DNA of 64,000 nucleotides. Origin: Comamonas sp. (GTDB lineage Bacteria > Pseudomonadota > Gammaproteobacteria > Burkholderiales > Burkholderiaceae_C). Both the position numbers and the translations under genes were made by a program. The stretch spans positions 186,001 to 250,000 of the forward strand of contig NZ_SPEY01000020.1 of the NCBI RefSeq assembly GCF_009360615.1, in the 5' to 3' direction. The stretch's first letter is position 1, and each line of letters begins with the position of its first letter. Below are positions 1 through 64,000 of the stretch, piece after piece. The notes below the pieces were generated by a model. That model worked only from the letters and a program-made list of their open reading frames with translations, was not told where the DNA came from and made no database searches.

Positions 1-390
1 CGCGGACTTTTTCCGGCCCGCAAGAGGCCGGGATTGCGTAGGAGGGCCGCTTCCTGCGATGCCGGTGTATCCACGCAATGGGGCATTGGCAGACATGGAC
101 TTGGGTCATTCATGGATATGGCGTCTGTGCTTCTTCCTGTGTGTCGCCATTCTTGAGAAATCACGCAGCGGCGCGTGAATTCTGATCGAGAGCACTTTCT
201 GGCCGGAAGACCGTTTGCACGCCTACGTCACCTTCAAGCTCTCGAAGCGGTGGAGCGAGGGCAAGCGGCAAATCGAGTCGGTCCCTGGTGAGGGATTGCC
301 CGCTGCCTGCAGCAGCTCCCTGGTGCCGTTCGGACAAGCAGTGCGTCACAGCGCGAGCAGGCCGGCCCGGCCGGGCTTCGGTCAGGGTCG
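1..390. other. No convincing gene (window edge)
   Basis: Only short overlapping ORFs on both strands, none with a recognisable domain or good ribosome-binding site. A GC-rich inverted repeat (CCGGCC, 7-nt loop, GGCCGG) sits at about 11-31 but has no T-tract on the side expected of a terminator. The stretch lies downstream of the LysR gene that follows and may belong to the 3' region of a gene outside the window. Confidence 0.5.
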
Positions 391-1320
391 TCATGTCTCT
401 TTCGCCGAACTGGAGAAGCCGCTTCGCTGTACATGGCGGGCCAGGAAGTCAAGAAATATCCGGGTCTTGAGAGGCAGGTGCGTGCGGTGCGGGTAATAGG
501 CATAAAAGCCGGGAAAGCTCGCCCGATAAGGTTTCAGCACCTCGATCAGCTGGCCGGATTCGAAGGCGTCGCTCATGGATTCGCGCCAGCCGGTCATCAG
601 ACCGATGCCGTCGAGGGCCGCGCGCATGCCCGTCTCGCCATGGTTGACGGTCAGCGGGCCGTTCACGGCGCGCTCGCTCAGTTTTCCGCCGATATTGAAT
701 TCCCATTTGTAGACGGCGCCGCTGCTGCTCATGCGGTAGTTGATGCACTGATGCCGCTCCAGCTCGTCGGGGTGCTGCGGAGTGCCATGTGTCTGGAGGT
801 AGGCAGGGGATGCGCCGAAGCACATGGTCAGATCCTGCGTGAGCGGCATCGCCACCATATCGCCCTCCAGCGATTCGCCATTGCGGATACCGATGTCGAA
901 ACCTTCGCGCACGATGTCCACGAAGCCGTCGTCGTAGACCAGCTCGACATGGATGTGCGGATGGTGTGCAAAGAATTCCGCGAGCATGGGTTCGACCAGC
1001 ACCCTGCCGGCAGGGTGGGAGATGGTCAGGCGCAAGCTACCCCCTTCTACGCCGGCCTGGAGCTGAAGATCCTCGGTCGCCTCGCGCAAGTTGATGAGGG
1101 CCGGTGAAATACGCTCCAGATAGCTTCGTCCTGCCTCCGTCAGATTGACGCTGCGCGTGGTTCGATCGAACAGGCGGACATCCAGACGGGTTTCCAGCTT
1201 CTTGATGGTTTGGGACAGCGCAGCCGGCGTGACTCCCATGGCATGGGCCGCATAGGTCAGGCTGCGATGCTGGGCCACCTGCTCAAAGGCTGCCAGAGAG
1301 GCGAGAATTTCGGGCTTCAT
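391..1320 (-). CDS. LysR-family transcriptional regulator
   Basis: 309 aa, the normal LysR length. The N-terminal winged helix-turn-helix (about residues 3-62) contains the typical stretch AAHAMGVTPAALSQTIKKLE. The rest is a periplasmic-binding-protein-like effector domain (about 90-295), of the subgroup close to CrgA/AaeR-like regulators. It is divergent from the isoquinoline-oxidoreductase-like pair, with a 144-bp shared control region holding a TAAG-N5-CTTA palindrome, so it probably regulates that pair and itself. The effector is unknown; an aromatic or N-heterocyclic compound is an inference from the neighbours. Confidence 0.9.
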   Translation of the reverse strand: MKPEILASLAAFEQVAQHRSLTYAAHAMGVTPAALSQTIKKLETRLDVRLFDRTTRSVNLTEAGRSYLERISPALINLREATEDLQLQAGVEGGSLRLTISHPAGRVLVEPMLAEFFAHHPHIHVELVYDDGFVDIVREGFDIGIRNGESLEGDMVAMPLTQDLTMCFGASPAYLQTHGTPQHPDELERHQCINYRMSSSGAVYKWEFNIGGKLSERAVNGPLTVNHGETGMRAALDGIGLMTGWRESMSDAFESGQLIEVLKPYRASFPGFYAYYPHRTHLPLKTRIFLDFLARHVQRSGFSSSAKET

Positions 1321-1332
1321 GCGGTCTATTTT

Positions 1333-1345
1333 TAAGTAAAGCTTA
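1333..1345. promoter_or_regulatory. Candidate LysR operator (TAAG-N5-CTTA)
   Basis: Perfect dyad TAAG-TAAAG-CTTA 13 bp upstream of the LysR start, between the divergent LysR and iorA-like genes. It fits the T-N11-A LysR box. The same TAAG-N5-CTTA arms occur beside another LysR gene at 10121-10133. Confidence 0.5.
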
Positions 1346-1464
1346 ATAACATAGATAGATTGCGTGGCTTTTTCTTTTGCATTCTCTGGCGCACACTGCT
1401 CCTGCTTCGTGCCCCCATGCTGGTGCGGTAGTTCCCGTGTCGAAAAGTCCAGAAGAAAGCCCCC

Positions 1465-1929
1465 ATGCCTGTCAAATTCACTCTCAACGGCAAGCCCGTA
1501 TCGGCCGATGTGGATCCCTCAACGCCCATCCTCTGGACCTTGCGTGACACGCTGGGTATGACCGGAACCAAGTTTGGTTGCGGCATGGCCCTTTGCGGTG
1601 CATGCACCGTCCATCTGAACGGACAGGCCATACGATCGTGCATCACGCCCATCTCGGCAGCGCAGGGGCAGAAGATCAGCACCATCGAGGCGCAGGCTGC
1701 AGACAAGGTAGGCAAGGCTGTGGAGGATGCATGGGTGCGCCACGACGTGGCGCAATGCGGCTATTGCCAGAGTGGGCAGATCATGAGCGCCATCGCGTTG
1801 CTCAAGGGCAACCGCCGGCCCAGCGATGCCGATATCGATGCAGCCATGGCGGGCAATATCTGCCGCTGCGGAACCTATGCACGCATCCGTGCAGCCATCC
1901 ACGATGCGGCCAAAGACCTGTCGGCCTGA
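1465..1929 (+). CDS. iorA: (2Fe-2S) subunit of isoquinoline 1-oxidoreductase-type molybdenum hydroxylase
   Basis: 154 aa, the usual size of the small subunit. It carries both [2Fe-2S] centres. The plant-ferredoxin-like cluster uses Cys39, Cys44, Cys47 and Cys59. The second, four-helix cluster uses Cys98, Cys101, Cys133 and Cys135 (motifs QCGYC and NICRCG). It passes electrons from the molybdopterin subunit encoded 19 bp downstream. No FAD subunit is present, as in the IorAB class, where the acceptor is usually a cytochrome. The symbol is by family; the real substrate (an N-heterocycle or an aldehyde) cannot be read from the sequence. Confidence 0.85.
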   Translation: MPVKFTLNGKPVSADVDPSTPILWTLRDTLGMTGTKFGCGMALCGACTVHLNGQAIRSCITPISAAQGQKISTIEAQAADKVGKAVEDAWVRHDVAQCGYCQSGQIMSAIALLKGNRRPSDADIDAAMAGNICRCGTYARIRAAIHDAAKDLSA

Positions 1930-1948
1930 AGAAGAAGGAGTACATCCC

Positions 1949-4210
1949 ATGCCTGTTCCTCAGCATTTTTTTGCAGACCTGCCCCAAGGCCTGCGCACAC
2001 TTGCCGCTGCCACGCCGGATGCCGGACCGAAGCTCGAGCGACGCGAGTTTCTCAAGCTGGCGACGGCCTCGGGTTTTGCGCTGGGTATATTCCCCGCCGC
2101 TGCACCAGCCCAGACGGGGAGCGACGAGCAGGCGGCTGCCGGTGCGCTCAAACCCACACAGCAGCCCTCGGCTTTCGTGAAGATCGGGCGAGATGGTGAG
2201 GTCACGATCACGATCAATCGTCTGGAATTCGGCCAGGGCGTTCAAACAGGCCTGCCCATGGTGCTGGCCGAAGAGCTGGACGCCGATTGGTCCAAGGTGC
2301 AGGGCGTGCACGGCAATGCCGATCCCGCCTATGTGGACCCGGTCATGGGAATGCACTTGACGGGCGGCTCCACGGCCATCAAGAACTCCTATGCCCAGTA
2401 CCGGGAGCTGGGTGCGCGTACCCGCGCCATGCTGCTGGCCGCGGCGGCCAGGCGCTGGGGAGCGGACCCGCAGTCCTTGCGCACCCAGGCTGGGCAGGTG
2501 ATCGGCCCGAAGGGCAAGAAGCTGGCTTACGGCGAGCTGGCCGATGAAGCCATGAAGATGCCGGTTCCGCAGCATGTGGTGCTCAAGGACGCCAAGGACT
2601 TTCGCATCATCGGCCGGGCTACCGGCCGGCTTGATGCGCGTGCCAAGTCCAGCGGAAGGCAGTCCTACGGCATCGACATGCATCTGCCTGGAATGCTGAC
2701 AGCAGTGGTGGCGCATCCGCCGGTGTATGGCAGCAGGATCCAGTCAGTGGACGATGCGGCAGCCAAGGCCATCAAGGGCGTGCGCGCGGTACTGCGTGTG
2801 CCCAGTGTGTGGGGAGGCGAGCTGGTCGCCGTGCTGGCCGATGGCTATTGGCCTGCCAAGCAAGGACGCGATGCCTTGAAAGTCCAATGGGACAGCAGCG
2901 CGGTCGGCAAGGTCGATTCGGCTCGGCAGCTCGCTCAGTATCGCGACCTTGCCCGGCGGCCCGGTGCGCTGAAATTTGATGCCGATGTCTCGGCGCTTCG
3001 CGGTGCAGCGCACAGAATCAGTGCCGAGTATGTATTCCCCTATCTTGCCCACACTCCCATGGAGCCGCTGAATTGCACGGTCCGTGTGACAGGAGCGGGC
3101 AAGGACGCCAGGGTCGAGCTCTGGCTGGGTACGCAGGCTCCGGGCTGGGAAGTGGCAACGGCTGCGCGCGTGCTCGGTGTGGCACCGCAGAATGTCCGCG
3201 TCCATGTGCAGATGGCAGGCGGTGGCTTCGGGCGCCGTGCCAACCCGCGCAGCGACTATGTGGCCGAGGCCTGCGAGATTGCCAGGGCTGCCGGGGCGTC
3301 TGGCATTGACGCCCCGGTGCGCATGATCTGGAGCCGTGAGGACGATGTCAAAGGGGGCTATTACAGGCCCATGCATGTGCATCGCGCCGAAATAGGTTTC
3401 GACGAGACGGGGCGGGTGGTTGCCTGGGACCATGTGATCGTGGGCCAGTCGCTTGCCAAGGGCACGGCGTTTGAAGGTTTCATGCTCCAGAACGGCGTGG
3501 ATACCACCACGGTCGAAGGCATGAAGGAGCCGTATGAGCTGCCGATGCGGCTGTCGGTACATCATCCCGAACTCAATGCACCGGTGCTCTGGTGGCGTAG
3601 CGTGGGATCGACCCACACGGCCTATGTGATGGAGACCCTGATTGACGAGATTGCGCGGACAGTCAAGCAGGATCCTGTCGCATATCGGCTCCAGCAGTTT
3701 GGCGACCGGCATCCACGCCACAAGGCAGCGCTGCAGCTGGCGGTGGAAAAGTCGGGCTATGGAAAGCGGCAGCTGGCGCAGGGCAGGGCCTGGGGGGTGG
3801 CCGTGCATCAGTCCTTCGACTCGGTGGTGGCCTATGTGGTGGAGGCATCCGTGACTGAGGGCGTTCCCAAGTTGCACGCGGTCACCGCCGGCGTGCATTG
3901 CAATCTGGCGGTCAATCCTCGCAGCGTGGAGGCGCAGGTACAGGGTGGAGCCTTGATGGGCCTTGGCATGTGCCTGCCCGGTGCTGCGATCACCTTCAAG
4001 GATGGCCAGGTGGAGCAGGGCAATTTCAATGATTACACCGTGGCCCGCTTGACGGACATGCCTGCGATCGCCGTGCATATCGTGCCCAGTGCGGACGCCC
4101 CGACCGGCATGGGTGAACCAGGTGTGCCGCCGCTGGCACCGGCCTTTGCCAATGCGGTCGCCAGTCTGAGCGGACATACCCCACGAGAGCTTCCTTTCCC
4201 CAAAGTCTAG
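1949..4210 (+). CDS. iorB: Molybdopterin-binding subunit of isoquinoline 1-oxidoreductase-type hydroxylase
   Basis: 753 aa from the ATG at 1949, which has the good ribosome-binding site GAAGGAG; an upstream in-frame ATG would run into the preceding gene. A twin-arginine signal (ERREFLK at residues 30-36, then a short hydrophobic stretch ending APAQ) predicts folded export to the periplasm by Tat. The body is the xanthine dehydrogenase/aldehyde oxidase Mo-binding fold, with the glycine-rich motif QMAGGGFGRRAN and the late motif GMGEPGVPPLAPA, where the Glu is the expected catalytic base. It forms a heterodimer with the preceding iron-sulfur protein. It ends 22 bp from the convergent polB. Confidence 0.88.
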   Translation: MPVPQHFFADLPQGLRTLAAATPDAGPKLERREFLKLATASGFALGIFPAAAPAQTGSDEQAAAGALKPTQQPSAFVKIGRDGEVTITINRLEFGQGVQTGLPMVLAEELDADWSKVQGVHGNADPAYVDPVMGMHLTGGSTAIKNSYAQYRELGARTRAMLLAAAARRWGADPQSLRTQAGQVIGPKGKKLAYGELADEAMKMPVPQHVVLKDAKDFRIIGRATGRLDARAKSSGRQSYGIDMHLPGMLTAVVAHPPVYGSRIQSVDDAAAKAIKGVRAVLRVPSVWGGELVAVLADGYWPAKQGRDALKVQWDSSAVGKVDSARQLAQYRDLARRPGALKFDADVSALRGAAHRISAEYVFPYLAHTPMEPLNCTVRVTGAGKDARVELWLGTQAPGWEVATAARVLGVAPQNVRVHVQMAGGGFGRRANPRSDYVAEACEIARAAGASGIDAPVRMIWSREDDVKGGYYRPMHVHRAEIGFDETGRVVAWDHVIVGQSLAKGTAFEGFMLQNGVDTTTVEGMKEPYELPMRLSVHHPELNAPVLWWRSVGSTHTAYVMETLIDEIARTVKQDPVAYRLQQFGDRHPRHKAALQLAVEKSGYGKRQLAQGRAWGVAVHQSFDSVVAYVVEASVTEGVPKLHAVTAGVHCNLAVNPRSVEAQVQGGALMGLGMCLPGAAITFKDGQVEQGNFNDYTVARLTDMPAIAVHIVPSADAPTGMGEPGVPPLAPAFANAVASLSGHTPRELPFPKV

Positions 4211-4232
4211 ACACTCCAGGCCAGGGACTGCA

Positions 4233-6608
4233 TCATTCGAAGAGCTCCCGCTGAGAGGAGGTCAGGGTGGCGAAGTCCTCGCCGAGGGGGAACAGGATCG
4301 AGTCGGCGATCGGCTTGATCTGTTTCGCCAGATAGTGTTCGTAATCGATGCGCGAGCGGCGGATTTCCAGGGGCTCGGGGCCATTCCTGGTCATGAGGTA
4401 CTGGATCCAGCCCCCGTTCTGGTATTGCCGGGGCCTGCCCAGGCGGTCGTTGTACTCATCCGCGATGCGAGCGGCACGCACCTGCGGCGGCACGTTGCTC
4501 ACATAGGCATCCAGTCGGTGTCGCAGGCGCTTGCGGTAGATGAGCAGCTCATCCTTCCTGCCCTCCAGGGTCGCTCGGGCGTATTCGATGACGAACTCGC
4601 GGTAAGGGGCGGCCTGGAAGACGCGGGAGAGCAAGCCCTCCTGGAACTGTCTGGCCAGCGGCGTCCAGTCGCTGCGTGCCATCTCCAGACCTCGATAGAT
4701 CATCGTTTCCTTGCCCGCCAGGTCGATGCTCAGGCCGGCGTAGCGTTTCTTGCTGCCGACGTCCGATCCCCGGATGGTGGGCATGAAGAACTTCTTGTAG
4801 TGTGTGTCGAACTCGATTTCGAGAAAGCTCTCCAGGTCCTGCTCCTGTCTCAGGGTTTGCGTCCACCAGGCATTGATGTCTCTGGCCAGCTCCGCCGCGA
4901 CGGCGTGCGCCTCCTCGTTGGTATGGGGGCGCCTGAGCCAGATGAAAATGGAGTCCGTGTCCCCGTAGATGACTTCGTAGCCGCGTTGCTCGACCAGGTC
5001 GCGGGTGAGCTTCACCATCTCATGGCCGCGCAAGGTGATGGCCGAAATCAGCTTGGGATTGAAGAATCTGCACTCCGAAGCTCCCAGCACTCCCGCGAAC
5101 GAGTTCATCACCAGCTTGAGGGCCTGGGACAAGGGTTCGTTCTTGACGCGTTTGGCCTCGTCGCGGGCTTGCCACAGACGGGTCACGATTTCAGGCAGGC
5201 CATGCTTCTCGCGTGAGAACAGCGTGCCCAGGGGACCCTTGATGAGCCCCTGGGAGTCTTGGGCATGAGAGCCTTCGGCAAGCCCCACTGGATCCACGAG
5301 AAAGGTTCGAATGATGGAGGGATAGAGGCTTTTGTAGTCGAGCACCACCACGGAGTCATAGAAGCCGGGCTTGGAGTCCAGTACATAGCCGCCCGGTGAG
5401 GACTTGCCCTGGATATCGCCTACGTTGGGAGCCACATAGCCCAGGCGATGCATGCGCGGCAGATAGTGGTGGCTGAACGAGGCGATGGAGCCTCCGAAGT
5501 GATCGAGCTGAAGTCCCGTGGCATGGGCTCGTTCCATGGCAAACTGCAGCAGCTTCGCCTTTTCGAAGATGCGCAGCACGAGTTCGCAGTCCCGGAGGTT
5601 GTAGCTGGCGAGCGCAGGCTTGTCCTGCCGAAAGCGTCGCTCAATCTCTGCCATCTTGTCGTATTCGTTTCCGATCTCCTTTCCCTCGCCCAGGAGTTCC
5701 TGAGAGACATTCTCGAGGCTGAAGGAGGAAAAGCTCCAGACGGCGGCCCTGAGCGCCTCGATGCCATCGATCACCGCCCGGCCTGGCATGGGCGCGAAAA
5801 GATAGCCTTGCTTGCCCGGGTGTGCGCGCCATGCGATGGGCGTTCGCTCCCGCCCCAGCAGCAAAGGCATCGCGCAGTCGTCCGCCGTCTTTTGCAGCAC
5901 GCGCAGGTCGAACTGAATGACATTCCAGCCAACGATGACATCCGGGTCGTTGCGCGCAAACCAGTCATTGAGATGCCAGATCATCTCCTGGCGGCTGGAG
6001 CAGTACACGAGTGCAAAGCCCGTCGCCGGTTCATGCCCGCAAGCGGGCTGCCCGAGCATGAACACCACGCGCTCTGCCATGCCGTCCAGGGCAATGGAAT
6101 ACAGATCCTGGTGCTGGCTCGTCTCGATGTCCAGCGACACCACTTTGAGTGCGGGTCTGAAATCGGGTGCCGGGACCAGCCGGCAGTCCAGCAGCGCGGC
6201 ATTTTCGGTGCGGCCGCCGTGTACCGTGACGCCTGCAGTGATGAAGCGCTCCATCAGGTAGCGTTCATGGGGGCGCACGTCGGCCTCCAGAAGCGGGATG
6301 CCTTTGTGCTGGAGAGCGCGTTCAAGCCGCCTCAGTTGGCGGAAGTTTTTCGCATAGATGCCCAGAACCGGCTCTTGCTGAAAACTTCGTAGCGAGAGTT
6401 CGCGCAACGCGACTCCAGGCGTGGCTGAAAGCTGCGCATCCACTGCGGCTCTGTGCCGCGTCTCGACGAAGGCCACGGAGGTCTGAGCGGTCACAAGTAC
6501 CTTCAGCGGGCCGTCATCCGTGGCCAGCCAGTATTCAAGCTCGGCACCCGCCGGTGTGTCCCGCCAGTTGCGGGTAAGAATGAATCCCTGGCGTTCTGGA
6601 GATGACAC
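4233..6608 (-). CDS. polB: DNA polymerase II (family B)
   Basis: 791 aa, matching bacterial Pol II. The N-terminal domain is followed by a 3'-5' exonuclease with Exo I (SLDIETS, Asp160/Glu162), Exo II (GWNVIQFDL, Asp234) and Exo III (YNLRDCE, Asp340). The polymerase domain has motif A DYKSLYPSII (Asp424) and motif C YGDTDSIF (Asp550, Asp552). All catalytic carboxylates are present, so it should be an active proofreading polymerase for lesion bypass and fork restart. In enterobacteria polB is LexA-controlled; no clear LexA box was seen upstream here. It stands alone, convergent with the iorB-like gene. Confidence 0.95.
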   Translation of the reverse strand: MSSPERQGFILTRNWRDTPAGAELEYWLATDDGPLKVLVTAQTSVAFVETRHRAAVDAQLSATPGVALRELSLRSFQQEPVLGIYAKNFRQLRRLERALQHKGIPLLEADVRPHERYLMERFITAGVTVHGGRTENAALLDCRLVPAPDFRPALKVVSLDIETSQHQDLYSIALDGMAERVVFMLGQPACGHEPATGFALVYCSSRQEMIWHLNDWFARNDPDVIVGWNVIQFDLRVLQKTADDCAMPLLLGRERTPIAWRAHPGKQGYLFAPMPGRAVIDGIEALRAAVWSFSSFSLENVSQELLGEGKEIGNEYDKMAEIERRFRQDKPALASYNLRDCELVLRIFEKAKLLQFAMERAHATGLQLDHFGGSIASFSHHYLPRMHRLGYVAPNVGDIQGKSSPGGYVLDSKPGFYDSVVVLDYKSLYPSIIRTFLVDPVGLAEGSHAQDSQGLIKGPLGTLFSREKHGLPEIVTRLWQARDEAKRVKNEPLSQALKLVMNSFAGVLGASECRFFNPKLISAITLRGHEMVKLTRDLVEQRGYEVIYGDTDSIFIWLRRPHTNEEAHAVAAELARDINAWWTQTLRQEQDLESFLEIEFDTHYKKFFMPTIRGSDVGSKKRYAGLSIDLAGKETMIYRGLEMARSDWTPLARQFQEGLLSRVFQAAPYREFVIEYARATLEGRKDELLIYRKRLRHRLDAYVSNVPPQVRAARIADEYNDRLGRPRQYQNGGWIQYLMTRNGPEPLEIRRSRIDYEHYLAKQIKPIADSILFPLGEDFATLTSSQRELFE

Positions 6609-6909
6609 GAAAGGCGAAGTAAAGCGAAGATGACTGTCTTGAAACGGATCTCAAGGACCTGGCCGGATGCGGCGGCTTGAGCTTGCCGAGCAAGCCCTCT
6701 GTGATGCAGCGGCACTGGCGAAATGATACCCAGCATTCCGGGCCGGGTCTTCCAACAGCGCAGCCTTGGCCAGTGCAAGCCAGAGAGCCGTCCTGTGCCG
6801 AAAAGCCGACCATTGCTCCAGGGGCGACTGCGAAGCGGCCCCGCCGCGCACGCATGGCCGGAGCTGGTATCCGGAACATCGGCCTCCGCCCGGAGCTCGG
6901 GGGGCGCCG
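6609..6909. other. Intergenic stretch, nothing recognised
   Basis: About 300 bp between polB and the M20 hydrolase gene, both on the minus strand. It should hold the polB promoter. Only shadow ORFs are present and no repeat or clear hairpin was recognised. Confidence 0.5.
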
Positions 6910-8199
6910 TCAATCCATCTGTCCGTCCAGGTCCAGAAGGGTGGCGGCCAGCACCTGGGTGCCGGCCAGGACCTGCCCAGGGGACGCCCACTCCGCAGCG
7001 CTGTGACTGCGCCCCTCAAGACAGGGGATGAAGATCATTCCCGAGCATCCGGCTTGGGCAAGATACATGGCATCGTGGCCGGCTCCGCTCGGCATGCGCC
7101 GACAGCCCAGGCCCAGTCCACGCGCGGATCGCTCCACGGCCGCAGTGATCTCCGGTGCGCAGGGGACGGGGTCCACATGGGTGCGGTGCTCCACCCGCCA
7201 TAGCACACGCAGTCGTTCGATGGCCGGGCCACAGCGCCGCGCCAGCGTGTCCCAGAATTCCTGCAGCAAGGGGGCGTGGTTGCTGCGCACTTCCAGCATC
7301 AGGTCCACCCGGCCAGGCACGGTGTTGCTGGCGTTGGGCGAGACGTTCAAGCGACCAACCGTGGCAACGACGTAGTGAGTGGTGCTGCGGCTACACTGCA
7401 GCGCCAGGCGTTGGGCCTGGCGAATCACTATGGCCGCAGCCACGAGAGCATCGCTGCGTTCATGCATGGGCGTGGTCCCTGCATGATCGGGCCGGCCGTC
7501 GAAGAAGCACTGAGCGCGGCGTATGCCCACGATGTCGGTCACCGCACCGATGGCCAGGCCTTCACGCTCCAGCATGGGCCCTTGTTCGATATGCAGCTCT
7601 ACAAAGGCGGCAAAGCCTTGCTGGCGGCGGTCGGCTTCGGCCAGAGCCTCCGGGCGGGCACCCAGGCGTTGCAGGGCCTGGCCCAGGGTGTCGCCCTGGC
7701 CGTCGCTGGCGGCGAGCATGTCTGCGCCAAGCTGGCCGACCATCGCCCGACTTCCGACACAGGAGATGCCGTAGTCACTGGGCTCTTCGCAGAGGAAGTC
7801 GATCACCTCGAACGGGTGCTTCAGCGTGATGTCCGCCTCCTGAAGTGCATGTGCCACTTCAAGGCCCGCCAGCACCCCCAGAATGCCGTCGAAGCGTCCG
7901 CCGGCGTTCACCGTGTCGGTGTGCGAACCCGTGGCCAGGGGCTTGAGGTCATCGCAGCGGCCCGGGCGTCGACCGATGAGGTTGCCGGCCGCATCCAGGC
8001 GGACCTGCAGGCCTGCGGCCTCGAACGCTTCGCGTAACCAGGTTCGTGCGGCCGTGTACTCGGGACTGAAGGCACGGCGGGTCCAGGGTATATCGGGGCG
8101 GGTGAATCCGGCGAGCTCTTCAAGTCGACGCCACAGGCGGTCGCCGTCAATCGGCAGCAGGGCCGGGGATGGGCGGGAGGAGGTAGATACATTCTGCAT
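6910..8199 (-). CDS. M20 family N-carbamoyl-amino-acid hydrolase / allantoate amidohydrolase-type enzyme
   Basis: 429 aa from the ATG at 8199. A longer in-frame start at 8253 would overlap the divergent LysR gene. The zinc-dependent M20/hydantoinase-carbamoylase signature is complete: GSHTDTV, the GGRFDGILGV aspartate, the EEPSDYGISCVGS glutamates, HIEQGPMLE, and a C-terminal GAGHDAM histidine. The family hydrolyses N-carbamoyl or ureido groups (L-carbamoylases, allantoate amidohydrolase, beta-ureidopropionase). The substrate cannot be chosen from sequence. The divergent LysR gene 42 bp away is the likely regulator. Confidence 0.88.
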   Translation of the reverse strand: MQNVSTSSRPSPALLPIDGDRLWRRLEELAGFTRPDIPWTRRAFSPEYTAARTWLREAFEAAGLQVRLDAAGNLIGRRPGRCDDLKPLATGSHTDTVNAGGRFDGILGVLAGLEVAHALQEADITLKHPFEVIDFLCEEPSDYGISCVGSRAMVGQLGADMLAASDGQGDTLGQALQRLGARPEALAEADRRQQGFAAFVELHIEQGPMLEREGLAIGAVTDIVGIRRAQCFFDGRPDHAGTTPMHERSDALVAAAIVIRQAQRLALQCSRSTTHYVVATVGRLNVSPNASNTVPGRVDLMLEVRSNHAPLLQEFWDTLARRCGPAIERLRVLWRVEHRTHVDPVPCAPEITAAVERSARGLGLGCRRMPSGAGHDAMYLAQAGCSGMIFIPCLEGRSHSAAEWASPGQVLAGTQVLAATLLDLDGQMD

Positions 8200-8241
8200 G
8201 GAGTAATCTTCGCCGGGTATTGACCCACAAGGAATCTTTGG

Positions 8242-9225
8242 ATGTTTATGCAAGGTATTAGTGAAACTTTGGCCAATGCCCCAGGCCTGACCTTGCTGAG
8301 AAGCTTTTGCCTGGTCGTGCAGGAGCGCAGCTTTTCACAGGCAGCGGAGCTGTTGCAGCTATCCCAGCCGGCGGTCAGCCTGCAGGTGCGACAACTGGAG
8401 CGCCAGCTCGGCACACGCCTCATAGAGCGCGTGGGGCGGCGTGCCGTTCCGACGGCGGCGGGGCAGACCTTGCTTGAGCAGCTGCCAGCGGTGACCGTGG
8501 CGCTGGAAGGTCTGGCACATGCGATGAGTGCGCATATTCGAGAGGTGAACGGACAGGTGCGTATCGGAACGGGCCTGACAGTGTGCCTCTACCTGTTGCC
8601 CGCCGTGCTGCGCCAGATACGGATCCGCCATCCAGGCATCGATATTGTGGTGGTCACGGGCAATACCGACGAGTGCCTGAAGCGCGTGGAGGACAACAGT
8701 CTGGATCTGGCTCTGGTGACTCTGCCAGTCAATCGTCGTGCCTTGCTGGCGACGCCCGTGCTGCACGATGAACTGGTCGCCGTAGCCCGCCCGGACATGC
8801 TGACGTCGAGTGATGCGGTTGCTGCCCGAGAGCTGAGCACCCTGCCTCTGCTTGCCCTGCAGAAGTCAGCCAGTACGCGCGGCGTGGTCGATGCCTGGCT
8901 GCGCCGTGCCGGTGACGTCCCGCATCCCCAGATGGAGCTGGACAGTGTCGAGGCGCTCAAGGAGATGGCCGCCATCGGCTTGGGCTATGCCGTGGTTCCG
9001 CGAATGGCCATGCAAGGCCGAGGAGCTCGGGATGACCTGGTCTCGTGCCCTCTGACGCCCAGGTTGGAGCGAACGCTGGCCATGGTGTTGCGCAAGGACA
9101 AGCCCCTGAGCCGTCCCCTGTCGTTGGTTTGCCAGAGCATCCAGGAGCACTGTGCCGCGTGGGCGAAGCAGGCAAAGGGCTCCAGCGCTTTCGCAACGAG
9201 CCCGAGCCCATGCAGCGTCGCTTGA
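8242..9225 (+). CDS. LysR-family transcriptional regulator
   Basis: 327 aa (325 if the second ATG at 8248 is used); the ribosome-binding site AAGGA precedes it. The N-terminal helix-turn-helix is around residues 15-75 (SFSQAAELLQLSQPAVSLQ); the rest is a substrate-binding effector domain resembling the CysB/Cbl/NAC-like group. It is divergent from the carbamoylase-type gene and probably controls it. It ends 31 bp before the 3' end of a third LysR gene on the opposite strand. Confidence 0.9.
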   Translation: MFMQGISETLANAPGLTLLRSFCLVVQERSFSQAAELLQLSQPAVSLQVRQLERQLGTRLIERVGRRAVPTAAGQTLLEQLPAVTVALEGLAHAMSAHIREVNGQVRIGTGLTVCLYLLPAVLRQIRIRHPGIDIVVVTGNTDECLKRVEDNSLDLALVTLPVNRRALLATPVLHDELVAVARPDMLTSSDAVAARELSTLPLLALQKSASTRGVVDAWLRRAGDVPHPQMELDSVEALKEMAAIGLGYAVVPRMAMQGRGARDDLVSCPLTPRLERTLAMVLRKDKPLSRPLSLVCQSIQEHCAAWAKQAKGSSAFATSPSPCSVA

Positions 9226-9256
9226 CGGAGCTGCAGAGCGAGGCTCAAGGCGGGGA

Positions 9257-10117
9257 TCAAGGGCCGGGCAGCCACATGCGAGCCTTGAGGTTCTCGAATA
9301 CCTGGCGTGTGATCGGATTGACCACATGGCTGCGGATATACAGTTTGTAGACCAGGTCCGGCAGCGGCGGCATGCCATCGCCGCTGCCCAGGACGCGAAG
9401 GCCCGGGTCCAGCTGCTCTACGCCGCGCGCAGTCACTCCCAGGTCGGCGCGCAATGCCGCGCGGATGCCGACCAGACTGGTACAGGTATGGCGGGGTGTC
9501 CAGTCGATTTCGGCCGCATCCAGAGCATCGCAAGCCAGGCGGCGGAAAATGCTCGGCCCACTCGCCAGTACCAGGGGCACGGGCTTGCCGGGATCGTGCA
9601 CATAGTTCGCGCCGCACAACCAGACCGTGGGGCTGGAGCGCAGCGGGAAGCTCTCGAATGTGGTGTCGTCGCGATTGGAGATCACCAGATCCAGTTCTCC
9701 CTGCTTCAGCGACTCCATCAGGAAAGGGCTGCGTTCCATGTGGATGTCGATCTGCACCCCGGGGAATTTCAGGGCAATTTCTTTCAACACCGGAGGAAGC
9801 ACGGTGTCTGCAACGTCATGCGGAGCGCCTATGCGCACCAGACCTTCCAGATGATGGTGTCTGAGGCTGCTGATCGCTTCGTCGTGGATGGCCAGCATGC
9901 GCTGGGCATAGCCGAGCAGGCGCTGGCCGTGCGCGGTCAGACGCTTTTGGCGTCCCTGCTTTTCAAATAGTGTGTGTCCTACCTTGTCTTCCAGGCGCTG
10001 CATTTGCTGGGTGATTGCCGATTGCGTGCATCCCAGCTGCACGGCGGCAGCAGCGAAGCTCTGCTGGCGGGCAATGGTCGCCAATGTGCGCAGCTGGTCC
10101 AGATCCAGTGTGTCCAT
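9257..10117 (-). CDS. LysR-family transcriptional regulator of the sulfur cluster (inferred)
   Basis: 286 aa. The helix-turn-helix at about 3-62 (SFAAAAVQLGCTQSAITQQ) is followed by an effector domain of the ArgP/IciA-like sort. It is divergent from the cysteine-dioxygenase-like gene, and the 95-bp gap contains the TAAG-N5-CTTA dyad 4 bp from its start. Position makes it the likely regulator of the downstream dioxygenase-rhodanese-Bug-lyase gene set; a thiol or sulfonate effector is an inference. Confidence 0.9.
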   Translation of the reverse strand: MDTLDLDQLRTLATIARQQSFAAAAVQLGCTQSAITQQMQRLEDKVGHTLFEKQGRQKRLTAHGQRLLGYAQRMLAIHDEAISSLRHHHLEGLVRIGAPHDVADTVLPPVLKEIALKFPGVQIDIHMERSPFLMESLKQGELDLVISNRDDTTFESFPLRSSPTVWLCGANYVHDPGKPVPLVLASGPSIFRRLACDALDAAEIDWTPRHTCTSLVGIRAALRADLGVTARGVEQLDPGLRVLGSGDGMPPLPDLVYKLYIRSHVVNPITRQVFENLKARMWLPGP

Positions 10118-10120
10118 AGA

Positions 10121-10133
10121 TAAGTTTCTCTTA
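10121..10133. promoter_or_regulatory. Candidate LysR operator (TAAG-N5-CTTA)
   Basis: Perfect dyad TAAG-TTTCT-CTTA just upstream of the LysR start and about 80 bp from the dioxygenase start. It matches the T-N11-A LysR box and has the same arms as the site at 1333-1345. Confidence 0.5.
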
Positions 10134-10212
10134 AGTATATGGTTGAGTTTATGGGATTGTTTGCGTTAGAGTCGCCCGCTACATTGGTTGTCATTCAACC
10201 AAGGAGTCTGCT

Positions 10213-10803
10213 TTGTCCACGATGAGAGAACAACGTAACAGTGCCGTCGAGGCGGCAATTTCGGCGATGAAGAGTGCAATCGGCAATGACCCAGCGTCAC
10301 GTCAGAGCCTTGAGAAAGTTCTTGAGCGGCTAATGGAATTGGCCGGGCAAAAGCAGCTTTGGGGGGCCGAGGACTTTCCTGCTCCCGAAGAGGGTGAACA
10401 CCAGGCACGCTATTTGATTGCCGAAGATGCGGATCAGAGCTACGCGCTTTACCTGAACGTGATGCGCCCCGGCAAGCGCATCGTGCCGCACAACCACACG
10501 ACCTGGGCCTGCATTGCAGCGGTGGAGGGCACGGAGCACAACCGTGTCTACGAACGCACGGACGATGGATCGGTTCAAGGCAAGGGCACGCTGGAAGAGG
10601 TCGATCTGGTGGTCGTGCAGCCAGGCCGCGGTATTGCCCTGATGCCCGAGGATATTCACTCCGTGGAAATCCGGGGCGAGCAGGTCATCCGTCATCTGCA
10701 TATGTATGGCAGGGCGCTGGAGACACTCAATGCCCGCACCAGCTACGACTTGCAGGCAGGTACCTGCCAGACCATGTCGATCGGTGTTCAGACGCGTCGC
10801 TGA
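10213..10803 (+). CDS. Cysteine dioxygenase-type cupin
   Basis: 196 aa from a TTG at 10213 (GGAG 6 nt upstream); an ATG at 10222 is the alternative. Cupin iron ligands are seen as HNH (His93, His95) and His149 in PEDIHSVE. Cys100, five residues after the second His, and Tyr165 in HLHMY fall where mammalian cysteine dioxygenase has its Cys93-Tyr157 crosslink. Arg66 lies near the carboxylate-binding Arg. This favours cysteine dioxygenase (cysteine to cysteine sulfinate) over 3-mercaptopropionate dioxygenase, which lacks the crosslink cysteine, but a related thiol remains possible. It is the first gene of an apparent sulfur-catabolic cluster. Confidence 0.85.
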
Positions 10804-10902
10804 TGCGCTGCTGAGCCGCTAGACCTTATCCCCCTTGTATTGCGACGCACTCGTGGAAGTGTGTGGGCGCAGCCTTGCCTGAAATTCGAGAAATCAACTG
10901 TT

Positions 10903-12492
10903 ATGACGCAATTTGCCGACGCCTCAACTCTCAAGTCCTGGCTTCACGATGGCCGGGAAATCGCGGTACTGGATGTGCGTGAGCATGGACAGTATGGCGA
11001 AGCGCATTTGTTCTACGGCATTCCCTTGCCCTATAGCCGTCTTGAAATCGATGTGCCTCGACTGGTGCCGCGCAAGTCCGTGCGCGTGGTGGTCTATGAC
11101 AGCGGAGAAATCGATACGGAGAACGTGGCCTTGCGAGCGGCGCAGCGCTTGCAGGATCTGGGCTATACCGATATTCATGTGCTGGAAGGCGGCACGAAAG
11201 CCTGGCGGGCCGCAGGCTACGTGCTGTTTGCCGGCGTGAACCTTCCCTCCAAAACGTTCGGCGAGCTGGTGGAGCACGCCTATGGAACGCCACGCATCAC
11301 GGCGCAGGAGCTGGCCGCCAGGCAGGCCTCGCGAGAACCGCTCGTCATTCTGGATGGGCGGCCGGTGTCCGAGTTTCACAAGATGAACATACCCGGTGCC
11401 GTATGCTGCCCCAACGGCGAACTGGCCTACCGTATCCGCTCGCTGGTGCCCGATGACAGCACGCCTGTCATCATCAACTGTGCCGGGCGCACGCGCTCCA
11501 TACTCGGTGCCCAGACCTTGATCAATCTGGGGATCTCCAACCCTGTCTATGCCCTGGAAAATGGCACTCAAGGCTGGTATCTGAACGATCTGCCACTGGA
11601 GCATGGAGGCACGAGCCGCTATGCCGACAACTCGGGCAGTGACACGCTCAAACTGCAGGCGCAACAGCTGGCGCATCGTTTTGAAGTGCCTTTCGTGACC
11701 GCTCGGACGGTTGCGCGATGGGCATCGGAGGGAGACAGGAGCCTGTTCCTCTGCGATGTACGCACGCACGAGGAATTTGCCGCCGGAAGTCTGCCGGGCG
11801 CGCAGCACACTCCCGGGGGGCAACTGGTCCAGGCCGGTGATCAGTTCATCGGTGTCCGCGGCGCCCGCCTGGTGCTATTCGATAGCGATGGCATACGCGC
11901 TGCAGTGATCGCCAGCTGGCTGCGCCAGATGGGGCACGACGCCAGCGTGCTGGTCGATGGACTGCATAGCGGGCTGAGACTGGAGAGTGCCTCCGGTTTT
12001 GCCGCACCGGAACTGCCCTTGGTGACGGTCGCCGAGCTACGGTCCCGCCTTGAGCGCGACGAAGTCCTGCTGGTTGATCTGCGGCCAAGCATGAAATATC
12101 GCGCCTCGCATGTCCCGGGTGCGCTCTGGTCGATTCGTTCGCGTCTGGCCCGGAACTTGCGTGATGAAACGCGCGCCATCGTGCTGGTGGCGGATGAGCC
12201 GGCGCTGGCGCAATGGGCGTCGCTGGAGCTGCCGAAGCCCGCCGCGCTGCTGCAAGGGGGAATGGCCGCGTGGCAGCAAGCCGGCTTGCCGCTGGAGGCG
12301 AGTGCCAACCTTCCCGCAGATCACGACTGCATTGACTACCTGTTCTTCGTGCACGACCGCCACGACGGAAACAAGGATGCCGCTCGCCGATATCTGGCCT
12401 GGGAAACCGGTCTGGTTCAGCAGCTCGATGCACAGGAACTCGCTGCATTTCATCTGCCGTCTCCTGTCGCTGCGCTCTCCAGTGATGCCTGA
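10903..12492 (+). CDS. Four-domain rhodanese-like sulfurtransferase
   Basis: 529 aa from the ATG at 10903; the reading frame extends further upstream but the first 21 codons look non-coding. Four rhodanese-like domains lie in tandem at roughly 1-110, 125-245, 265-370 and 380-485, followed by a C-terminal tail. Only domain 2 has an active-site cysteine (Cys193 in INCAGRTRS). The equivalent positions in domains 1, 3 and 4 read VYDSGE, LFDSDG and VADEPA, so those domains are probably structural or binding modules. It likely moves persulfide sulfur released by the neighbouring dioxygenase/lyase pathway. Confidence 0.88.
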   Translation: MTQFADASTLKSWLHDGREIAVLDVREHGQYGEAHLFYGIPLPYSRLEIDVPRLVPRKSVRVVVYDSGEIDTENVALRAAQRLQDLGYTDIHVLEGGTKAWRAAGYVLFAGVNLPSKTFGELVEHAYGTPRITAQELAARQASREPLVILDGRPVSEFHKMNIPGAVCCPNGELAYRIRSLVPDDSTPVIINCAGRTRSILGAQTLINLGISNPVYALENGTQGWYLNDLPLEHGGTSRYADNSGSDTLKLQAQQLAHRFEVPFVTARTVARWASEGDRSLFLCDVRTHEEFAAGSLPGAQHTPGGQLVQAGDQFIGVRGARLVLFDSDGIRAAVIASWLRQMGHDASVLVDGLHSGLRLESASGFAAPELPLVTVAELRSRLERDEVLLVDLRPSMKYRASHVPGALWSIRSRLARNLRDETRAIVLVADEPALAQWASLELPKPAALLQGGMAAWQQAGLPLEASANLPADHDCIDYLFFVHDRHDGNKDAARRYLAWETGLVQQLDAQELAAFHLPSPVAALSSDA

Positions 12493-12528
12493 TCGCACCA
12501 ACCGCTTCACACCCTACGGAAGAAAATC

Positions 12529-13515
12529 ATGTTCGCCATTCGTTCTTTGGCTGTTGTTCTCATGGGCGCCGTGCTTGTTGCGCAGGTGCAGGCGCAAACC
12601 CTGGCGCAACGCCATGGCTTTCCAAGTCAGCCGATCCGCTTTGTCTCGCCGTTTCCACCCGGCGGAGGCAACGATGCAACCACGCGCTGGGTCGCCACCC
12701 GCCTGCCAGAGCTCACCGGGCAGCCTGCGGTCGTCGAAAACAAGGGAGGTGCGGGCGGCAACATAGGCGCAAAAGCAGTGACGGAAGCCAAGGCGGACGG
12801 ATACACGCTATTGACGGGGCAGGTTTCGCTGATGGCCGTGAACCCTACGCTCTACAGGACGCCGGGCTTTGATCCGCTCAAGAACTTCATCCCGGTCACA
12901 CAGGTCAATGCGGCACCGCTTGTGATTGTGGTTGCCGCAGGGTCGCCTCTGAAAAGCTTCGCCGATCTGGCGGCAAAGTCCAAGGCCGAACCCGGCAAGA
13001 TCACCTATGCCACGCCAGGCAACGGTACCTTGTCGCATCTGGTAGGCGTCGTCCTGGGCAAGGAAAGCCATGTGGCCATGACCCATGTGCCCTACAAAGG
13101 GGCCGGCCCGGCCATCAATGACTTGCTGGGTCTGCAGGTCGATGTGCTGATTACCTCGACCTCCTCGGTCGCGGGCATGATTCAGGGGGGGCAGATTCGT
13201 GCCCTGGCAGTGACCAGCCCGCGACGGGTCGGTGTATTCGGCAAGGTGCCGACCCTGGAGGAGCTGGGCTATAAAAACACCACTTTTGAAGACTGGTACG
13301 GCTTTTTTGCGCCAGCAGGAACGCCACCCGAGCGCGTGGCCTATCTGAACGAGGCAATTGTCAGGACGCTGCAAAAGCCGGAGGTCAGCAAGCTGGTCAC
13401 CGAGGGGGGCAGCGAAGTGGTGGCGAGCAGTCCCGAGGCTTTTGCGGCTCAGCTCAACAGTGACATCAAGCGCTGGAGCTATGTGGTCAAACTCTCCGGC
13501 GCCAAGCTGGATTGA
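12529..13515 (+). CDS. Bug-family periplasmic solute-binding receptor
   Basis: 328 aa with a Sec signal peptide (about residues 1-23, ending VQAQ). The Bug/TctC signature is clear: FPSQPIRFVSPFPPGGGND, then VENKGGAGG and HVPYKGAGPA. These periplasmic receptors bind small carboxylates, amino acids or aromatic acids and work with tripartite tricarboxylate transporters or as sensors. No TctA/TctB membrane subunits are nearby, which is common for bug genes in this group. Its place between the rhodanese and lyase genes suggests a sulfur-containing organic acid or amino acid as ligand. Confidence 0.9.
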   Translation: MFAIRSLAVVLMGAVLVAQVQAQTLAQRHGFPSQPIRFVSPFPPGGGNDATTRWVATRLPELTGQPAVVENKGGAGGNIGAKAVTEAKADGYTLLTGQVSLMAVNPTLYRTPGFDPLKNFIPVTQVNAAPLVIVVAAGSPLKSFADLAAKSKAEPGKITYATPGNGTLSHLVGVVLGKESHVAMTHVPYKGAGPAINDLLGLQVDVLITSTSSVAGMIQGGQIRALAVTSPRRVGVFGKVPTLEELGYKNTTFEDWYGFFAPAGTPPERVAYLNEAIVRTLQKPEVSKLVTEGGSEVVASSPEAFAAQLNSDIKRWSYVVKLSGAKLD

Positions 13516-13535
13516 CGAGGAATTCAGGGCATCAC

Positions 13536-14759
13536 ATGACGACCAAGAACCGGCAAGCTTCGAGTGAAGGCCTGGGCACGCGACTGGCGCACATGGGCAG
13601 GTCGCCTGCCTATGCGGGCGGTACGCCCGTCAATCCGCCCATCGTCCGGGCCAGTACGGTGGTATTCGAGAGCACCCTTCAGCAACGTGAAATGCGCGCC
13701 CGGCGAGGGCAAGAGCGCATCTTCAGCTACGGTGCGCGCGGTACGCCCACCAGCTTTGCCCTGGAAGATGCGGTCAGTGAACTCGAGGGCGCCTACCGCA
13801 CCCGACTTCTGCCTACGGGGCTGGCCGCGGCAAGCATGGCCTTGCTCAGCTACCTCAAGCCGGGCGATCATGTCCTTATCACTGACAGCGCCTATCAGCC
13901 GGTGCGGCACCTGACCGAGCAGTTCCTGCAACCCTACGGCATCGAATACAGCTTTTTTGCTGCCGATGGCAGCGACGCCGCCGCCAAAATGCGCCCTAAC
14001 ACTCGAATGCTGTATGCCGAGTGTCCAGGCTCCCTGGTGTACGAAATGTGCGACCTACCTGCACTTGCGGCCATGGCGCATGCGCACGGAGCCCTGGTGG
14101 CGGTCGACAACACCTGGGGATCCGGGGTGCAGTATCGTCCCCTGTCCCTGGGGGCAGACGTCTCCATCATGGCCGCAACCAAGTATCTGTCAGGGCATTC
14201 GGACGTCATGATGGGGACGGTTGCCACCACGCAGGCTGCCTGGGAGCCCTTGGCGAGCCGTTGCGACGCATTCGGCATGAGTGTGAGCCCCGATGATGCT
14301 TGGCTGGTTCTGCGCGGCTTGCGCACCTTGTCGGCGAGGCTGCGCATGCATGAAGAACATGCCTTGACGGTGGCCCGCTGGCTGGAAGAGCAGCCGGCAG
14401 TACAAACCGTTTTCTGCCCGGCACTTCCCGGACACAAGGGACATGATCTTTGGCGCAGGGATTGTTCGGGCACGAATGGCCTGATTTCCTTCGAACTCCC
14501 ACCATGCATTCCGGCCGAGGTCGTGGACCGTTTCATCGACCACCTGCAACTGTTCGGGCTGGGGGCTTCATGGGGCGGTTATGAGAGCCTGGCAATCGCG
14601 GCACACATGACACAGGCACGCAGCGTAGCGGACTGGAGTCGGCGCGGTTCGGTCGTGCGACTGCATATCGGCCTGGAGGAGCCGCAGGATCTGATCTCGG
14701 ATCTGGCCCGAGCGATGGAGGACTCCGGCATGAACGGGCTGGCCATGCGTGCCTGCTGA
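13536..14759 (+). CDS. Cystathionine beta-lyase-type PLP enzyme (Cys/Met metabolism family)
   Basis: 407 aa from the ATG at 13536, which has AGGG 6 nt upstream; a TTG at 13512 overlaps the bug stop codon. It has the fold-type I aspartate VDNTWGSG (Asp191) and the PLP lysine in MAATKYLSGHSD (Lys216). The TKYLSGHSDVMMG signature is typical of MetC. Family chemistry is C-S beta-elimination, releasing thiol or sulfide, pyruvate and ammonia. In this cluster it could split cystathionine, cystine or a thioether to feed the dioxygenase and rhodanese. MetC-like function is family knowledge; the pathway is inferred. Confidence 0.88.
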   Translation: MTTKNRQASSEGLGTRLAHMGRSPAYAGGTPVNPPIVRASTVVFESTLQQREMRARRGQERIFSYGARGTPTSFALEDAVSELEGAYRTRLLPTGLAAASMALLSYLKPGDHVLITDSAYQPVRHLTEQFLQPYGIEYSFFAADGSDAAAKMRPNTRMLYAECPGSLVYEMCDLPALAAMAHAHGALVAVDNTWGSGVQYRPLSLGADVSIMAATKYLSGHSDVMMGTVATTQAAWEPLASRCDAFGMSVSPDDAWLVLRGLRTLSARLRMHEEHALTVARWLEEQPAVQTVFCPALPGHKGHDLWRRDCSGTNGLISFELPPCIPAEVVDRFIDHLQLFGLGASWGGYESLAIAAHMTQARSVADWSRRGSVVRLHIGLEEPQDLISDLARAMEDSGMNGLAMRAC

Positions 14760-14854
14760 GTTTCTGAGGACGCTTTGAAGAGACTTCCCGCAAGGCGGAC
14801 ACCGGATTGCAGCGGATACACGGATGCAGTGTTCCCAGGTATCTGGTCCGAGGC

Positions 14855-15640
14855 CTAATCCAGCCACGGTGCCACATCCTTGCACATGCGCACGGCCAGC
14901 TTCTTGAGCCGCGGAAGATAGCGCTCAAGCAGTTCTTCCTTGACAACCGCAGTCTTGGGAAAGACCAGGTTCAGGCCCCCGATGAGACGACGTCCGCTTT
15001 TCAACGGCACTGCAACGGCTCCGAAGGGCGCCTGTTGGTGCCAATCACCATCGCTGATGCCATATCCGCGCTGGCGGGTCTCATCAATCAGACGCTCCAC
15101 TGCGGCCCTATCCCTTGCCATGGCTCCTGTCGCATCGTCCCGCTGTGCGAGAAGTGAAAGCAAGCCCTCCTTCTCATCGCTCGAGCAGGAGGCCAGGTAG
15201 GCCCGTCCCATCGCGGTGAAGAAAAGCGGCAGCTTTTCTCCGATCATTCCGCGATGCTGAGACAAACGGCTGAAACGGTGCGTGCTTTCACGCACGACCA
15301 TAAAGCCGCCTTCCACGGTTCCCAGGTCGCAGGGCCAAAGCAGTTCGGGCACTGCCGCACGCATCAGAGGCAATGCGACTTGTTCCACCCAAGCATCATC
15401 GACAAGCCCTTCGCTCAGACTGCGGACTGCGAAAGTCAGGTAGTACTGTCCGTCTTTCTCACCCCTGCGCACATAGCCCTCCGCCCGCAAGGTCTCCATC
15501 AGTCGCTTGACGGTGGTGCGATGAATGCCGCAGGCCTGTGCCAGTGCTGAGGTTGATGCGATGCCGCCCGGGGCTCTGTTCATTGCCTGCAGCAGAGCCA
15601 GGCCTCGCGACAAACTGCGTACATCCTTGTAGTCGTTCAT
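14855..15640 (-). CDS. mhpR: MhpR, IclR-family activator of the mhp operon
   Basis: 261 aa, IclR length. The N-terminal winged helix-turn-helix covers about 8-65 (ALAQACGIHRTTVKRLMETL) and the C-terminal effector domain about 80-255. In E. coli, MhpR activates the mhp catabolic operon in response to 3-(3-hydroxyphenyl)propionate. The gene is divergent from mhpA with a 329-bp gap holding an excellent MhpR-like operator, which supports the same role here. Confidence 0.9.
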   Translation of the reverse strand: MNDYKDVRSLSRGLALLQAMNRAPGGIASTSALAQACGIHRTTVKRLMETLRAEGYVRRGEKDGQYYLTFAVRSLSEGLVDDAWVEQVALPLMRAAVPELLWPCDLGTVEGGFMVVRESTHRFSRLSQHRGMIGEKLPLFFTAMGRAYLASCSSDEKEGLLSLLAQRDDATGAMARDRAAVERLIDETRQRGYGISDGDWHQQAPFGAVAVPLKSGRRLIGGLNLVFPKTAVVKEELLERYLPRLKKLAVRMCKDVAPWLD

Positions 15641-15969
15641 GGGTCTGTGCTCGATGGTCAGGAGTTTTCAGGAGGGCCCCAGTATGAACGCCAAGAGCCA
15701 CACGACGTGTTCTCCGGGGCGAGGGCCGCGGCAGCACTTCATGAATACCCTCGATCCGGTACGCGCCTGCGTGCCGCCTGCCACTGTGCATCCTCAAGCC
15801 GCCTGGACAGGCATCGCATCAAACGACTGCTGACGGCGAGAAAGCCGCGTCGGCAAGGGTATGCACCTAGTCATTGGTGCACCAGGTGCACACTGTTTCC
15901 AGATTCTCCGAGTGTTTTGACAATTATCAAAGCCGCACTCGATGTGCGCATCAATTACGGAGACTGAGA
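15641..15969. promoter_or_regulatory. mhpR-mhpA divergent control region
   Basis: The 17-bp palindrome GGTGCACCAGGTGCACA at 15876-15892 is an almost exact match to the operator I recall for E. coli MhpR (central base differs). A strong -35 element TTGACA lies at 15917-15922 with no good -10 at 17 bp, as expected for an activator-dependent promoter. The dyad centre is about 36 bp upstream of that -35 box and about 85 bp from the mhpA start. The mhpR-proximal half of the gap shows nothing else I recognise. Confidence 0.7.
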
Positions 15970-17739
15970 ATGAATGCCCCCCAGAAAAATCAAGCGGGTC
16001 ACGAGGATGCCGATGTACTGATCATCGGTGCAGGACCGGTCGGGCTGACACTGGCAAACACTCTGGGAATGGCCGGCGTGCGCGTCATCGTGGCAGAGAA
16101 GCTGCCGCAGATCATCGACTATCCACGAGCCATCGGCATTGACGACGAGTCGTTGCGAACGCTGCAGGCTGCGGGTCTCTCGGATCAGGTGCAGGCACAC
16201 ATCACCCCCCATCACTGGATGCGTTTCTACACCGCCAGCGGCCAGTGCTTTGCCTCGATCGAGCCGCGCACCGACGAGTACGGATGGTCTCGCCGCAATG
16301 CCTTTATCCAGCCTCAGGTGGACGACATCCTGTACCGCGGTCTCCAGCGCTTTGATCAGGTTCAGGTAATGCTGGGTCACGAGCTGCAAGGCTTCTGCCA
16401 GGACGATGCCTGCGTCACGGCCTCCCTCAAAAGTGCCGATGGCGCGCAGCGCCAGCTGCGCGCCCGGTACATGGTCGCCAGCGATGGTGGCAACAGTCTG
16501 GTGCGCCGCATGCTGAATGTGCCTTTCGAGGGACGCACCAAGCCGAATCAATGGATCGTGGTGGATGTGCGCAACGACCCCCTGGGGACACCCCATATTG
16601 ACATGCATTGCGACCCGGAACGTCCATACGTTTCCGCTGCCCTGCCTCATGGCATTCGCCGCTTCGAATTCATGGTCATGCCCGGGGAGACCGAAGAGCA
16701 GCTCTCCAGACCGGAGAATCTTGCCCGGCTGATGCGCAAGGTCGTTGCCGATCCGGACAAGGTCGACTACATCCGCAAGCGCGTGTATACACACAATGCG
16801 CGCCTGGCGGCGCAGTTCCGGATCGGCCGTGTCCTGCTGGCCGGTGATGCTGCGCACATCATGCCGGTCTGGCAGGGCCAGGGCTACAACAGCGGCATGC
16901 GCGATGCCAGCAATCTTGCCTGGAAGCTGGCCATGGTCATCAAGGGGGACGCCCACAGCGATCTGCTGGACAGCTACGAGCAGGAGCGCCGCGACCATGC
17001 GCGCAGCATGATCCATCTGTCGGAAGTGGCTGGCGACATCTTCGCCCCTGAAAGCCATGCTGCGGCCAAAGTGCGCGACACGGTGATGCTTGCCCTGAAC
17101 GCAGTGCCACCCGTCAAGCAGTACTTCGCCGAGATGCGTTTCAAGCCCATGCCGCGCTACGAGCATGGCGTGGTGCTGCACCACACCGCCACCGGCAATC
17201 AAGGAGCGAGAACGCCGCTGGCGGGTCTGATGGATCGATCGGGCAATACGCCGCTGAGCCGCCTCCTGGGCTTGATGGCGGAGAAGAGGGAGTCTCTGGT
17301 CGGTCGCCTGGTGCATGGCCTTGAAACGCCAGTTTCCAGTCCCGTGGGCCGAATGTTCATTCAGCCCCGAGTTGCCACTGCCGACGGCCAGTCCGGCCTG
17401 CTGGATGACTTTGTGGGACTGAATTTCTGCATTCTGGCCTGGGGTACGGACCCCAGCTATGGCATGGACGAAGAGGCTCTGAATTTCTGGCATCGCCTTG
17501 GCGCCCGATTCATTCGCGCCATGCCCACTGGCCAGCTGCTTCACCCGACACCGACCCGTGATGGCGTTCTGACCGTCGGCGACGAACAAGGCCGTCTGAA
17601 GGACTGGTTCAGCGCCCAGGGCAAGTCGGTGGTGTTCGTGCGCCCGGACCGCTTTGTTGCGGCGCTGGCATCTCCGCAGGAGGTCTGCGCTGTCACGCGT
17701 CAGATGGCCCGGATCCTGCATTCTCCGATGGAGGCCTGA
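15970..17739 (+). CDS. mhpA: 3-(3-hydroxyphenyl)propionate / 3-hydroxycinnamate hydroxylase
   Basis: 589 aa from the ATG at 15970; upstream in-frame codons lie in the control region. It is a class A flavin monooxygenase. The N-terminal FAD Rossmann motif is GAGPVG (residues 20-25), and the second FAD motif [14 protein letters not shown] is near residues 290-305. It hydroxylates the ring of 3-(3-hydroxyphenyl)propionate using NADH and O2 to give the 2,3-dihydroxy compound. It is the first gene of the operon; mhpB follows after 2 bp, so the two are probably translationally coupled. Confidence 0.95.
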
Positions 17740-17741
17740 AG

Positions 17742-18707
17742 ATGCATGGTTGCGCCATCGCCACTGCACGCCGGGCATTTCTCGGTATGTCGCACTCTCC
17801 TTTGCTGGGCCTCAATCCGGTCGATGCGGACGATCAGGCCGCCATCGACAAGGCGATTGCCGCCGCGCGCGAGGCTGTCCATGAATTCGCTCCGGAACTC
17901 GTCGTGCTGCTGGGGCCGGATCACTACAACGGTTTCTTCAACGAGCTGATGCCACCGTTCTGCATCGGAAGCCAGGCAACGGCCGTGGGCGACTATCTGT
18001 CCCCGGCCGGCCCCCTGAATGTGGATGCGGAGCTGGCCATCAGCCTGGCCGATCACCTGATGGATCGACATTTCGATATCGCGGTGTCGCGGCGCATGCT
18101 GGTCGATCATGGATTCTCGCAGGCCCTGCAGTTTCTGTGGGGAGACGAGATGGACACGCCGCCTGTCATCCCCATCTTCATGAATGCCGTGGCCCAACCG
18201 GGCATTGCCCGCATGGCCCGATGCAAGTCCTTGGGAGAAGGCGTTGGCCGTTTCCTCGACCAGTTGCCGCTGCGCACGCTGCTGATTGGCTCGGGTGGGC
18301 TGTCGCACGAGCCTCCGGTCCCGACACTGGCCCATCCTGACCCGGCGGTGCGCGAGCGCATCATCGTTCGCTCCACTCCCACGGACCGGGAGCGCGAGCT
18401 CAAGACCGAGCGCGTCAAGGCCGCCGGTCTGGCTCTGGCCAATGGCGATAGCGGGATGAAGCCTCTCAATCCCGCGTGGGACCTGCAATGGATGGAAGCG
18501 ATGGCCAGTGGCCAGCTCGATGGCTTGTGCGCAATGAGCGAAGCCTCGATCGGTGCCCAGGCCGGTCACTCTGCCCATGAGTCCAAGACCTGGCTGGTGG
18601 CGAGGTCCGCCCTGCCTGCCAATACCCGTCTGCCTTGCCCGGTACGGGCCTATCGCGCCATTCCATCGCTCATTGCGGGCTATGGGGTGATGTTCATGCA
18701 CCACTGA
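17742..18707 (+). CDS. mhpB: 2,3-dihydroxyphenylpropionate 1,2-dioxygenase
   Basis: 321 aa, LigB-type (class III) extradiol dioxygenase that opens the catechol ring with non-haem Fe(II). Conserved elements include an early histidine in [29 protein letters not shown] and [10 protein letters not shown]. The first 15 residues ([15 protein letters not shown]) are longer than I expect for the family, so an internal start is possible, but none has a better ribosome-binding site. It sits between mhpA and mhpD. Confidence 0.93.
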
Positions 18708-18729
18708 TCTTCATCCATCCAAGACTGCC

Positions 18730-19512
18730 ATGCCGACCACTCAGCAAATACAGGCCTGGGCCGAGCGCCTGCGCCACGCGGAAGCGACCGCCACTCCCAT
18801 TGCCCCCCTGCGCGAGGAGATTGCCGACAATGACAGCGCCTATGCCGTGCAACTGGCCAATGTTCAATATGCGCAAAGCCAGGGCCGCCGGATTGTGGGA
18901 CGCAAGATCGGACTGACCTCCCTTGCCGTTCAAAGGCAATTGGGCGTGGACCAACCCGACTTCGGCACCTTGTTCGCCGACATGCTCTACGGCGACGAAG
19001 AGACCGTGCCCCTTTCGCGAACGCTGCAGCCCAAGGTCGAGGCCGAGGTGGCGCTGGTCCTCGCCAAGGATCTGGAACTCCCTGACGCCACGCTGGTGGA
19101 CGTCATCGGTGCCACCGCCTATGTGCTCCCGGCCATCGAGGTGGTGGGAAGCCGCATCGCCGACTGGAACATTCGCTTCATCGACACCGTGGCCGACAAC
19201 GCCTCCAGCGGTCTGGTCGTGTTGGGTGGGGTGCCGACGATGCTCAACGCGCTGGATCTCAAGTTGTGCGAGATGCAGATGACGCGCAATGGCGATGTCG
19301 TCTCCACCGGCACCGGCAGGGCCTGTCTGGGCCATCCTTTGAATGCCGCCGTGTGGCTGGCCCGCAGACTCGCCAGCCTCGGCCAGCCGCTGCGAGCTGG
19401 GGACGTCGTGCTGACCGGTGCCCTGGGCCCCATGGTCGGAGTGAATGCCGGTGATCGCTTCGAAGCACACATCAGCGGCGTCGGCACCGTGTGCGCGCAG
19501 TTTGAACGGTAG
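18730..19512 (+). CDS. mhpD: 2-keto-4-pentenoate hydratase
   Basis: 260 aa, full length for the hydratase/decarboxylase family. Motifs seen include [23 protein letters not shown] and the metal-site region [16 protein letters not shown] (Glu residues). It hydrates 2-oxopent-4-enoate to 4-hydroxy-2-oxovalerate, the substrate of MhpE. It starts 22 bp after mhpB and ends 66 bp before the first bug gene. Confidence 0.94.
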
Positions 19513-19578
19513 ATGTCCTCGAAAGCACTTCCGGCCCCGTTTTTCCATTGCTCATAACGATTATTCAGGAGACAAATC

Positions 19579-20556
19579 ATGTGGAATCGACGTCAATTGC
19601 TCGCAGCCGCTGCTGCCTCGCTTGCTGCATGCGTGGGTACATCCGCCATCGCACAGAACTTTCCCAGTCGTGCCGTGACCATGGTCGTTCCCTTCCCGGC
19701 CGGAGGCATCACCGACGCCGTGGCGCGTGCGCTGGCCACCAAGATGGGAGAGCAGCTTGGCAAGCCTGTCATCGTTGACAACCGGCCCGGCGGTGGCGGC
19801 CAGATTGCAGCTGCGTATGTGCGCCAGCAGGCGGCGGACGGCCATACCCTGTATGTCGGCGCCACCGAGATGTTCGCCATCAATCCCTCGTTGTTTCGCA
19901 ACTTCTCATACGATCCGCTGAAGGATTTCAGCCCGGTCACTTCGCTGATCGCGTCGCCTCTGGTGCTCGTCGTCCCTGTCAACAGTTCACTGGTCAGCGT
20001 CAAGGAACTCATCGCCCAGGCCAAGAGCCGCAAGGATGGACTGAATTTCGCTTCGCAGGGCATGGGCTCCATCGGACATTTACTGGGGGAGACCTTCCGG
20101 GGCAAGGTGGGCGGAAAGTTCAATCATGTGGCCTACAAAGGCTCCGCGCCCGCGCTGCAGGATGTAATGGGAGGGCAGGTGGACTTCATGTTCGACCCGG
20201 TCATCACTACCGCCCCCCTGGTGGCCGGCAGGAAGCTCAAGCCCCTGGCGATTGCAGCCGACAAGCGCTCTCCACAAATGCCTGATGTGCCGACCCTGGC
20301 CGAGCTCGGCGTATCCGGCGTCAATGCCGGAGTGTGGTTCGGTGCGGTGGTCAAGGCCGGCACCGCTGCCAACGTGGTGGATCGTCTGAACGATGCCATC
20401 GTCAAGGCCATGAGGGATCCTGACGTGGTCAAGCGTTTTGCCGATCAAGGCATGCAGGCGTTCCCGTCAACCCCGGCACAGTTTGGCAGCTTCATGCAGT
20501 CGGAGCTGACCAGATGGGCTCCTCTGGTCAAGGCCAGCGGCGCGTCGGTCGAGTGA
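19579..20556 (+). CDS. Bug-family solute-binding receptor 1 of the mhp operon
   Basis: 325 aa with a signal peptide (about residues 1-26, ending SAIAQ). Bug signature: FPSRAVTMVVPFPAGGITD, DNRPGGGGQ and HVAYKGSAPALQDVMGG. As a periplasmic receptor inside an aromatic-acid operon it probably binds hydroxyphenylpropionate, hydroxycinnamate or a related acid. It is strongly similar to the next gene in protein sequence and layout, indicating tandem duplication. I recall unassigned ORFs between mhpD and mhpF in a Comamonas mhp cluster; these could correspond. Confidence 0.9.
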   Translation: MWNRRQLLAAAAASLAACVGTSAIAQNFPSRAVTMVVPFPAGGITDAVARALATKMGEQLGKPVIVDNRPGGGGQIAAAYVRQQAADGHTLYVGATEMFAINPSLFRNFSYDPLKDFSPVTSLIASPLVLVVPVNSSLVSVKELIAQAKSRKDGLNFASQGMGSIGHLLGETFRGKVGGKFNHVAYKGSAPALQDVMGGQVDFMFDPVITTAPLVAGRKLKPLAIAADKRSPQMPDVPTLAELGVSGVNAGVWFGAVVKAGTAANVVDRLNDAIVKAMRDPDVVKRFADQGMQAFPSTPAQFGSFMQSELTRWAPLVKASGASVE

Positions 20557-20571
20557 GCGGGGGAGCCCATC

Positions 20572-21546
20572 TTGGATCGTCGAACTCTTTTGCAATCGGC
20601 CCTGGGCTTGGGCAGCCTGTCGATCGCCAGTCCTGGCAGGGCGCAGGCCTTTCCCAGCAAGCCCATCACGCTCGTGCTGCCGTTTTCCGCCGGCGGCATC
20701 AGCGATGTCATGGCCCGTACCCTTGCTCAGCACGTGGCTCAGCATCTGGGCAAGCCCGTGATCGTTGACAACAAGCCCGGCGCGGGAGGACAGATTGCCG
20801 CCAGCGCAGTGCTGCAGCAGGCCGCCGACGGACACACCGTGTACGTGGCAGGCACCGCCATGTTTGCGATCAACCAGACCTTGTTCCGTAAATTTGCCTA
20901 CGACCCCGTCAAAGACTTTGAACCGGTGACGTCTCTGGTCATCTCTCCTTTGGTGCTTGTGGTGGCCGCCGACAGCCCGGTCAGGACGCTGAGCGAGCTG
21001 GTGTCGCTCTCCCGCAGCAGCAGGCAAGGCCTGACATTTGCTTCACAAGGGTTGGGCTCTGTCGGCCACCTGCTGGCAGAGCTGTTTCGCAGCAGAACCG
21101 GTGGGAGCATGTCTCATGTGGCCTACAAAGGCTCGGTGCCGGCGCTGCAGGATGTGATGACCAACCGGGTCGACTTCATGCTCGACCCCACGAGCTCCAC
21201 CGAAGCTCTGATCCGGGGCAAAAAGCTGCGCGCCCTTGCGATCGCCTCCACAAGACGCGTTCCTCAGCTTCCCGACGTCCCCACCCTCGCGGAGCTGGGA
21301 GTATCCGGAGTCGATGCCGGCGTCTGGTTCGGCGCAGCCGTGCGCAGCGGAACACCTGTCTCGGCAGTTCAGACGCTGAACCGTGCGCTGGTCGCCGCGT
21401 TGCAGGATCCAGGCATACAGAAGCGCTTTGAAAGCCAGGGCATGCAGGCCTATCCGCAAACCCCTGAGCAATTCAAGCAGTTCATTCGCGGCGAGATCGC
21501 ACGCTGGGCCCCGCTGATCCAGTCCAGTGGGGCCAGCATCGACTGA
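20572..21546 (+). CDS. Bug-family solute-binding receptor 2 of the mhp operon
   Basis: 324 aa from a TTG at 20572 preceded by GGGGGAG at 7-nt spacing. The signal peptide ends near GRAQA. The signature [28 protein letters not shown] and [15 protein letters not shown] parallels the preceding receptor along its whole length, as does the C-terminus ([13 protein letters not shown] against QGMQAFPSTPAQF). It is 15 bp downstream of its paralogue. Divergence between them suggests different ligands, for example phenylpropionate and cinnamate forms; this is inference. Confidence 0.9.
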
Positions 21547-21568
21547 TTTTTCTCTCAAGGTAAACGCT

Positions 21569-22519
21569 ATGACGCGCAAACTCAAGGCCGCCATCATCGG
21601 CAGCGGCAATATCGGCACGGATCTGATGATCAAGATCCTTCGCCATGGCAAAAACATCGAGATGGGTGCCATGGTCGGCATCGATCCCGACTCCGACGGT
21701 CTTGCGCGTGCTTCCCGCATGGGCGTGGCGACCACCCACGAGGGCGTGAAAGGCCTCGCGCAGATGCCCGTGTTTGCAGCGATCGACATTGTGTTCGATG
21801 CCACCAGTGCCGGCGCACATGTGAAGAACGATGCGTTCTTGCGCGGCCTCAAGCCCGGCATTCGCATGATCGACCTGACGCCGGCCGCCATCGGCCCGTA
21901 CTGCATTCCCGTGGTCAATGGCGACACGCATCTGGATGCGCCGAATGTGAACATGGTCACCTGCGGCGGCCAGGCCACCATCCCCATGGTGGCCGCCGTC
22001 TCCCGTGTGGCCAAGGTGCACTACGGAGAGATCATCGCATCGATCGCCAGCAGGAGTGCCGGTCCCGGCACCCGCGCCAACATCGACGAGTTCACCGAGA
22101 CCACATCCAAGGCGATCGAAGTCGTGGGCGGCGCCACCCAGGGCAAGGCCATCATCATCATGAACCCGGCCGAGCCGCCCCTGATCATGCGCGACACGGT
22201 CTACACCCTGAGTGCTTTGGCCGACGAGGCCGCGATTGCCGCCTCGGTCGAGCAGATGGCCGCTGCCGTGCAGTCCTATGTGCCGGGCTACCGCCTGAAG
22301 CAGAAAGTGCAGTTCGACCGTATCGACACCCCGATCCGCATCCCCGGAGTGGGCGATGCCCTCAGGGGACTGAAGACCTCGATCTTTCTGGAAGTCGAGG
22401 GCGCGGCCCATTATCTGCCTGCTTACGCCGGCAACCTGGACATCATGACCAGCGCCAGTCTGCGCACCGCCGAGCAGATGGCCGAGCGCATGCTGGCGAC
22501 GCTCGGCGTGGTCGCCTGA
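21569..22519 (+). CDS. mhpF: Acetaldehyde dehydrogenase (acylating)
   Basis: 316 aa from the ATG at 21569 (CAAGG upstream); a frame extension to 21527 overlaps the bug gene. NAD-binding motif GSGNIG at residues 11-16; catalytic Cys132 in NMVTCGGQA. It converts acetaldehyde plus CoA to acetyl-CoA with NAD and works in a channelling complex with the aldolase MhpE encoded 14 bp downstream. Length and motifs match DmpF/MhpF. Confidence 0.95.
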
Positions 22520-22533
22520 GGAGACGACATACC

Positions 22534-23565
22534 ATGACGCCAACCAAGAAAATCTACATCTCCGACGTGACACTGCGCGACGGCAGCCACGCCATTCGGC
22601 ACCAGTACAGCATCGAGAACGCCAGGCAGATCGCCCAGGCCCTGGATGAAGCCCGGGTCGATTCCATCGAGGTCGCCCACGGTGACGGTCTGCAAGGCTC
22701 CAGCTTCAATTACGGCTTCGGCGCACACACCGACCTGGAGTGGATCGAGGCGGTGGCCAGCGTGGTCCAGCACGCCAGGATCGCCACGCTGCTGCTGCCG
22801 GGCATCGGCACCGTGCACGACCTCAAGAACGCCTATGACGCCGGCGTGCGCGTGGTGCGGGTGGCCACCCACTGCACCGAGGCCGACGTGTCCCGTCAGC
22901 ACATCGAGTATGCGCGCAAGCTCGGCATGGAAGCCGTGGGCTTTCTGATGATGAGCCACATGACCACGCCGCAGGCGCTGGCCCAGCAGGCCAAGCTCAT
23001 GGAGAGCTATGGCGCCACCTGCTGCTACGTGGTGGACTCGGGCGGGGCCCTGGGCATGGAGGATGTGCGTGACCGCTTCCGGGCCTTCAAGGACACCCTC
23101 AAGCCGGAAACCCAGACCGGCATGCACGCCCACCACAACCTGAGCCTCGGCGTGGCCAACTCCATCGTGGCCGTGGAAGAGGGCTGCGACCGCGTGGATG
23201 CCAGCCTGGCCGGCATGGGCGCAGGCGCCGGCAATGCTCCGCTGGAGGTGTTCATTGCAGCCGCAGAGCGCCTGGGCTGGCACCACGGCACGGACCTCTA
23301 CAAGCTCATGGATGCTGCCGACGACATCGTGCGCCCGCTGCAGGACCGACCGGTGCGCGTGGACCGCGAGACGCTGGCGCTGGGCTATGCCGGGGTCTAC
23401 AGCTCTTTCCTGCGTCACTCCGAAGCTGCGGCGACCAAGTATGGACTCAAGGCCGTGGACATTCTGGTGGAGCTGGGCAAGCGCCGCATGGTCGGCGGGC
23501 AGGAGGACATGATTGTCGACGTCGCCCTGGACCTGCTGAGGCAACGCGAAGCGGCCTCTTTCTGA
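22534..23565 (+). CDS. mhpE: 4-hydroxy-2-oxovalerate aldolase
   Basis: 343 aa, DmpG/MhpE-type HMGL-like TIM barrel. The metal and catalytic region is [12 protein letters not shown] near residues 13-24 (Arg15, Asp16, His19); the metal histidines are in [11 protein letters not shown]. The C-terminal communication domain needed for complex with the dehydrogenase is present. It splits 4-hydroxy-2-oxovalerate to pyruvate and acetaldehyde. It directly follows mhpF. Confidence 0.95.
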
Positions 23566-23622
23566 TCTTTTCATCATCCTCGCGGTCAGCCGACTCTGGC
23601 TGCCGCTCTTACGGAGCCATTT

Positions 23623-24483
23623 ATGAACGCCCCCAACACGGAAGCCTCCACCAGCCGCTTTGTCACGATTACCGAGGCTGGACAGCCCCTGAGGCTCCAC
23701 TACAACGATGTCGGTTCCGGCAGAGAAGTCGTGGTCATGCTGCACGGCTCCGGCCCGGGCGCCAGCGGCTGGGCCAACTTCCATCGCAATATCGATCCGC
23801 TGGTGGACGCGGGTTACCGTGTCATTTTGCTGGACTGTCCCGGCTGGAGCAAAAGTGACACCATCGTCAGCACGGGCTCGCGTTCGGACCTCAACGCACG
23901 CTGCCTCAAGGCCGTGCTGGACGCGCTGGACATCTCCAGGGTCCACATCATCGGCAATTCCATGGGCGGGCATAGCGCCGTGGGCTTTGCGCTGGCCAAT
24001 CCCGAGATGGTGGGCAAGCTCATTCTCATGGGCGGCGGCACCGGCGGGCCCAGCGCCCTTGTGCCCATGCCTGCCGAGGGCATCAAGCTCATCGGCGCGC
24101 TATACCGCGATCCCACGGTGGAGAACCTCAAGCGCATGATGAATGTGTTTGTGTATGACACCAGCAGCCTGACCGAGGAGCTGTACCAGCAGCGTCTGAG
24201 CAATATCCTGGCCCGCCGCGATCATCTGGAAAACTTTGTCAAGAGTGCCCAGATCAATCCCAGGCAGTTCAGCGACTACGGCGTGCGGCTGCCGGAAATC
24301 AAGGCCGAGACCCTGATCATCTGGGGGCGTGACGATCGTTTCGTGCCCCTGGACATCGGCCTGCGTCTGCTGTGGGGCATCCCCAACTCCGAGTTCCATG
24401 TGTTCAGCCAGTGCGGCCATTGGGCACAGTGGGAACACGCCGAGGTCTTCAACAGGATGGTTCAGGACTTTCTGGCTCGCTGA
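23623..24483 (+). CDS. mhpC: 2-hydroxy-6-oxonona-2,4-dienedioate hydrolase
   Basis: 286 aa alpha/beta hydrolase of the meta-cleavage product hydrolase group. The oxyanion region is [10 protein letters not shown] (41-50), the nucleophile Ser113 is in GNSMGG, the acid is in WGRDDRFVP, and the histidine is in CGHWAQWE near the C-terminus. It hydrolyses the ring-cleavage product to succinate and 2-oxopent-4-enoate. It is the last gene of the operon. The operon order (A-B-D-F-E-C) puts mhpC at the end, unlike the E. coli A-B-C-D-F-E order. Confidence 0.95.
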
Positions 24484-24954
24484 CCGGCCAGACAGTCGGC
24501 ATGAGGCCGGCGTATGCCGCCGAATGGAATGCAGGAGCCGAAGCCCCCGCCGGCTTGTCGAGCGCGGGGTGACGACAGGCAGTTCAGTGCCCTGGTAGAC
24601 CCTGCCGACGCCTGACCCAGGCCTGTGCCTGGGCAGCGCCAGCAGGCAGGCCTGTCCCCGGATGGCCGAGCCGTGCCACCGCCAGGGGCGGTTCGTGGCC
24701 CATCGCCTGCCGTAGCGCCCGGTTTCGCTGCGGGAGTGGAATCTGATCCGGCAGCGAGTGCATGCGGTGGGCGGCTGCGCTGGCAGAGAACGCGCCATCG
24801 GCGCTCTGGCCGGGTGCCGGAAATCAGCTCGACAGCCGCAATGCGGCGGGTTGCGTGGGCCGATGTCGGAGGCGGCAGGCCAGGCAACGTCAGCCCGGGG
24901 CCGGCAACGGTGGATCGGGCCCGCGATCCCGGCCAGACGCTTCTACCTGCGCCG
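24484..24954. other. Intergenic region after mhpC, no gene seen
   Basis: About 470 bp of very GC-rich sequence between mhpC and the convergent ferritin-like gene. ORFs on both strands are shadows without domains or good starts. A weak CTGGC/GCCAG inverted repeat overlaps the mhpC stop, but without a T-run it is not a convincing terminator. Confidence 0.45.
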
Positions 24955-25506
24955 CTATTTGTGCATCCAGTCGGACAGCTCGTCCGCGTGCTCCTGCTCC
25001 TGTTCAAGGATCTGCTCGATCAGGCGGCGGGTGGTGTGGTCTTTGTCTCCGATCAGGGCAATCATTTGTGTGTAGGCCTCGATAGCGACGCGCTCGGCGA
25101 CCAGGTTGGCCCGGATCATGGAGTGCAGGTCCAATTGTTCGTCGTAGTCAGCGTGGCTGCGGTCAGCGAGCGTGGCCGGATTGAAGTCAGGCTCGCCGCC
25201 CAGCTGGACAATCCGAGCAGCGATTCGGTCGGCATGGGATTGCTCCTCGTTGGCATGCACGAGAAATTCATCGGCAATGGCAGGCGAACTCAGGCCGGTG
25301 GCGGTGAAGTGGTGTCTTCTGTATCGCAGCACGCAGACCAGCTCGGTGGCCAGGGAGTCGTTGAGCAACTGGATGATGTCCTCGCGCCAGGGGCTTTTTT
25401 CTTCTACGACGGCTCCGTCATCCAGGCTGCGCTTGGCTTTTTCCAGAGCCTGGGTGTCAATCTTCAGTGGGGTGTGGGCTTTTTTCCTTTGTGCAATTGG
25501 GGACAT
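24955..25506 (-). CDS. Ferritin-like / bacterioferritin-type di-iron protein
   Basis: 183 aa from the ATG at 25506; a TTG at 25536 is an alternative. Four-helix ferritin-like pattern: ATELVCVLRYRRHHF, EEQSHADRIAARI, AERVAIEAY and EQEQEHADELSDWMHK. These give the two ExxH pairs plus two further Glu residues of a di-iron site. The first 40 residues are a charged extension. Bacterioferritin or DPS-like iron storage and peroxide protection is likely; haem ligation cannot be judged. It lies alone, convergent with mhpC. Confidence 0.82.
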   Translation of the reverse strand: MSPIAQRKKAHTPLKIDTQALEKAKRSLDDGAVVEEKSPWREDIIQLLNDSLATELVCVLRYRRHHFTATGLSSPAIADEFLVHANEEQSHADRIAARIVQLGGEPDFNPATLADRSHADYDEQLDLHSMIRANLVAERVAIEAYTQMIALIGDKDHTTRRLIEQILEQEQEHADELSDWMHK

Positions 25507-25951
25507 GTGTGGGTCTCTGAGCTTTGGGGTGAACAAATGGCTGCCTGCTCCCGAGGGAGCCGGGCCAGCCGCGTGCGTCCCAAGTTAGTTGCCATCGCCA
25601 AGCATGTCTGTGAGACAACTTCGCATAAGTCTCGCTGACGCCCAGCTCCATTCATGAAGTCGCTCCCTGTCCGGTATTGCGACGCGCACCGCTGATAAGG
25701 CATCGGGAGCGGGTATTTCTTCGAAAGAAACCGTGCAGGGTTGGTCCTCTGGTCGATGCCGCCGTCACTGACGGGACGAGGTCGGGTCCACATTCGATGC
25801 ATACGAACCCTGGTGGCGTGAATAAGCGCACTGGTCCACCACGGGGATTCAAGATGCGTGTTGTGGAAATCTTGTTACTTTGGGTAAAACCATTTAGAGG
25901 TATGCATGACTTCGCGTAAGTTGAAGGATCATTCTTACAAACGGGAGGAAC
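25507..25951. other. Intergenic region
   Basis: 445 bp between divergent genes (ferritin-like and a hypothetical). No believable ORF. A small hairpin (TTTCTT, loop CGA, AAGAAA) is at 25714-25728. The A/T-richer part at about 25860-25940 probably carries the promoter of the next gene. Confidence 0.45.
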
Positions 25952-26335
25952 ATGCCAATTTCAGGAACGCCAGCACCATTTGATCTGAAGCTGCATGCCT
26001 GGCTGAGCAAGATTGAAGCGGCGCAGCCGTGTCACGGCCAGCAGGAAGCCCATGACCTGATCATGAGCTTGTGGGCGCAAACACACCGTGAGGGCGGCGC
26101 TCCTGATGGACTTGTTCAGTCGCTGCTGAACAGAAAGCTATGTAGCGAAGATGGCTGGCAGGGGCTCGACTCCGATGTCGCATTCACCGATATGGATGCC
26201 AGTGTTTCGGTTCGGGTCCATCTCCACAGGGATGGCAGCGTCGTGATTCAATCGATTGATGAAGATGCACCCCAGATACTGGGAGTGCTGCCAGCTGCGC
26301 CACAAGACCAGCTGGTGTCGATAAAAGTTGGGTGA
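25952..26335 (+). CDS. Hypothetical protein
   Basis: 127 aa. A purine-rich GGGAGGA just upstream of the ATG supports the start, although the spacing is short. Not recognised as a known family. It has an amphipathic N-terminal half and a C-terminal half with beta-rich, repetitive D-x-S/V motifs (DMDASVSVRVHLHRDGSVVIQS) suggestive of a small beta-sheet domain. No signal peptide or membrane segment. An inverted repeat 11 bp after the stop (26347-26364) may end its transcript. Confidence 0.6.
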   Translation: MPISGTPAPFDLKLHAWLSKIEAAQPCHGQQEAHDLIMSLWAQTHREGGAPDGLVQSLLNRKLCSEDGWQGLDSDVAFTDMDASVSVRVHLHRDGSVVIQSIDEDAPQILGVLPAAPQDQLVSIKVG

Positions 26336-26346
26336 GTCCGTAACAA

Positions 26347-26364
26347 TGCCGGCGCAAGCCGGCA
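26347..26364. terminator. Hairpin after hypothetical gene
   Basis: Perfect 7-bp stem TGCCGGC / GCCGGCA with a GCAA loop, 12 bp after the preceding stop. No clear T-run follows, so its terminator role is tentative. Confidence 0.4.
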
Positions 26365-27272
26365 CATTCCAGCGGGCCGTTCAGGCATTTCTTCTGCCTT
26401 GGCATGCAACGCAATCGAACATTGGGTGAGGGCTTCGCCGACGGCCCCGGTTGTCGTCAATGGCCTTTGCAAGGCTGCCGGTGGAAATTCGGACTCTTGA
26501 GAGGGACGCATCGGTCCGACTCCTGCATCCTTCGCATCGGCGATCCGAGCCCATCCATGAATGCGCACAACGGCGGACCACTGCCGCACACTCGATGCAG
26601 CCGTTTGAAGGGTCTGGAGCGGGGCAGGAAAAGATCCAGGCATGGTCTCGTGTCTCCTGAGCCGAGCGGTCATATCAGGCGTGAGCGCGACAGGGGCGTC
26701 CATCCCGGGCCCGGCATCCGTATCGACCGGAGCTTTTGTGAGGCCGTGGTGGGCTTGTTGCATCACGCAGTGAGTGCTGTCCCCGGTTGCATGCAAAGAA
26801 AGATCCCGCCCGGGTGGCCGCGGGGACGCGTTGCCATGGGCCGTCGTCTCGCTCACTTTTCCGAGATTCACCGGGGCATCGTCGGCGTTTGCCCTCGTCA
26901 ACGCGCTTTCGATGGCATCTGCACTGTTTGTCGACATCTCGGTCTGGTGCCGAGACCCGGTCTGCCGTTCGCTCCTATGGCAAGACATGTTCGCACCTGT
27001 GAATGACGTGTCAGGATGCGATCAACCGGTTCACAGGTTCGGGATCGGCATGTTCGACGTGGATCGCCACGGCAATCATGGCGTCCTGCACACCGACCGG
27101 TGCATGCGCGGTGCCGACCGGTTCACGAGGAGGGCCTTGGTGCCGCACTTTGAACGATGAATCCCTTGTTGCCCCCGTTCACATTTCCAATGGCCAGGTC
27201 CGGGCTCGGCCTACAGCAGCTCCCACCGCATCTGTCTATTCTGAACCTCCCATGTTCAAGAAAGGAGCGTTC
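26365..27272. other. Poorly coding region, possibly gene remnants
   Basis: About 0.9 kb. Long ORFs exist on both strands (26248-26988 minus, 246 codons; 26404-27006 plus, 200 codons), but they overlap each other and neither shows a domain, a plausible start or normal composition. The motif ACCGGTTCAC recurs in altered form around 27019 and 27117. I take it as non-coding or decayed sequence. Confidence 0.4.
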
Positions 27273-27569
27273 ATGAGATTTCGAAAAGCGAATACCGCAG
27301 ACCTCGCCAACGACCTGAGCCAGTTGCTGGATGACTTGAAGGAAGTCCTCGCGTCCAAAGGTCATGACACGGACCCGGCAGCGTCGAGGCGGTTCGGCAA
27401 GGCTGCCTCCACGCTGGAGAAGGTGAGGAACGCCTCATCCCGTGCAGTCTGCGAATCCAAGGCCGCAGCGCACTCTGCGAATGCTTTGGTACACGCCTCA
27501 CCCTGGCGTGCAGTGGGCGGAGCACTAGCGGTGGGGGCGCTGATTGGAATGGTGCTTGGCCGGCGTTGA
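27273..27569 (+). CDS. DUF883 (ElaB/YqjD-type) membrane-anchored protein
   Basis: 98 aa from the ATG at 27273, preceded by AAAGGAG at 7 nt; an earlier in-frame ATG at 27252 is weaker. The N-terminal 70 residues are a predicted amphipathic helix (LSQLLDDLKEVLASK, then FGKAASTLEKVRNASS). The C-terminus is a short hydrophobic anchor VGGALAVGALIGMVLGRR. Members are inner-membrane, ribosome-associated, stationary-phase proteins. Length and layout match the family. Confidence 0.85.
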   Translation: MRFRKANTADLANDLSQLLDDLKEVLASKGHDTDPAASRRFGKAASTLEKVRNASSRAVCESKAAAHSANALVHASPWRAVGGALAVGALIGMVLGRR

Positions 27570-27823
27570 TCCGCCAGGCGCGGCAGCATTGGCCTCAACC
27601 CGATCCAGCACTGGCGATCGGATGATGCCCGCAGGTGCCCCGGGCTGCCGCGAACGGCAACAGGGCGGCCCAGTCAACACGCAGGAACACGACAGAGAAG
27701 ATCGGGCAGCGGCAACGGCTGCTCGCGGCACGAATTGGAGGCCGCCGCGCTGGCGGGCCCCGGGAGAATCGGTACGCACTGTTGCCGTTCCCGAGCGGCC
27801 CGCTCAAGGCGTAGCGCGGGCCG

Positions 27824-30010
27824 TCAGTAGCGATAGCTGGCAGTCAGCAAAAAGTTGCGGCGTTCGCCGTAGAAGCAGTCGCCGCGCGAAAGGCACTGGG
27901 TGATCACCACCTTGTCGCCGATATTGTTGGCGTGCAATGCCAGGCGCCAGTCGCCGGCATCGTAGGCCACCATGGCGTCGGCCAGCAGGGAGGAGGGCGT
28001 GCTCACGGCCGAGGTGCCGCTCCACTGCGACCCGAGATAGCGCAGGCCTGCACCAACGCTCCAGCCGCCGCGGCCCTGGGCCGCAAAGCGGTGCATGAGC
28101 CAGCTCGATGCCATGTGGCGTGATACCGCGGCTACGCGCTGCCCCTGATCGCCAGCATTGCTGCGGCTGATTTTTGAATCGGTATAGGCGTAGGCCAGTG
28201 TCCAGTCCCAGTTTCTAGGCAGACTGGCGATCAGCTCGGCTTCGAAGCCCTGGGTTTTGACCTCGCCCAGTTGCAGGCTGTTGAGCGGGTTGCCAGGGTC
28301 ATTGGTCTTGCGATTTTGTTCGCGCAGCCCATACACCGCAGCATAACCGGACAAACCTTTGCCCTCCGGAATCCATTTGACCCCGGCTTCCAGCTGCTTG
28401 CCGCGCTGGGGCTTGAACGGTGTGCCGTAAAAGTCCATGCCGCCCAGAGGCTGAAAGGATTCCGTATAGCTGACATACGGTGCCCAGCCACCTCCGGCCT
28501 GGTAGGTCACGCCCAGGCGCTTGGTGGTGGCGGAGTCGTTGGCAGCGGCTGCGGGGCGACCTTCGGTCTCGGTTTTGGCCTTGTCGTGACGCAGGCCCAC
28601 CGTTGCGGTCCAGGGGCCCCAGCGCAACTGGTCTTGCAGATAGAAGCCGAGCTGGCGCTGGGCCACGTTGGGCGCACGTACCAGCTGGGAGGCCGAGGGC
28701 GGCGTGAACGTGCCATACACGGGGTTGTAGACATCCAGGGCTGTGCCTGGCCCGCGCCAGCTGGACTGGTTGCTGGTGTTGCGCTGCCAGTCCATGCCGG
28801 CCAGCAACTGGTGTTGCACCTCGCCGGTCTGCATCAGGCCTTCGAGCTGCGTGTCGACGAGCAGCATGCGTCCGCCATTGATTTGCCACACGGCATCGCG
28901 CTGCACGGTACGTCCATTGGCATCAAACACCGGGCGCGCGGGGCGGCCGGTGGCGGCATTGGCGGCAAAGCTGGTGTAGAGCGTACGGTAGTCTACTTCG
29001 CTGATGGTGCGGCGCAGGTTCTGGCGCAGCGTCCATTGCGAGTTCAGGCGGTGGCTGAACAGATAGCCAAAGGATTTGTTTTCGGAGTCGTACTTGTCCC
29101 AGCCCGGCTCGCTGATAAAGGTGCGGGTAGGAATCTGTCCATAGGGGCTGGGCAGGCGCGTGCCCTGCCAGGGAAAGAACTGGGTGATGGAGCCGCTTCT
29201 GTCCTTCTGGTAGAGGGCTTGCAGCGTGAGCGAGGTGTCGGTGCTGGGACGATAGGTCAGGGAGGGCGCGATCACCACGCGGTCGTCCTTGACGTGGTCG
29301 ACCTGGGTGTTGCTGTCGCGGCCCACGGCCACCAGGCGATACAGCCACTTGCCTTCCTCGTCCATGGCTCCGGTCATGTCGCTGGCAATCTGCTTGCGAC
29401 CGTGGCTTCCAAGCTGTATCTGCACCTCATTCAGACGTTCGGCCTGCGGGCGCTTGCTGGTCAGGTTGAGCACGCCGCCGACGCTGCCCTGGCCGTAGAG
29501 CACGGAGGAAGGGCCGCGCAGAAACTCCACGCGCTCCAGCGTGTAGGGCTCGACCTTGATGTTGTTGTAGGTGCCGTAGGTGCGCAGCAACCCGTCCTGG
29601 TACTGGCTGACATCGCCGCCGCGCGCCTTGAAGGAGTCCACGCGGTTGTCGAAATAGCTGGAGTTGATGCCTGCGGTATAGCGGGTGGTTTCGCGCAGGG
29701 TGGTCACGCCCTGGGCTTCGAACTGGTCGCGTGTCACCACGCTGATGGATTGCGGCGTTTCAATCAGGGGCGTATCCGTCTTGGTGGCCGAGATCGCCCG
29801 TCGGGCGACAAATCCGCTGACCGGGCCGGTGGCGGTTTCGCCAGCCAGGCTGTCCTGCACGGTGACAGGAGCAAGCATGGCCTCGGCATCGCCGTTGGCG
29901 CTGGAGGCGGAAGGCGGGGTCTGAGCCTGTGTGCCCAGACTCAGGCAGGCCAGGGTGCTGAGCAATGTCAGTGATCGTCGGTGGATTACGCCGGGAAAGG
30001 GTGCGTTCAT
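27824..30010 (-). CDS. TonB-dependent siderophore receptor
   Basis: 728 aa outer-membrane receptor. The signal peptide ends at about residue 30 (LGTQAQ). The plug domain includes TPLIETPQSISVVTRDQ, the ARGGD region and ERVEFLRGPSSVLYGQGSVGGVLN. The 22-strand barrel ends with an aromatic residue (SYRY). It belongs to the FhuA/FpvA-like siderophore class; hydroxamate ligand is only a guess. It is the last gene of a minus-strand iron operon with DUF4198, DUF3325, PepSY and DUF3649 genes. Confidence 0.93.
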   Translation of the reverse strand: MNAPFPGVIHRRSLTLLSTLACLSLGTQAQTPPSASSANGDAEAMLAPVTVQDSLAGETATGPVSGFVARRAISATKTDTPLIETPQSISVVTRDQFEAQGVTTLRETTRYTAGINSSYFDNRVDSFKARGGDVSQYQDGLLRTYGTYNNIKVEPYTLERVEFLRGPSSVLYGQGSVGGVLNLTSKRPQAERLNEVQIQLGSHGRKQIASDMTGAMDEEGKWLYRLVAVGRDSNTQVDHVKDDRVVIAPSLTYRPSTDTSLTLQALYQKDRSGSITQFFPWQGTRLPSPYGQIPTRTFISEPGWDKYDSENKSFGYLFSHRLNSQWTLRQNLRRTISEVDYRTLYTSFAANAATGRPARPVFDANGRTVQRDAVWQINGGRMLLVDTQLEGLMQTGEVQHQLLAGMDWQRNTSNQSSWRGPGTALDVYNPVYGTFTPPSASQLVRAPNVAQRQLGFYLQDQLRWGPWTATVGLRHDKAKTETEGRPAAAANDSATTKRLGVTYQAGGGWAPYVSYTESFQPLGGMDFYGTPFKPQRGKQLEAGVKWIPEGKGLSGYAAVYGLREQNRKTNDPGNPLNSLQLGEVKTQGFEAELIASLPRNWDWTLAYAYTDSKISRSNAGDQGQRVAAVSRHMASSWLMHRFAAQGRGGWSVGAGLRYLGSQWSGTSAVSTPSSLLADAMVAYDAGDWRLALHANNIGDKVVITQCLSRGDCFYGERRNFLLTASYRY

Positions 30011-30088
30011 GGTGCGGTTGTGGAATATCGGCTGCGAAGAAAGACCGTCAGGACGGTTGTGTTTGCTGGCTCAACGTGTGGATTCCGG

Positions 30089-30805
30089 TCAGGGCTTGGC
30101 AGAGGCGGGCAGGGCAGGGGATGGCATACCCTCCTCGACGCTGAAGCTCAGCGTGGTCACATAGCTGGCCTCGCCATAGCTCTTGCCTTGTGCCTCGCCG
30201 ACTTGCTTGTGGCTGTGATGCACCTCGGCCACATACTGGCCCTTCCAGGGCAGCGAGAAGCTCACCTTGCCTTGTTCGTCGCTTTGCGCCTCGCGCGACC
30301 AGCCCGACGGTGCGACCATCTGCACCTTGGTATTGGGCAGGGCCATTCCGTTGAAGCTCACCATGAGCTGGCCTGGCGTGCCAGTGGGCACCAGATCGAG
30401 GGCTTGGGCATTGGCGGCCACGGCCTGTGTCGGCTTTGCCACCCAGCGGGCCGCAGGCACCCATAGCAGGGCGGGCTCATTGCGCTTGCTGCGGTCGATC
30501 AGGGGATAGGCGGCGCTGGCAAAAAGGGTTTCGGCCTGGCTTGCGGCGTCATAGCTGAAGCTCGTGGCGTTTCGCTGGCCGCTCACTTGCCGAGTGCCTT
30601 CGACGGACTGTTGGACCAGCGTGGGCGTGGCGAGAAATCGGTCCAGTGCACCGGGCGAAGTCTCGCGCAGGTTGTCGTTGAACTCGCCAAAGAACAACTG
30701 GGCCTGGCCGCCATTGTTCTCCAGCCAGACCTGGTGGGCCTGGGCCGAGCCAAGGCTGGCAAGCAGAAGGCTGGTGAGGCCCAGGGCATGATGAAAGTGG
30801 CGCAT
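30089..30805 (-). CDS. DUF4198 periplasmic protein
   Basis: 238 aa with ribosome-binding site AAGGAG and a signal peptide ending SAQAHQVWLE. The HxVWLE start of the mature protein and the C-terminal immunoglobulin-like region (GKVSFSLPWKGQYVAEVHHSHK) fit the DUF4198/NikM-like group found with metal transporters. The histidines at the mature N-terminus and in the HHSH segment could bind metal. It sits just upstream of the TonB receptor in the same operon. Confidence 0.82.
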   Translation of the reverse strand: MRHFHHALGLTSLLLASLGSAQAHQVWLENNGGQAQLFFGEFNDNLRETSPGALDRFLATPTLVQQSVEGTRQVSGQRNATSFSYDAASQAETLFASAAYPLIDRSKRNEPALLWVPAARWVAKPTQAVAANAQALDLVPTGTPGQLMVSFNGMALPNTKVQMVAPSGWSREAQSDEQGKVSFSLPWKGQYVAEVHHSHKQVGEAQGKSYGEASYVTTLSFSVEEGMPSPALPASAKP

Positions 30806-30952
30806 GAAAATCTCCTTGGATGCTGGTAGTTGAATGAAGGGCTGTGCCTGAGCGACGACGGTCGGACCGGTGTCCGCATGCGAGCGCCGGGCCGAAGCGC
30901 TTACGGGTCATCGATGGGCGGCGACTGGCCCGTGCGGGAGCGGCTCGGTGCC

Positions 30953-31312
30953 TCAATGACCGAGGCGGCTGAAGCAAAAAACCATCAATGCCAGGCCCAG
31001 CGCTGCCTGGCCGAGCACGGGCAGGCGCTGTGCTTGCCAGGTGGCCAGAGCGGTAGCGGCGAGAGCCGAAAGGCAAAGGGCCGCCGTCCACACCGTGGCA
31101 GACATGGCAACCGTGGTCGCTGCAGGAAAGCACAGAGCCATGCCCAACGACAGGCTCAGCAGGGCCCAGCCACTCTTGAACAGGCGAAGGCGCAGCAGCA
31201 CGGCTGCGGGAGCCTCGCTTTCCTCCCCCGGCCAGGCGTCTTCGTGATGCCGGTCCATGGCCAGGGCCAGGGCCGTCCAGGCGGCAAAGCACATCAGAAA
31301 ATCGAGCAGCAT
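30953..31312 (-). CDS. DUF3325 membrane protein
   Basis: 119 aa with about four hydrophobic segments (1-19, 49-70, 72-92, 98-118). Sequence features (LAMDRHHEDAW after the first helix) fit the DUF3325 family, which nearly always accompanies PepSY and DUF3649 genes in iron-uptake operons. It starts 3 bp after the PepSY stop codon, so translation is probably coupled. Confidence 0.8.
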   Translation of the reverse strand: MLLDFLMCFAAWTALALAMDRHHEDAWPGEESEAPAAVLLRLRLFKSGWALLSLSLGMALCFPAATTVAMSATVWTAALCLSALAATALATWQAQRLPVLGQAALGLALMVFCFSRLGH

Positions 31313-31315
31313 CTG

Positions 31316-32998
31316 CTAAGCCTCCTGCGCCGTGTTGTCGCCGGGAGTCCGCGCGCCGTTGCGCTTGCGCTCGGACTTGGCGGGGGCAGCATGTCTGGCA
31401 GCGGCCAGGGGCTTGTGCCTGAGCAAATGCCGGGTGAGGGCGGCAAGCATCAGTCCCGTGGCTGCAAAACTCAGGTCCATGCCGGCCCAGCTCCAGTCCA
31501 GGGCCGGCAGGCTGATGCCCAGGTGGGTGGAGGTGGTCAGGGCATTGACCAAGGGTAGAAGCAGATAGGCGAGGGCTGCCAGGCCCAGGACCAGCGCCCA
31601 GCCCTGGCGTGAAGGCCGGATCAGGCCCAGCAGCAAGGCTAGTATCCAGATGCCGAAAAAGCAGGACAGCTCGGCATCGGGTCGGCCTGGCATTTCCAGG
31701 GGCAACAGCCGGTTGGCCAGCAGATAGGCCGCGATGGCCAGCGGCAGGCCGCCCATGAGGCCGATGTTGAAACTTGCCACCAGCCGTTCGCCAAAGGGCA
31801 GAGGGGCGGCAGGCGTCCTGCGCAGGGCCTGGGCGCGGCGCTTGACGGACCACAGTATCAGGCCCGAGGCAATCATCAGCGAACCCATGACGCCAAAGCC
31901 GAACAGCACCCAGCGCAAGCCGGTATCGGCGAAGCGGCCCAGATGCAGGCCGTAGAGTACGCCATAGGTTTTGATGGCGGGGCTTCGCGGATCCAGCCGG
32001 GTTTGCAGCTGGCCGGTGATGCCATCGAAGCGCAGCCGGGCCGGGCCGTATTGCAGCCGGTCTCCGTCATGTCGGGTGATCTCCACCAGCGGGCCCAGGC
32101 TGTCGCTGCGCACCGTGATGCTGCCGACTCGGCCGCCTTGCCACAGTTCGGCAGCCTGGGTCAGCATGGGGGCCAGGTCCAGCAGGGGCAGGGGCTCGGA
32201 TGGTACCTTGCTGCCACGCCGGGCGCTGCGTGCGCCGGGTGTGTCGCCCTGCAGCTCCGAGAAATAGCTTTGTGAATCCGCTGCCTTTGCGCCCGGGTAG
32301 GCGGCGGCTATGCCGGCCGGCATGTACAAGGCGTGAAAAATCATCAGACCGCTGAAGGTGATCATCAGATAAAAGGGCAGCACCAGCACCCCCGAGACAT
32401 TGTGTGCGTCCAGCCAGGCGCGCTGTCCGCCCTTGCGCGGGCGAAAGGTGAAGAAGTCCTTGAAGATGCGGCGATGCGTGACCACGCCGGTCAGCAAGGC
32501 AATGAACATCAGCAGCGTGGCTGCGCCCACCACCCAGCGGCCCTGAATCGTCCAGCGGCCCTTGTGAGCGGTGCGAAGTTCGAAATGGAAGCGGTAGAAG
32601 AATTCTCCGCCGGCGGTCTCGCGGGCCTGCAGTGCGGCACCGGTCTGCGGGTGCAGCAGCAAGGTCTGGAAGCGGCTGTCGGGCAGGTCGCGCCACAGTA
32701 CGTTCACGGTCGGCGTGCGCGCATCGGGCAGGCGCATGATGAAGTGGCTGACGCCCGGCGCGTGCTCGTGCAGCGCCTCCTGGGCGCGTTGTGCGACGTC
32801 GCTGTCGGACGCGGGCAGACCATGCAACTCGGGCCGCATCCACAGATTGAATTCGTTCTTGAAGAAGCTCAGCGTACCGGTGACGAAAATCGCAAACAGA
32901 AGCCAGCCCAGAATCAGCCCTGACCAGGTGTGCAGCCAGGACATGGCCTGGCGGAATCCTTCCTGCTCGGGCTGGCGTGCGGTTGGCGAGCCAATCAT
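31316..32998 (-). CDS. PepSY-associated transmembrane protein (siderophore-iron reductase type)
   Basis: 560 aa from the ATG at 32998, whose ATGA overlaps the stop of the DUF3649 gene; the reading frame upstream of it is a shadow. It begins with the typical MSWLHTWSGLILGWLLFAIFVTGTLSFF. It has several membrane helices, a periplasmic PepSY region (about 55-150) and a C-terminal helix cluster. The paired-histidine pattern (H25; HHxxxF-type region HAHNVSG-like DAHNVSGVLVLPFYL) suggests haem. Such proteins are thought to reduce or process siderophore iron at the inner membrane. Confidence 0.87.
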   Translation of the reverse strand: MIGSPTARQPEQEGFRQAMSWLHTWSGLILGWLLFAIFVTGTLSFFKNEFNLWMRPELHGLPASDSDVAQRAQEALHEHAPGVSHFIMRLPDARTPTVNVLWRDLPDSRFQTLLLHPQTGAALQARETAGGEFFYRFHFELRTAHKGRWTIQGRWVVGAATLLMFIALLTGVVTHRRIFKDFFTFRPRKGGQRAWLDAHNVSGVLVLPFYLMITFSGLMIFHALYMPAGIAAAYPGAKAADSQSYFSELQGDTPGARSARRGSKVPSEPLPLLDLAPMLTQAAELWQGGRVGSITVRSDSLGPLVEITRHDGDRLQYGPARLRFDGITGQLQTRLDPRSPAIKTYGVLYGLHLGRFADTGLRWVLFGFGVMGSLMIASGLILWSVKRRAQALRRTPAAPLPFGERLVASFNIGLMGGLPLAIAAYLLANRLLPLEMPGRPDAELSCFFGIWILALLLGLIRPSRQGWALVLGLAALAYLLLPLVNALTTSTHLGISLPALDWSWAGMDLSFAATGLMLAALTRHLLRHKPLAAARHAAPAKSERKRNGARTPGDNTAQEA

Positions 32999-33303
32999 GC
33001 TTGCACCCCCCACGAAGACGTCCCGTATATCGCTGCGCCCAGGGACAGCGTCGGAAGAAGCACGCCGGCCCAGGCAAGCCAGGCTGTGCGTGCATAGAAA
33101 GTCCAGCCAATCGCCATGGCGTAGATGACCCAGGACAGCAGGGTGGCGGTCATTACGGCTTCCACGCGACTCATCCACGAGCTCAGCAGCAGACTCAGGG
33201 CTGCGGTACTGACGGCTGCGAGCGCATAGCCGCCCAGGGCGGCAGCCAGGCTGCGCGAGACAACGGCAAGCCGGTAGTGCGCAAGGGGGCCGCTGGCTCT
33301 CAT
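32995..33303 (-). CDS. DUF3649 membrane protein
   Basis: 102 aa from the ATG at 33303, chosen because GGAGG lies 4 nt upstream; the alternative at 33345 has no ribosome-binding site. Three hydrophobic segments (LAAALGGYALAAVSTAALSLLL, then VMTATLLSWVIYAMAIGWTFY, then WAGVLLPTLSLGAAIYG). It matches DUF3649, the usual first gene before PepSY in iron operons. Its stop overlaps the PepSY start by 4 bp. Confidence 0.82.
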   Translation of the reverse strand: MRASGPLAHYRLAVVSRSLAAALGGYALAAVSTAALSLLLSSWMSRVEAVMTATLLSWVIYAMAIGWTFYARTAWLAWAGVLLPTLSLGAAIYGTSSWGVQA

Positions 33304-33514
33304 GCCGCCTCCGGATGCCCTGACGGGCGGCAAGGATTGCGGCATTCAGCAGCCGCAATGACAAAGCGCGTGCGAAGCGCCCTGGACAAGGGAGAGCAGG
33401 TAGATGGGTAGCTCAGCATGACAGACAGACAAACGGTGCGGCCGATTCGCTGGCTGGCTCGTGTCAAGAAATCATGCTGGCGTGCGAAGAAATGTAAAGG
33501 CGAGTATACATTCT

Positions 33515-33533
33515 ATTGAGAATGATTTCTATT
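33515..33533. promoter_or_regulatory. Candidate Fur box
   Basis: On the minus strand the 19-mer reads AATAGAAATCATTCTCAAT, close to the Fur consensus GATAATGATAATCATTATC and to common ...AATCATTCTCAAT sites. It lies about 210 bp upstream of the DUF3649 start, in an A/T-rich island, and probably controls the whole iron operon. Confidence 0.65.
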
Positions 33534-33543
33534 TATTTTCCAA

Positions 33544-33771
33544 TCAGGAGCCTGAACCGCTCTTGGAGCAATCACAGCACTCTGAGTCGCAAGACTTGCA
33601 GGGCCGGTCGGCGTTCGGCTGAAGAGGCCAGGTCTGCATTCCCAGCGCCGACAAGGGGAGAGCAGGGCCCATGCTGACAACGTAGGCAACGAAGCGTGGT
33701 TCCCGACCGCGCGGCGTGAGCCGGACGCAAAGACAGATCTGCCGCCCACCCGCGGATCGGGTCTGTTTCAT
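33544..33771 (-). CDS. Possible small cysteine-rich protein
   Basis: 75-codon ORF (shorter from internal ATGs, for example a 43-residue form). The C-terminus PCKSCDSECCDCSKSGSGS has six cysteines in 12 residues and looks like a metal-binding tail; the N-terminal half is unremarkable. There is no good ribosome-binding site. It ends 11 bp from the Fur box and lies on the same strand as the iron operon. It could also be chance coding in GC-rich DNA. Confidence 0.3.
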   Translation of the reverse strand: MKQTRSAGGRQICLCVRLTPRGREPRFVAYVVSMGPALPLSALGMQTWPLQPNADRPCKSCDSECCDCSKSGSGS

Positions 33772-34041
33772 CGCAAGGACTGCCGCGCCATGGGCGACCC
33801 CAGCGCGGGTGGCTGCCGGCGCACCAGCATGCTGCCGAAGGGCTTCTCGCGGCTTGCGGCTGACAGCCGCTTCACCAGGTCATCCGACCACCAGGCTGCC
33901 AGGCCGTCTAAAGCGGGCGGCTTCTGCCGATGGCCGGGGAGGCGCTGGCGGGTATCGATGCCGAACAATTCTCGGCACCGGCCTGCAGACTTCAGAGTTG
34001 CAACGCACAATGCCATCCTGTGTTTTTTTATCGTCGTGATC

Positions 34042-35022
34042 ATGTCCGATTCCTCTGCGGCTTTGCCAGCCAGTCTGACACCCTCCATGCGCGATGTGCT
34101 GCGTCGCATGGAGCGAGCCGCGCGCACTCCGATGCATCAGCTCGGTGCGCAAGCTGCCAAGGCGGCCTATGAAGCTGGCGCCGGCGTGCTTGAAATCCCC
34201 AGGCAGCCCTTGCCTCGTGTGGAGGAGTTGCAGATTCCTGCACGCGACGGCGCGCAGTTGCCGGCCCGCCTCTATGCACCTGTGAGTCGCGATGACGCCC
34301 CCGCTGCGGGCCTGCCTGTGCTGCTGTATCTGCACGGCGGCGGCTTTACCGTAGGCAGCGTGGCCACGCATGATCCGCTATGCCGTCAGCTTGCCCATCT
34401 GGCAGGCTGCATGGTCGTGTCGCTGGACTACCGCCTGGCGCCGCAGTTCCAGTTTCCCGTCGCACATGACGATGCCTGGGATGCGCTGCAGTGGCTGGCA
34501 GCCCATGCCGAAAGCCTGGGGGCGGACGGCGGCCGCATGGCGGTCGGCGGCGACAGCGCCGGCGGTACGCTGGCGGCAGCCTGTGCCATCGAAGCACGCA
34601 ACACCGGCCTCAAGCTGGCTTTGCAGTTGCTGATCTACCCCGGCACCACGGCGCACCAGGACACTGATTCCCATCGCCGTTTTGCCCGTGGACTGGTGCT
34701 TGACGAAGCGTCGATCACCTGGTTTTTTGCGCAATACATCGCTAGGCGCCAGGATCGCGAGGATTGGCGCTTCGCGCCTTTGCTGGCTCCCGATGTCGAC
34801 GACGTCGCACCCGCCTGGATCGGTCTGGCCGAGTACGACCCCCTGGTGGACGAGGGTGTGGAATACGCCGACAAGCTGCGCATGGCGGGCGTGTCCGTGG
34901 AACTGGAAATCTACAAGGGCGTGACCCATGAGTTCGTCAAGATGGGCCGCGTGATTGCCGAAGCGCGGCAGGCGCACCGGGACATGGCGCAGGCCTTGCG
35001 CGGCGCATTTGGATTGAATTGA
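34042..35022 (+). CDS. Alpha/beta hydrolase, hormone-sensitive-lipase (acetyl esterase) family
   Basis: 326 aa from the ATG at 34042; the frame runs further upstream but that part is not protein-like. HSL-family hallmarks: oxyanion HGGGF, nucleophile GDSAGG, acid in EYDPLVDEG, and histidine in GVTHEF. It is predicted to be a cytoplasmic carboxylesterase of short-chain esters. It is followed 16 bp later by the thioesterase-acetyltransferase fusion, so the two may be one operon acting on acyl compounds. Confidence 0.88.
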   Translation: MSDSSAALPASLTPSMRDVLRRMERAARTPMHQLGAQAAKAAYEAGAGVLEIPRQPLPRVEELQIPARDGAQLPARLYAPVSRDDAPAAGLPVLLYLHGGGFTVGSVATHDPLCRQLAHLAGCMVVSLDYRLAPQFQFPVAHDDAWDALQWLAAHAESLGADGGRMAVGGDSAGGTLAAACAIEARNTGLKLALQLLIYPGTTAHQDTDSHRRFARGLVLDEASITWFFAQYIARRQDREDWRFAPLLAPDVDDVAPAWIGLAEYDPLVDEGVEYADKLRMAGVSVELEIYKGVTHEFVKMGRVIAEARQAHRDMAQALRGAFGLN

Positions 35023-35038
35023 AACCAGAGTGAGAACT

Positions 35039-35896
35039 ATGAACCGACAGGACTTTCGCAGCTGTACGCGTATCGAGGTGCGCTGGGCCGAGGTGGACGC
35101 GCAGAAGATTGTTTTCAACGCGCACTATCTGATGTATGCCGATGTGGCCATCACCAACTACTGGCGCCAGCTGGCCATTCCCTATGAGGCCGGGTTTGCC
35201 TCGCTGGGCGGCGAGCTGTTCGTGAAAAAGGCCAGTACGGTCTATCACGGCTCGGCCACTTTGGGCGATGTGCTGGATGTCGGCATCCGCTGCGTCAAAC
35301 AGGGCAATACTTCGCTGCAGTTCGAGGCGGGCATCTTCCGAGGCATGGAGTTGCTCAACACCGTGGAACTGATCTATGTGTTTGCCGACGCGGCGACGCA
35401 GACCCCCAGGCCCGTGCCCCAGGCGCTGCGGGATCTGCTCACGGCTTTTGAAGCCGGCCAGGAAGTCGTCGCCTTGCGATCGGGCAGCTGGAACGATCTG
35501 GGGCGTGATGCCGAGCGCCTGCGCCTGGCCGTGTTTGTGCGCGAGCAGGGTGTGCCGCGCGAGATCGAGATCGACGAGTTCGATCCCGTGGCGCGCCATG
35601 TAGTGCTGTTCAATGGCCTGAACCAGCCCGTGGCCACGGGCCGACTGGTCAGCGATGCGCCGGGCGTGGCACGTATCGGCCGCATGGCTGTGGATCGCAG
35701 CGTGCGCGGCGGTCGCTGGGGACGTATGGTGCTCGAAAGCCTGATGGACGCGGCGCGCGAGCGTGGCGACAGGGAGATCGTGCTGCACGCGCAGCGCCAT
35801 GCCGAAGCCTTCTATCTGCGTGCCGGCTTTACGCCGGTAGGCGAGCCTTATGAGGAGGCCGGTATTCCCCACATCACGATGCGCAGAGTTCTTTGA
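35039..35896 (+). CDS. YbgC-like acyl-CoA thioesterase fused to GNAT acetyltransferase
   Basis: 285 aa from the ATG at 35039; a GTG at 35030 is an alternative. Residues about 5-125 form a hotdog-fold 4-hydroxybenzoyl-CoA/YbgC-like thioesterase (RIEVRWAEVDAQKIVFNAHYLMY, where the Asp is the catalytic acid). Residues about 140-285 form a GNAT domain of the ElaA-like type (RLAVFVREQGVPREIEIDEFD, then GRMAVDRSVRGGRWGRMVLE for CoA binding). Both domains bind CoA thioesters. Joining them in one chain is uncommon and may couple acyl-CoA hydrolysis with acyl transfer. Both domains look intact. Confidence 0.87.
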   Translation: MNRQDFRSCTRIEVRWAEVDAQKIVFNAHYLMYADVAITNYWRQLAIPYEAGFASLGGELFVKKASTVYHGSATLGDVLDVGIRCVKQGNTSLQFEAGIFRGMELLNTVELIYVFADAATQTPRPVPQALRDLLTAFEAGQEVVALRSGSWNDLGRDAERLRLAVFVREQGVPREIEIDEFDPVARHVVLFNGLNQPVATGRLVSDAPGVARIGRMAVDRSVRGGRWGRMVLESLMDAARERGDREIVLHAQRHAEAFYLRAGFTPVGEPYEEAGIPHITMRRVL

Positions 35897-35975
35897 TACC
35901 TCTGTTTTGATAGCTTGAAACTCTTTATTTGCAAACGTTCAAGCCCGATTTGATGCTTGATACGAAGGAGCGTCG

Positions 35976-36056
35976 ATGGCAAGAATCATGACCGTCCTCT
36001 GTCTGATCGGGGTGGCTGCGGCTGCCTATGCGGCTTATCGCTACGGGATTTTCTGA
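35976..36056 (+). CDS. 26-residue hydrophobic small protein
   Basis: MARIMTVLCLIGVAAAAYAA plus YRYGIF. A single membrane-spanning helix with an inside-positive end. A strong ribosome-binding site AAGGAG lies 5 nt before the ATG, which is the main support. It stands alone between the fusion gene and the GlcG-like gene; no family is recognised. Confidence 0.55.
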   Translation: MARIMTVLCLIGVAAAAYAAYRYGIF

Positions 36057-36207
36057 GCGCATGCCGGCGAGGTCCGGGAGCGACGTGCCCGGGTGAGCTC
36101 CAGGTCGGGGACCGCCTGCCGATGGGGCGCTCCTCTGCGGCCTGCGTCGAAGGCCTGGCCGCACGCAGGCGGGAACTCTGTCCTCTATCGCCTGCGTGCC
36201 TTCGGCA

Positions 36208-36702
36208 TTACTGCAGCTGATCCTTCAGAGCGGTGATGGCCTTCTGGGCACAGGCTTCGTCCAGATGGCCGCCTGGCGCACCGGCCACGCCAATGGCACC
36301 GAGGGTTTCATTGCCACTCTTCAGAGGCACGCCGCCGCCCAGGACCAGGAAGCCGGGGATGTTTGCCATACCGGCTGCATCGGGGTTGGACTGAATGGCT
36401 TTGGCGATGCCGCTGGTGGGGTTGCGCGACGACGCCGAGGTGAAGGCCTTGGCGCGCGAGGCTTCGGCGGTGTGAGGGCCGGCACCATCGGCGCGTACCA
36501 TGGCCAGCAGCACGCCCGAGCGGTCCACCACCGATGCGCTGACGTTGTAGCCATCGGCGCTGCAGGCCGCCACGGTCTGCTGCGCCAGTTGCACCGCGGT
36601 GGTGCTGGCGAGGCTGCGGGTCGAGACGGTGGCTGCGGAGGCGCTGGCAGCGGCGGCCAGGGCCAGGGTGCTGAGGGCGATGTTGCGCAGGCGTTGGTTC
36701 AT
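36208..36702 (-). CDS. GlcG/HbpS family protein, exported
   Basis: 164 aa from the ATG at 36702 (AAGGAA upstream). The signal peptide ends at about residue 23 (ASASA). The GlcG/HbpS domain fills the rest: VDRSGVLLAMVRADGAGPHT, then ASRAKAFTSASSRNPTSG, NIPGFLVLGGGVPL and GAIGVAGAPGGHLDEACA. Family members bind haem or act as redox-sensing partners of two-component systems (HbpS). It lies next to a two-component system on the same strand, which makes a sensing role plausible. Confidence 0.87.
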   Translation of the reverse strand: MNQRLRNIALSTLALAAAASASAATVSTRSLASTTAVQLAQQTVAACSADGYNVSASVVDRSGVLLAMVRADGAGPHTAEASRAKAFTSASSRNPTSGIAKAIQSNPDAAGMANIPGFLVLGGGVPLKSGNETLGAIGVAGAPGGHLDEACAQKAITALKDQLQ

Positions 36703-36820
36703 GTCAAAGTTCCTTGTGGATGGGGTGATCAGGCAATGACAGAACTGTAAGAACCGACGTTCTCGACGCCCATTCGCAAGGTAACGGATGGCCATCGGTA
36801 ATCCTACCGAGTCGGCCCGC

Positions 36821-37402
36821 TCACACGGCAGCAGTCAGCAGCAGTCTTGTCTGTTCGGCGACCGAGCCGGTGCCGAGCTTTTCGGCCAGCTTGGCGCGGT
36901 GCGTGTCCACCGTCCGCACCGATATATCCAGCGCCGCTGCGATTTCCTTGCTGCCCAGACCCTTGGTGATCAGCTGCAGCACCTCGCGTTCGCGTTCGGT
37001 CAGGCCGCGCAGGCTGTGGCGGGCTTCATTGCGCTCGGCTTGCCGGGCGAGCCTGGCCTGCGCCGACTCGATGGCCTGCAGCAGGGTCTGCTCCTCGATG
37101 GGCTTGGTCAGAAAGTCGGTGACCCCCGCCTTGAAGGCGCGGCGGCAGGCATGCAGATCGCCGTGGCCGGTGATCACGATCGTGGGCCAGTCCACGCCCT
37201 GCGCCATGAGCTGCTCATGCATCTGCAGGCCGGACATCATGGGCATGCGCAGGTCGGTGATCAGGATGCCGGGCTGACTGCGATCCAGATGGGCTAGGCA
37301 GTCGGCCGGCGATTCAAAACAGGTCACTGGCAGCTCATAGGTCTGCAGCAACAGATGCAGAGCGTTGCGCACCGACGGGTCATCATCGATCAGATAAATC
37401 AT
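36821..37402 (-). CDS. FixJ/NarL-type response regulator
   Basis: 193 aa from the ATG at 37402, which overlaps the end of the kinase gene by 20 bp. The receiver domain (1-115) has the acidic pair DDD at 6-8, the phosphoacceptor Asp in LITDLRMPMMSG, Thr in VITGHGD and Lys in FLTKP. The LuxR-type helix-turn-helix output domain covers about 130-190 (LTEREREVLQLITKGLGSKEIA, SVRTVDTHRAKL). It pairs with the kinase encoded just upstream; target unknown. Confidence 0.93.
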   Translation of the reverse strand: MIYLIDDDPSVRNALHLLLQTYELPVTCFESPADCLAHLDRSQPGILITDLRMPMMSGLQMHEQLMAQGVDWPTIVITGHGDLHACRRAFKAGVTDFLTKPIEEQTLLQAIESAQARLARQAERNEARHSLRGLTEREREVLQLITKGLGSKEIAAALDISVRTVDTHRAKLAEKLGTGSVAEQTRLLLTAAV

Positions 37403-38894
37403 GAGCAGGCAAATCGGTTCTATCCAGCGGCAGATGCATGACAAAGCGGGCACCATGCGCACCCGGTACATGTTCAAGGCGACCGCCCATGCGTTCCATC
37501 AGGGTGGCGCAAAGTGGCAGGCCCAGGCCCATGCCGTCGGACTTCGTGGTGAAAAACGGCTCGAAGATGCGCTGTGCCGTGGCTGCGGTCATGCCCGGGC
37601 CGTTGTCCTGCACGCTGATCAAGGCCTCGTCGCCGCTTTGCTCCAGCGAGATGGTGATGGCGGCCTGGGCGTCCTGAGTCTGGCCCAGCGCATCGAGCGC
37701 GTTGCGCACCAGATTGTGCAACACCTGCTCCAGCGCCACCGGGTCCGCCCAGGCCATGCAGAGTGGCAGCGCCGGCTGCCAGTGCAGCCGTACCTTGGCC
37801 TGGCGCGCCGGTCCCTCCAGCAGCAGCAGGGCCTGGTTGACTGCCTGTACCAGGTCCAGTCTTTGCGATGGGCTGGGCGCATTGCTGACATAGCTGCGCA
37901 TGCGCTCCAGGATGGCGCCCGCACGCCTGGCCTCGCGCACATTGGCCTGCAAAGCCGTCGCCAGCAGCTCAGGCTTGCCCAGCTCATGGGCGCGCAGCGC
38001 GGCCTGGCTCTGGCTGAGCAGTGCCGTCACGGGCTGGGCCAGCTCGTGTGCAATGCCGGAAGCCATCTCACCCATGCCGTTGACGCGCGATGCATGGGCC
38101 AGCTGGGCCTCGTTGGCCAGCAACTGCGCGCGCCGCTGGTGGCGCCTGGCCTGCTGGCGGCTTTGCCAGACCAGATGGGCGACACCGACCAGCACGACGC
38201 TGATCAGGGCGCTGGCCAGCGCCGCTCCCCAGCCGAGCAGGCTGCGGGGGCGTGTGAGCAGCTGCACCTGCAGGGGCTGGTCATAGCCGCTGAGGGTGAA
38301 TGCGCCGAACGGCTGGCTTTGCTGCAGCTGAGCTGCGGGCTCCAGCAAGGTCTGGCCGTTGAGGCGTATGCGCAGTCCGCTGCCATCCGGCAGGACTTTT
38401 TCGTCCAGCAGGTGCGAGGCATCAATGCGAACGCAGAGCCAGCCTGCGGGCACTGCGATCTTTTTGAGGAAAAGATAATGGCCGGGGTGCAGGGAGTCAG
38501 GCAGGCTGGCGCTGGCTCGCGGCGCCAGCGGGGCGGCTGTCTGTGCCACGGCCGGTGCCCGGCAGCTGCCGGTGGCGGGCGTGGCCGCAGTGACCAGCTG
38601 GATTTCCTGGACGCGCGGGTAAATGGTCTGCACCGACTGCGCAATATGCTGCAGAGCCGATGACTCCTTGGCAGCATCGAGCGGTGCCACGGCAGTCAGG
38701 GCGGTAAGGTGGGCCTTGTGCTGGGCCACCTTCTCCAGCATCTGGCGTTGTAAGGTCTGGGTCAGCTGCAACTGCTCCTGCTCCTGGCGGGCATGCGCCT
38801 GCCACCACTGCAGGGCCAGGATCAAGGCGCAGAGCAGCCCCCAGGCCAGGGCCAGCAGCCAGCGGTGGCGGTCGTCCGGGGAAGCGTTGCTCAT
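37383..38894 (-). CDS. Membrane sensor histidine kinase
   Basis: 503 aa. Two membrane helices (about 11-31 and 225-250) flank a periplasmic sensor region with few recognisable motifs. The cytoplasmic part has the H-box GIAHELAQPVTALLSQ, N-box NLVRNALDAL, G1 DNGPGM and G2 GMGLGLPLC. This is the DctB/FixL-like arrangement, with the H-box class used with FixJ-type regulators. Together with the downstream regulator it forms a two-component system; the ligand is unknown. Confidence 0.92.
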   Translation of the reverse strand: MSNASPDDRHRWLLALAWGLLCALILALQWWQAHARQEQEQLQLTQTLQRQMLEKVAQHKAHLTALTAVAPLDAAKESSALQHIAQSVQTIYPRVQEIQLVTAATPATGSCRAPAVAQTAAPLAPRASASLPDSLHPGHYLFLKKIAVPAGWLCVRIDASHLLDEKVLPDGSGLRIRLNGQTLLEPAAQLQQSQPFGAFTLSGYDQPLQVQLLTRPRSLLGWGAALASALISVVLVGVAHLVWQSRQQARRHQRRAQLLANEAQLAHASRVNGMGEMASGIAHELAQPVTALLSQSQAALRAHELGKPELLATALQANVREARRAGAILERMRSYVSNAPSPSQRLDLVQAVNQALLLLEGPARQAKVRLHWQPALPLCMAWADPVALEQVLHNLVRNALDALGQTQDAQAAITISLEQSGDEALISVQDNGPGMTAATAQRIFEPFFTTKSDGMGLGLPLCATLMERMGGRLEHVPGAHGARFVMHLPLDRTDLPAHDLSDR

Positions 38895-38960
38895 GCGCCG
38901 AAGTGTAGCGGTGGCCTGGCTGGCAATGCCGGGCCAGCGGCAGTGCGGGCCCGGGGACGC

Positions 38961-39917
38961 TTAGATATCCGCCAGCAGCTCGTAGGGCATAGGCAGGACC
39001 TTAAGCGCAATGCCCTGGCCTGCATCGGCGCTCTGGCCTTCGGCCAGCGCCGCATGGGCAAACAGATCGTCGCGGGTGGCGGAGGCGATCTGCATGGAGA
39101 CGATGGCATCCCAGCCGCCTTGCGGTGCAGCTGCGGACTGCACCACGGTGCCGGTGGCCTGCTCGAGGTCTTCGGCGCTGAAGACTTCCTGGCCCACGCT
39201 CAGAGCCTGCTCGGCATGGACCAGATAGGCCCGGCGCTTGAGTGTGCCGCGGAACTGGCTGCGGGCCACCACTTCCTGGCCGGGGTAGCAGCCTTTCTTG
39301 AAGTTGACGCCGCCCAGGGATTCGTAGTTCAGCATCTGGGGCACGAAGGCGTCCACCACGGGCGCCGACAGCGTGGCCACGCCGCTCTGGACTTCGGACC
39401 ATTGCCAGAGGTCTTCGCCAATCAACTGTCCTTCGGGAGCCTGACCCGCAGGGCCGATCCACAACGCGCGTTGGTTGCCTGCCGCAGGGTAGAGGGAGAG
39501 CACATGGGCATCGGCTTGCTGTGTGAGCATCCACGCCGTGGCATCCTTGCCAGCAAGGTGCTCGGCGGCGTGGCCGGCCAGGCCGTAGAGTGCGAAGTCC
39601 GCCGTCGCATCGCTGAGCTTGCATTGGGCGCGCAGCACAAACATGGACAGGCGCTTGAGCGTGGGGGCCAGCAGGCTGCAGTCACAGATCAGCAGGATTT
39701 CATCAGCGCTGCGCCTGAAGCCGATGAAGCTCGCCAGCATGCGCCCCTTGGCCGTGCAAAAGGCCGCGAGGCGGGCCTGATCGAACTTGAGCAGCGCGAA
39801 ATCGTTGCTCAGCTGGCCATGGAGAAAGCTGGCTGCGTCGGCGCCAACGGCGCGGATGACACCAAGGTGGGAAATGGGGGTAATGCCGTTCAGGGGCAGC
39901 GTCTTGGGCTGGGTCAT
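38961..39917 (-). CDS. ygfZ: YgfZ/GcvT-like folate-binding protein
   Basis: 318 aa with the family signature KKGCYPGQE (Cys in the loop) and a GcvT-like folate-binding fold. YgfZ supports assembly or repair of certain iron-sulfur enzymes such as the tRNA methylthiotransferase MiaB. It is divergent from mltG with only 44 bp between them, the usual arrangement in this family of bacteria. Confidence 0.9.
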   Translation of the reverse strand: MTQPKTLPLNGITPISHLGVIRAVGADAASFLHGQLSNDFALLKFDQARLAAFCTAKGRMLASFIGFRRSADEILLICDCSLLAPTLKRLSMFVLRAQCKLSDATADFALYGLAGHAAEHLAGKDATAWMLTQQADAHVLSLYPAAGNQRALWIGPAGQAPEGQLIGEDLWQWSEVQSGVATLSAPVVDAFVPQMLNYESLGGVNFKKGCYPGQEVVARSQFRGTLKRRAYLVHAEQALSVGQEVFSAEDLEQATGTVVQSAAAPQGGWDAIVSMQIASATRDDLFAHAALAEGQSADAGQGIALKVLPMPYELLADI

Positions 39918-39961
39918 GGCTGAATTATGATCGTCGCTCTGTGTACTGATGGATCTAGCTT

Positions 39962-40954
39962 GTGCGTGCCCTTATTCGAGCACTGATATTTTTGCTGCTG
40001 CTGGCTGCCCTGGCGGCAGGCGGCGCCTGGTGGTGGCTGAACCAGCCGCTGCAGCTGTCCGAGCCCAATCTGGAGCTGGAGATCGAGCCCGGCACCACGC
40101 CGCGTGGCGTGGCGCAGAACGTGGTCAAGGCCGGAGTGCATACCGATGCGCGTCTGCTCTATGCGTGGTTTCGCTTCTCGGGCAAGGATCGCGCCATCAA
40201 GGCCGGCAACTATGAGCTGAGCTCGGGTCTCACCCCCTATTCGCTGCTGCAAAAGCTGGCACGGGGGGAGGAAAGCCTGCGCGCCCTGACCCTTGTCGAA
40301 GGCTGGAACTGGCGTCAGGTGCGCGCGGCGCTGGCGCGCGAAGAATTTCTCAAGCAGGACAGCGCGGGTCTCAGTGACGAAGCGGTGATGACGGCCCTGG
40401 GCCGTGCGGGTGTGCTGCCCGAGGGGCGCTTCTTTCCTGATACCTATACCTACGCCAAGGGCAGTTCGGACATGGCCGTGCTGCGACGTGCGCTGCATGC
40501 CATGGATCGCCGTCTGGCCGATGCCTGGGCCATGCGGGCTGCCAATACCCCGCTCAAATCTGCCGATGAAGCCTTGATCCTGGCCAGCATCGTGGAAAAG
40601 GAAACCGGCCGTGCTGCAGACCGGGCGCAGATTGCCGGCGTGTTCTCCAATCGCCTGCGCATAGGCATGCGCCTGCAGACCGACCCGTCGGTCATCTACG
40701 GCGTAGGCCCCAGCTTTGACGGCAATCTGCGCAAGCGCGACTTGCTCGAGGACACGCCCTGGAACACCTATACCCGTGCGGGCCTGCCCGTCACTCCGAT
40801 TGCCATGCCCGGCAAGGCGGCGCTGATGGCGGCCGTGCAGCCCGATCAGACCAAGGCGCTGTATTTCGTGGCCCGGGGCGATGGCACCAGCCATTTCAGC
40901 GCTTCGCTCGACGAGCACAATAGGGCCGTCAACCGCTACCAGCGCGGCCAGTGA
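39962..40954 (+). CDS. mltG: Endolytic murein transglycosylase
   Basis: 330 aa from a GTG at 39962. An N-terminal membrane anchor ([22 protein letters not shown]) precedes the YceG/MltG domain, with the catalytic Glu in [14 protein letters not shown] and the conserved [10 protein letters not shown] and [11 protein letters not shown] segments. It cuts nascent glycan strands at the inner membrane and so sets peptidoglycan chain length. It starts the mltG-tmk-holB-pilZ-tatD set. Confidence 0.94.
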
Positions 40955-41042
40955 TCCATTTGCGAGGGCGGCAGGCCTTGGCCGGTGCCCTGTGTCGTAT
41001 CAAACAACTGGTGCCCCCAGCGGTGCGCTAGAGGAAATATCA

Positions 41043-41728
41043 GTGAGTACAGCTTTACCCAAGGGTCTGTTCATCAGTTTCGAGGGCATCGATGGCGCAG
41101 GCAAGTCCTCGCATATCGACGCATTGGCCCAGGCTTTTCGCGATCAGGGCCGGGTGGTCACGCTCACGCGTGAGCCCGGCGGCACGCCGCTGGCCGAAAA
41201 GCTGCGCACCCTGATGCTGCATGACGCCATGGACCCGCTGACCGAGGCGCTGATCGCCTTTGCGGCCCGGCGCGACCATCTGGTGCAGGTCATAGAGCCG
41301 GCGCTGGCGCGCGGCGAGGTCGTCATCAGCGACCGCTTCACCGATGCCACTTTTGCCTACCAGGGCGCGGGCCGCGGCTTCAGCTGGGAGCAGCTGTCGG
41401 CCCTGGAGCGCATGGCCCAGACCGGCACGGCGCTGCAGGCGGGTGCGGACCCGGATTTCATGCGCGAGCCCGACATGACGCTGTGGTTCGACCTGCCCGC
41501 CGAGGTGGCGGCCGAGCGCCTGGCCACGGCCCGTGTTCCCGACCGCTTCGAGGCCCAGCCCGGGGCGTTCTTCGCCCGGGTGGCCCAGGGCTATGCCGAT
41601 CGTGCCCGGGCTGCACCTCAGCGCTTTGTGCGCATCGACGCCCATGCCAGCCGTCACGCCGTATGGCAGCAGATCATCCAGGCCGTGGTGCGCAAGGGCT
41701 GGCTGGCCATCATGGTGGGAAGCAAGCC

Positions 41729-41732
<4 letters not shown>
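41043..41732 (+). CDS. tmk: Thymidylate kinase
   Basis: 229 aa from a GTG at 41043. P-loop [11 protein letters not shown], the DR motif in [17 protein letters not shown], and the LID arginines. It phosphorylates dTMP to dTDP. Its stop overlaps the holB start (ATGA at 41729-41732), so the two are translationally coupled. Confidence 0.95.
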
Positions 41733-42754
<1,022 letters not shown>

Positions 42755-42843
42755 GTCATGCAGCACGGGCTGGGTCACAATATTCGCGGGTGTTAACCTC
42801 GCAGTACCGGCTCTCGGCTGCCACCAGAATTTTGCTACCCACT

Positions 42844-43200
42844 ATGAATGCAACCACCACCCCCCGTCCCAGCGTGATGCAGTTGGCGATCAAGGAAAAG
42901 GCGGCGCTGTATGCCGCTTATATTCCGCTGTTCGCGGAAGGGGGGATTTTTGTTCCCACGCAGCGCGACTATCGCTTGGGCGATGATGTCTATGTGCTGC
43001 TGACCCTGCCTGACGATCCGCAGCGCTACCCGGTCGCGGGCCGTGTAGCCTGGGTGACGCCAGAGCGTGCGTCCGGCAATCGCTCCCAGGGCGTGGGCAT
43101 CCAGTTTCCCAAGGATGCCAAGTCCGCCGAGCTCAAGGCGAGGATCGAGCAGATACTCGGCACGGCCCTGAGTTCCGAGAAGCCCACTCAGACAATCTGA
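42844..43200 (+). CDS. PilZ domain protein
   Basis: 118 aa from the ATG at 42844. Type IV pilus PilZ-like protein (VMQLAIKEKAALYAAYIPLFAEGGIFVPT, then GRVAWVTP and GVGIQF). Like true PilZ, it lacks the N-terminal RxxxR c-di-GMP-binding motif, so it probably does not bind the nucleotide and instead serves pilus assembly. Position after holB is the conserved one. Confidence 0.9.
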   Translation: MNATTTPRPSVMQLAIKEKAALYAAYIPLFAEGGIFVPTQRDYRLGDDVYVLLTLPDDPQRYPVAGRVAWVTPERASGNRSQGVGIQFPKDAKSAELKARIEQILGTALSSEKPTQTI

Positions 43201-43266
43201 TGTTCAACAATGGCGCGCTCCCACATCAGAGACGCCGAGCAAGAGCCCTCTCGCAGCGATGGCGTC

Positions 43267-43280
43267 GTCCCCCGGGGGAC
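43267..43280. repeat. Perfect 14-bp palindrome before tatD
   Basis: GTCCCCCGGGGGAC, within a GC-rich stretch 34 bp upstream of tatD. It could be an intergenic palindromic repeat of the sort abundant in Comamonadaceae; copies elsewhere in this window were not seen. Confidence 0.4.
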
Positions 43281-43313
43281 GCGGCGCAGCCGCTCAGGGA
43301 CGTTCCAATTTCT

Positions 43314-44144
43314 ATGTTTACCGATTCCCACTGCCATCTGAATTTTCCCGAACTGAGCGCCAATATCGCGCAGATCCGCGAGGCCATGGCTGCGGCCAAG
43401 GTCACGCGCGCGCTGTGTATCAGCACGACGATGGAAGAGTTTCCCGAGGTGCACAAGCTGGCGCTGGACTACGACAATTTCTGGGCCACCGTGGGCGTGC
43501 ACCCCGATACCGAGGACATGACCGAGCCCAGCGTGCAGGACCTGGTGGAGCGTGCAGCGCTGCCGCGTGTGGTGGCCATCGGCGAGACCGGGCTCGATTA
43601 CTACGGGATGGAGGACCGCAAGGGCGGTCGCTCGATTGCCGATCTCGAATGGCAGCGCGAGCGCTTTCGCACGCATATCAGGGCCGCCCAGATCACGCAA
43701 AAGCCGCTGGTCATCCACACCCGCAGCAGCTCCGACGACACCCTGGGGATCTTGCGCGAGTGCGGCGAGGCCGATTCCAGCACCCAGGCCGGCGGTGTGT
43801 TTCACTGTTTCACCGAAACGGCCGAGGTCGCGCGTGCGGGGCTGGACATGGGCTACTACATCTCCCTGTCGGGCATCGTGACCTTCAAGAGTGCCCAGCA
43901 TCTGCGCGATGTGGCGGCCTTCGTGCCACTGGAGCGGCTGCTGATCGAAACCGACAGTCCTTATCTTGCGCCCGTGCCCTACCGTGGCAAGACCAACAAT
44001 CCTTCCTATGTGCCCTTTGTGGCCAGGCAGATTGCCGAGGTGCGCGGCATCTCCATCGAGGAGGTGGCCGCCGCCACCAGTGCCAACTTTGACCGTCTGT
44101 TCAAGGGCGTGACCTTGTCGGCGCCTTCCGGAGCGAGTGCATGA
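43314..44144 (+). CDS. TatD-family metal-dependent hydrolase
   Basis: 276 aa from the ATG at 43314. TatD signature: TDSHCHLNFPE (metal HxH), GETGLDYYG, VIHTRSS, HCFTE and ETDSPYLAP. Members are 3'-5' exonucleases or D-aminoacyl-tRNA deacylase-like hydrolases. All metal ligands are present. The stop overlaps the next start by 4 bp. Confidence 0.93.
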   Translation: MFTDSHCHLNFPELSANIAQIREAMAAAKVTRALCISTTMEEFPEVHKLALDYDNFWATVGVHPDTEDMTEPSVQDLVERAALPRVVAIGETGLDYYGMEDRKGGRSIADLEWQRERFRTHIRAAQITQKPLVIHTRSSSDDTLGILRECGEADSSTQAGGVFHCFTETAEVARAGLDMGYYISLSGIVTFKSAQHLRDVAAFVPLERLLIETDSPYLAPVPYRGKTNNPSYVPFVARQIAEVRGISIEEVAAATSANFDRLFKGVTLSAPSGASA

Positions 44145-44869
44145 GTCTTTTGGCTGCCCCATCGATTGCATCGTCATTGAACCGCCGCCAGAGCCTGCGC
44201 TGGGCGGGGGCCGTGGTCGCCGGGGTGTCGGGCTTGCCGGGGCTGGCGCTGGCCAATGACTACGAGGACTATTCGCGGGCGCTGATCAGCGACAACGCCA
44301 GCGCCATGGTGAATCTGATCTTCCGAGGCTTCAACGCCAACACCCTGGATTCGCGCGGGCGCCCCGGACTGGTGGCGGCCCTGCATCAGGACTCGCTCAA
44401 GGTCTTCGACGTGCTGCTCAAGGCACCCCGCATCGATGTCAATCTGGCTTCGCGCCAGAACGAGACGCCGCTGATGATGGCTTGCATCAAGGGCCACCTC
44501 GACATCGTGCGCGAACTCATCAAGCGCGGCGCGGACGTCAATCGCGAAGGCTGGGCGCCGCTGCACTATGCAGCCTCCGCCGATACGCCGCAGACGCTGG
44601 ACATCATCAAGCTGCTGCTCGAGGAAAGCGCCTATATCGATGCCGCATCGCCGAACGGCAGCACGCCGCTGATGCTGGCCGCCCAGTACAGCAGCGAAGC
44701 CGTGGTCAGGCTGCTGCTGCAGGAGGGGGCGGACGTCACGCTGCGCAACCAGCGCAATATGACGGCAGCGGACTTCGCCAGGCTGGTGGACCGGCAGTAC
44801 ATGGTCGATCTGCTGGGCAAGGCGCTGCAGCATGAGCGCCGTACCCAGCCCCCTCGCGGGAGCTGGTAG
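44141..44869 (+). CDS. Exported ankyrin-repeat protein
   Basis: 242 aa. A signal-like N-terminus (NRRQSLRWAGAVVAGVSGLPGLALA, with a twin-arginine-like NRRQSL) is followed by about five ankyrin repeats from residue 60 to 230, for example NETPLMMACIKGHLDIVREL and GSTPLMLAAQYSSEAVVRLL. Probably a periplasmic interaction protein. It is coupled to tatD through the ATGA overlap, an association often seen in this family. Confidence 0.87.
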   Translation: MSLLAAPSIASSLNRRQSLRWAGAVVAGVSGLPGLALANDYEDYSRALISDNASAMVNLIFRGFNANTLDSRGRPGLVAALHQDSLKVFDVLLKAPRIDVNLASRQNETPLMMACIKGHLDIVRELIKRGADVNREGWAPLHYAASADTPQTLDIIKLLLEESAYIDAASPNGSTPLMLAAQYSSEAVVRLLLQEGADVTLRNQRNMTAADFARLVDRQYMVDLLGKALQHERRTQPPRGSW

Positions 44870-44903
44870 CGGACGGTTTCAGTACCGGGCTAGCTCTTTT
44901 GAT

Positions 44904-44979
44904 AGCTGCTAGCGCGCAATGAAAAAGGACTTCAGGGTCATTTGACTCTGAAGTCCTTTATTTATATGCGGTAGCAGCT
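44904..44979. repeat. 76-bp imperfect palindrome, bidirectional terminator
   Basis: The sequence is symmetric about 44941/44942. The inner arms AAAGGACTTCAG and CTGAAGTCCTTT (44924-44935, 44948-44959) pair perfectly, and GTCA/TGAC closes the loop. The outer arms AGCTGCTAGCGC and GCGGTAGCAGCT match at 11 of 12 positions. It lies between the convergent ankyrin and msbA genes and can terminate both. The outer arm (TTTTGATAGCTGCTAGCGC) looks like a dispersed Comamonadaceae repeat; a partial relative, TTTTGATAGCT, occurs near 35908. Confidence 0.7.
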
Positions 44980-44980
44980 C

Positions 44981-46828
44981 TTAAATTTGAGGCTCGCCAG
45001 GGGTCGAACTGCGCACCTGGTTGTGCAGGCGGGCGTAGAGGCCGCCCAGCTCCATCAGTTGCTCATGCGAGCCTTGCTCGGCAATCTGGCCGCGCTCCAT
45101 GACGACCACGCGGTCCGCATGCTCGATGGTGGACAGGCGGTGGGCGATCACCAGCGTGGTGCGGCCTTGCATCAGCCGGTTCAGCGCCTGCTGGACCAGT
45201 CGCTCGGACTCGTTGTCCAGTGCCGAAGTGGCTTCGTCCAGGATCAGGATGGGAGCATCCTTGTAGAGCGCGCGCGCAATCGCCAGGCGCTGGCGCTGGC
45301 CGCCCGAGAACTGGCTGGCATTGTGGCCCACCAGGGTGTGCAGGCCCTGGGGCAGATTGCGCACGAAGTCGCCCAGATTGGCGGCCTCCAGCGCCGACCA
45401 GACGCGGGTCTCGTCAATATCCTGGCCCAGGGCCACATTGGCCGCGACGCTGTCGTTGAGCATGACCACGTCCTGGCTGACCATGGCGAACTGCTGGCGC
45501 AGCGTGTTCAGATCCCAGTCGGCCACGGGAACCCCCTCCAGCAGGATCTGGCCGCTGGTGGGCGAGAAAAAGCGGGGCAGCAGATTGACCAGCGTGGTCT
45601 TGCCGGCACCGGACGGGCCGACCAGGGCCACGACTTCGCCGGCCCTGACGTTCAGGCTCAGGTGCGAGAGGGCTGGAGCCTTGTCCGGGCCGAACTGCAC
45701 GCTGACATCGTTCAGCTGCAGGGCGCCGCTGACCTTGGCGCAGGGCTTGAAACTGCCGCCTTGCTCGTCGGTGGAGCCTTCGAGCAGGGTCAGCCCGCGC
45801 TCCAGGGCTGCCACGCCGCGGGTGATGGGGTTGGCCACATCGGCCATGCGGCGAATGGGAGCAATCAGCATCAGCATGGCCGAGATGAAGGCGGCAAAGC
45901 CGCCCACGGTCACATCCTGCACACTGGCCGAGCCGATGGCGGCACCGCCTTCGCGGCTTTGCCACAGGGCGATGCAGAGAATCACCGACAGCGCAATCGC
46001 CGCCAGCACCTGGGTCAGCGGCGTCATGGCGGCCGACGCGATGGTGGCCTTGGTGTTCAGGCCGCGCAGCTGACGGCTCAATTCGCCAAAGCGCGACTGC
46101 TGCGAAGCCTGGGCACCATGCAGGCGCACCATGCGGTGCGCCAGCACGTTTTCCTCCACGACATAGGCCAGCTCGTCGGTGGCTGTCTGGCTGGACTTGG
46201 TGATGCGGTACAGGCGGCGAGACAGCGTCTTCATGACCCAGGCCACGCCCGGCACCATGAAAGCGACGATCAGCGTGAGCTGCCAGTTCAGATAGATCAG
46301 GTAGCCCAGCAGTGCGATGAGCGTGAAGCCGTCGCGGGAGATGCTCATCATGGCCTGCACCAGCTGCTGGGCGCCGGTCTGCACCTCGTAGACGATGGTG
46401 TTGGACAGCGCCGATGCCGATTGCCGGGAAAACAGGCTCATGTCGGCGGCCAGCAGGCGCTCGAAGAGTTTCTGGCGCAGACCCAGCATGCCGTCATTGG
46501 TGATGCGTGCCAGCGCATACTGTCCGGTGAACTGCGCCAGGCCGCGAATGACGAACAGGCCGATCAGAAACACCGGGACTGTCCACAGCGGCAGCGAGCC
46601 TGCTGTAAAGCCGCTGTCGAGCAGGGGCTTGAGCAGCGCCGGCATGGCCGGCTCGGTTGCCGCTCCCACCAGCGTGGCCAGAATGGCCAGCCCCCAGGCC
46701 CAGCGCTGGCCCGAGAAATAAGGCGTCAGGCGCTTGAGGCGCTGCATCAGCGGCAGCTCTGAAGGATGGATGAGGGCAGCTGGCGCGGGAGCGGCCTCGC
46801 TCGGCGATGGGGACGGTGTGGCTTGCAT
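44981..46828 (-). CDS. msbA: Lipid A export ABC transporter (MsbA type)
   Basis: 615 aa half-transporter with a fused ATPase. The six-helix membrane domain covers about 35-340. The nucleotide-binding domain has Walker A GPSGAGKTT, signature FSGGQRQRLAIARAL and Walker B ILILDEATSALD. It flips lipid A-core across the inner membrane. It stands alone here, divergent from tolB. Confidence 0.92.
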   Translation of the reverse strand: MQATPSPSPSEAAPAPAALIHPSELPLMQRLKRLTPYFSGQRWAWGLAILATLVGAATEPAMPALLKPLLDSGFTAGSLPLWTVPVFLIGLFVIRGLAQFTGQYALARITNDGMLGLRQKLFERLLAADMSLFSRQSASALSNTIVYEVQTGAQQLVQAMMSISRDGFTLIALLGYLIYLNWQLTLIVAFMVPGVAWVMKTLSRRLYRITKSSQTATDELAYVVEENVLAHRMVRLHGAQASQQSRFGELSRQLRGLNTKATIASAAMTPLTQVLAAIALSVILCIALWQSREGGAAIGSASVQDVTVGGFAAFISAMLMLIAPIRRMADVANPITRGVAALERGLTLLEGSTDEQGGSFKPCAKVSGALQLNDVSVQFGPDKAPALSHLSLNVRAGEVVALVGPSGAGKTTLVNLLPRFFSPTSGQILLEGVPVADWDLNTLRQQFAMVSQDVVMLNDSVAANVALGQDIDETRVWSALEAANLGDFVRNLPQGLHTLVGHNASQFSGGQRQRLAIARALYKDAPILILDEATSALDNESERLVQQALNRLMQGRTTLVIAHRLSTIEHADRVVVMERGQIAEQGSHEQLMELGGLYARLHNQVRSSTPGEPQI

Positions 46829-47128
46829 AAGCGCGTGATTTTAGGGCTTGTGCTTTTGGAGTCCGCCCGGATCTCAATAGATGAAATTCGGGATGAAGTT
46901 GTAACCAACTATGCCTGTTTGAATATAAAGCGCAAGCCTGCGGCAGAATCGGCCTCGGGATTGCCGCCGCGCCCGTGCGGACTCTGGCATGCTCCCGATC
47001 TGAAACTTTTGTGCCACTTGCGTTTGATCACCCTACTGAGCACGTTCTTACATCAGGAATCCGTCAGTGTGTGTAACATTCGCGCTTGTGTTTGTACCGG
47101 GCAATTCCGGAAATTTTGATGGCTGCCA
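46829..47128. promoter_or_regulatory. msbA-tolB divergent intergenic region
   Basis: 300 bp with promoters for both genes presumed; no motif can be assigned. A six-codon ORF (MAANDY) begins at 47119 and ends inside the tolB start region, possibly a leader. The usual upstream genes tolQ, tolR and tolA are absent. Confidence 0.35.
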
Positions 47129-48448
47129 ATGACTATTGACCGACTTCCATCCCTGACAACCTGGGCGGCTGGGCCGCGCGCTTCCCGTAGAGCCATGCTG
47201 GCAACGCTAGCCGCCACGCCGGCACTTCCGGCGCTGGCCCAGTTCAGGGTCGAGGTAACAGGCGTGGGCCTGACACAGCTGCCGATCGCCATTGCCCCGT
47301 TCAAGGGGGAAGGTTCGGCCCCTCAGAAGATTTCCGCCATCATCCAGGCCGACCTGGAGCGCAGCGGCCAGTTTCGCGGCGTGGACGCTTCTGGCGTCGC
47401 GCTGGACGAGACCTCGCGCCCCGACGTGGCGCAGTGGCGCCAGAAGGGCGCCGATTCGCTGGCAACCGGCAGCATCACGCGTCTGGCCGATGGCCGCTGG
47501 GACGTGCGCTTTCGCCTCTGGGATGTCGTCAAGGGGCAGGATCTGGGCGGCCAGGGCTTCGCCGTGACCACCGGCGATCTGCGTCTGGTGGCGCACCGCA
47601 TTGCCGACTACATCTATGAAAAGCTCACGGGCGAGAAGGGGATCTTCTCCACCCGCATTGCCTACGTCACCAAGGCCGGTTCCCAGTACCGTCTGTGGAT
47701 TGCCGATGCCGACGGCGAGAATGCCCAGTCGGCGCTGTCGAGCCCCGAACCCATCATTTCCCCGGCCTGGGCGCCCAACGGCACGCAACTGGCCTATGTG
47801 TCCTTCGAGTCACGCAAGCCCGTGGTCTATGTGCACGACGTGGCCAGCGGCCATCGCCGACTGCTGGCCAATTTCCGAGGCTCCAACAGTGCTCCGGCCT
47901 GGTCGCCCGACGGCAGCCGTCTGGCCGTGACGCTGAGCCGCGATGGCGGCTCGCAGCTGTATCTGCTCAGCGCCCAGGGCGGCGAGCCGCGCCGTCTCAT
48001 GCAGAGCAGCGGCATCGATACCGAGCCCTGCTTCTCCAGCGACGGCCGCACCATCTACTTCGTCAGTGACCGGGGCGGCGCCCCCCAGATTTACAAGGTC
48101 TCGTCATCCGGCGGCAGTGCCGAGCGCGTGACCTTCAACGGCAGCTACAACATTTCCCCCGCCATCAGCCCTGACGGCAAATGGCTGGCCTATGTCTCTC
48201 GCGTGGGCGGCGGCTTCAAGCTCCAGGTCATGGATCTGGCAACAGGCACCGTGAACTCCGTCACGGACACCACGGCGGACGAGAGCCCCAGTTTTGCGCC
48301 CAACAGCCGTTTGATCGTATACGCCACCATCCAGGGAGGGCGCGAAGCGCTCATGACCACGACGCTGGACGGCAAGATCAAGGCGCGCCTGGCCGGCCAA
48401 GGCGGCGACATACGCGAGCCCGACTGGGGGCCGTTCCAGAAGCACTGA
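47129..48448 (+). CDS. tolB: Tol-Pal system beta-propeller protein
   Basis: 439 aa. N-terminal signal region to about residue 37 (ends LPALAQ), with an SRRAM pair of arginines. The TolB N-terminal domain covers about 40-150; six beta-propeller blades follow (recurrent [33 protein letters not shown]). A periplasmic part of the Tol-Pal machine that constricts the outer membrane at division. Followed by pal and cpoB. An internal Met near 23 could be the true start. Confidence 0.94.
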
Positions 48449-48516
48449 TCTGAAGTTCGTATTCCCTTTTCTTTTTCTAGTGATGAAGTCCGTTGTGGAC
48501 TGTTCGGAGAAATCTC

Positions 48517-49044
48517 ATGTTGACTATCAAACGTCTTTCTTTGGCTTTGGCTGTGACCGCTCTGGTCGCTGGTTGCAGCTCGGGCGTCAAGCTCGACGAC
48601 AAGCCTGTTGACGGCTCGCTGTCGAGCCAGGGCGCCGGCGCAAGCGGCCAGGGCCAGAGTGGGGTATCCGGCGTAGACCTGACCGGTTCGGCCGCGTCCA
48701 AGGCCGGCCCTCAGGGCGTCAGCCGCATCGTGTATTTCGACTTTGACAGCTACTCTGTCAAGGCCGATGCGCAGCCGCAGATCGAAGCCCATGCCAAGTT
48801 CATCAAGGCCAACCCTGCTGCCAAGGTGCAGCTGGAAGGCCATACCGACGAGCGCGGTGGTCGCGAGTACAACCTGGCCCTGGGTCAGAAGCGCGCCGAA
48901 GCCGTGCGTCGCTCTCTGGGTCTGCTGGGTGTCAACGATGCCCAGGTCGAAGCGGTGAGCTACGGCAAGGAAAAGCCCGCTGCCGAAGGCCATAGCGAAG
49001 ACGCTTACGCCCAGAACCGTCGCGTCGAAATCAACTACCGTTAA
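48517..49044 (+). CDS. pal: Peptidoglycan-associated lipoprotein
   Basis: 175 aa from the ATG at 48517 (GGAGA upstream). The lipobox LVAGC gives a lipidated Cys near residue 20, followed by a Gly/Ser-rich linker. The C-terminal OmpA-like peptidoglycan-binding domain has YFDFDSYSVKADAQP, EGHTDERGGREYNLALGQKRAEAV and the arginine of RRVEI. It anchors the outer membrane to peptidoglycan and binds TolB. Its TAA overlaps the cpoB ATG by one base. Confidence 0.95.
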   Translation: MLTIKRLSLALAVTALVAGCSSGVKLDDKPVDGSLSSQGAGASGQGQSGVSGVDLTGSAASKAGPQGVSRIVYFDFDSYSVKADAQPQIEAHAKFIKANPAAKVQLEGHTDERGGREYNLALGQKRAEAVRRSLGLLGVNDAQVEAVSYGKEKPAAEGHSEDAYAQNRRVEINYR

Positions 49045-49805
49045 TGATGAAGCAGGCCTTGTTGACTCTCCGTCACGCAACGCTGCCTCGCCTGGTCGCG
49101 GCCGGTCTGCTGGCCGGCTATGCCATCAGCGCCCAGGCAGCCCTGTTTGGTGATGACGAGGCGCGCCGCGCCATCATCGAACTGCGCCAGCGCGTTGACA
49201 GCCTGCAGCAATCGCAGGAGCAAACCCGACGCAGCCTGCTGGACCTGCAGTCGCAGATCGAAGCGCTCAAATCCGACCAGGCCAAGCTGCGTGGCCAGAA
49301 CGAGCAGCTGACACGTGATGCGGCCGAGCTGCAGCGCGGCCAGAAGGATCTGGCCAAGGGATTTGACGAGCGTCTGCGTCAGTTCGAACCTGTCAGTGTG
49401 ACCGTGGATGGCGTGGAATTCACCGCCGACCGCAACGAGCAGCAGGACTTCGAGCAGGCTCTGGGCATGTTCCGCTCGGGCAAGTTCCCCGAAGCCGGTC
49501 AGGCCTTCGCCGCATTTCTGCGCCAGTGGCCCAAGAGCGGCTACACGCCGTCGGTGCGCTTCTGGCTGGGCAACTCGCAGTACGCCACACGCGACTACAA
49601 GAACGCCATCGCCAATTTCCGCTCGGTCATGACGAATGCACCCATGCATGCGCGTGCACCCGAGGCAGCCCTGTCCATTGCCAACTGCCAGGTGGAACTC
49701 AAGGACACCAAGGCCGCGCGCAAGACCCTGGAAGAGCTGCTGCAGGCCTATCCGAACTCGGAAGCCGCAGGGATTGCCAAGACCAAGCTGGCGACGCTCA
49801 AGTAA
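49044..49805 (+). CDS. cpoB: Cell division coordinator CpoB (YbgF)
   Basis: 253 aa. The signal peptide ends at about 32 (ISAQA). The coiled-coil trimerisation region covers about 38-115 (RQRVDSLQQSQEQTRRSLLDL). The C-terminal tetratricopeptide domain (about 130-253) contains FEQALGMFRSGKFPEAGQAF and GNSQYATRDYKNAIANF. It links Tol-Pal with peptidoglycan synthesis at septation. Its stop overlaps the tcdA start by one base. Confidence 0.93.
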   Translation: MMKQALLTLRHATLPRLVAAGLLAGYAISAQAALFGDDEARRAIIELRQRVDSLQQSQEQTRRSLLDLQSQIEALKSDQAKLRGQNEQLTRDAAELQRGQKDLAKGFDERLRQFEPVSVTVDGVEFTADRNEQQDFEQALGMFRSGKFPEAGQAFAAFLRQWPKSGYTPSVRFWLGNSQYATRDYKNAIANFRSVMTNAPMHARAPEAALSIANCQVELKDTKAARKTLEELLQAYPNSEAAGIAKTKLATLK

Positions 49806-50629
49806 TGGCCGGAAACTTACAGCCTCACGCGGAAACAGCGCCCCCGTCCGGCGCTGTTTTTTCGATGGAAGAAGCAGATGTGCAGCGCCGCTTCGGCGGT
49901 TTGGAGCGCCTCTATGGCGTGCCGGGCGCGGCCCGGATTCGTGCGGCCCATGTGGTCGTGGTCGGCGTGGGTGGTGTCGGTTCTTGGACGGCCGAGGCTC
50001 TGGCGCGCAGCGGTGTCGGCCGCCTGACCCTGATCGACATGGATCACGTGGCCGAGTCCAACATCAATCGACAGATCCATGCGCTGACCAGCACGGTGGG
50101 GCAGGCCAAGATCGATGCCATGCGTGATCGCATCGCCGAGATCAATCCGGCTTGCGTGGTCGATTGCATCGATGAATTTGTCGATCCGGACAACTGGCTG
50201 CAACTCTTGCCGGCAGATGCCGATGCGGTGATTGATGCATGCGATCAGATCAAGGCCAAAGCCGCAATGGCTGCGCATGCGCGCAGGACCCGGCAATGCT
50301 TCATCTCCGTCGGTGCTGCGGGCGGCAAGCGCATGGCCCACCTGGTGGATATTGCCGACCTCAGCGCGACAACGCATGATCCGCTGCTATCGCAGCTGCG
50401 GTACCGGCTGCGCAAACAGCATGGCGCACCCAAGGACGGCAAACGCATGGGCGTGACCTGCGTGTTCAGCCGCGAGGCGGTGGCTCCTCCCGATGCGTCT
50501 TGCGCCATCGAGGGCGGCGATGGCAGCCTCAACTGCCATGGCTATGGCTCCGTCGTGGCAGTGACGGCGACCTTTGGCCAGAGCGCAGCTGGCTGGGTGC
50601 TCGATCAATTGGCCCGGCAAGTCCCGTAG
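49805..50629 (+). CDS. tcdA: tRNA threonylcarbamoyladenosine dehydratase
   Basis: 274 aa from the ATG at 49805. ThiF/MoeB-like E1 fold with nucleotide motif VVGVGGVGSW, the Asp of LIDMDHV, NINRQIHA, and the Cys near NCHGYGS. It uses ATP to cyclise t6A37 of tRNA to ct6A. It is coupled to cpoB by the one-base overlap. No CsdA/CsdE genes follow. Confidence 0.92.
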   Translation: MAGNLQPHAETAPPSGAVFSMEEADVQRRFGGLERLYGVPGAARIRAAHVVVVGVGGVGSWTAEALARSGVGRLTLIDMDHVAESNINRQIHALTSTVGQAKIDAMRDRIAEINPACVVDCIDEFVDPDNWLQLLPADADAVIDACDQIKAKAAMAAHARRTRQCFISVGAAGGKRMAHLVDIADLSATTHDPLLSQLRYRLRKQHGAPKDGKRMGVTCVFSREAVAPPDASCAIEGGDGSLNCHGYGSVVAVTATFGQSAAGWVLDQLARQVP

Positions 50630-50725
50630 GCCAACTAATTCACGATTTTGGCGGCAAGCCAACAAAAATAGATTACAATAACGTCATTCCACTGATTAGG
50701 CAACTACTGCTTTTGAGGTGTGGCA

Positions 50726-50801
50726 GGGTCTTTAGCTCAGTCGGTAGAGCAGCGGACTTTTAATCCGTTGGTCGCGAGTTCGAATCTCGCAGGACCCACC
50801 A
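50726..50801 (+). tRNA. tRNA-Lys (UUU)
   Basis: 76 nt with encoded CCA. The acceptor GGGTCTT pairs with AGGACCC (one G-U). D-arm GCTCAGTCGGTAGAGC; anticodon stem GCGGA/TCCGT with loop CTTTTAA, anticodon TTT; T-arm GCGAG-TTCGAAT-CTCGC. All invariant positions are kept. A rho-independent terminator follows 10 nt later. Confidence 0.97.
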
Positions 50802-50811
50802 GAATACGCAA

Positions 50812-50844
50812 GCCGCTACAGCTATTAAGGTTGTAGCGGCTTTT
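50812..50844 (+). terminator. Terminator of tRNA-Lys
   Basis: 9-bp stem GCCGCTACA / TGTAGCGGC with an 11-nt loop, followed by TTTTCTGTTTT. Confidence 0.85.
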
Positions 50845-51235
50845 CTGTTTTGCGCACCCGGATGTCGGTCTTGACATGCGGTACGGGCTAACTGTCGTGC
50901 TTTTTTGGGGCCGAGCGATACAGCCGGCGTGCAGATCACGGGCATGAATCTGCGAATGATCAGGCTTCCCTGAGTACCGCAATCATTGGGCTTGGCCGGC
51001 TGGTTCGGGCGTTTGCCTCGCTGCATGATCCCCTCAATGTTGACCGCACGCAGCGGGTTTCGGTGCGCAGACCAGGCGAGCATTGGCAGGAGACTGCAGC
51101 GGAATCCGCATCGATAAAGCCGCCTGCCGCCGTCTCCTGTCTCGCGGCTGGAGCTGCCGATGTGTGTCGGAATCGTCGCAGGTGCAGCCGTTTCGGCTTC
51201 GGGGAACGGAGCAGCAGTGCGGGCCAGATCTGTCG
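50845..51235. other. Intergenic region after tRNA-Lys
   Basis: About 390 bp without a convincing gene on either strand. No repeat or regulatory site recognised. It belongs to the poorly coding stretch bracketed by the tRNA and its decayed copy. Confidence 0.4.
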
Positions 51236-51421
51236 TTACGGCGTTTTGCTTCTTCCGCGGTAGTTCAGGTCGGTGGCCGAGTAGTTCTCGCGCTTGCGCC
51301 AGTCCATCTGAATCGGGCCGGCATGGTTTGCAGGGTAGGTGATGCGCTCTTTTTCACGATTGAGCTCCCATTGCTTCGCATCCACGATGTGATGGACTGT
51401 GGATTCTTTGGATTTGCTCAT
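51236..51421 (-). CDS. Small hypothetical protein
   Basis: 61 aa from the ATG at 51421 (a TTG at 51439 is possible). The composition looks protein-like, polar and basic: SKSKESTVHHIVDAKQWELN, then QMDWRKRENYSATDLNYRGRSK. No family known to me, no signal or membrane helix. It is isolated in non-coding DNA, which lowers certainty, but the C-terminal half does not resemble a GC shadow. Confidence 0.45.
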   Translation of the reverse strand: MSKSKESTVHHIVDAKQWELNREKERITYPANHAGPIQMDWRKRENYSATDLNYRGRSKTP

Positions 51422-52420
51422 GGGGCAGGTAGCCTTCAATCAAGTTTGTGAACCAGAAGTTGACGGTACAGGTGCCAGGATGGCGCGTCCAGTGAATTCG
51501 GTGCTGACCGGATGGATTGCCTGCATTGCGTTGGAATCACGACGACGAGAAGTCTCTCTAGGGTAGATGTGGATAGTTGCAGCGGGAGACATGTGTTTGC
51601 CTGGGCGCCTCGCGAGGGCATTCAGACAATGACGCCGGCGTTTGCCTGCGCAACCTGCCAGCCTTGGATGGGGGAGTAGGGGTTGACCGAGGCTTTCATC
51701 TCCAGCAACAAGCAGGCCGAGGTGTTTGCGGATGCGTTGTGCTGCTCTGCCGGTGGTTGCCGCGGTCATGGCCGCTGGGTGCCGGCCTTCGAGGTCTGGT
51801 GCCCTTGGGTGGCATTGATGTCAAGCACCTCTGGGGCACAGGCTACGAGCTTGCGCAGCAGGGGGCCGTGTTGCCCAAGGACCAGGCCAGGTCCTTGCGC
51901 TCGCAGTCTCGACGAAGACAAGACGGTGGGCGATCACTGCAGCACGGCTCAGTGCTGCAGGCGGGGATTCAGCGAGCGGCAGTCAGTCCTGACGCTGATC
52001 GTGGTGGCACCGGGAAAGCGCTTCATTGCATCTTCAAGGGCGGCACATGTGCTGGGGAAGAGGGCTGTGTAGCAGGCTCCTGCCACTTTGATGATGCACC
52101 GTCTCATAGATCGCTCCTCAGCCGAATCAGTATTTCATTGATATCGGATGATTTGTATCAAACTGAAACAATTTTTCCAGAATCTGTGGATCGTCGTCAC
52201 CGCAACGCCTGTTCGGGTGTGGACCGGCGCCAGAACAGGCGTGGTAGCGCTGCCTGCAATCCAGGCCACAGCAAAGTGCAAGAGCATATTGACATTTTTG
52301 CCACGGCCACTTCGGGGAAACTCGCCGAATGTCAAGGTTCATCGCTTTCCATGGGAGGCTGTTTTGGATTAAATGGTGACAAATCGTGTAACTCGGCTGT
52401 GTGTAAGAAGGGGCATGCAG
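51422..52420. other. Non-coding or decayed region
   Basis: About 1 kb. A plus-strand frame spanning 51577-52563 is open, but its sequence changes character along its length, overlaps the start of the EAL gene, and has no domain. Fragments such as GGIDVKHLWGTGYELAQQGA look protein-like and could be remnants of a lost gene. The last 150 bp are A/T-richer and probably contain the promoter of the EAL gene. Confidence 0.4.
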
Positions 52421-53650
52421 ATGAACGATCTGGAGCTGGAAGGAAGCCGCCATCTCAATCATTTGATGAGATCCGGTGTCTGTGCGCAAGGCGTGGATCG
52501 CATACTTCGCGCGGTTCGCAAGCACCTCGGAATGGATATTGCCTTCGTCTCCCACTTCGGTGATGCGGACCGGGTGCTCAAGCACCTGGACAGCATTTCG
52601 GGGGGGCCGCTTTATCAGGGGCAGAGCATTCCCATGCAGGAGGGATATTGCCTGAAGGTGGTTCAGGGCGAGCTGCCGGAATGCATTCCGGACACCCGCC
52701 GGGTGCCGGCTGCTCAGCATATTGCGGCCACCCATGCAATTCCCATCGGCTCCCATCTGAGTGTTCCCGTCCGTCTCAGGGACGGACATGTCTACGGCAC
52801 GCTCTGCTGCTTCAGCTTTCTCCCGAACCCCACGCTGGGTGAGCGCGACATGCAATTGCTGCATGCATTCGCCGAGATACTTGCCGACCGAATCGAAGAA
52901 CACGCGGCAGAAGAGCGTGTCAGGGCTCAGCGGGTGGGCGAAGTCCGGGCTGCTTTGGCGCATGGTGATCCACGAATGGTGTTCCAGCCGATCTGCAGCC
53001 TGCGCGACAAGGCAGTCTGTGGCTTTGAGAGCCTTTCGCGTTTTGATGTCGAGCCCAGGCATGCGCCGGATTACTGGTTCGATGTGGCGGACAAGGCCGG
53101 ATTGGGCATCGATCTGGAGCTGTGTGCGATTGCCAAGGCGCTTCCTGCGCTCGATCGGCTGCCCGCCAGCAGCAGCGTAAGCGTCAACTGCTCGCCACAA
53201 TTGCTGCTGAGCAGTCAGTTCCATCAGTTGCTCGATGGCATCGATGACCTCTCACGTCTGGTTCTGGAAATCACTGAACATGCCGCAGTCAAAGACTACA
53301 AGGCGCTCGGGATTGGATTGGAGCCCTATCGCCGCCGGGGCGCGAAACTGGCGGTTGACGACGCCGGGGCGGGTTACTCCAGCATGCGGCACATCCTCAA
53401 GCTCGAGCCGGAAATCATCAAGCTGGATATGAGTCTCACCCATTCCATCGACACCGACGAGAAGCGGCGAGCGCTTGCCAGGGGTCTCATCAGCTTCGCA
53501 CATGAAATTGGAAGCCTGGTGATTGCCGAAGGCGTCGAGCGCCCCGAAGAGCTGGACATGCTGCAGAGGCTTGGCGTGGATTGCGCTCAGGGGTATTTGC
53601 TTTCCCGGCCGCTGGAGATCGATGCTGCGGCTGTGTTTTCGCTTCACTGA
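52421..53650 (+). CDS. GAF-EAL cyclic-di-GMP phosphodiesterase
   Basis: 409 aa from the ATG at 52421, which has AAGGGG at 7 nt; ATG 52415 is too close to that site. The GAF sensor domain covers about 15-160 and the EAL domain about 175-405. Key residues are present: Glu203 (ESL in place of EAL), Asn256, Glu283, Asp313/Asp314 (DDAGAG for DDFGTG), Lys334, Glu370 and the CAQGYLLSRP glutamine. It should hydrolyse c-di-GMP, with activity tuned by a small molecule or redox cue at the GAF domain. No membrane helix, so it is cytosolic. Confidence 0.9.
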   Translation: MNDLELEGSRHLNHLMRSGVCAQGVDRILRAVRKHLGMDIAFVSHFGDADRVLKHLDSISGGPLYQGQSIPMQEGYCLKVVQGELPECIPDTRRVPAAQHIAATHAIPIGSHLSVPVRLRDGHVYGTLCCFSFLPNPTLGERDMQLLHAFAEILADRIEEHAAEERVRAQRVGEVRAALAHGDPRMVFQPICSLRDKAVCGFESLSRFDVEPRHAPDYWFDVADKAGLGIDLELCAIAKALPALDRLPASSSVSVNCSPQLLLSSQFHQLLDGIDDLSRLVLEITEHAAVKDYKALGIGLEPYRRRGAKLAVDDAGAGYSSMRHILKLEPEIIKLDMSLTHSIDTDEKRRALARGLISFAHEIGSLVIAEGVERPEELDMLQRLGVDCAQGYLLSRPLEIDAAAVFSLH

Positions 53651-53887
53651 CCCGCCGCAGCGGCTGCGTCGCGCCAAGGCCGGCCGGCGTCTGGTCGGCG
53701 GCTTGGCGGCGACTTCATCGGGCATTCTTGAACCCGTTTCATGTCCTTTCTTGCATAGGCCTGAGCGCTGTGGAATGCCTCGGCCAATGAGGCGGCCTAG
53801 TGTGTGGCAGACCCTAGCGTAAACATCTATTCGGCATGCTCGGCGGGCGCACCCATACTGTTAGAAAATGTTAATAAAGGTGCGTCT

Positions 53888-53992
53888 ATGAAATGGCTGC
53901 TGGTCGGTTTCGCGTGCGTGGCACTCACACTCTGCATGAGCTTTTTCGCGTCGGTCGCGGACGATCTGAGAAAGGCCAGCGACCAGAATTGA
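53888..53992 (+). CDS. 34-residue membrane peptide
   Basis: MKWLLVGFACVALTLCMSFF then ASVADDLRKASDQN. One hydrophobic helix followed by a polar tail; AAAGG lies 8 nt before the ATG in a locally A/T-rich promoter-like stretch. It looks like a real small inner-membrane protein, but there is no known family and no operon partner. Confidence 0.5.
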   Translation: MKWLLVGFACVALTLCMSFFASVADDLRKASDQN

Positions 53993-55037
53993 GCGGGATG
54001 CGGTTTCGAGAGCTCGCGGGCCGGCGCATTGACCGCGACCATGCGTGGTCGCCACACCCTGGGGTGGGGCGATTTCAACGGGCCTGTCCCGCGCATGACC
54101 CGGCGGATTTCCGGAAGGCGTTGCGGTACTGCGCCGGTGGCTGGAGGAGCCCGTGGCAGGTGCTGCGTTGGACCCTCCGAAGTGCATCCGGGAAGGCTTT
54201 CGTGTGTGAGCGGGGCAGCGCGTCCCTTGGCTGGTGGCGGGACCTTCCCGAACGGACGCGGTCCGCGTCGGATGGTTGGTCTCGCCAGGACGTTCGCTGG
54301 CTTTTTGCGGCACGACATTGGGAGGGCGCCTTGCCAAGCATTGGCGTTCTCGAAAAACGCACTGGCCGCAAGTTTTCCAATGCGAAGTTGTTGTGCACCC
54401 AGGGGGTTCGCTTTTCCTGAAAAAGGGGACACGGAAGGTTGTCTACAAGCTGCCGGCAGAGGCCATCGACATCGACGACTCCCTGAAGTCGTTTTCCGCC
54501 TTGGATGAGCAAAACACGCTGGCGCCGTGCCGTATCGATCGTGCTCTGTCCGCTGCCTTCGTGGGCCGTAATGTCCTTGTGCTCGAGGGCGACACGACCA
54601 GGACGTCATCGATGATGGCGTCGGCTCCAGGGGCTGGCTGATCGTGCAAGAGTCCTCCAGCGGACCGCCGCCGCTGCGCGGGCAGGGCATTGACGAAGCG
54701 GCTCCCAAGTCCGGTGGCGAGTCGCCATCTCCAGGCATTGCCACGCCCCGTGCATCGAGGACGGACCGATCAAGCCCCGGATTCCGGCACCATGGTCTCC
54801 GGCTCCTGTTCGTCATACCCACGGCAGAACCCTGATGGAGGAGGCCTGCGGCCGGTAACGCCTGCAATGGAATCAGCGAGCTGGGGCCAACCGGGTGCCA
54901 AAGCTCCTGGGCCAATGCCGCCTCCCTGCGTTGTGGGGGAAGACCTGGGAGATGTGGGCAGCCAGGGTGGGTAGCTGGTAAAATCCATAGGTCTACCTGT
55001 TGGCCCGTGTCGAGACTTGATGAAGACTCGGGCCGTT
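53993..55037. other. Long non-coding or decayed region
   Basis: Over 1 kb between the small peptide gene and the tRNA-Lys remnant. ORFs up to 362 codons exist on the minus strand and 175 on the plus strand, overlapping each other. They lack domains, starts and protein-like composition (many Pro/Arg/Cys runs). I see no gene. Confidence 0.45.
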
Positions 55038-55118
55038 AGTTTGCGGGTCGCGAGCGCATGTTTCGCAGGACCCGCCAGAATGCAGGCGCTACCGCCATGG
55101 AAGCTGTAGCGCCTTTTT
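55038..55118 (+). pseudogene. Decayed copy of tRNA-Lys 3' end plus terminator
   Basis: GGTCGCGAG at 55046-55054 and TCGCAGGACCC at 55063-55073 match the T-arm and acceptor of the tRNA-Lys gene at identical spacing. The T-loop TTCGAAT is lost (CGCATGT) and the CCA region reads GCCAGAAT for ACCAGAAT. A hairpin GGCGCTAC / GTAGCGCC followed by TTTTT (55085-55118) replaces the real tRNA's terminator at the same distance. Same orientation, 4.3 kb from the intact gene; it is not functional. Confidence 0.7.
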
Positions 55119-55240
55119 CGTTGACCGTTTTTTTCACCGTGCGCGCAGCAGGCTCTGACAACGGCATCGGGCCTGCTGATCCAGACGTTGAAATAAAATT
55201 GCCGCTTGGCGCGTAGACGCTGCGCTGCTGGAAAAATCAA

Positions 55241-55327
55241 ATGAAATCAATCGACTCCGATAGCCCCACGCAAACCGCCATCCCCAAGGTGGGCTTTGTT
55301 TCGCTGGGCTGCCCGAGTGATATTTAA
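55241..55327 (+). pseudogene. rimO: 5' fragment of rimO, interrupted by prophage
   Basis: The ATG at 55241 opens a frame of 28 codons. Its residues 15-25 read PKVGFVSLGCP, the nearly invariant start of RimO (ribosomal protein S12 methylthiotransferase), in which the sequence continues with KALxDSE. Here it changes to SDI and stops at 55325-55327, so homology is lost after about 55315. The remainder of the gene is not in the window. The break marks the left junction of the prophage. RimO is not essential in E. coli. Confidence 0.8.
55300..55316. other. Probable prophage attachment site in rimO
   Basis: The last bases that still encode RimO (TTCGCTGGGCTGCCCGA) should include the crossover core. 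The exact core cannot be set without the other junction. Confidence 0.5.
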
Positions 55328-55366
55328 TGTATAGCGTAGCAGAACCCACACTCGCAAACGAAAATG

Positions 55367-55387
55367 GCCTGCCTGACATAGGCAGGC
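55367..55387. terminator. Hairpin near the prophage end
   Basis: Perfect 8-bp stem GCCTGCCT / AGGCAGGC with a 5-nt loop, flanked by AAAATG and TTTGAG. It may stop rimO-directed transcription entering the prophage. Confidence 0.55.
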
Positions 55388-55429
55388 TTTGAGTCTGTGT
55401 GAGTTGAAAGCTTGAGCTGAAATGAAAAA

Positions 55430-55453
55430 GGGCCTGTCCAAACGGACAGGCCC
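55430..55453 (-). terminator. Terminator of the prophage minus-strand operon
   Basis: Perfect 10-bp stem GGGCCTGTCC / GGACAGGCCC with loop AAAC. On the minus strand it is followed by a T-run (AAAAAG on plus). It closes the gene at 55476-55682. Confidence 0.85.
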
Positions 55454-55475
55454 TTTGCATATGGCTTCGTAAGTC

Positions 55476-55682
55476 TCAGCCCCAGGTTGTGCCTGGTGGC
55501 AGTTCCAGTTTCTTGACGATGACTACATCGGCTTCGCCGGAGATCTCGCCCACCACTGGGATGCGGCGCAGTGTGGGTGCTTTGAGCTGGGTTAGTTCCT
55601 CGATAACGTCAGCGGCCTTGACGGCCGTCGCATCCCCTTTGCGAAGATCTGCCACCAGTTGCTCAAGTTCAGCGCGTTCCAT
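55476..55682 (-). CDS. Small phage hypothetical protein
   Basis: 68 aa from the ATG at 55682 (AAGGA upstream). An acidic helical N-terminal half (ERAELEQLVADLRKGDATAV) and a beta-like C-terminal half (GEISGEADVVIVKKLELPPG). No family recognised; excisionase-like function cannot be argued. It is the gene nearest the rimO junction. Confidence 0.65.
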   Translation of the reverse strand: MERAELEQLVADLRKGDATAVKAADVIEELTQLKAPTLRRIPVVGEISGEADVVIVKKLELPPGTTWG

Positions 55683-55706
55683 GATCAATCCTTTCAGTTG
55701 AGGTAA

Positions 55707-56357
55707 TCATAGTGCGCTGTGGGTGATGCGCTTGAAATCGATCACCCAGACCCAGGGGTTTGCGGCCCAGTCGCCGCCGGTGGACTCCCAGATATGGCGG
55801 AAGTGCTCAAGAGGTGTTGCGCTGTAGGCGTAGTCTGGGATAGAGCCGTGACCTCCGGCAGTGCCCTCTGCAACGCAGTCCGCTTCTGTGATCTGCTGCA
55901 GGCGCTCCACGCGCACTCCGGTGATCTCCAGCCAAATGCGGGCCAGCGCCTTGGGCATGTGAATAGCCGGTTTCCATGGCACTTTTGTTTCCCAACCGTC
56001 TTCATCGCTCCAGGTGAGGCATGGTTCAGTGGCGCGAAACCATGTTTTCATCGGAAGGTTGTTTCCCTCGTCGTCGCATGTACGCAAGCGGTCGATTACA
56101 GGGTCGTACTCGTAGCCCTGGACGAACGTCTCGCGCACATAGATGCGGTCGCCTGGGCCTCCTGTTGGGCAAGCTATGTGCACATTTTCCGAGCCAATGG
56201 CTAGATTCATTCCGTCATTGAGCTTGAGATAGTGGCCGCCCATGAACGTGTCATCTGCCACCGTCTCCTGCTTGCAGATGCGTCGCGTTTGGGTTTTCTG
56301 TCCACTCAGGATGGTGCGCACCAAGGGCGCCTTGAACATCAAGCCGGTTTCTTTCAT
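55707..56357 (-). CDS. ASCH-like phage protein
   Basis: 216 aa; GGGAG lies 8 nt before the ATG. The start FKAPLVRTILSGQKTQTRR is the hallmark of phage proteins with an ASCH/PUA-like fold (sometimes labelled morphogenetic protein). GDRIYVRETF and the C-terminal HFRHIWESTGGDWAANPWVW are also typical. ASCH domains are thought to bind RNA or modified bases. Function in phage is unknown. Confidence 0.75.
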   Translation of the reverse strand: MKETGLMFKAPLVRTILSGQKTQTRRICKQETVADDTFMGGHYLKLNDGMNLAIGSENVHIACPTGGPGDRIYVRETFVQGYEYDPVIDRLRTCDDEGNNLPMKTWFRATEPCLTWSDEDGWETKVPWKPAIHMPKALARIWLEITGVRVERLQQITEADCVAEGTAGGHGSIPDYAYSATPLEHFRHIWESTGGDWAANPWVWVIDFKRITHSAL

Positions 56358-56380
56358 TAGGTAGCTCCCTAAAAGCAGAA

Positions 56381-56398
56381 CCCCGCTCAGTGGCGGGG
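56381..56398 (-). terminator. Prophage hairpin terminator 1
   Basis: CCCCGC-TCAGT-GGCGGGG, the same plan as the other prophage hairpins. The minus-strand loop carries a TGA stop codon in frame with a 25-codon ORF. Confidence 0.6.
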
Positions 56399-56464
56399 CT
56401 CGGGGTTGCGTTTCTCTTGATCGCGCTCACGGCGGGCGCGGCGGATGTCTCGTTTGCGGCTCAT
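56387..56464 (-). CDS. Possible 25-residue basic peptide
   Basis: MSRKRDIRRARRERDQEKRN then PEPRH. Very basic. The ATG follows the HAD-like stop by 2 nt with no ribosome-binding site, so it would depend on translational coupling. The stop lies inside the hairpin terminator, as in two other genes of this prophage, which is the main support. Confidence 0.35.
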   Translation of the reverse strand: MSRKRDIRRARRERDQEKRNPEPRH

Positions 56465-56466
56465 GT

Positions 56467-56766
56467 TTAGTCAAAGTTGAGGATTCGACATGGCTCGATC
56501 ACGCCTGGCATGTCGTCAATCCATATGTTGATGGGGTAGCCAGCTTTCGCCGCTGCATCGCGCTTGAGGCCATCAGGGCCAACACACACGAATGGGATGC
56601 TGTCTGGCATCCGTGGTTCTCGTGTGAAGTCAGGAGGCTCACGCCGGCCAGTGACGCAGACCACGGTATGGCCGCGCCGCTGAGCGCTACTGATGAACTC
56701 GCGCCACAGAGCAGGGTCGGCCGTGAATGTGTGGTCGTAATCAAGACTGATGTTGAGCGCCGTCAT
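56467..56766 (-). CDS. HAD-like phage hydrolase
   Basis: 99 aa. Motif I DYDHTF with Asp9 and Asp11, motif II in VCVTGRRE, and late acidic pair WIDDMPG. A minimal HAD fold without cap, of the kind found in many phages; substrate unknown. Its start overlaps the upstream gene by 4 bp. Confidence 0.72.
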   Translation of the reverse strand: MTALNISLDYDHTFTADPALWREFISSAQRRGHTVVCVTGRREPPDFTREPRMPDSIPFVCVGPDGLKRDAAAKAGYPINIWIDDMPGVIEPCRILNFD

Positions 56767-56978
56767 GCTTGGCCTTTCTGCGCCTGGGCGCGCTTTGCCT
56801 TGTGTGTTCCGCGGACTCCCTTCGGATCAAAGTACAGCTCGCCACCTACAAGTTCCAACCAAGCTACTGCCACGCCATTGACTTGTGGGTATCCAGCATC
56901 AGTCACTCCCGTAACAGTGCCCGCGCCGCGTGGGCTGTCTTTCACGGCGTCGCCAATCTCGATGTAGTCGCCTGCCAT
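56763..56978 (-). CDS. Phage hypothetical protein
   Basis: 71 aa from the ATG at 56978 (preceded by GGGGGAG; TGATG overlap with the upstream stop). Beta-rich: GDYIEIGDAVKDSPRGAG, then GVAVAWLELVGGELYFDPKG, with a basic tail. It looks like a small SH3-like or KOW-like barrel, but this is not certain. Confidence 0.6.
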   Translation of the reverse strand: MAGDYIEIGDAVKDSPRGAGTVTGVTDAGYPQVNGVAVAWLELVGGELYFDPKGVRGTHKAKRAQAQKGQA

Positions 56979-57292
56979 CACTCCCCCTTTTGTGCCTGGG
57001 CGGCGCGCTGTGTGTGCGTGCTCCAGTCGTCAGCTCTTCGCGCTTCGATGAAGCGCTCAACAGCTTTCATTTCCGAATCAAAGCACTCGTCGCGTTCTTT
57101 CTGGCTAATACCTCCGTCCAGCAAGAAAATCAGTGCTTTTGAACAATGGCTGCGTACCGTCTGCATGTCAGCGCCGAAGCTGATGGCACCTGCAACAGTG
57201 ACGCTTTGGGTTCCCCCGCCTATGTACGCACCGGGCACTGCATCAAGCGCCTGGAAAACGCGCAATATCATTTTTCGTTCGCTGAGGTTCAC
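56978..57292 (-). CDS. Phage hypothetical protein
   Basis: 104 aa from a GTG at 57292 with GGGGGAG 5 nt upstream; its GTGA overlaps the stop of the preceding gene. The frame upstream of this GTG is a shadow. Protein-like sequence (ERKMILRVFQALDAVPGAYI, FDSEMKAVERFIEARRADDW). No known family. Confidence 0.62.
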   Translation of the reverse strand: MNLSERKMILRVFQALDAVPGAYIGGGTQSVTVAGAISFGADMQTVRSHCSKALIFLLDGGISQKERDECFDSEMKAVERFIEARRADDWSTHTQRAAQAQKGE

Positions 57293-57552
57293 TGCTGCTC
57301 CCCCTTTGCTGCCGCGATAGCGGCGCGGTCGACGCTTATCCAGTTGGAGTAGAAACCTTTGCCCCATGTGATCGTGTAAAGCACGCACAGAGCAAAGATT
57401 CCCCATTGCTGGGTTTCCCAGGCTGCATAGAACCAGAATGGCTGGCCGACGAGGCCGAAGACAGAGGCCCAGCGGCGGCGCGCGGCCATGGTCGATTGAG
57501 AAAGCGCCACGGCCGTGACGCCAAACAGTGCAATGAAGATTTGAGAGATCAC
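57289..57552 (-). CDS. Phage membrane protein
   Basis: 87 aa. Two or three hydrophobic stretches (ISQIFIALFGVTAVALSQS, VFGLVGQPFWFYAAWETQQW, GIFALCVLYTITWGKGFYSN). Such small membrane proteins occur in superinfection-exclusion or conversion roles; not assignable here. Overlaps both neighbours by 4 bp. Confidence 0.65.
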   Translation of the reverse strand: MISQIFIALFGVTAVALSQSTMAARRRWASVFGLVGQPFWFYAAWETQQWGIFALCVLYTITWGKGFYSNWISVDRAAIAAAKGEQQ

Positions 57553-58640
57553 AGCAGCGCCCCTTGCACTTCTGCATTTCGTCGGTTGTAGCCATGGCGG
57601 TAGCCGCGCTGATAGTCAGATTCCGCATCCCGCGCGTCTGCCTGGGTTGCAAGCTGGGTTGCCTCCTGCGCATTCGCTTCAGGTGTCTGGGGTGCTGCAA
57701 CTGGGCTCTGTGCAACGTCATGCAGCAGCGCGGCACGGGCATCCACGAATGTGGCCCATGCCTCATATGGAATCCGCGCATCCATATCGCCCTGGCTTTC
57801 GTCAATGGGTGTTGCCGTGTGCTCAACCGCCTTCATCGCTGCCATTGCGCGAGTCAGCAGCGCAGTCTGGTGATCCACCAGATGCGACAGGTGACCTACA
57901 GATGCCGCGTCTGCTGCTGCCTGGATAGGGTCTACTGCCGGCGCCGATACTCCGGCCAGCAGGGCGCGCAGGCGCTCCATTTCTTCGGCGGCATCTACGG
58001 AGACAGGATCTCCGTTTTCCTGAAGCGCTTCTATGACGCGGCGTGTATAAGCATCATCGTACACAGGCTCAGGCAGCACCACTGGCACAGTAGCCCCGAC
58101 CTCTGCGCGGATAGCTGCCCAGTTTTCCTGAGCTCGCTCTGTAAGGATTTTGCGATCACTCTCAGGCATTTTGGCAATGGCTGATTGCGTCATGCCCTTT
58201 GTTAGAAACATCCAGAGCGTGTTTGATGCTGGGATTTCCTCTGGCAGCACCACTAGCGCGGGTTCTTGCAACCCAACTTGCAACGGTGCAAGCTCGCCTG
58301 CTGCCGGGGTGGCGGCAAGCGCGGCGCGGGATCGGTCAGCGTCCACGTAAGCGCGCATTTGTTCTTCCGTGAAAGTGCGATGCGCGACCGCACGCATTGT
58401 GGAATCAAGGGATGTTGACTCAAAGGCAGGAACCGGCAGCTCGGGGTATGAATCAGGTACTGCCACGGCTGCGGGCGCTGCCTGGTGCTCAGTGATCTGG
58501 TGCAGGCATGTGCCTGGGGAATGTCGTTGCACGATCTCGCGCAAGACATCGACAGTGATGCAGATGGTGTCTGGCTGGCCGAACTCGGCTACTTCTGCCT
58601 CGCAGCAGTCACGGATGATGAGATCTGAGTTGTCTTGCAT
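57549..58640 (-). CDS. Large phage hypothetical protein, Ala/Glu-rich
   Basis: 363 aa from the ATG at 58640; the frame upstream is not part of it. Polar, helical, Ala- and Glu-rich, without signal or membrane segments. Segments such as TDVLREIVQRHSPGTCLHQI and ESDYQRGYRHGYNRRNAEVQ are protein-like. Unknown function; possibly a scaffold or nucleic-acid-associated early protein. Confidence 0.65.
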   Translation of the reverse strand: MQDNSDLIIRDCCEAEVAEFGQPDTICITVDVLREIVQRHSPGTCLHQITEHQAAPAAVAVPDSYPELPVPAFESTSLDSTMRAVAHRTFTEEQMRAYVDADRSRAALAATPAAGELAPLQVGLQEPALVVLPEEIPASNTLWMFLTKGMTQSAIAKMPESDRKILTERAQENWAAIRAEVGATVPVVLPEPVYDDAYTRRVIEALQENGDPVSVDAAEEMERLRALLAGVSAPAVDPIQAAADAASVGHLSHLVDHQTALLTRAMAAMKAVEHTATPIDESQGDMDARIPYEAWATFVDARAALLHDVAQSPVAAPQTPEANAQEATQLATQADARDAESDYQRGYRHGYNRRNAEVQGALL

Positions 58641-58664
58641 ATAGGTGGCTCCCAGAATGAGAAA

Positions 58665-58682
58665 AGCCCGCGGCTGCGGGCT
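58665..58682 (-). terminator. Prophage hairpin terminator 2
   Basis: AGCCCGC-GGCT-GCGGGCT, 7-bp stem. Preceded on plus by GAAAA, that is, a short T-run on the minus strand. Confidence 0.65.
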
Positions 58683-58695
58683 GGGGTGCTGGTGG

Positions 58696-59451
58696 TCAGG
58701 AGGTGTATTCCTGCTCTGCGATCTCGCATGTGACGCCGCAGGCCGGCAGCCATTCCTTGCGGTCGGCCTTGCCTGCAGGCAGTTCATGGAGAGGGAAGCG
58801 CTGTCCCTTGAGCGGACCGGAGCGGTGGCGCAGGATGTAGGCACCTGGGCCAATCTCGGCCTCTACGTCTGCAAGCCGCTTGAACTCTTCGGGATAGTCC
58901 TCGCGGATCGCTCTGAAGTAACCAGCTCCGCCCTTGACGCAGCCGATGCAATTGGCGTTCTGATAGCCCTGCAGGTACATGAATGGCAAGGTGATGCCAG
59001 CGCGCTCCACCATGGTCTTGCAGTCGGTCTTCGTGAGGCCGCGCTCAATGAGCGGTGCAACTACTGGGCGGTCTGGGTAGGCTTCCTGAAAGTCGTCCAG
59101 TCGCCACTGTTCGTCAGAGGTGTAGCCCAATACCAGCACATCGCCGGGCTGCTCGAATGTTCGCAGCAGATCGCGTTTCAACCTCTTGGTGCAGGAAGCA
59201 CCTTGACGGCCCTTGATGTAGCGAGTGCGGCGGAACACCTCGATTGGGTCCGCATCATATTTCTCATCACGCAGGATCACAACCTTGCGTCCGAACCAGG
59301 CCTCGCAGTCGGCCAGGAATCGACGGTTATCGGCGTGTTCACCAGCTAGATAGGCATTGATGATTTCGCAACCGTCGCCGTACTGTGCGATGGCGAGCTT
59401 GGTGGCGACTGCTGAGGCAGCGCCGCATGAAAACTGGCAAACAATTCGCAT
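58696..59451 (-). CDS. PP-loop ATP pyrophosphatase, PAPS-reductase-like phage protein
   Basis: 251 aa from the ATG at 59451; frame upstream is shadow. The N-type PP-loop FSCGAASAVA (Ser8, Gly10, Ser13) and LGYTSDEQWRLDDF fit the PAPS-reductase/DndC superfamily. Four cysteines lie in two pairs, C168-x2-C171 and C238-x3-C242, with Cys87 in GASCTKRLKR. These suggest a bound Fe-S cluster or zinc. Possible roles are adenylation-dependent sulfur transfer to nucleic acid, or a host-metabolism enzyme; only the family is known. Confidence 0.78.
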   Translation of the reverse strand: MRIVCQFSCGAASAVATKLAIAQYGDGCEIINAYLAGEHADNRRFLADCEAWFGRKVVILRDEKYDADPIEVFRRTRYIKGRQGASCTKRLKRDLLRTFEQPGDVLVLGYTSDEQWRLDDFQEAYPDRPVVAPLIERGLTKTDCKTMVERAGITLPFMYLQGYQNANCIGCVKGGAGYFRAIREDYPEEFKRLADVEAEIGPGAYILRHRSGPLKGQRFPLHELPAGKADRKEWLPACGVTCEIAEQEYTS

Positions 59452-59470
59452 AGGGCTCCAGAAAGCAAAA

Positions 59471-59490
59471 AGCCCGCTCAGTGGCGGGCT
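59471..59490 (-). terminator. Prophage hairpin terminator 3
   Basis: AGCCCGC-TCAGTG-GCGGGCT preceded on plus by AAAA. Closes the gene at 59501-59761. Confidence 0.75.
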
Positions 59491-59500
59491 GTGGTGGGTT

Positions 59501-59761
59501 TCAGGCTGCTTTGAGCAGTGGCGGAATAGGGCTGCTCTGCACTCGCAGATGTCCGAAGCCCTTGAGCGTATTGCGGTAGCAGGTGACGATTGCCGCTTCG
59601 ATCTCTTGGGCAACACTCGTGCCCGATGCGATGACCTGGCCGTCTTCCGTGATGATTGCCAGCTGAGCAGGCTTGCCCTTGTAGGTTGCCTTGGGTGGCT
59701 CGTGGCTCACGGTATGGATGAGGACGCCATCGATAGCGCCCGTAGTTTGTTCTCCCAGCAT
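59501..59761 (-). CDS. Phage hypothetical protein
   Basis: 86 aa from the ATG at 59761 with AAGGAG upstream. Residues LIHTVSHEPPKATYKGKPAQ and EIEAAIVTCYRNTLKGFGHL are protein-like. Not recognised. Confidence 0.65.
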   Translation of the reverse strand: MLGEQTTGAIDGVLIHTVSHEPPKATYKGKPAQLAIITEDGQVIASGTSVAQEIEAAIVTCYRNTLKGFGHLRVQSSPIPPLLKAA

Positions 59762-59817
59762 GATGGTTCTCCTTTTCCTGGTTGTGTGGCTGCGCGGGTT
59801 GCATGCCGGTGGCGCGG

Positions 59818-60051
59818 TCAGTGACCGCAGGGCAGGCTGCCATCGGGCAGCGGGTGGTTGCGTGCGCCGCAGCTGATGCAAAGCGGAGGCGTGGCAGCGG
59901 GCGCGCTGTGGCCGGTGCACTTCACGGCAGTGACGCCGTCGGGGTAGCGCTGGATGGGCTGCATGCTCGCAAACTGCAGATCCGCGCACGCTTTGGATCC
60001 ATTGGTGCAGGTTGTGCACATGCTGCCTTTAGGGATGTGGGTGATGGTCAT
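59818..60051 (-). CDS. Cysteine-rich phage protein, probable zinc binding
   Basis: 77 aa (67 from the ATG at 60021, which has AAAGG nearby). Cysteine pairs CTTC, CISC and a final CGH suggest a zinc ribbon. It overlaps the upstream gene by 23 bp. Function unknown. Confidence 0.58.
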   Translation of the reverse strand: MTITHIPKGSMCTTCTNGSKACADLQFASMQPIQRYPDGVTAVKCTGHSAPAATPPLCISCGARNHPLPDGSLPCGH

Positions 60052-60238
60052 TGGACAGTGGCATGCAGAGGTTGAAGGTCGCCAGCCAATGCAGGCCGGC
60101 AGCGGTGTGGAAGGGGTAGGGGCAGGCCTCGTTGGCCGTGCGGCCAGCGTGATACGCCTCGCGGGCTTCGGCCTCCACCTGGGCCTTGGGGATCAGCGCC
60201 TCGCCCCCGGCCCAGGTGGTCTTGAGGTCTTCAGCCAT
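60029..60238 (-). CDS. Phage hypothetical protein
   Basis: 69 aa from the ATG at 60238, 8 bp inside the end of the P-loop gene. Segment AREAYHAGRTANEACPYPFH is like the ribosome modulation factor (Rmf)-type GxxAxxxGxxxxxCPY pattern seen in phage Rmf-like proteins, so an Rmf-like short protein is possible. Confidence 0.6.
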   Translation of the reverse strand: MAEDLKTTWAGGEALIPKAQVEAEAREAYHAGRTANEACPYPFHTAAGLHWLATFNLCMPLSNDHHPHP

Positions 60239-60488
60239 GGGCGTGATTGGGGGCCTGGGCCATCTGGCGCACGGCTTGCTCAAAGCTCATGCTGCGCACG
60301 GGGCAGTGCTGCGGCTGGGTGTTGGCCAGGATCAGCGTGTCATGGCGCGGCAGCTGGCGGGCGCTGGTCAGGCCCTCGCAGTCGGTGTCATAGACCTTGC
60401 TGAGGCCGAAATGCTGCTGCAGGCGAGCTGCCTGGCTGGCTTTACCGCAGCCGCGAGGGCCGAAGATCACGATAGAACGGGTGGGCAT
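60231..60488 (-). CDS. Mini P-loop phage protein
   Basis: 85 aa from the ATG at 60488 (AAGGAG at 7 nt). The Walker A motif GPRGCGKAS lies at residues 10-18, followed by a helix and a VYDTDCEGL segment. A Walker-B-like LILAN follows. It is much shorter than full kinases; perhaps a truncated or specialised nucleotide-binding protein. Overlaps the upstream gene by 47 bp. Confidence 0.65.
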   Translation of the reverse strand: MPTRSIVIFGPRGCGKASQAARLQQHFGLSKVYDTDCEGLTSARQLPRHDTLILANTQPQHCPVRSMSFEQAVRQMAQAPNHAHG

Positions 60489-60672
60489 GGCGTTGCTCCT
60501 TTGCATGCTTGATGGCGCGCAGCGCTTGCTGCAGCTCGGTTTGAAAGTAGGTATCTAGAGAGGGCGCAGGCGTGGCGGCGGTTGCTGCCTGGCTCTGCAT
60601 GAGGCGCAGCAGGCGGCTGCGCTGTCGGTCGCGGTGCTGCAGCTCGTGCAGCACGGTGTCTATCGGATGCAT
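60442..60672 (-). CDS. Phage hypothetical protein
   Basis: 76 aa. Helical and basic: LHELQHRDRQRSRLLRLMQS, TYFQTELQQALRAIKHAKEQ. It starts 13 bp inside the upstream 44-codon gene and overlaps the next. Plausible because of the tight operon; family unknown. Confidence 0.55.
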   Translation of the reverse strand: MHPIDTVLHELQHRDRQRSRLLRLMQSQAATAATPAPSLDTYFQTELQQALRAIKHAKEQRHAHPFYRDLRPSRLR

Positions 60673-60794
60673 CGGCAGGAGATCCCCAAGCCCATGTGGC
60701 CCAGCTCGTTAAAGCCGTGCTCGAAAGCTTCGGCGGTGCTGCGGGCAATGTGCTGGATGGAGACACCGCCGCATGTCAGGACGAAAAGTCGCAT
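60660..60794 (-). CDS. 44-residue phage protein
   Basis: MRLFVLTCGGVSIQHIARST, then AEAFEHGFNELGHMGLGISC, then RCIR. The ribosome-binding site AGGAG lies 7 nt before the ATG and overlaps the upstream stop (CTAGGAG). It fills what would otherwise be a gap in the operon. Function unknown. Confidence 0.55.
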   Translation of the reverse strand: MRLFVLTCGGVSIQHIARSTAEAFEHGFNELGHMGLGISCRCIR

Positions 60795-60804
60795 GGCGGG
60801 GCTC

Positions 60805-61044
60805 CTAGAACAGCTGCAAATTCAGGTGGTTGGTGGTACCGGCGCGCACACGGTTGATGGTCATCAAGGCCGGTGCGTGCTGTTGGCGGCGGCGTGGCTT
60901 CTTGGCCTGGGCTGCCTGCTCGGCTGCGATGCGCTCGCGGGCCTTGGCGAAGGTGTCAGCAATGTTGGTGCTGGTTGAATGGATGTACTGGAATGCCGCG
61001 CTGGTGATCGGGACGCTGGGCAAGGTCTGGCGTGCTGCTTGCAT
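60805..61044 (-). CDS. Phage hypothetical protein
   Basis: 79 aa from the ATG at 61044 (GGAGA upstream). Helical, basic centre: FAKARERIAAEQAAQAKKPR. No known family. Confidence 0.6.
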   Translation of the reverse strand: MQAARQTLPSVPITSAAFQYIHSTSTNIADTFAKARERIAAEQAAQAKKPRRRQQHAPALMTINRVRAGTTNHLNLQLF

Positions 61045-61072
61045 GGGGTTCTCCGGTTGAGGGCAAAAGAAA

Positions 61073-61092
61073 AGCCCGCTCAGTGGCGGGCT
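61073..61092 (-). terminator. Prophage hairpin terminator 4
   Basis: AGCCCGC-TCAGTG-GCGGGCT with a T-run on the minus strand. The TGA of the upstream gene (61080-61082) lies in its loop and stem. Confidence 0.75.
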
Positions 61093-61421
61093 TCGGGGTT
61101 GGTGAACAGCTTGGTTCCGGGCCATGCGTAGAGCAGCAGGCCGTCGTGCCGCGCACTGCGCAGGCTGTTGTTGACCTCGTCCGTTAAGCGCTGCTCCGAG
61201 CCGCACAGGGCAAGGTTTGTTACCTTGTCCAGCTTCCCGTAAAGCTTGAGACTCAAATGTTGGAGAGCCACCAAATTAGCGAGATCTCTCAAGTAGGCTG
61301 CAACCCAGAAATGGGGGTGATCACCTGAGGTCAGTTCTGGGAACTGCATGCTCAGGTGCTCGGCCTTGGGGGCGCGGCGGCGGGTGGGGGCTTTTCGCTC
61401 GGTTGTAGCGGGTGTTGCCAT
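61080..61421 (-). CDS. Phage hypothetical protein
   Basis: 113 aa from the ATG at 61421 (GGAG at 9 nt); ATGs at 61427 and 61436 are alternatives. A basic N-terminus (ERKAPTRRRAPKAEH) is followed by a helical domain (FWVAAYLRDLANLVALQHLS, RLTDEVNNSLRSARHDGLLL). The last codons ARH and the stop are part of a terminator hairpin. Confidence 0.62.
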   Translation of the reverse strand: MATPATTERKAPTRRRAPKAEHLSMQFPELTSGDHPHFWVAAYLRDLANLVALQHLSLKLYGKLDKVTNLALCGSEQRLTDEVNNSLRSARHDGLLLYAWPGTKLFTNPEARH

Positions 61422-61441
61422 GGTCATTGGCTCCATGAAAA

Positions 61442-61461
61442 AGCCCGCTCAGTGGCGGGCT
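61442..61461 (-). terminator. Prophage hairpin terminator 5
   Basis: Identical to terminators 3 and 4 (AGCCCGC-TCAGTG-GCGGGCT), preceded on plus by GAAAA. It carries the stop of the zinc-finger gene. Confidence 0.75.
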
Positions 61462-62150
61462 TGGTGGTGGTGGGTTGCGATGACAAATTCGCGCATCGGC
61501 ATGATTGCGCCCCAGCCCTGATCGAAGCGAATAAGGATGGCGCCGCAGTCGTGCTCGCCTATGCGTTGAGGTGGAGCCCATTGCGCGCCAGGCAGCTGAG
61601 CCAGCAGGCGCACATACTTGGCATCCACGCCGAAGCAGTGAGGGTTGTCGGGCAGCGGGATATTGCAAAATCGATCTGCGAGCCGCTCCCTCGGGATATC
61701 GCCAGCGCCCCGGCACAGATCGCATGGGTATGCGCCAAGAACATCTGCGCTGGGTGTCTCAATGTGGCCTGTGTCGTGGCACACATAGCAGGGAGTGAAG
61801 TCCCCGCCGATGCAGGTTGAGCAGGTTGATTGCGTCAGCCAGAGTGATCCCTGGCACTTTGGGCATTGCTCCAGATCCTGCAGTTTGGGGTGCGCCAGCA
61901 GCGGCGCAAATTCTCCCCACGAGGTTTCGAGCGTCTCTACGAGCTGCATGTGCAGTCGGTCAAGACTTGGCTCCATAGACTTGGTGGGTGTTGATGTGCA
62001 TAGCGGTGCATCGTCTTCGGGGATGGCAATCAATGCGCCGCCATCGCAGGCAAACACCATGCCCAGGGCTCTGAAATTCCCACTCAAGACATGGCGAAAC
62101 TCATTCGGGCCGCAATGCAAGCGGCGCATAAGGTCGTGGACAGATGGCAA
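61449..62150 (-). CDS. Phage protein with DnaJ-like zinc-finger repeats
   Basis: 233 aa from a TTG at 62150, chosen because AGGAG lies 5 nt upstream and the frame upstream runs through a terminator. The middle contains four CxxC units in DnaJ-like CxxCxGxG form (CPKCQGS, CSTCIGG, CYVCHDTG, CDLCRGAG), which would bind two zincs. No J domain is present. The C-terminus HHHQARH ends in the hairpin. Possibly a zinc-dependent holdase or a DNA-binding early protein. Confidence 0.7.
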   Translation of the reverse strand: MPSVHDLMRRLHCGPNEFRHVLSGNFRALGMVFACDGGALIAIPEDDAPLCTSTPTKSMEPSLDRLHMQLVETLETSWGEFAPLLAHPKLQDLEQCPKCQGSLWLTQSTCSTCIGGDFTPCYVCHDTGHIETPSADVLGAYPCDLCRGAGDIPRERLADRFCNIPLPDNPHCFGVDAKYVRLLAQLPGAQWAPPQRIGEHDCGAILIRFDQGWGAIMPMREFVIATHHHQARH

Positions 62151-62177
62151 GGTGGCTCCTGATGATGAGACAAAAAA

Positions 62178-62204
62178 AGCCCGCTCAGCGGTTGCTGGCG
62201 GGCT
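62178..62204 (-). terminator. Prophage hairpin terminator 6
   Basis: AGCCCGC / GCGGGCT with a 13-nt loop and AAAAAAA on the plus side (a strong T-run on minus). Confidence 0.75.
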
Positions 62205-62319
62205 GGTGAAAAGTGCCGGTGCCCTGTTGGGCATGCCTGGGGAAGTGATACAGAGGGAGGGAGGAGGGTCCCCAGGCCCGGCGAAAACTGAAACCATCTG
62301 GTGTGACCGCTGTCGCCAT
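62185..62319 (-). CDS. Possible 44-residue phage peptide
   Basis: The ATG at 62319 opens 44 codons (starting MATAVTPDGFSFRRAWGPSS) ending with a TGA inside terminator 6. No close ribosome-binding site, composition unremarkable. The only support is the shared stop-in-hairpin arrangement. Confidence 0.22.
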   Translation of the reverse strand: MATAVTPDGFSFRRAWGPSSLPLYHFPRHAQQGTGTFHQPASNR

Positions 62320-62491
62320 CAATGCAGAGTGTCACCTCCACGCTGAAGTTCGTGATTGCTGCTGCCTCAGACCCATTTCTGTGGCGGCAGACCTGCTTAA
62401 GCGGCCACACTAGATGGCCCCGCTGATGCCCTGCGGGGGAAGGCACATGCACGCCGCATGCTGGCTATTTGCTCACATTTTTGAATCTCCC

Positions 62492-62758
62492 TTATTTGTC
62501 CTTTTGCAGCTTCTCGCCGCAGAAAGGGCAGTGGCTGAAATAGAAGTTGACCTTCTCTGTCTTGCGTTTGTCGGCGCCTGTTTTTTTGACGGTGACGGTG
62601 TGGCGGATCTCCGCTGGCATGTATGGTTGGATGCCAAGACCCTTTCCTAAGGTGAGGGCGTAGCCCATCAGCTTTGCTTCAACGTCTCGTGACCCTGCAA
62701 GCTTGGGCCGGTAGTGGTCGGTGAGTCTCTTTTCAATGTCTGCTCGGCAATTGCACAT
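62492..62758 (-). CDS. Phage hypothetical protein with zinc-ribbon-like cysteines
   Basis: 88 aa with AGGAG upstream. N-terminal MCNC and C-terminal HCPFCGEKL may form one four-cysteine zinc site; the middle has KKTGADKRKTEKVNFYFSHC. Not recognised further. Confidence 0.65.
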   Translation of the reverse strand: MCNCRADIEKRLTDHYRPKLAGSRDVEAKLMGYALTLGKGLGIQPYMPAEIRHTVTVKKTGADKRKTEKVNFYFSHCPFCGEKLQKDK

Positions 62759-62788
62759 GCGGTATCTCCTGTGATGAGGGCGAAAAAA

Positions 62789-62816
62789 AGCCCGCAGGGC
62801 GCGTGCCGTGCGGGCT
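62789..62816 (-). terminator. Prophage hairpin terminator 7
   Basis: AGCCCGC / GCGGGCT with a 14-nt GC-rich loop and AAAAAAA on the plus side. Confidence 0.75.
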
Positions 62817-62834
62817 GGTGTTGGGTGGATCTGG

Positions 62835-63401
62835 CTATTTGCTCAGATCTTTTTCAAGCTGGGCTTTTTCGCTGCGCAAGCGCTCTAACTCGTTTTGTGC
62901 AGCCAGTTGCTCGCCCTGGCAGCGTGTTGCCACTGCCTGCATTTCTGCGCTGATCGACTGCTCCCAGGTAGCGCCTGCCAAGTTGTTCATGGCAGATCCC
63001 TTTCGTTGTGCGAGAGCATCAAGATCTTTGCGGCAGTTGTTCTGCACGCGCTGGATGTTGTCGTAGGCACCGCCGAGATACAGCTCATTGATGTCTTTCA
63101 GTCGACCACTCTTGCGCATGCGATCTGTTTGCGCGTTGATGCGATCGGCTTCGGTCATTGGCTTGACTGCGGGTGCTGCGCTCTGGCCCGCCGTCGGTGC
63201 AGGGGATGCTGCAGGGCTTGGCTTAGGCGCATGCCCAGATGCGGGCCGCACGTCAATCGTCGAGCTCTTGCCGGTGGTGCAAGGCCTGTCTTGAAATATC
63301 TGCTTGCCTGTTCCGTCGTCACATTTGTAGATGGCCCAGGCTGGCGTGCTGGCTGCAAAGAGCAGCGCAAATGCAGCCAGTGTTTGCTGGCGTTTCTTCA
63401 T
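62835..63401 (-). CDS. DUF4124 exported protein
   Basis: 188 aa from the ATG at 63401 (GGGAGA upstream). The signal peptide ends at about 23 (TPAWA); the DUF4124 motif IYKCDDGTGKQIFQDRPC follows immediately. A Pro/Ala linker precedes a C-terminal coiled coil (EQLAAQNELERLRSEKAQLE). A periplasmic protein probably expressed from the lysogen; it may change the host envelope. Confidence 0.78.
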   Translation of the reverse strand: MKKRQQTLAAFALLFAASTPAWAIYKCDDGTGKQIFQDRPCTTGKSSTIDVRPASGHAPKPSPAASPAPTAGQSAAPAVKPMTEADRINAQTDRMRKSGRLKDINELYLGGAYDNIQRVQNNCRKDLDALAQRKGSAMNNLAGATWEQSISAEMQAVATRCQGEQLAAQNELERLRSEKAQLEKDLSK

Positions 63402-63759
63402 GTCTTCTCCCTCATTTGATTGGGAGTTTTTAGCACATGAGGGAATTTGGTCAAACCGCAACGTCCTGGAACAAGGCGCTCTGGTTTGCCCCGTCGCGCA
63501 CGGGGCGGGCGTTGCCGGGATTCCAACCGGCATGACCGTTCTTGCTCTTGGCCGCCTTCGCCTCACCCTTTTGACCGTTTACGTACTTTGACGGCTGGAT
63601 ACGGCAGGGATGCCGCGCAGAGCAGCGGCCATGCCCGCTGATGCTATTTGCCCGCTAACACTCTGCTTTGGTGGAGTGAGCTCTGTGGGCGCAACTTTTC
63701 AAAGACCGGGCGTGTCCCGGTCGATGCCGTGGCGCCCATCGCTTAACTGCGACGAGCAG
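63402..63759 (-). other. Long untranslated leader of the prophage operon
   Basis: About 360 bp without a believable gene. A hairpin GCCCCGT-CGCGC-ACGGGGC is at 63488-63506. If the promoter at 63760-63789 is right, this is a leader where transcription could be attenuated or antiterminated. Confidence 0.4.
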
Positions 63760-63789
63760 AGTTTAAATCTAGCGAAACTAATTGGTCAA
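63760..63789 (-). promoter_or_regulatory. Candidate promoter of the prophage minus-strand operon
   Basis: Read on the minus strand: -35 TTGACC (63784-63789), 18 bp, -10 TAAACT (63760-63765). Just upstream is the palindrome ACTAAACTTTAGT (63796-63808), a possible operator. Confidence 0.4.
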
Positions 63790-63837
63790 GCTATAACTAA
63801 ACTTTAGTCCTGAATGTGAACGTGTTGATGCAAAAAA

Positions 63838-63856
63838 AAGCCGCGTAAAGCGGCTT
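63838..63856 (-). terminator. Terminator of the repressor gene
   Basis: AAGCCGC-GTAAA-GCGGCTT with eight A residues on the plus side, so a T-run on the minus strand. It follows the stop at 63884. Confidence 0.85.
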
Positions 63857-63883
63857 GTGTGGGTATTCACATCGAGAGTTTCG

Positions 63884-64000
63884 TTAGCAGTGATCACTTT
63901 TCCACACAGTCAACACAAGAGCGAGGATCTCGAAGTCAGCGGCCTTGGGGCTGATGTCGAAAGGTGGGTAGTCGGTGTTCTTTGAGATCACGCGAAAGAT
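63884..64000 (-). CDS. Probable S24/CI-like phage repressor, C-terminus only
   Basis: 38 codons plus TAA; the 5' part is outside the window. The residues IFRVISKNTDYPPFDI, then DFEILALVLTVWKSDHC, fit the end of LexA/CI-type S24 peptidase repressors, where an R-V-I/L-S-x-N-P-x-Y-P-P strand is followed by the final strand. Followed directly by a strong terminator. It would maintain lysogeny and respond to RecA if the catalytic Ser-Lys lie upstream. Confidence 0.6.
   Translation of the reverse strand: MFRVISKNTDYPPFDISPKAADFEILALVLTVWKSDHC

Follow-up and report, generated by a model that had tools for sequence, protein, structure and literature searches.

The window analysed here, a stretch of 64,000 nucleotides (C36:186001-250000) from a Comamonas-like bacterium, contains the left part of a temperate prophage. 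A large serine integrase very probably inserted this phage at an attB site in rimO, exchanging the 5' end of the gene and rebuilding it from a new phage start. The evidence consists of both junctions, a hybrid frame that is intact, relatives in which the site is empty, the gene for the integrase and attP-type sequences in free phages. In the mechanism that we propose, attB would consist of the codons surrounding the RimO motif VSLGCPKAL, where the phage integrase would act. Crossover at the TG of the cysteine codon would exchange the 5' ends of rimO, the left end keeping the host leader, the start codon and 23 codons as a dead fragment, and the right end contributing the phage-borne start MTEAISQKDQIPRIGMVSLG, which would run in frame into host rimO. 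Transcription of rimO would now begin inside the prophage, and the exchange should separate int from the sequence lying upstream of it in the circular phage.

Host and phage junctions in rimO

At the left junction, the frame opening at ATG 55241 is translated as MKSIDSDSPTQTAIPKVGFVSLGCP-SDI and ends at a TAA (55325-55327). The uninfected relative G405 (locus L039) encodes the same peptide MKSIDSDSPTQTAIPKVGFVSLGCP and continues into KALTDS. Compared base by base, the window agrees with this relative up to TCGCTGGGCTGCCC, with a few single mismatches, and then diverges, the switch from host to phage sequence falling at 55310/55311 within the SLGCP codons (Table 1). This comparison and the stop of the frame bear out the initial annotation, which had seen a severed rimO start followed by phage sequence. 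Between 55000 and 55700, three terminator-like sites were identified against a mean of 0.9 in shuffled sequences, a weak excess.

Table 1. Features at the left end of the prophage, in window positions
Feature	Position	Strand	Basis
Severed 5' end of host rimO, codons 1-23 (host half of attL)	55241..55309	+	Peptide identical, and DNA nearly so, to uninfected L039
Putative crossover dinucleotide TG, bases 1-2 of the TGC codon of SLGCP	55310..55311	+	Centre of dyad symmetry in the rejoined attP
Phage half of attL; read-through frame gives SDI, then TAA	55312..55327	+	Equals right half of attP; TATA at +19 to +22 just past
Prophage, left 8.7 kb of 39,990 bp (TG to TG); extends past the window to C36:281299	55310..64000	.	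Phage families in prophage proteins
Terminator-like hairpin barely inside the left prophage end	55367..55387	-	Terminator scan, weak
Terminator-like hairpin of 13 pairs	55427..55456	-	Terminator scan

The att core had been predicted as a direct repeat of part of TTCGCTGGGCTGCCCGA; this holds for TGCCC, the only exact repeat common to both junctions, and fails for the remainder. A sole junction repeat of this kind fits a serine integrase. A long direct repeat was rejected as att core, the compared stretches giving two 11-base matches only, both away from the junctions.

The remainder of rimO, expected to resume at KALxDSE, is present beyond the prophage as SLGCPKALTDSELI from C36:281291, in the genome's only full RimO (C36:281276-282625, same contig). 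As had been envisaged for the other end, the right prophage end supplies a new start, an ATG and 20 codons in frame with rimO. The hybrid gene begins at ATG 281240 with MTEAISQKDQIPRIGMVSLGCPKALTDSE, comprises 465 codons and matches TIGR01125 with 545.1 bits (cut-off 356.95) over model positions 1-432 of 432. To the right of the TG, its DNA shares 92% identity with L039 over 1330 ungapped bases. When the outer flanks are joined, the result is a host RimO that has the same start as L039, MKSIDSDSPTQTAIPKVGFVSLGCPKALTDS, and matches L039 over 1-468 at 99%. The cysteine of SLGCP, the first conserved one of RimO, which holds the N-terminal Fe-S cluster, is retained in the hybrid. It aligns with the LGCP of the RimO chain 4jc0. 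The earlier suggestion that the insertion probably switches off S12 methylthiolation is unsupported, because the phage end restores a full-length RimO frame in which the first ~20 residues are swapped and the cysteine is kept. There is no intact second rimO that would make the severed copy a stray one, because the sole other TIGR01125 match in the genome is the paralogue MiaB. From the kept frame and cysteine, the hybrid RimO is predicted to work, and RimO is presumably still made.

An empty site with a host-type rimO start is present in L039-L042, and these relatives and the two junctions support the view that a temperate phage has its attachment site in the first codons of rimO. Further attL/attR pairs were identified in G442 (attL near C57:5549, rimO from about 58075) and G440 (attL near C1:3166402, attR near 3130168). 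A DNA search of five other infected genus genomes (G442, G440, G445, G432 and G219) recovered a host 5' remnant in G442 only, and G440 yielded one by peptide; in G445, none was found in the whole genome at E 1e-5, nor by peptide in the 60 kb read. These gaps weigh against the proposed integration. This last genome (L169-L171) harbors a related prophage and a phage-type rimO start, its matching stretches being mostly 87-92% identical, with one at 71%.

Distribution and expression of phage-started rimO

Relatives of the integrase at E up to 1e-20 are present in 23 of 399 family genomes, with 24 matches. Ten of these adjoin rimO (L010-L018, L021), and a TPP-like sequence is the site of three (L019, L020, L022). 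A further ten loci, which are more distant, have no RimO motif within 400 bp (L023-L032), and the remaining one is a fragment (L033). The rimO gene was found at E 1e-100 in 52 of 53 genus genomes, and a phage-type start in 5 of 30 genus loci, our own included, G219 being a sixth. Among the best 80 of 94 loci with a related integrase in named genomes, 62 have a phage-type rimO start within 2.5 kb of the integrase, no more than 400 bp from int in 59 cases and farther inside the 2.5-kb flank in three (L105, L110, L130); the other 18 include some without upstream sequence (L091) as well as the TPP group. The hosts of the 62 belong to Comamonadaceae, Burkholderiaceae, Pseudomonadaceae, Lysobacteraceae, Oceanospirillaceae and others, and one is a MAG labelled Opitutaceae (Verrucomicrobiota). 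The strict phage-type pattern is found in 60 of them (53 with a full-length ORF, seven running off the locus end), and the two outside it are L125 (AAA codon, full-length frame) and L097 (frameshifted). With all genomes pooled and duplicates included, this pattern gives 75 rows, of which 66 are full length and nine run off the locus end; it forces the NGT/RTA codon counts, and the codon figures given below come from rows chosen by peptide.

In L097 (Aromatoleum toluclasticum; L097:2430-2458, minus strand), the rimO gene next to a rimO-type integrase has a frameshift at the crossover codons and SLGVP for SLGCP, which may be a real scar or a sequencing error; because of this locus, the integrity of rimO is not universal. 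Three related loci (L086, L087, L088) have SLGCAK instead of SLGCPK right past the crossover.

Of 18 phage records matched, four span 80% or more of the integrase. Three of these four (JC1, Rb1, LPPA36) and the viral contigs L069 and L072 carry a short RimO-like frame that runs into a stop; none was seen in the stretch of Bcep176 that was read. In Pseudomonas phage LPPA36 the frame is MSKTPSVGFISLGCPNE (L036:1102-1128, minus strand); it lies upstream of the integrase, from which about 1.4 kb and one annotated gene separate it. The rebuilding appears to be shared by a wide range of related integrases, and almost all of these come from Pseudomonadota here.

In a sister integrase clade (five rows, single clade, support 100), int is immediately preceded, on its own strand, by a TPP-riboswitch-like RNA. 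This RNA scores 28-37 bits over the full model in all five rows, short of the gathering score (54.3); L022, which is truncated, reaches 22.8 bits, and its likely copy L154 gives nothing at E 0.5. TPP-like loci are L163:1926-2035 and L162:3515-3671 (G282), as well as L019, L020, L022, L103, L111 and L122. The other end of the element in G282, some 24 kb away, has a second TPP-like RNA (40 bits) before a TonB-dependent receptor, as if the insertion had cut a riboswitch in two, restored it and left int following the host copy. No RNA family reached its gathering score in L019, L020, L022 or L006. The integrase tree was used for the TPP clade only, because the method is quick, several branches are long and the labels are unreliable (regular-expression labels, 11 label changes for rimO, and JC1, L034, mislabelled as "other").

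It is plausible that the phage controls rimO expression, because the gene is now parted from the sequence that preceded its old start. The new leader has no Shine-Dalgarno-like match before the phage-supplied ATG, whereas a weak one (GGA) is present in L039; judged in the same crude way, 26 of 69 unique phage-type leaders lack such a match, as do 7 of 25 from hosts. A promoter scan gave nothing convincing before the new start (one 9-of-12 match, 0.4 expected) and zero before the old host start. It is possible, although we consider it unlikely, that the prophage silences rimO, so that the hybrid frame would be hardly expressed without the host leader and S12 methylthiolation would be absent until excision, making rimO a phage-regulated gene. 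The host leader left behind at the left end and the new ATG lacking a Shine-Dalgarno-like match agree with this, as does the failure of the scan to find a clear promoter, an argument that is weak because none was found before the old start either. Silencing is opposed by the strict-pattern loci, where all 53 that do not run off the locus end keep a full-length frame, because a silent gene should decay more often, and by the RimO-like peptide on the phage arm in 75 int-adjacent rows (67 distinct; rows picked by that peptide). L097 is the exception. The authors of the JC1 study, in the part consulted, also expect RimO to function (PMC9144972).

Integrase and attachment sites

A scan of nine prophage proteins found families for terminase, portal, tape measure, tail and repressor; Pfam gave no family in three proteins of the left end. 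Judged by its tape-measure gene (943-aa protein), the phage appears to be long-tailed. The integrase gene (C36:279589-281253, minus strand) codes for 554 residues, or 550 from an inner ATG that overlaps the rimO ATG 281240 head to head, the two sharing CATG. The protein harbors an N-terminal resolvase catalytic domain (PF00239, 46.9 bits, cut-off 23.3) and a Recombinase domain (PF07508, 29.9 bits, cut-off 21.1). A zinc beta-ribbon match (PF13408) scores 24.1 bits, just short of the cut-off of 25.3, and CGYCG is invariant across a 15-row integrase alignment. The resolvase and Recombinase domains identify the protein as a predicted large serine recombinase, which probably made the rimO junction. 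Near the int end of the prophage lies a HicB-like and HicA-like toxin-antitoxin pair (L009:15099-15539 and 15593-15832). Next to it are a UmuD-like gene and one with the PHROG label "DNA polymerase", which is UmuC-like in our reading.

Rejoining the inner flanks gives the attP of the prophage, ...CGTATAGGTATGGTATCACTCGGG-TG-CCCGAGTGATATTTAATGTATAGCG..., with arms symmetrical at 11 of 11 bases; when its left arm was compared with 3428 TG sites of the prophage, 11/11 was reached once only. Seven attP were pooled, from both prophage ends (our own, G440, G442), phage records (JC1, Rb1) and viral contigs (L069, L072). In this set, which is of related sequences with our own and G442 nearly identical, symmetrical pairs amount to 86 of 140 at the TG and to 21-51 at 24 other even centres within 12 bases; single-base centres, counted in five attP, reach at most 42 of 100 against 60 at the TG. 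A TATA lies at 19-22 on both arms in six of the seven, the right arm of Rb1 having CAAA. The attB of six relatives are less symmetrical (8-12 of 26). Judged by symmetry only, the att sites would be short, with an attP unlike attB and a dyad around a dinucleotide, and TG, in the codon of the first conserved cysteine of RimO, is probably the exact crossover dinucleotide. A class-wide scan with an exact 28-base IUPAC att motif found our own genome only (1/369); this motif is strict, and the protein searches are more telling.

The left arm may serve two readers. In 75 rows (67 distinct) selected for the peptide xxxxxSLG(C/V) at no more than 400 bp from int, CGT or AGT stands five codons before Ser in 74 (AAA in L125), and the codon that follows is ATA or GTA in all; GTRTAG is found in 74 of these phage-type rows and GTRTAGG in 71. 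The same codons in 25 uninfected genus loci are AAG, AAA or CGC, followed mostly by GTG, GTC or GTT (GTA in two, ATT in one). The simplest reading would be that this arm presents GTRTAG, at -23 to -18, to the integrase and (R/S)(I/V) to the ribosome; the pattern does not represent 75 independent events, because the rows are related. A wider proposal, which we advance tentatively and with the balance against it, is that attP is doubly coded, its left arm being bound by the integrase and also encoding a working RimO N-terminus. The reciprocal swap would then put rimO under prophage sequence and deprive int of its upstream sequence, and S12 methylthiolation would be a read-out of lysogeny. If so, the phage would carry a portable first stretch of a host gene. 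A limited search of the open-access literature, as far as the texts were consulted, yielded no statement on a doubly coded attP or a TPP-riboswitch target.

The phage peptides are similar to host RimO N-termini, and the RimO-like stretch might be a captured host 5' end, cargo rather than a part of attP read by the integrase. This is improbable in view of the codon differences fixed between phage and host (CGT/AGT, ATA/GTA in the rows above) and of the TATA mark repeated on the other arm in six of seven attP; an origin by capture, later refined, may still be entertained. That the fragment is a stray piece of rimO or an assembly join, with no prophage boundary at 55310, has practically no standing despite an assembly in 125 contigs, given that both prophage ends lie on the single contig C36 and that the same junction pair occurs in G440 and G442, on a single contig each, and the right-hand type in further genomes.

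Comparison with known systems

SXT/R391 at prfC shows 5'-end integration with a new promoter and N-terminus, like the present case, but it is a conjugative element with a tyrosine integrase. The dusA-associated integrases are likewise tyrosine-type recombinases, unlike the serine integrase found here. Their elements swap in their own 5' end of an RNA-modification gene, the function of which is proposed to be kept, following the same 5'-replacement logic at a different target gene; a further target named in the part of that study consulted is rimO of Polaromonas naphthalenivorans CJ2, for which Yagi 2009 is cited (PMC4482086). The prophage J1_pp_2 of Variovorax boronicumulans is listed with a serine integrase, the site RimO, 39.8 kb and Siphoviridae type 1. 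Its listed att, GTCGCCGGTCTTGGCG, is unlike the one here when compared by the table entry alone, and the part of the article consulted has no account of gene rebuilding (PMC9658991).

The closest parallel is Burkholderia phage JC1 (OM283127), for which the mode of integration into rimO has been established at the DNA level (PMC9144972). Like the present prophage, JC1 has a serine recombinase, an attP beside int and the rimO 5' end as target, and its ATG keeps RimO in frame (PMC9144972). In our comparison, the two recombinases are 49% identical, and the JC1 attP has the same centre as here and TATA at 19-22 on both arms. By its authors' account, six of the first ten residues are changed, against 20 phage-derived residues here, and RimO function is predicted; streptomycin resistance was unaltered, which they do not regard as a test of RimO (PMC9144972). 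JC1 is a Bcep22-like podovirus of 61 kb (PMC9144972), whereas here we find a 40-kb phage with a 943-aa tape-measure protein, and the tape-measure and tail families speak against a Bcep22-like podovirus (Lessievirus). With a serine integrase by attP, the rimO 5' end as target and an in-frame phage start, the present prophage is a JC1-type rimO-integrating phage.

The integrase family would offer natural integrase/attB pairs at a conserved gene and is a clear candidate for a case in which the constraints of coding and of recognition overlap; rimO prophages could be an easy system for asking if lysogeny alters ribosomal modification. As for JC1, a prophage that seemingly breaks a gene would in fact rebuild its target; this integration mode is already known from JC1, and what is added here is its breadth across integrase relatives and the anatomy of attP.
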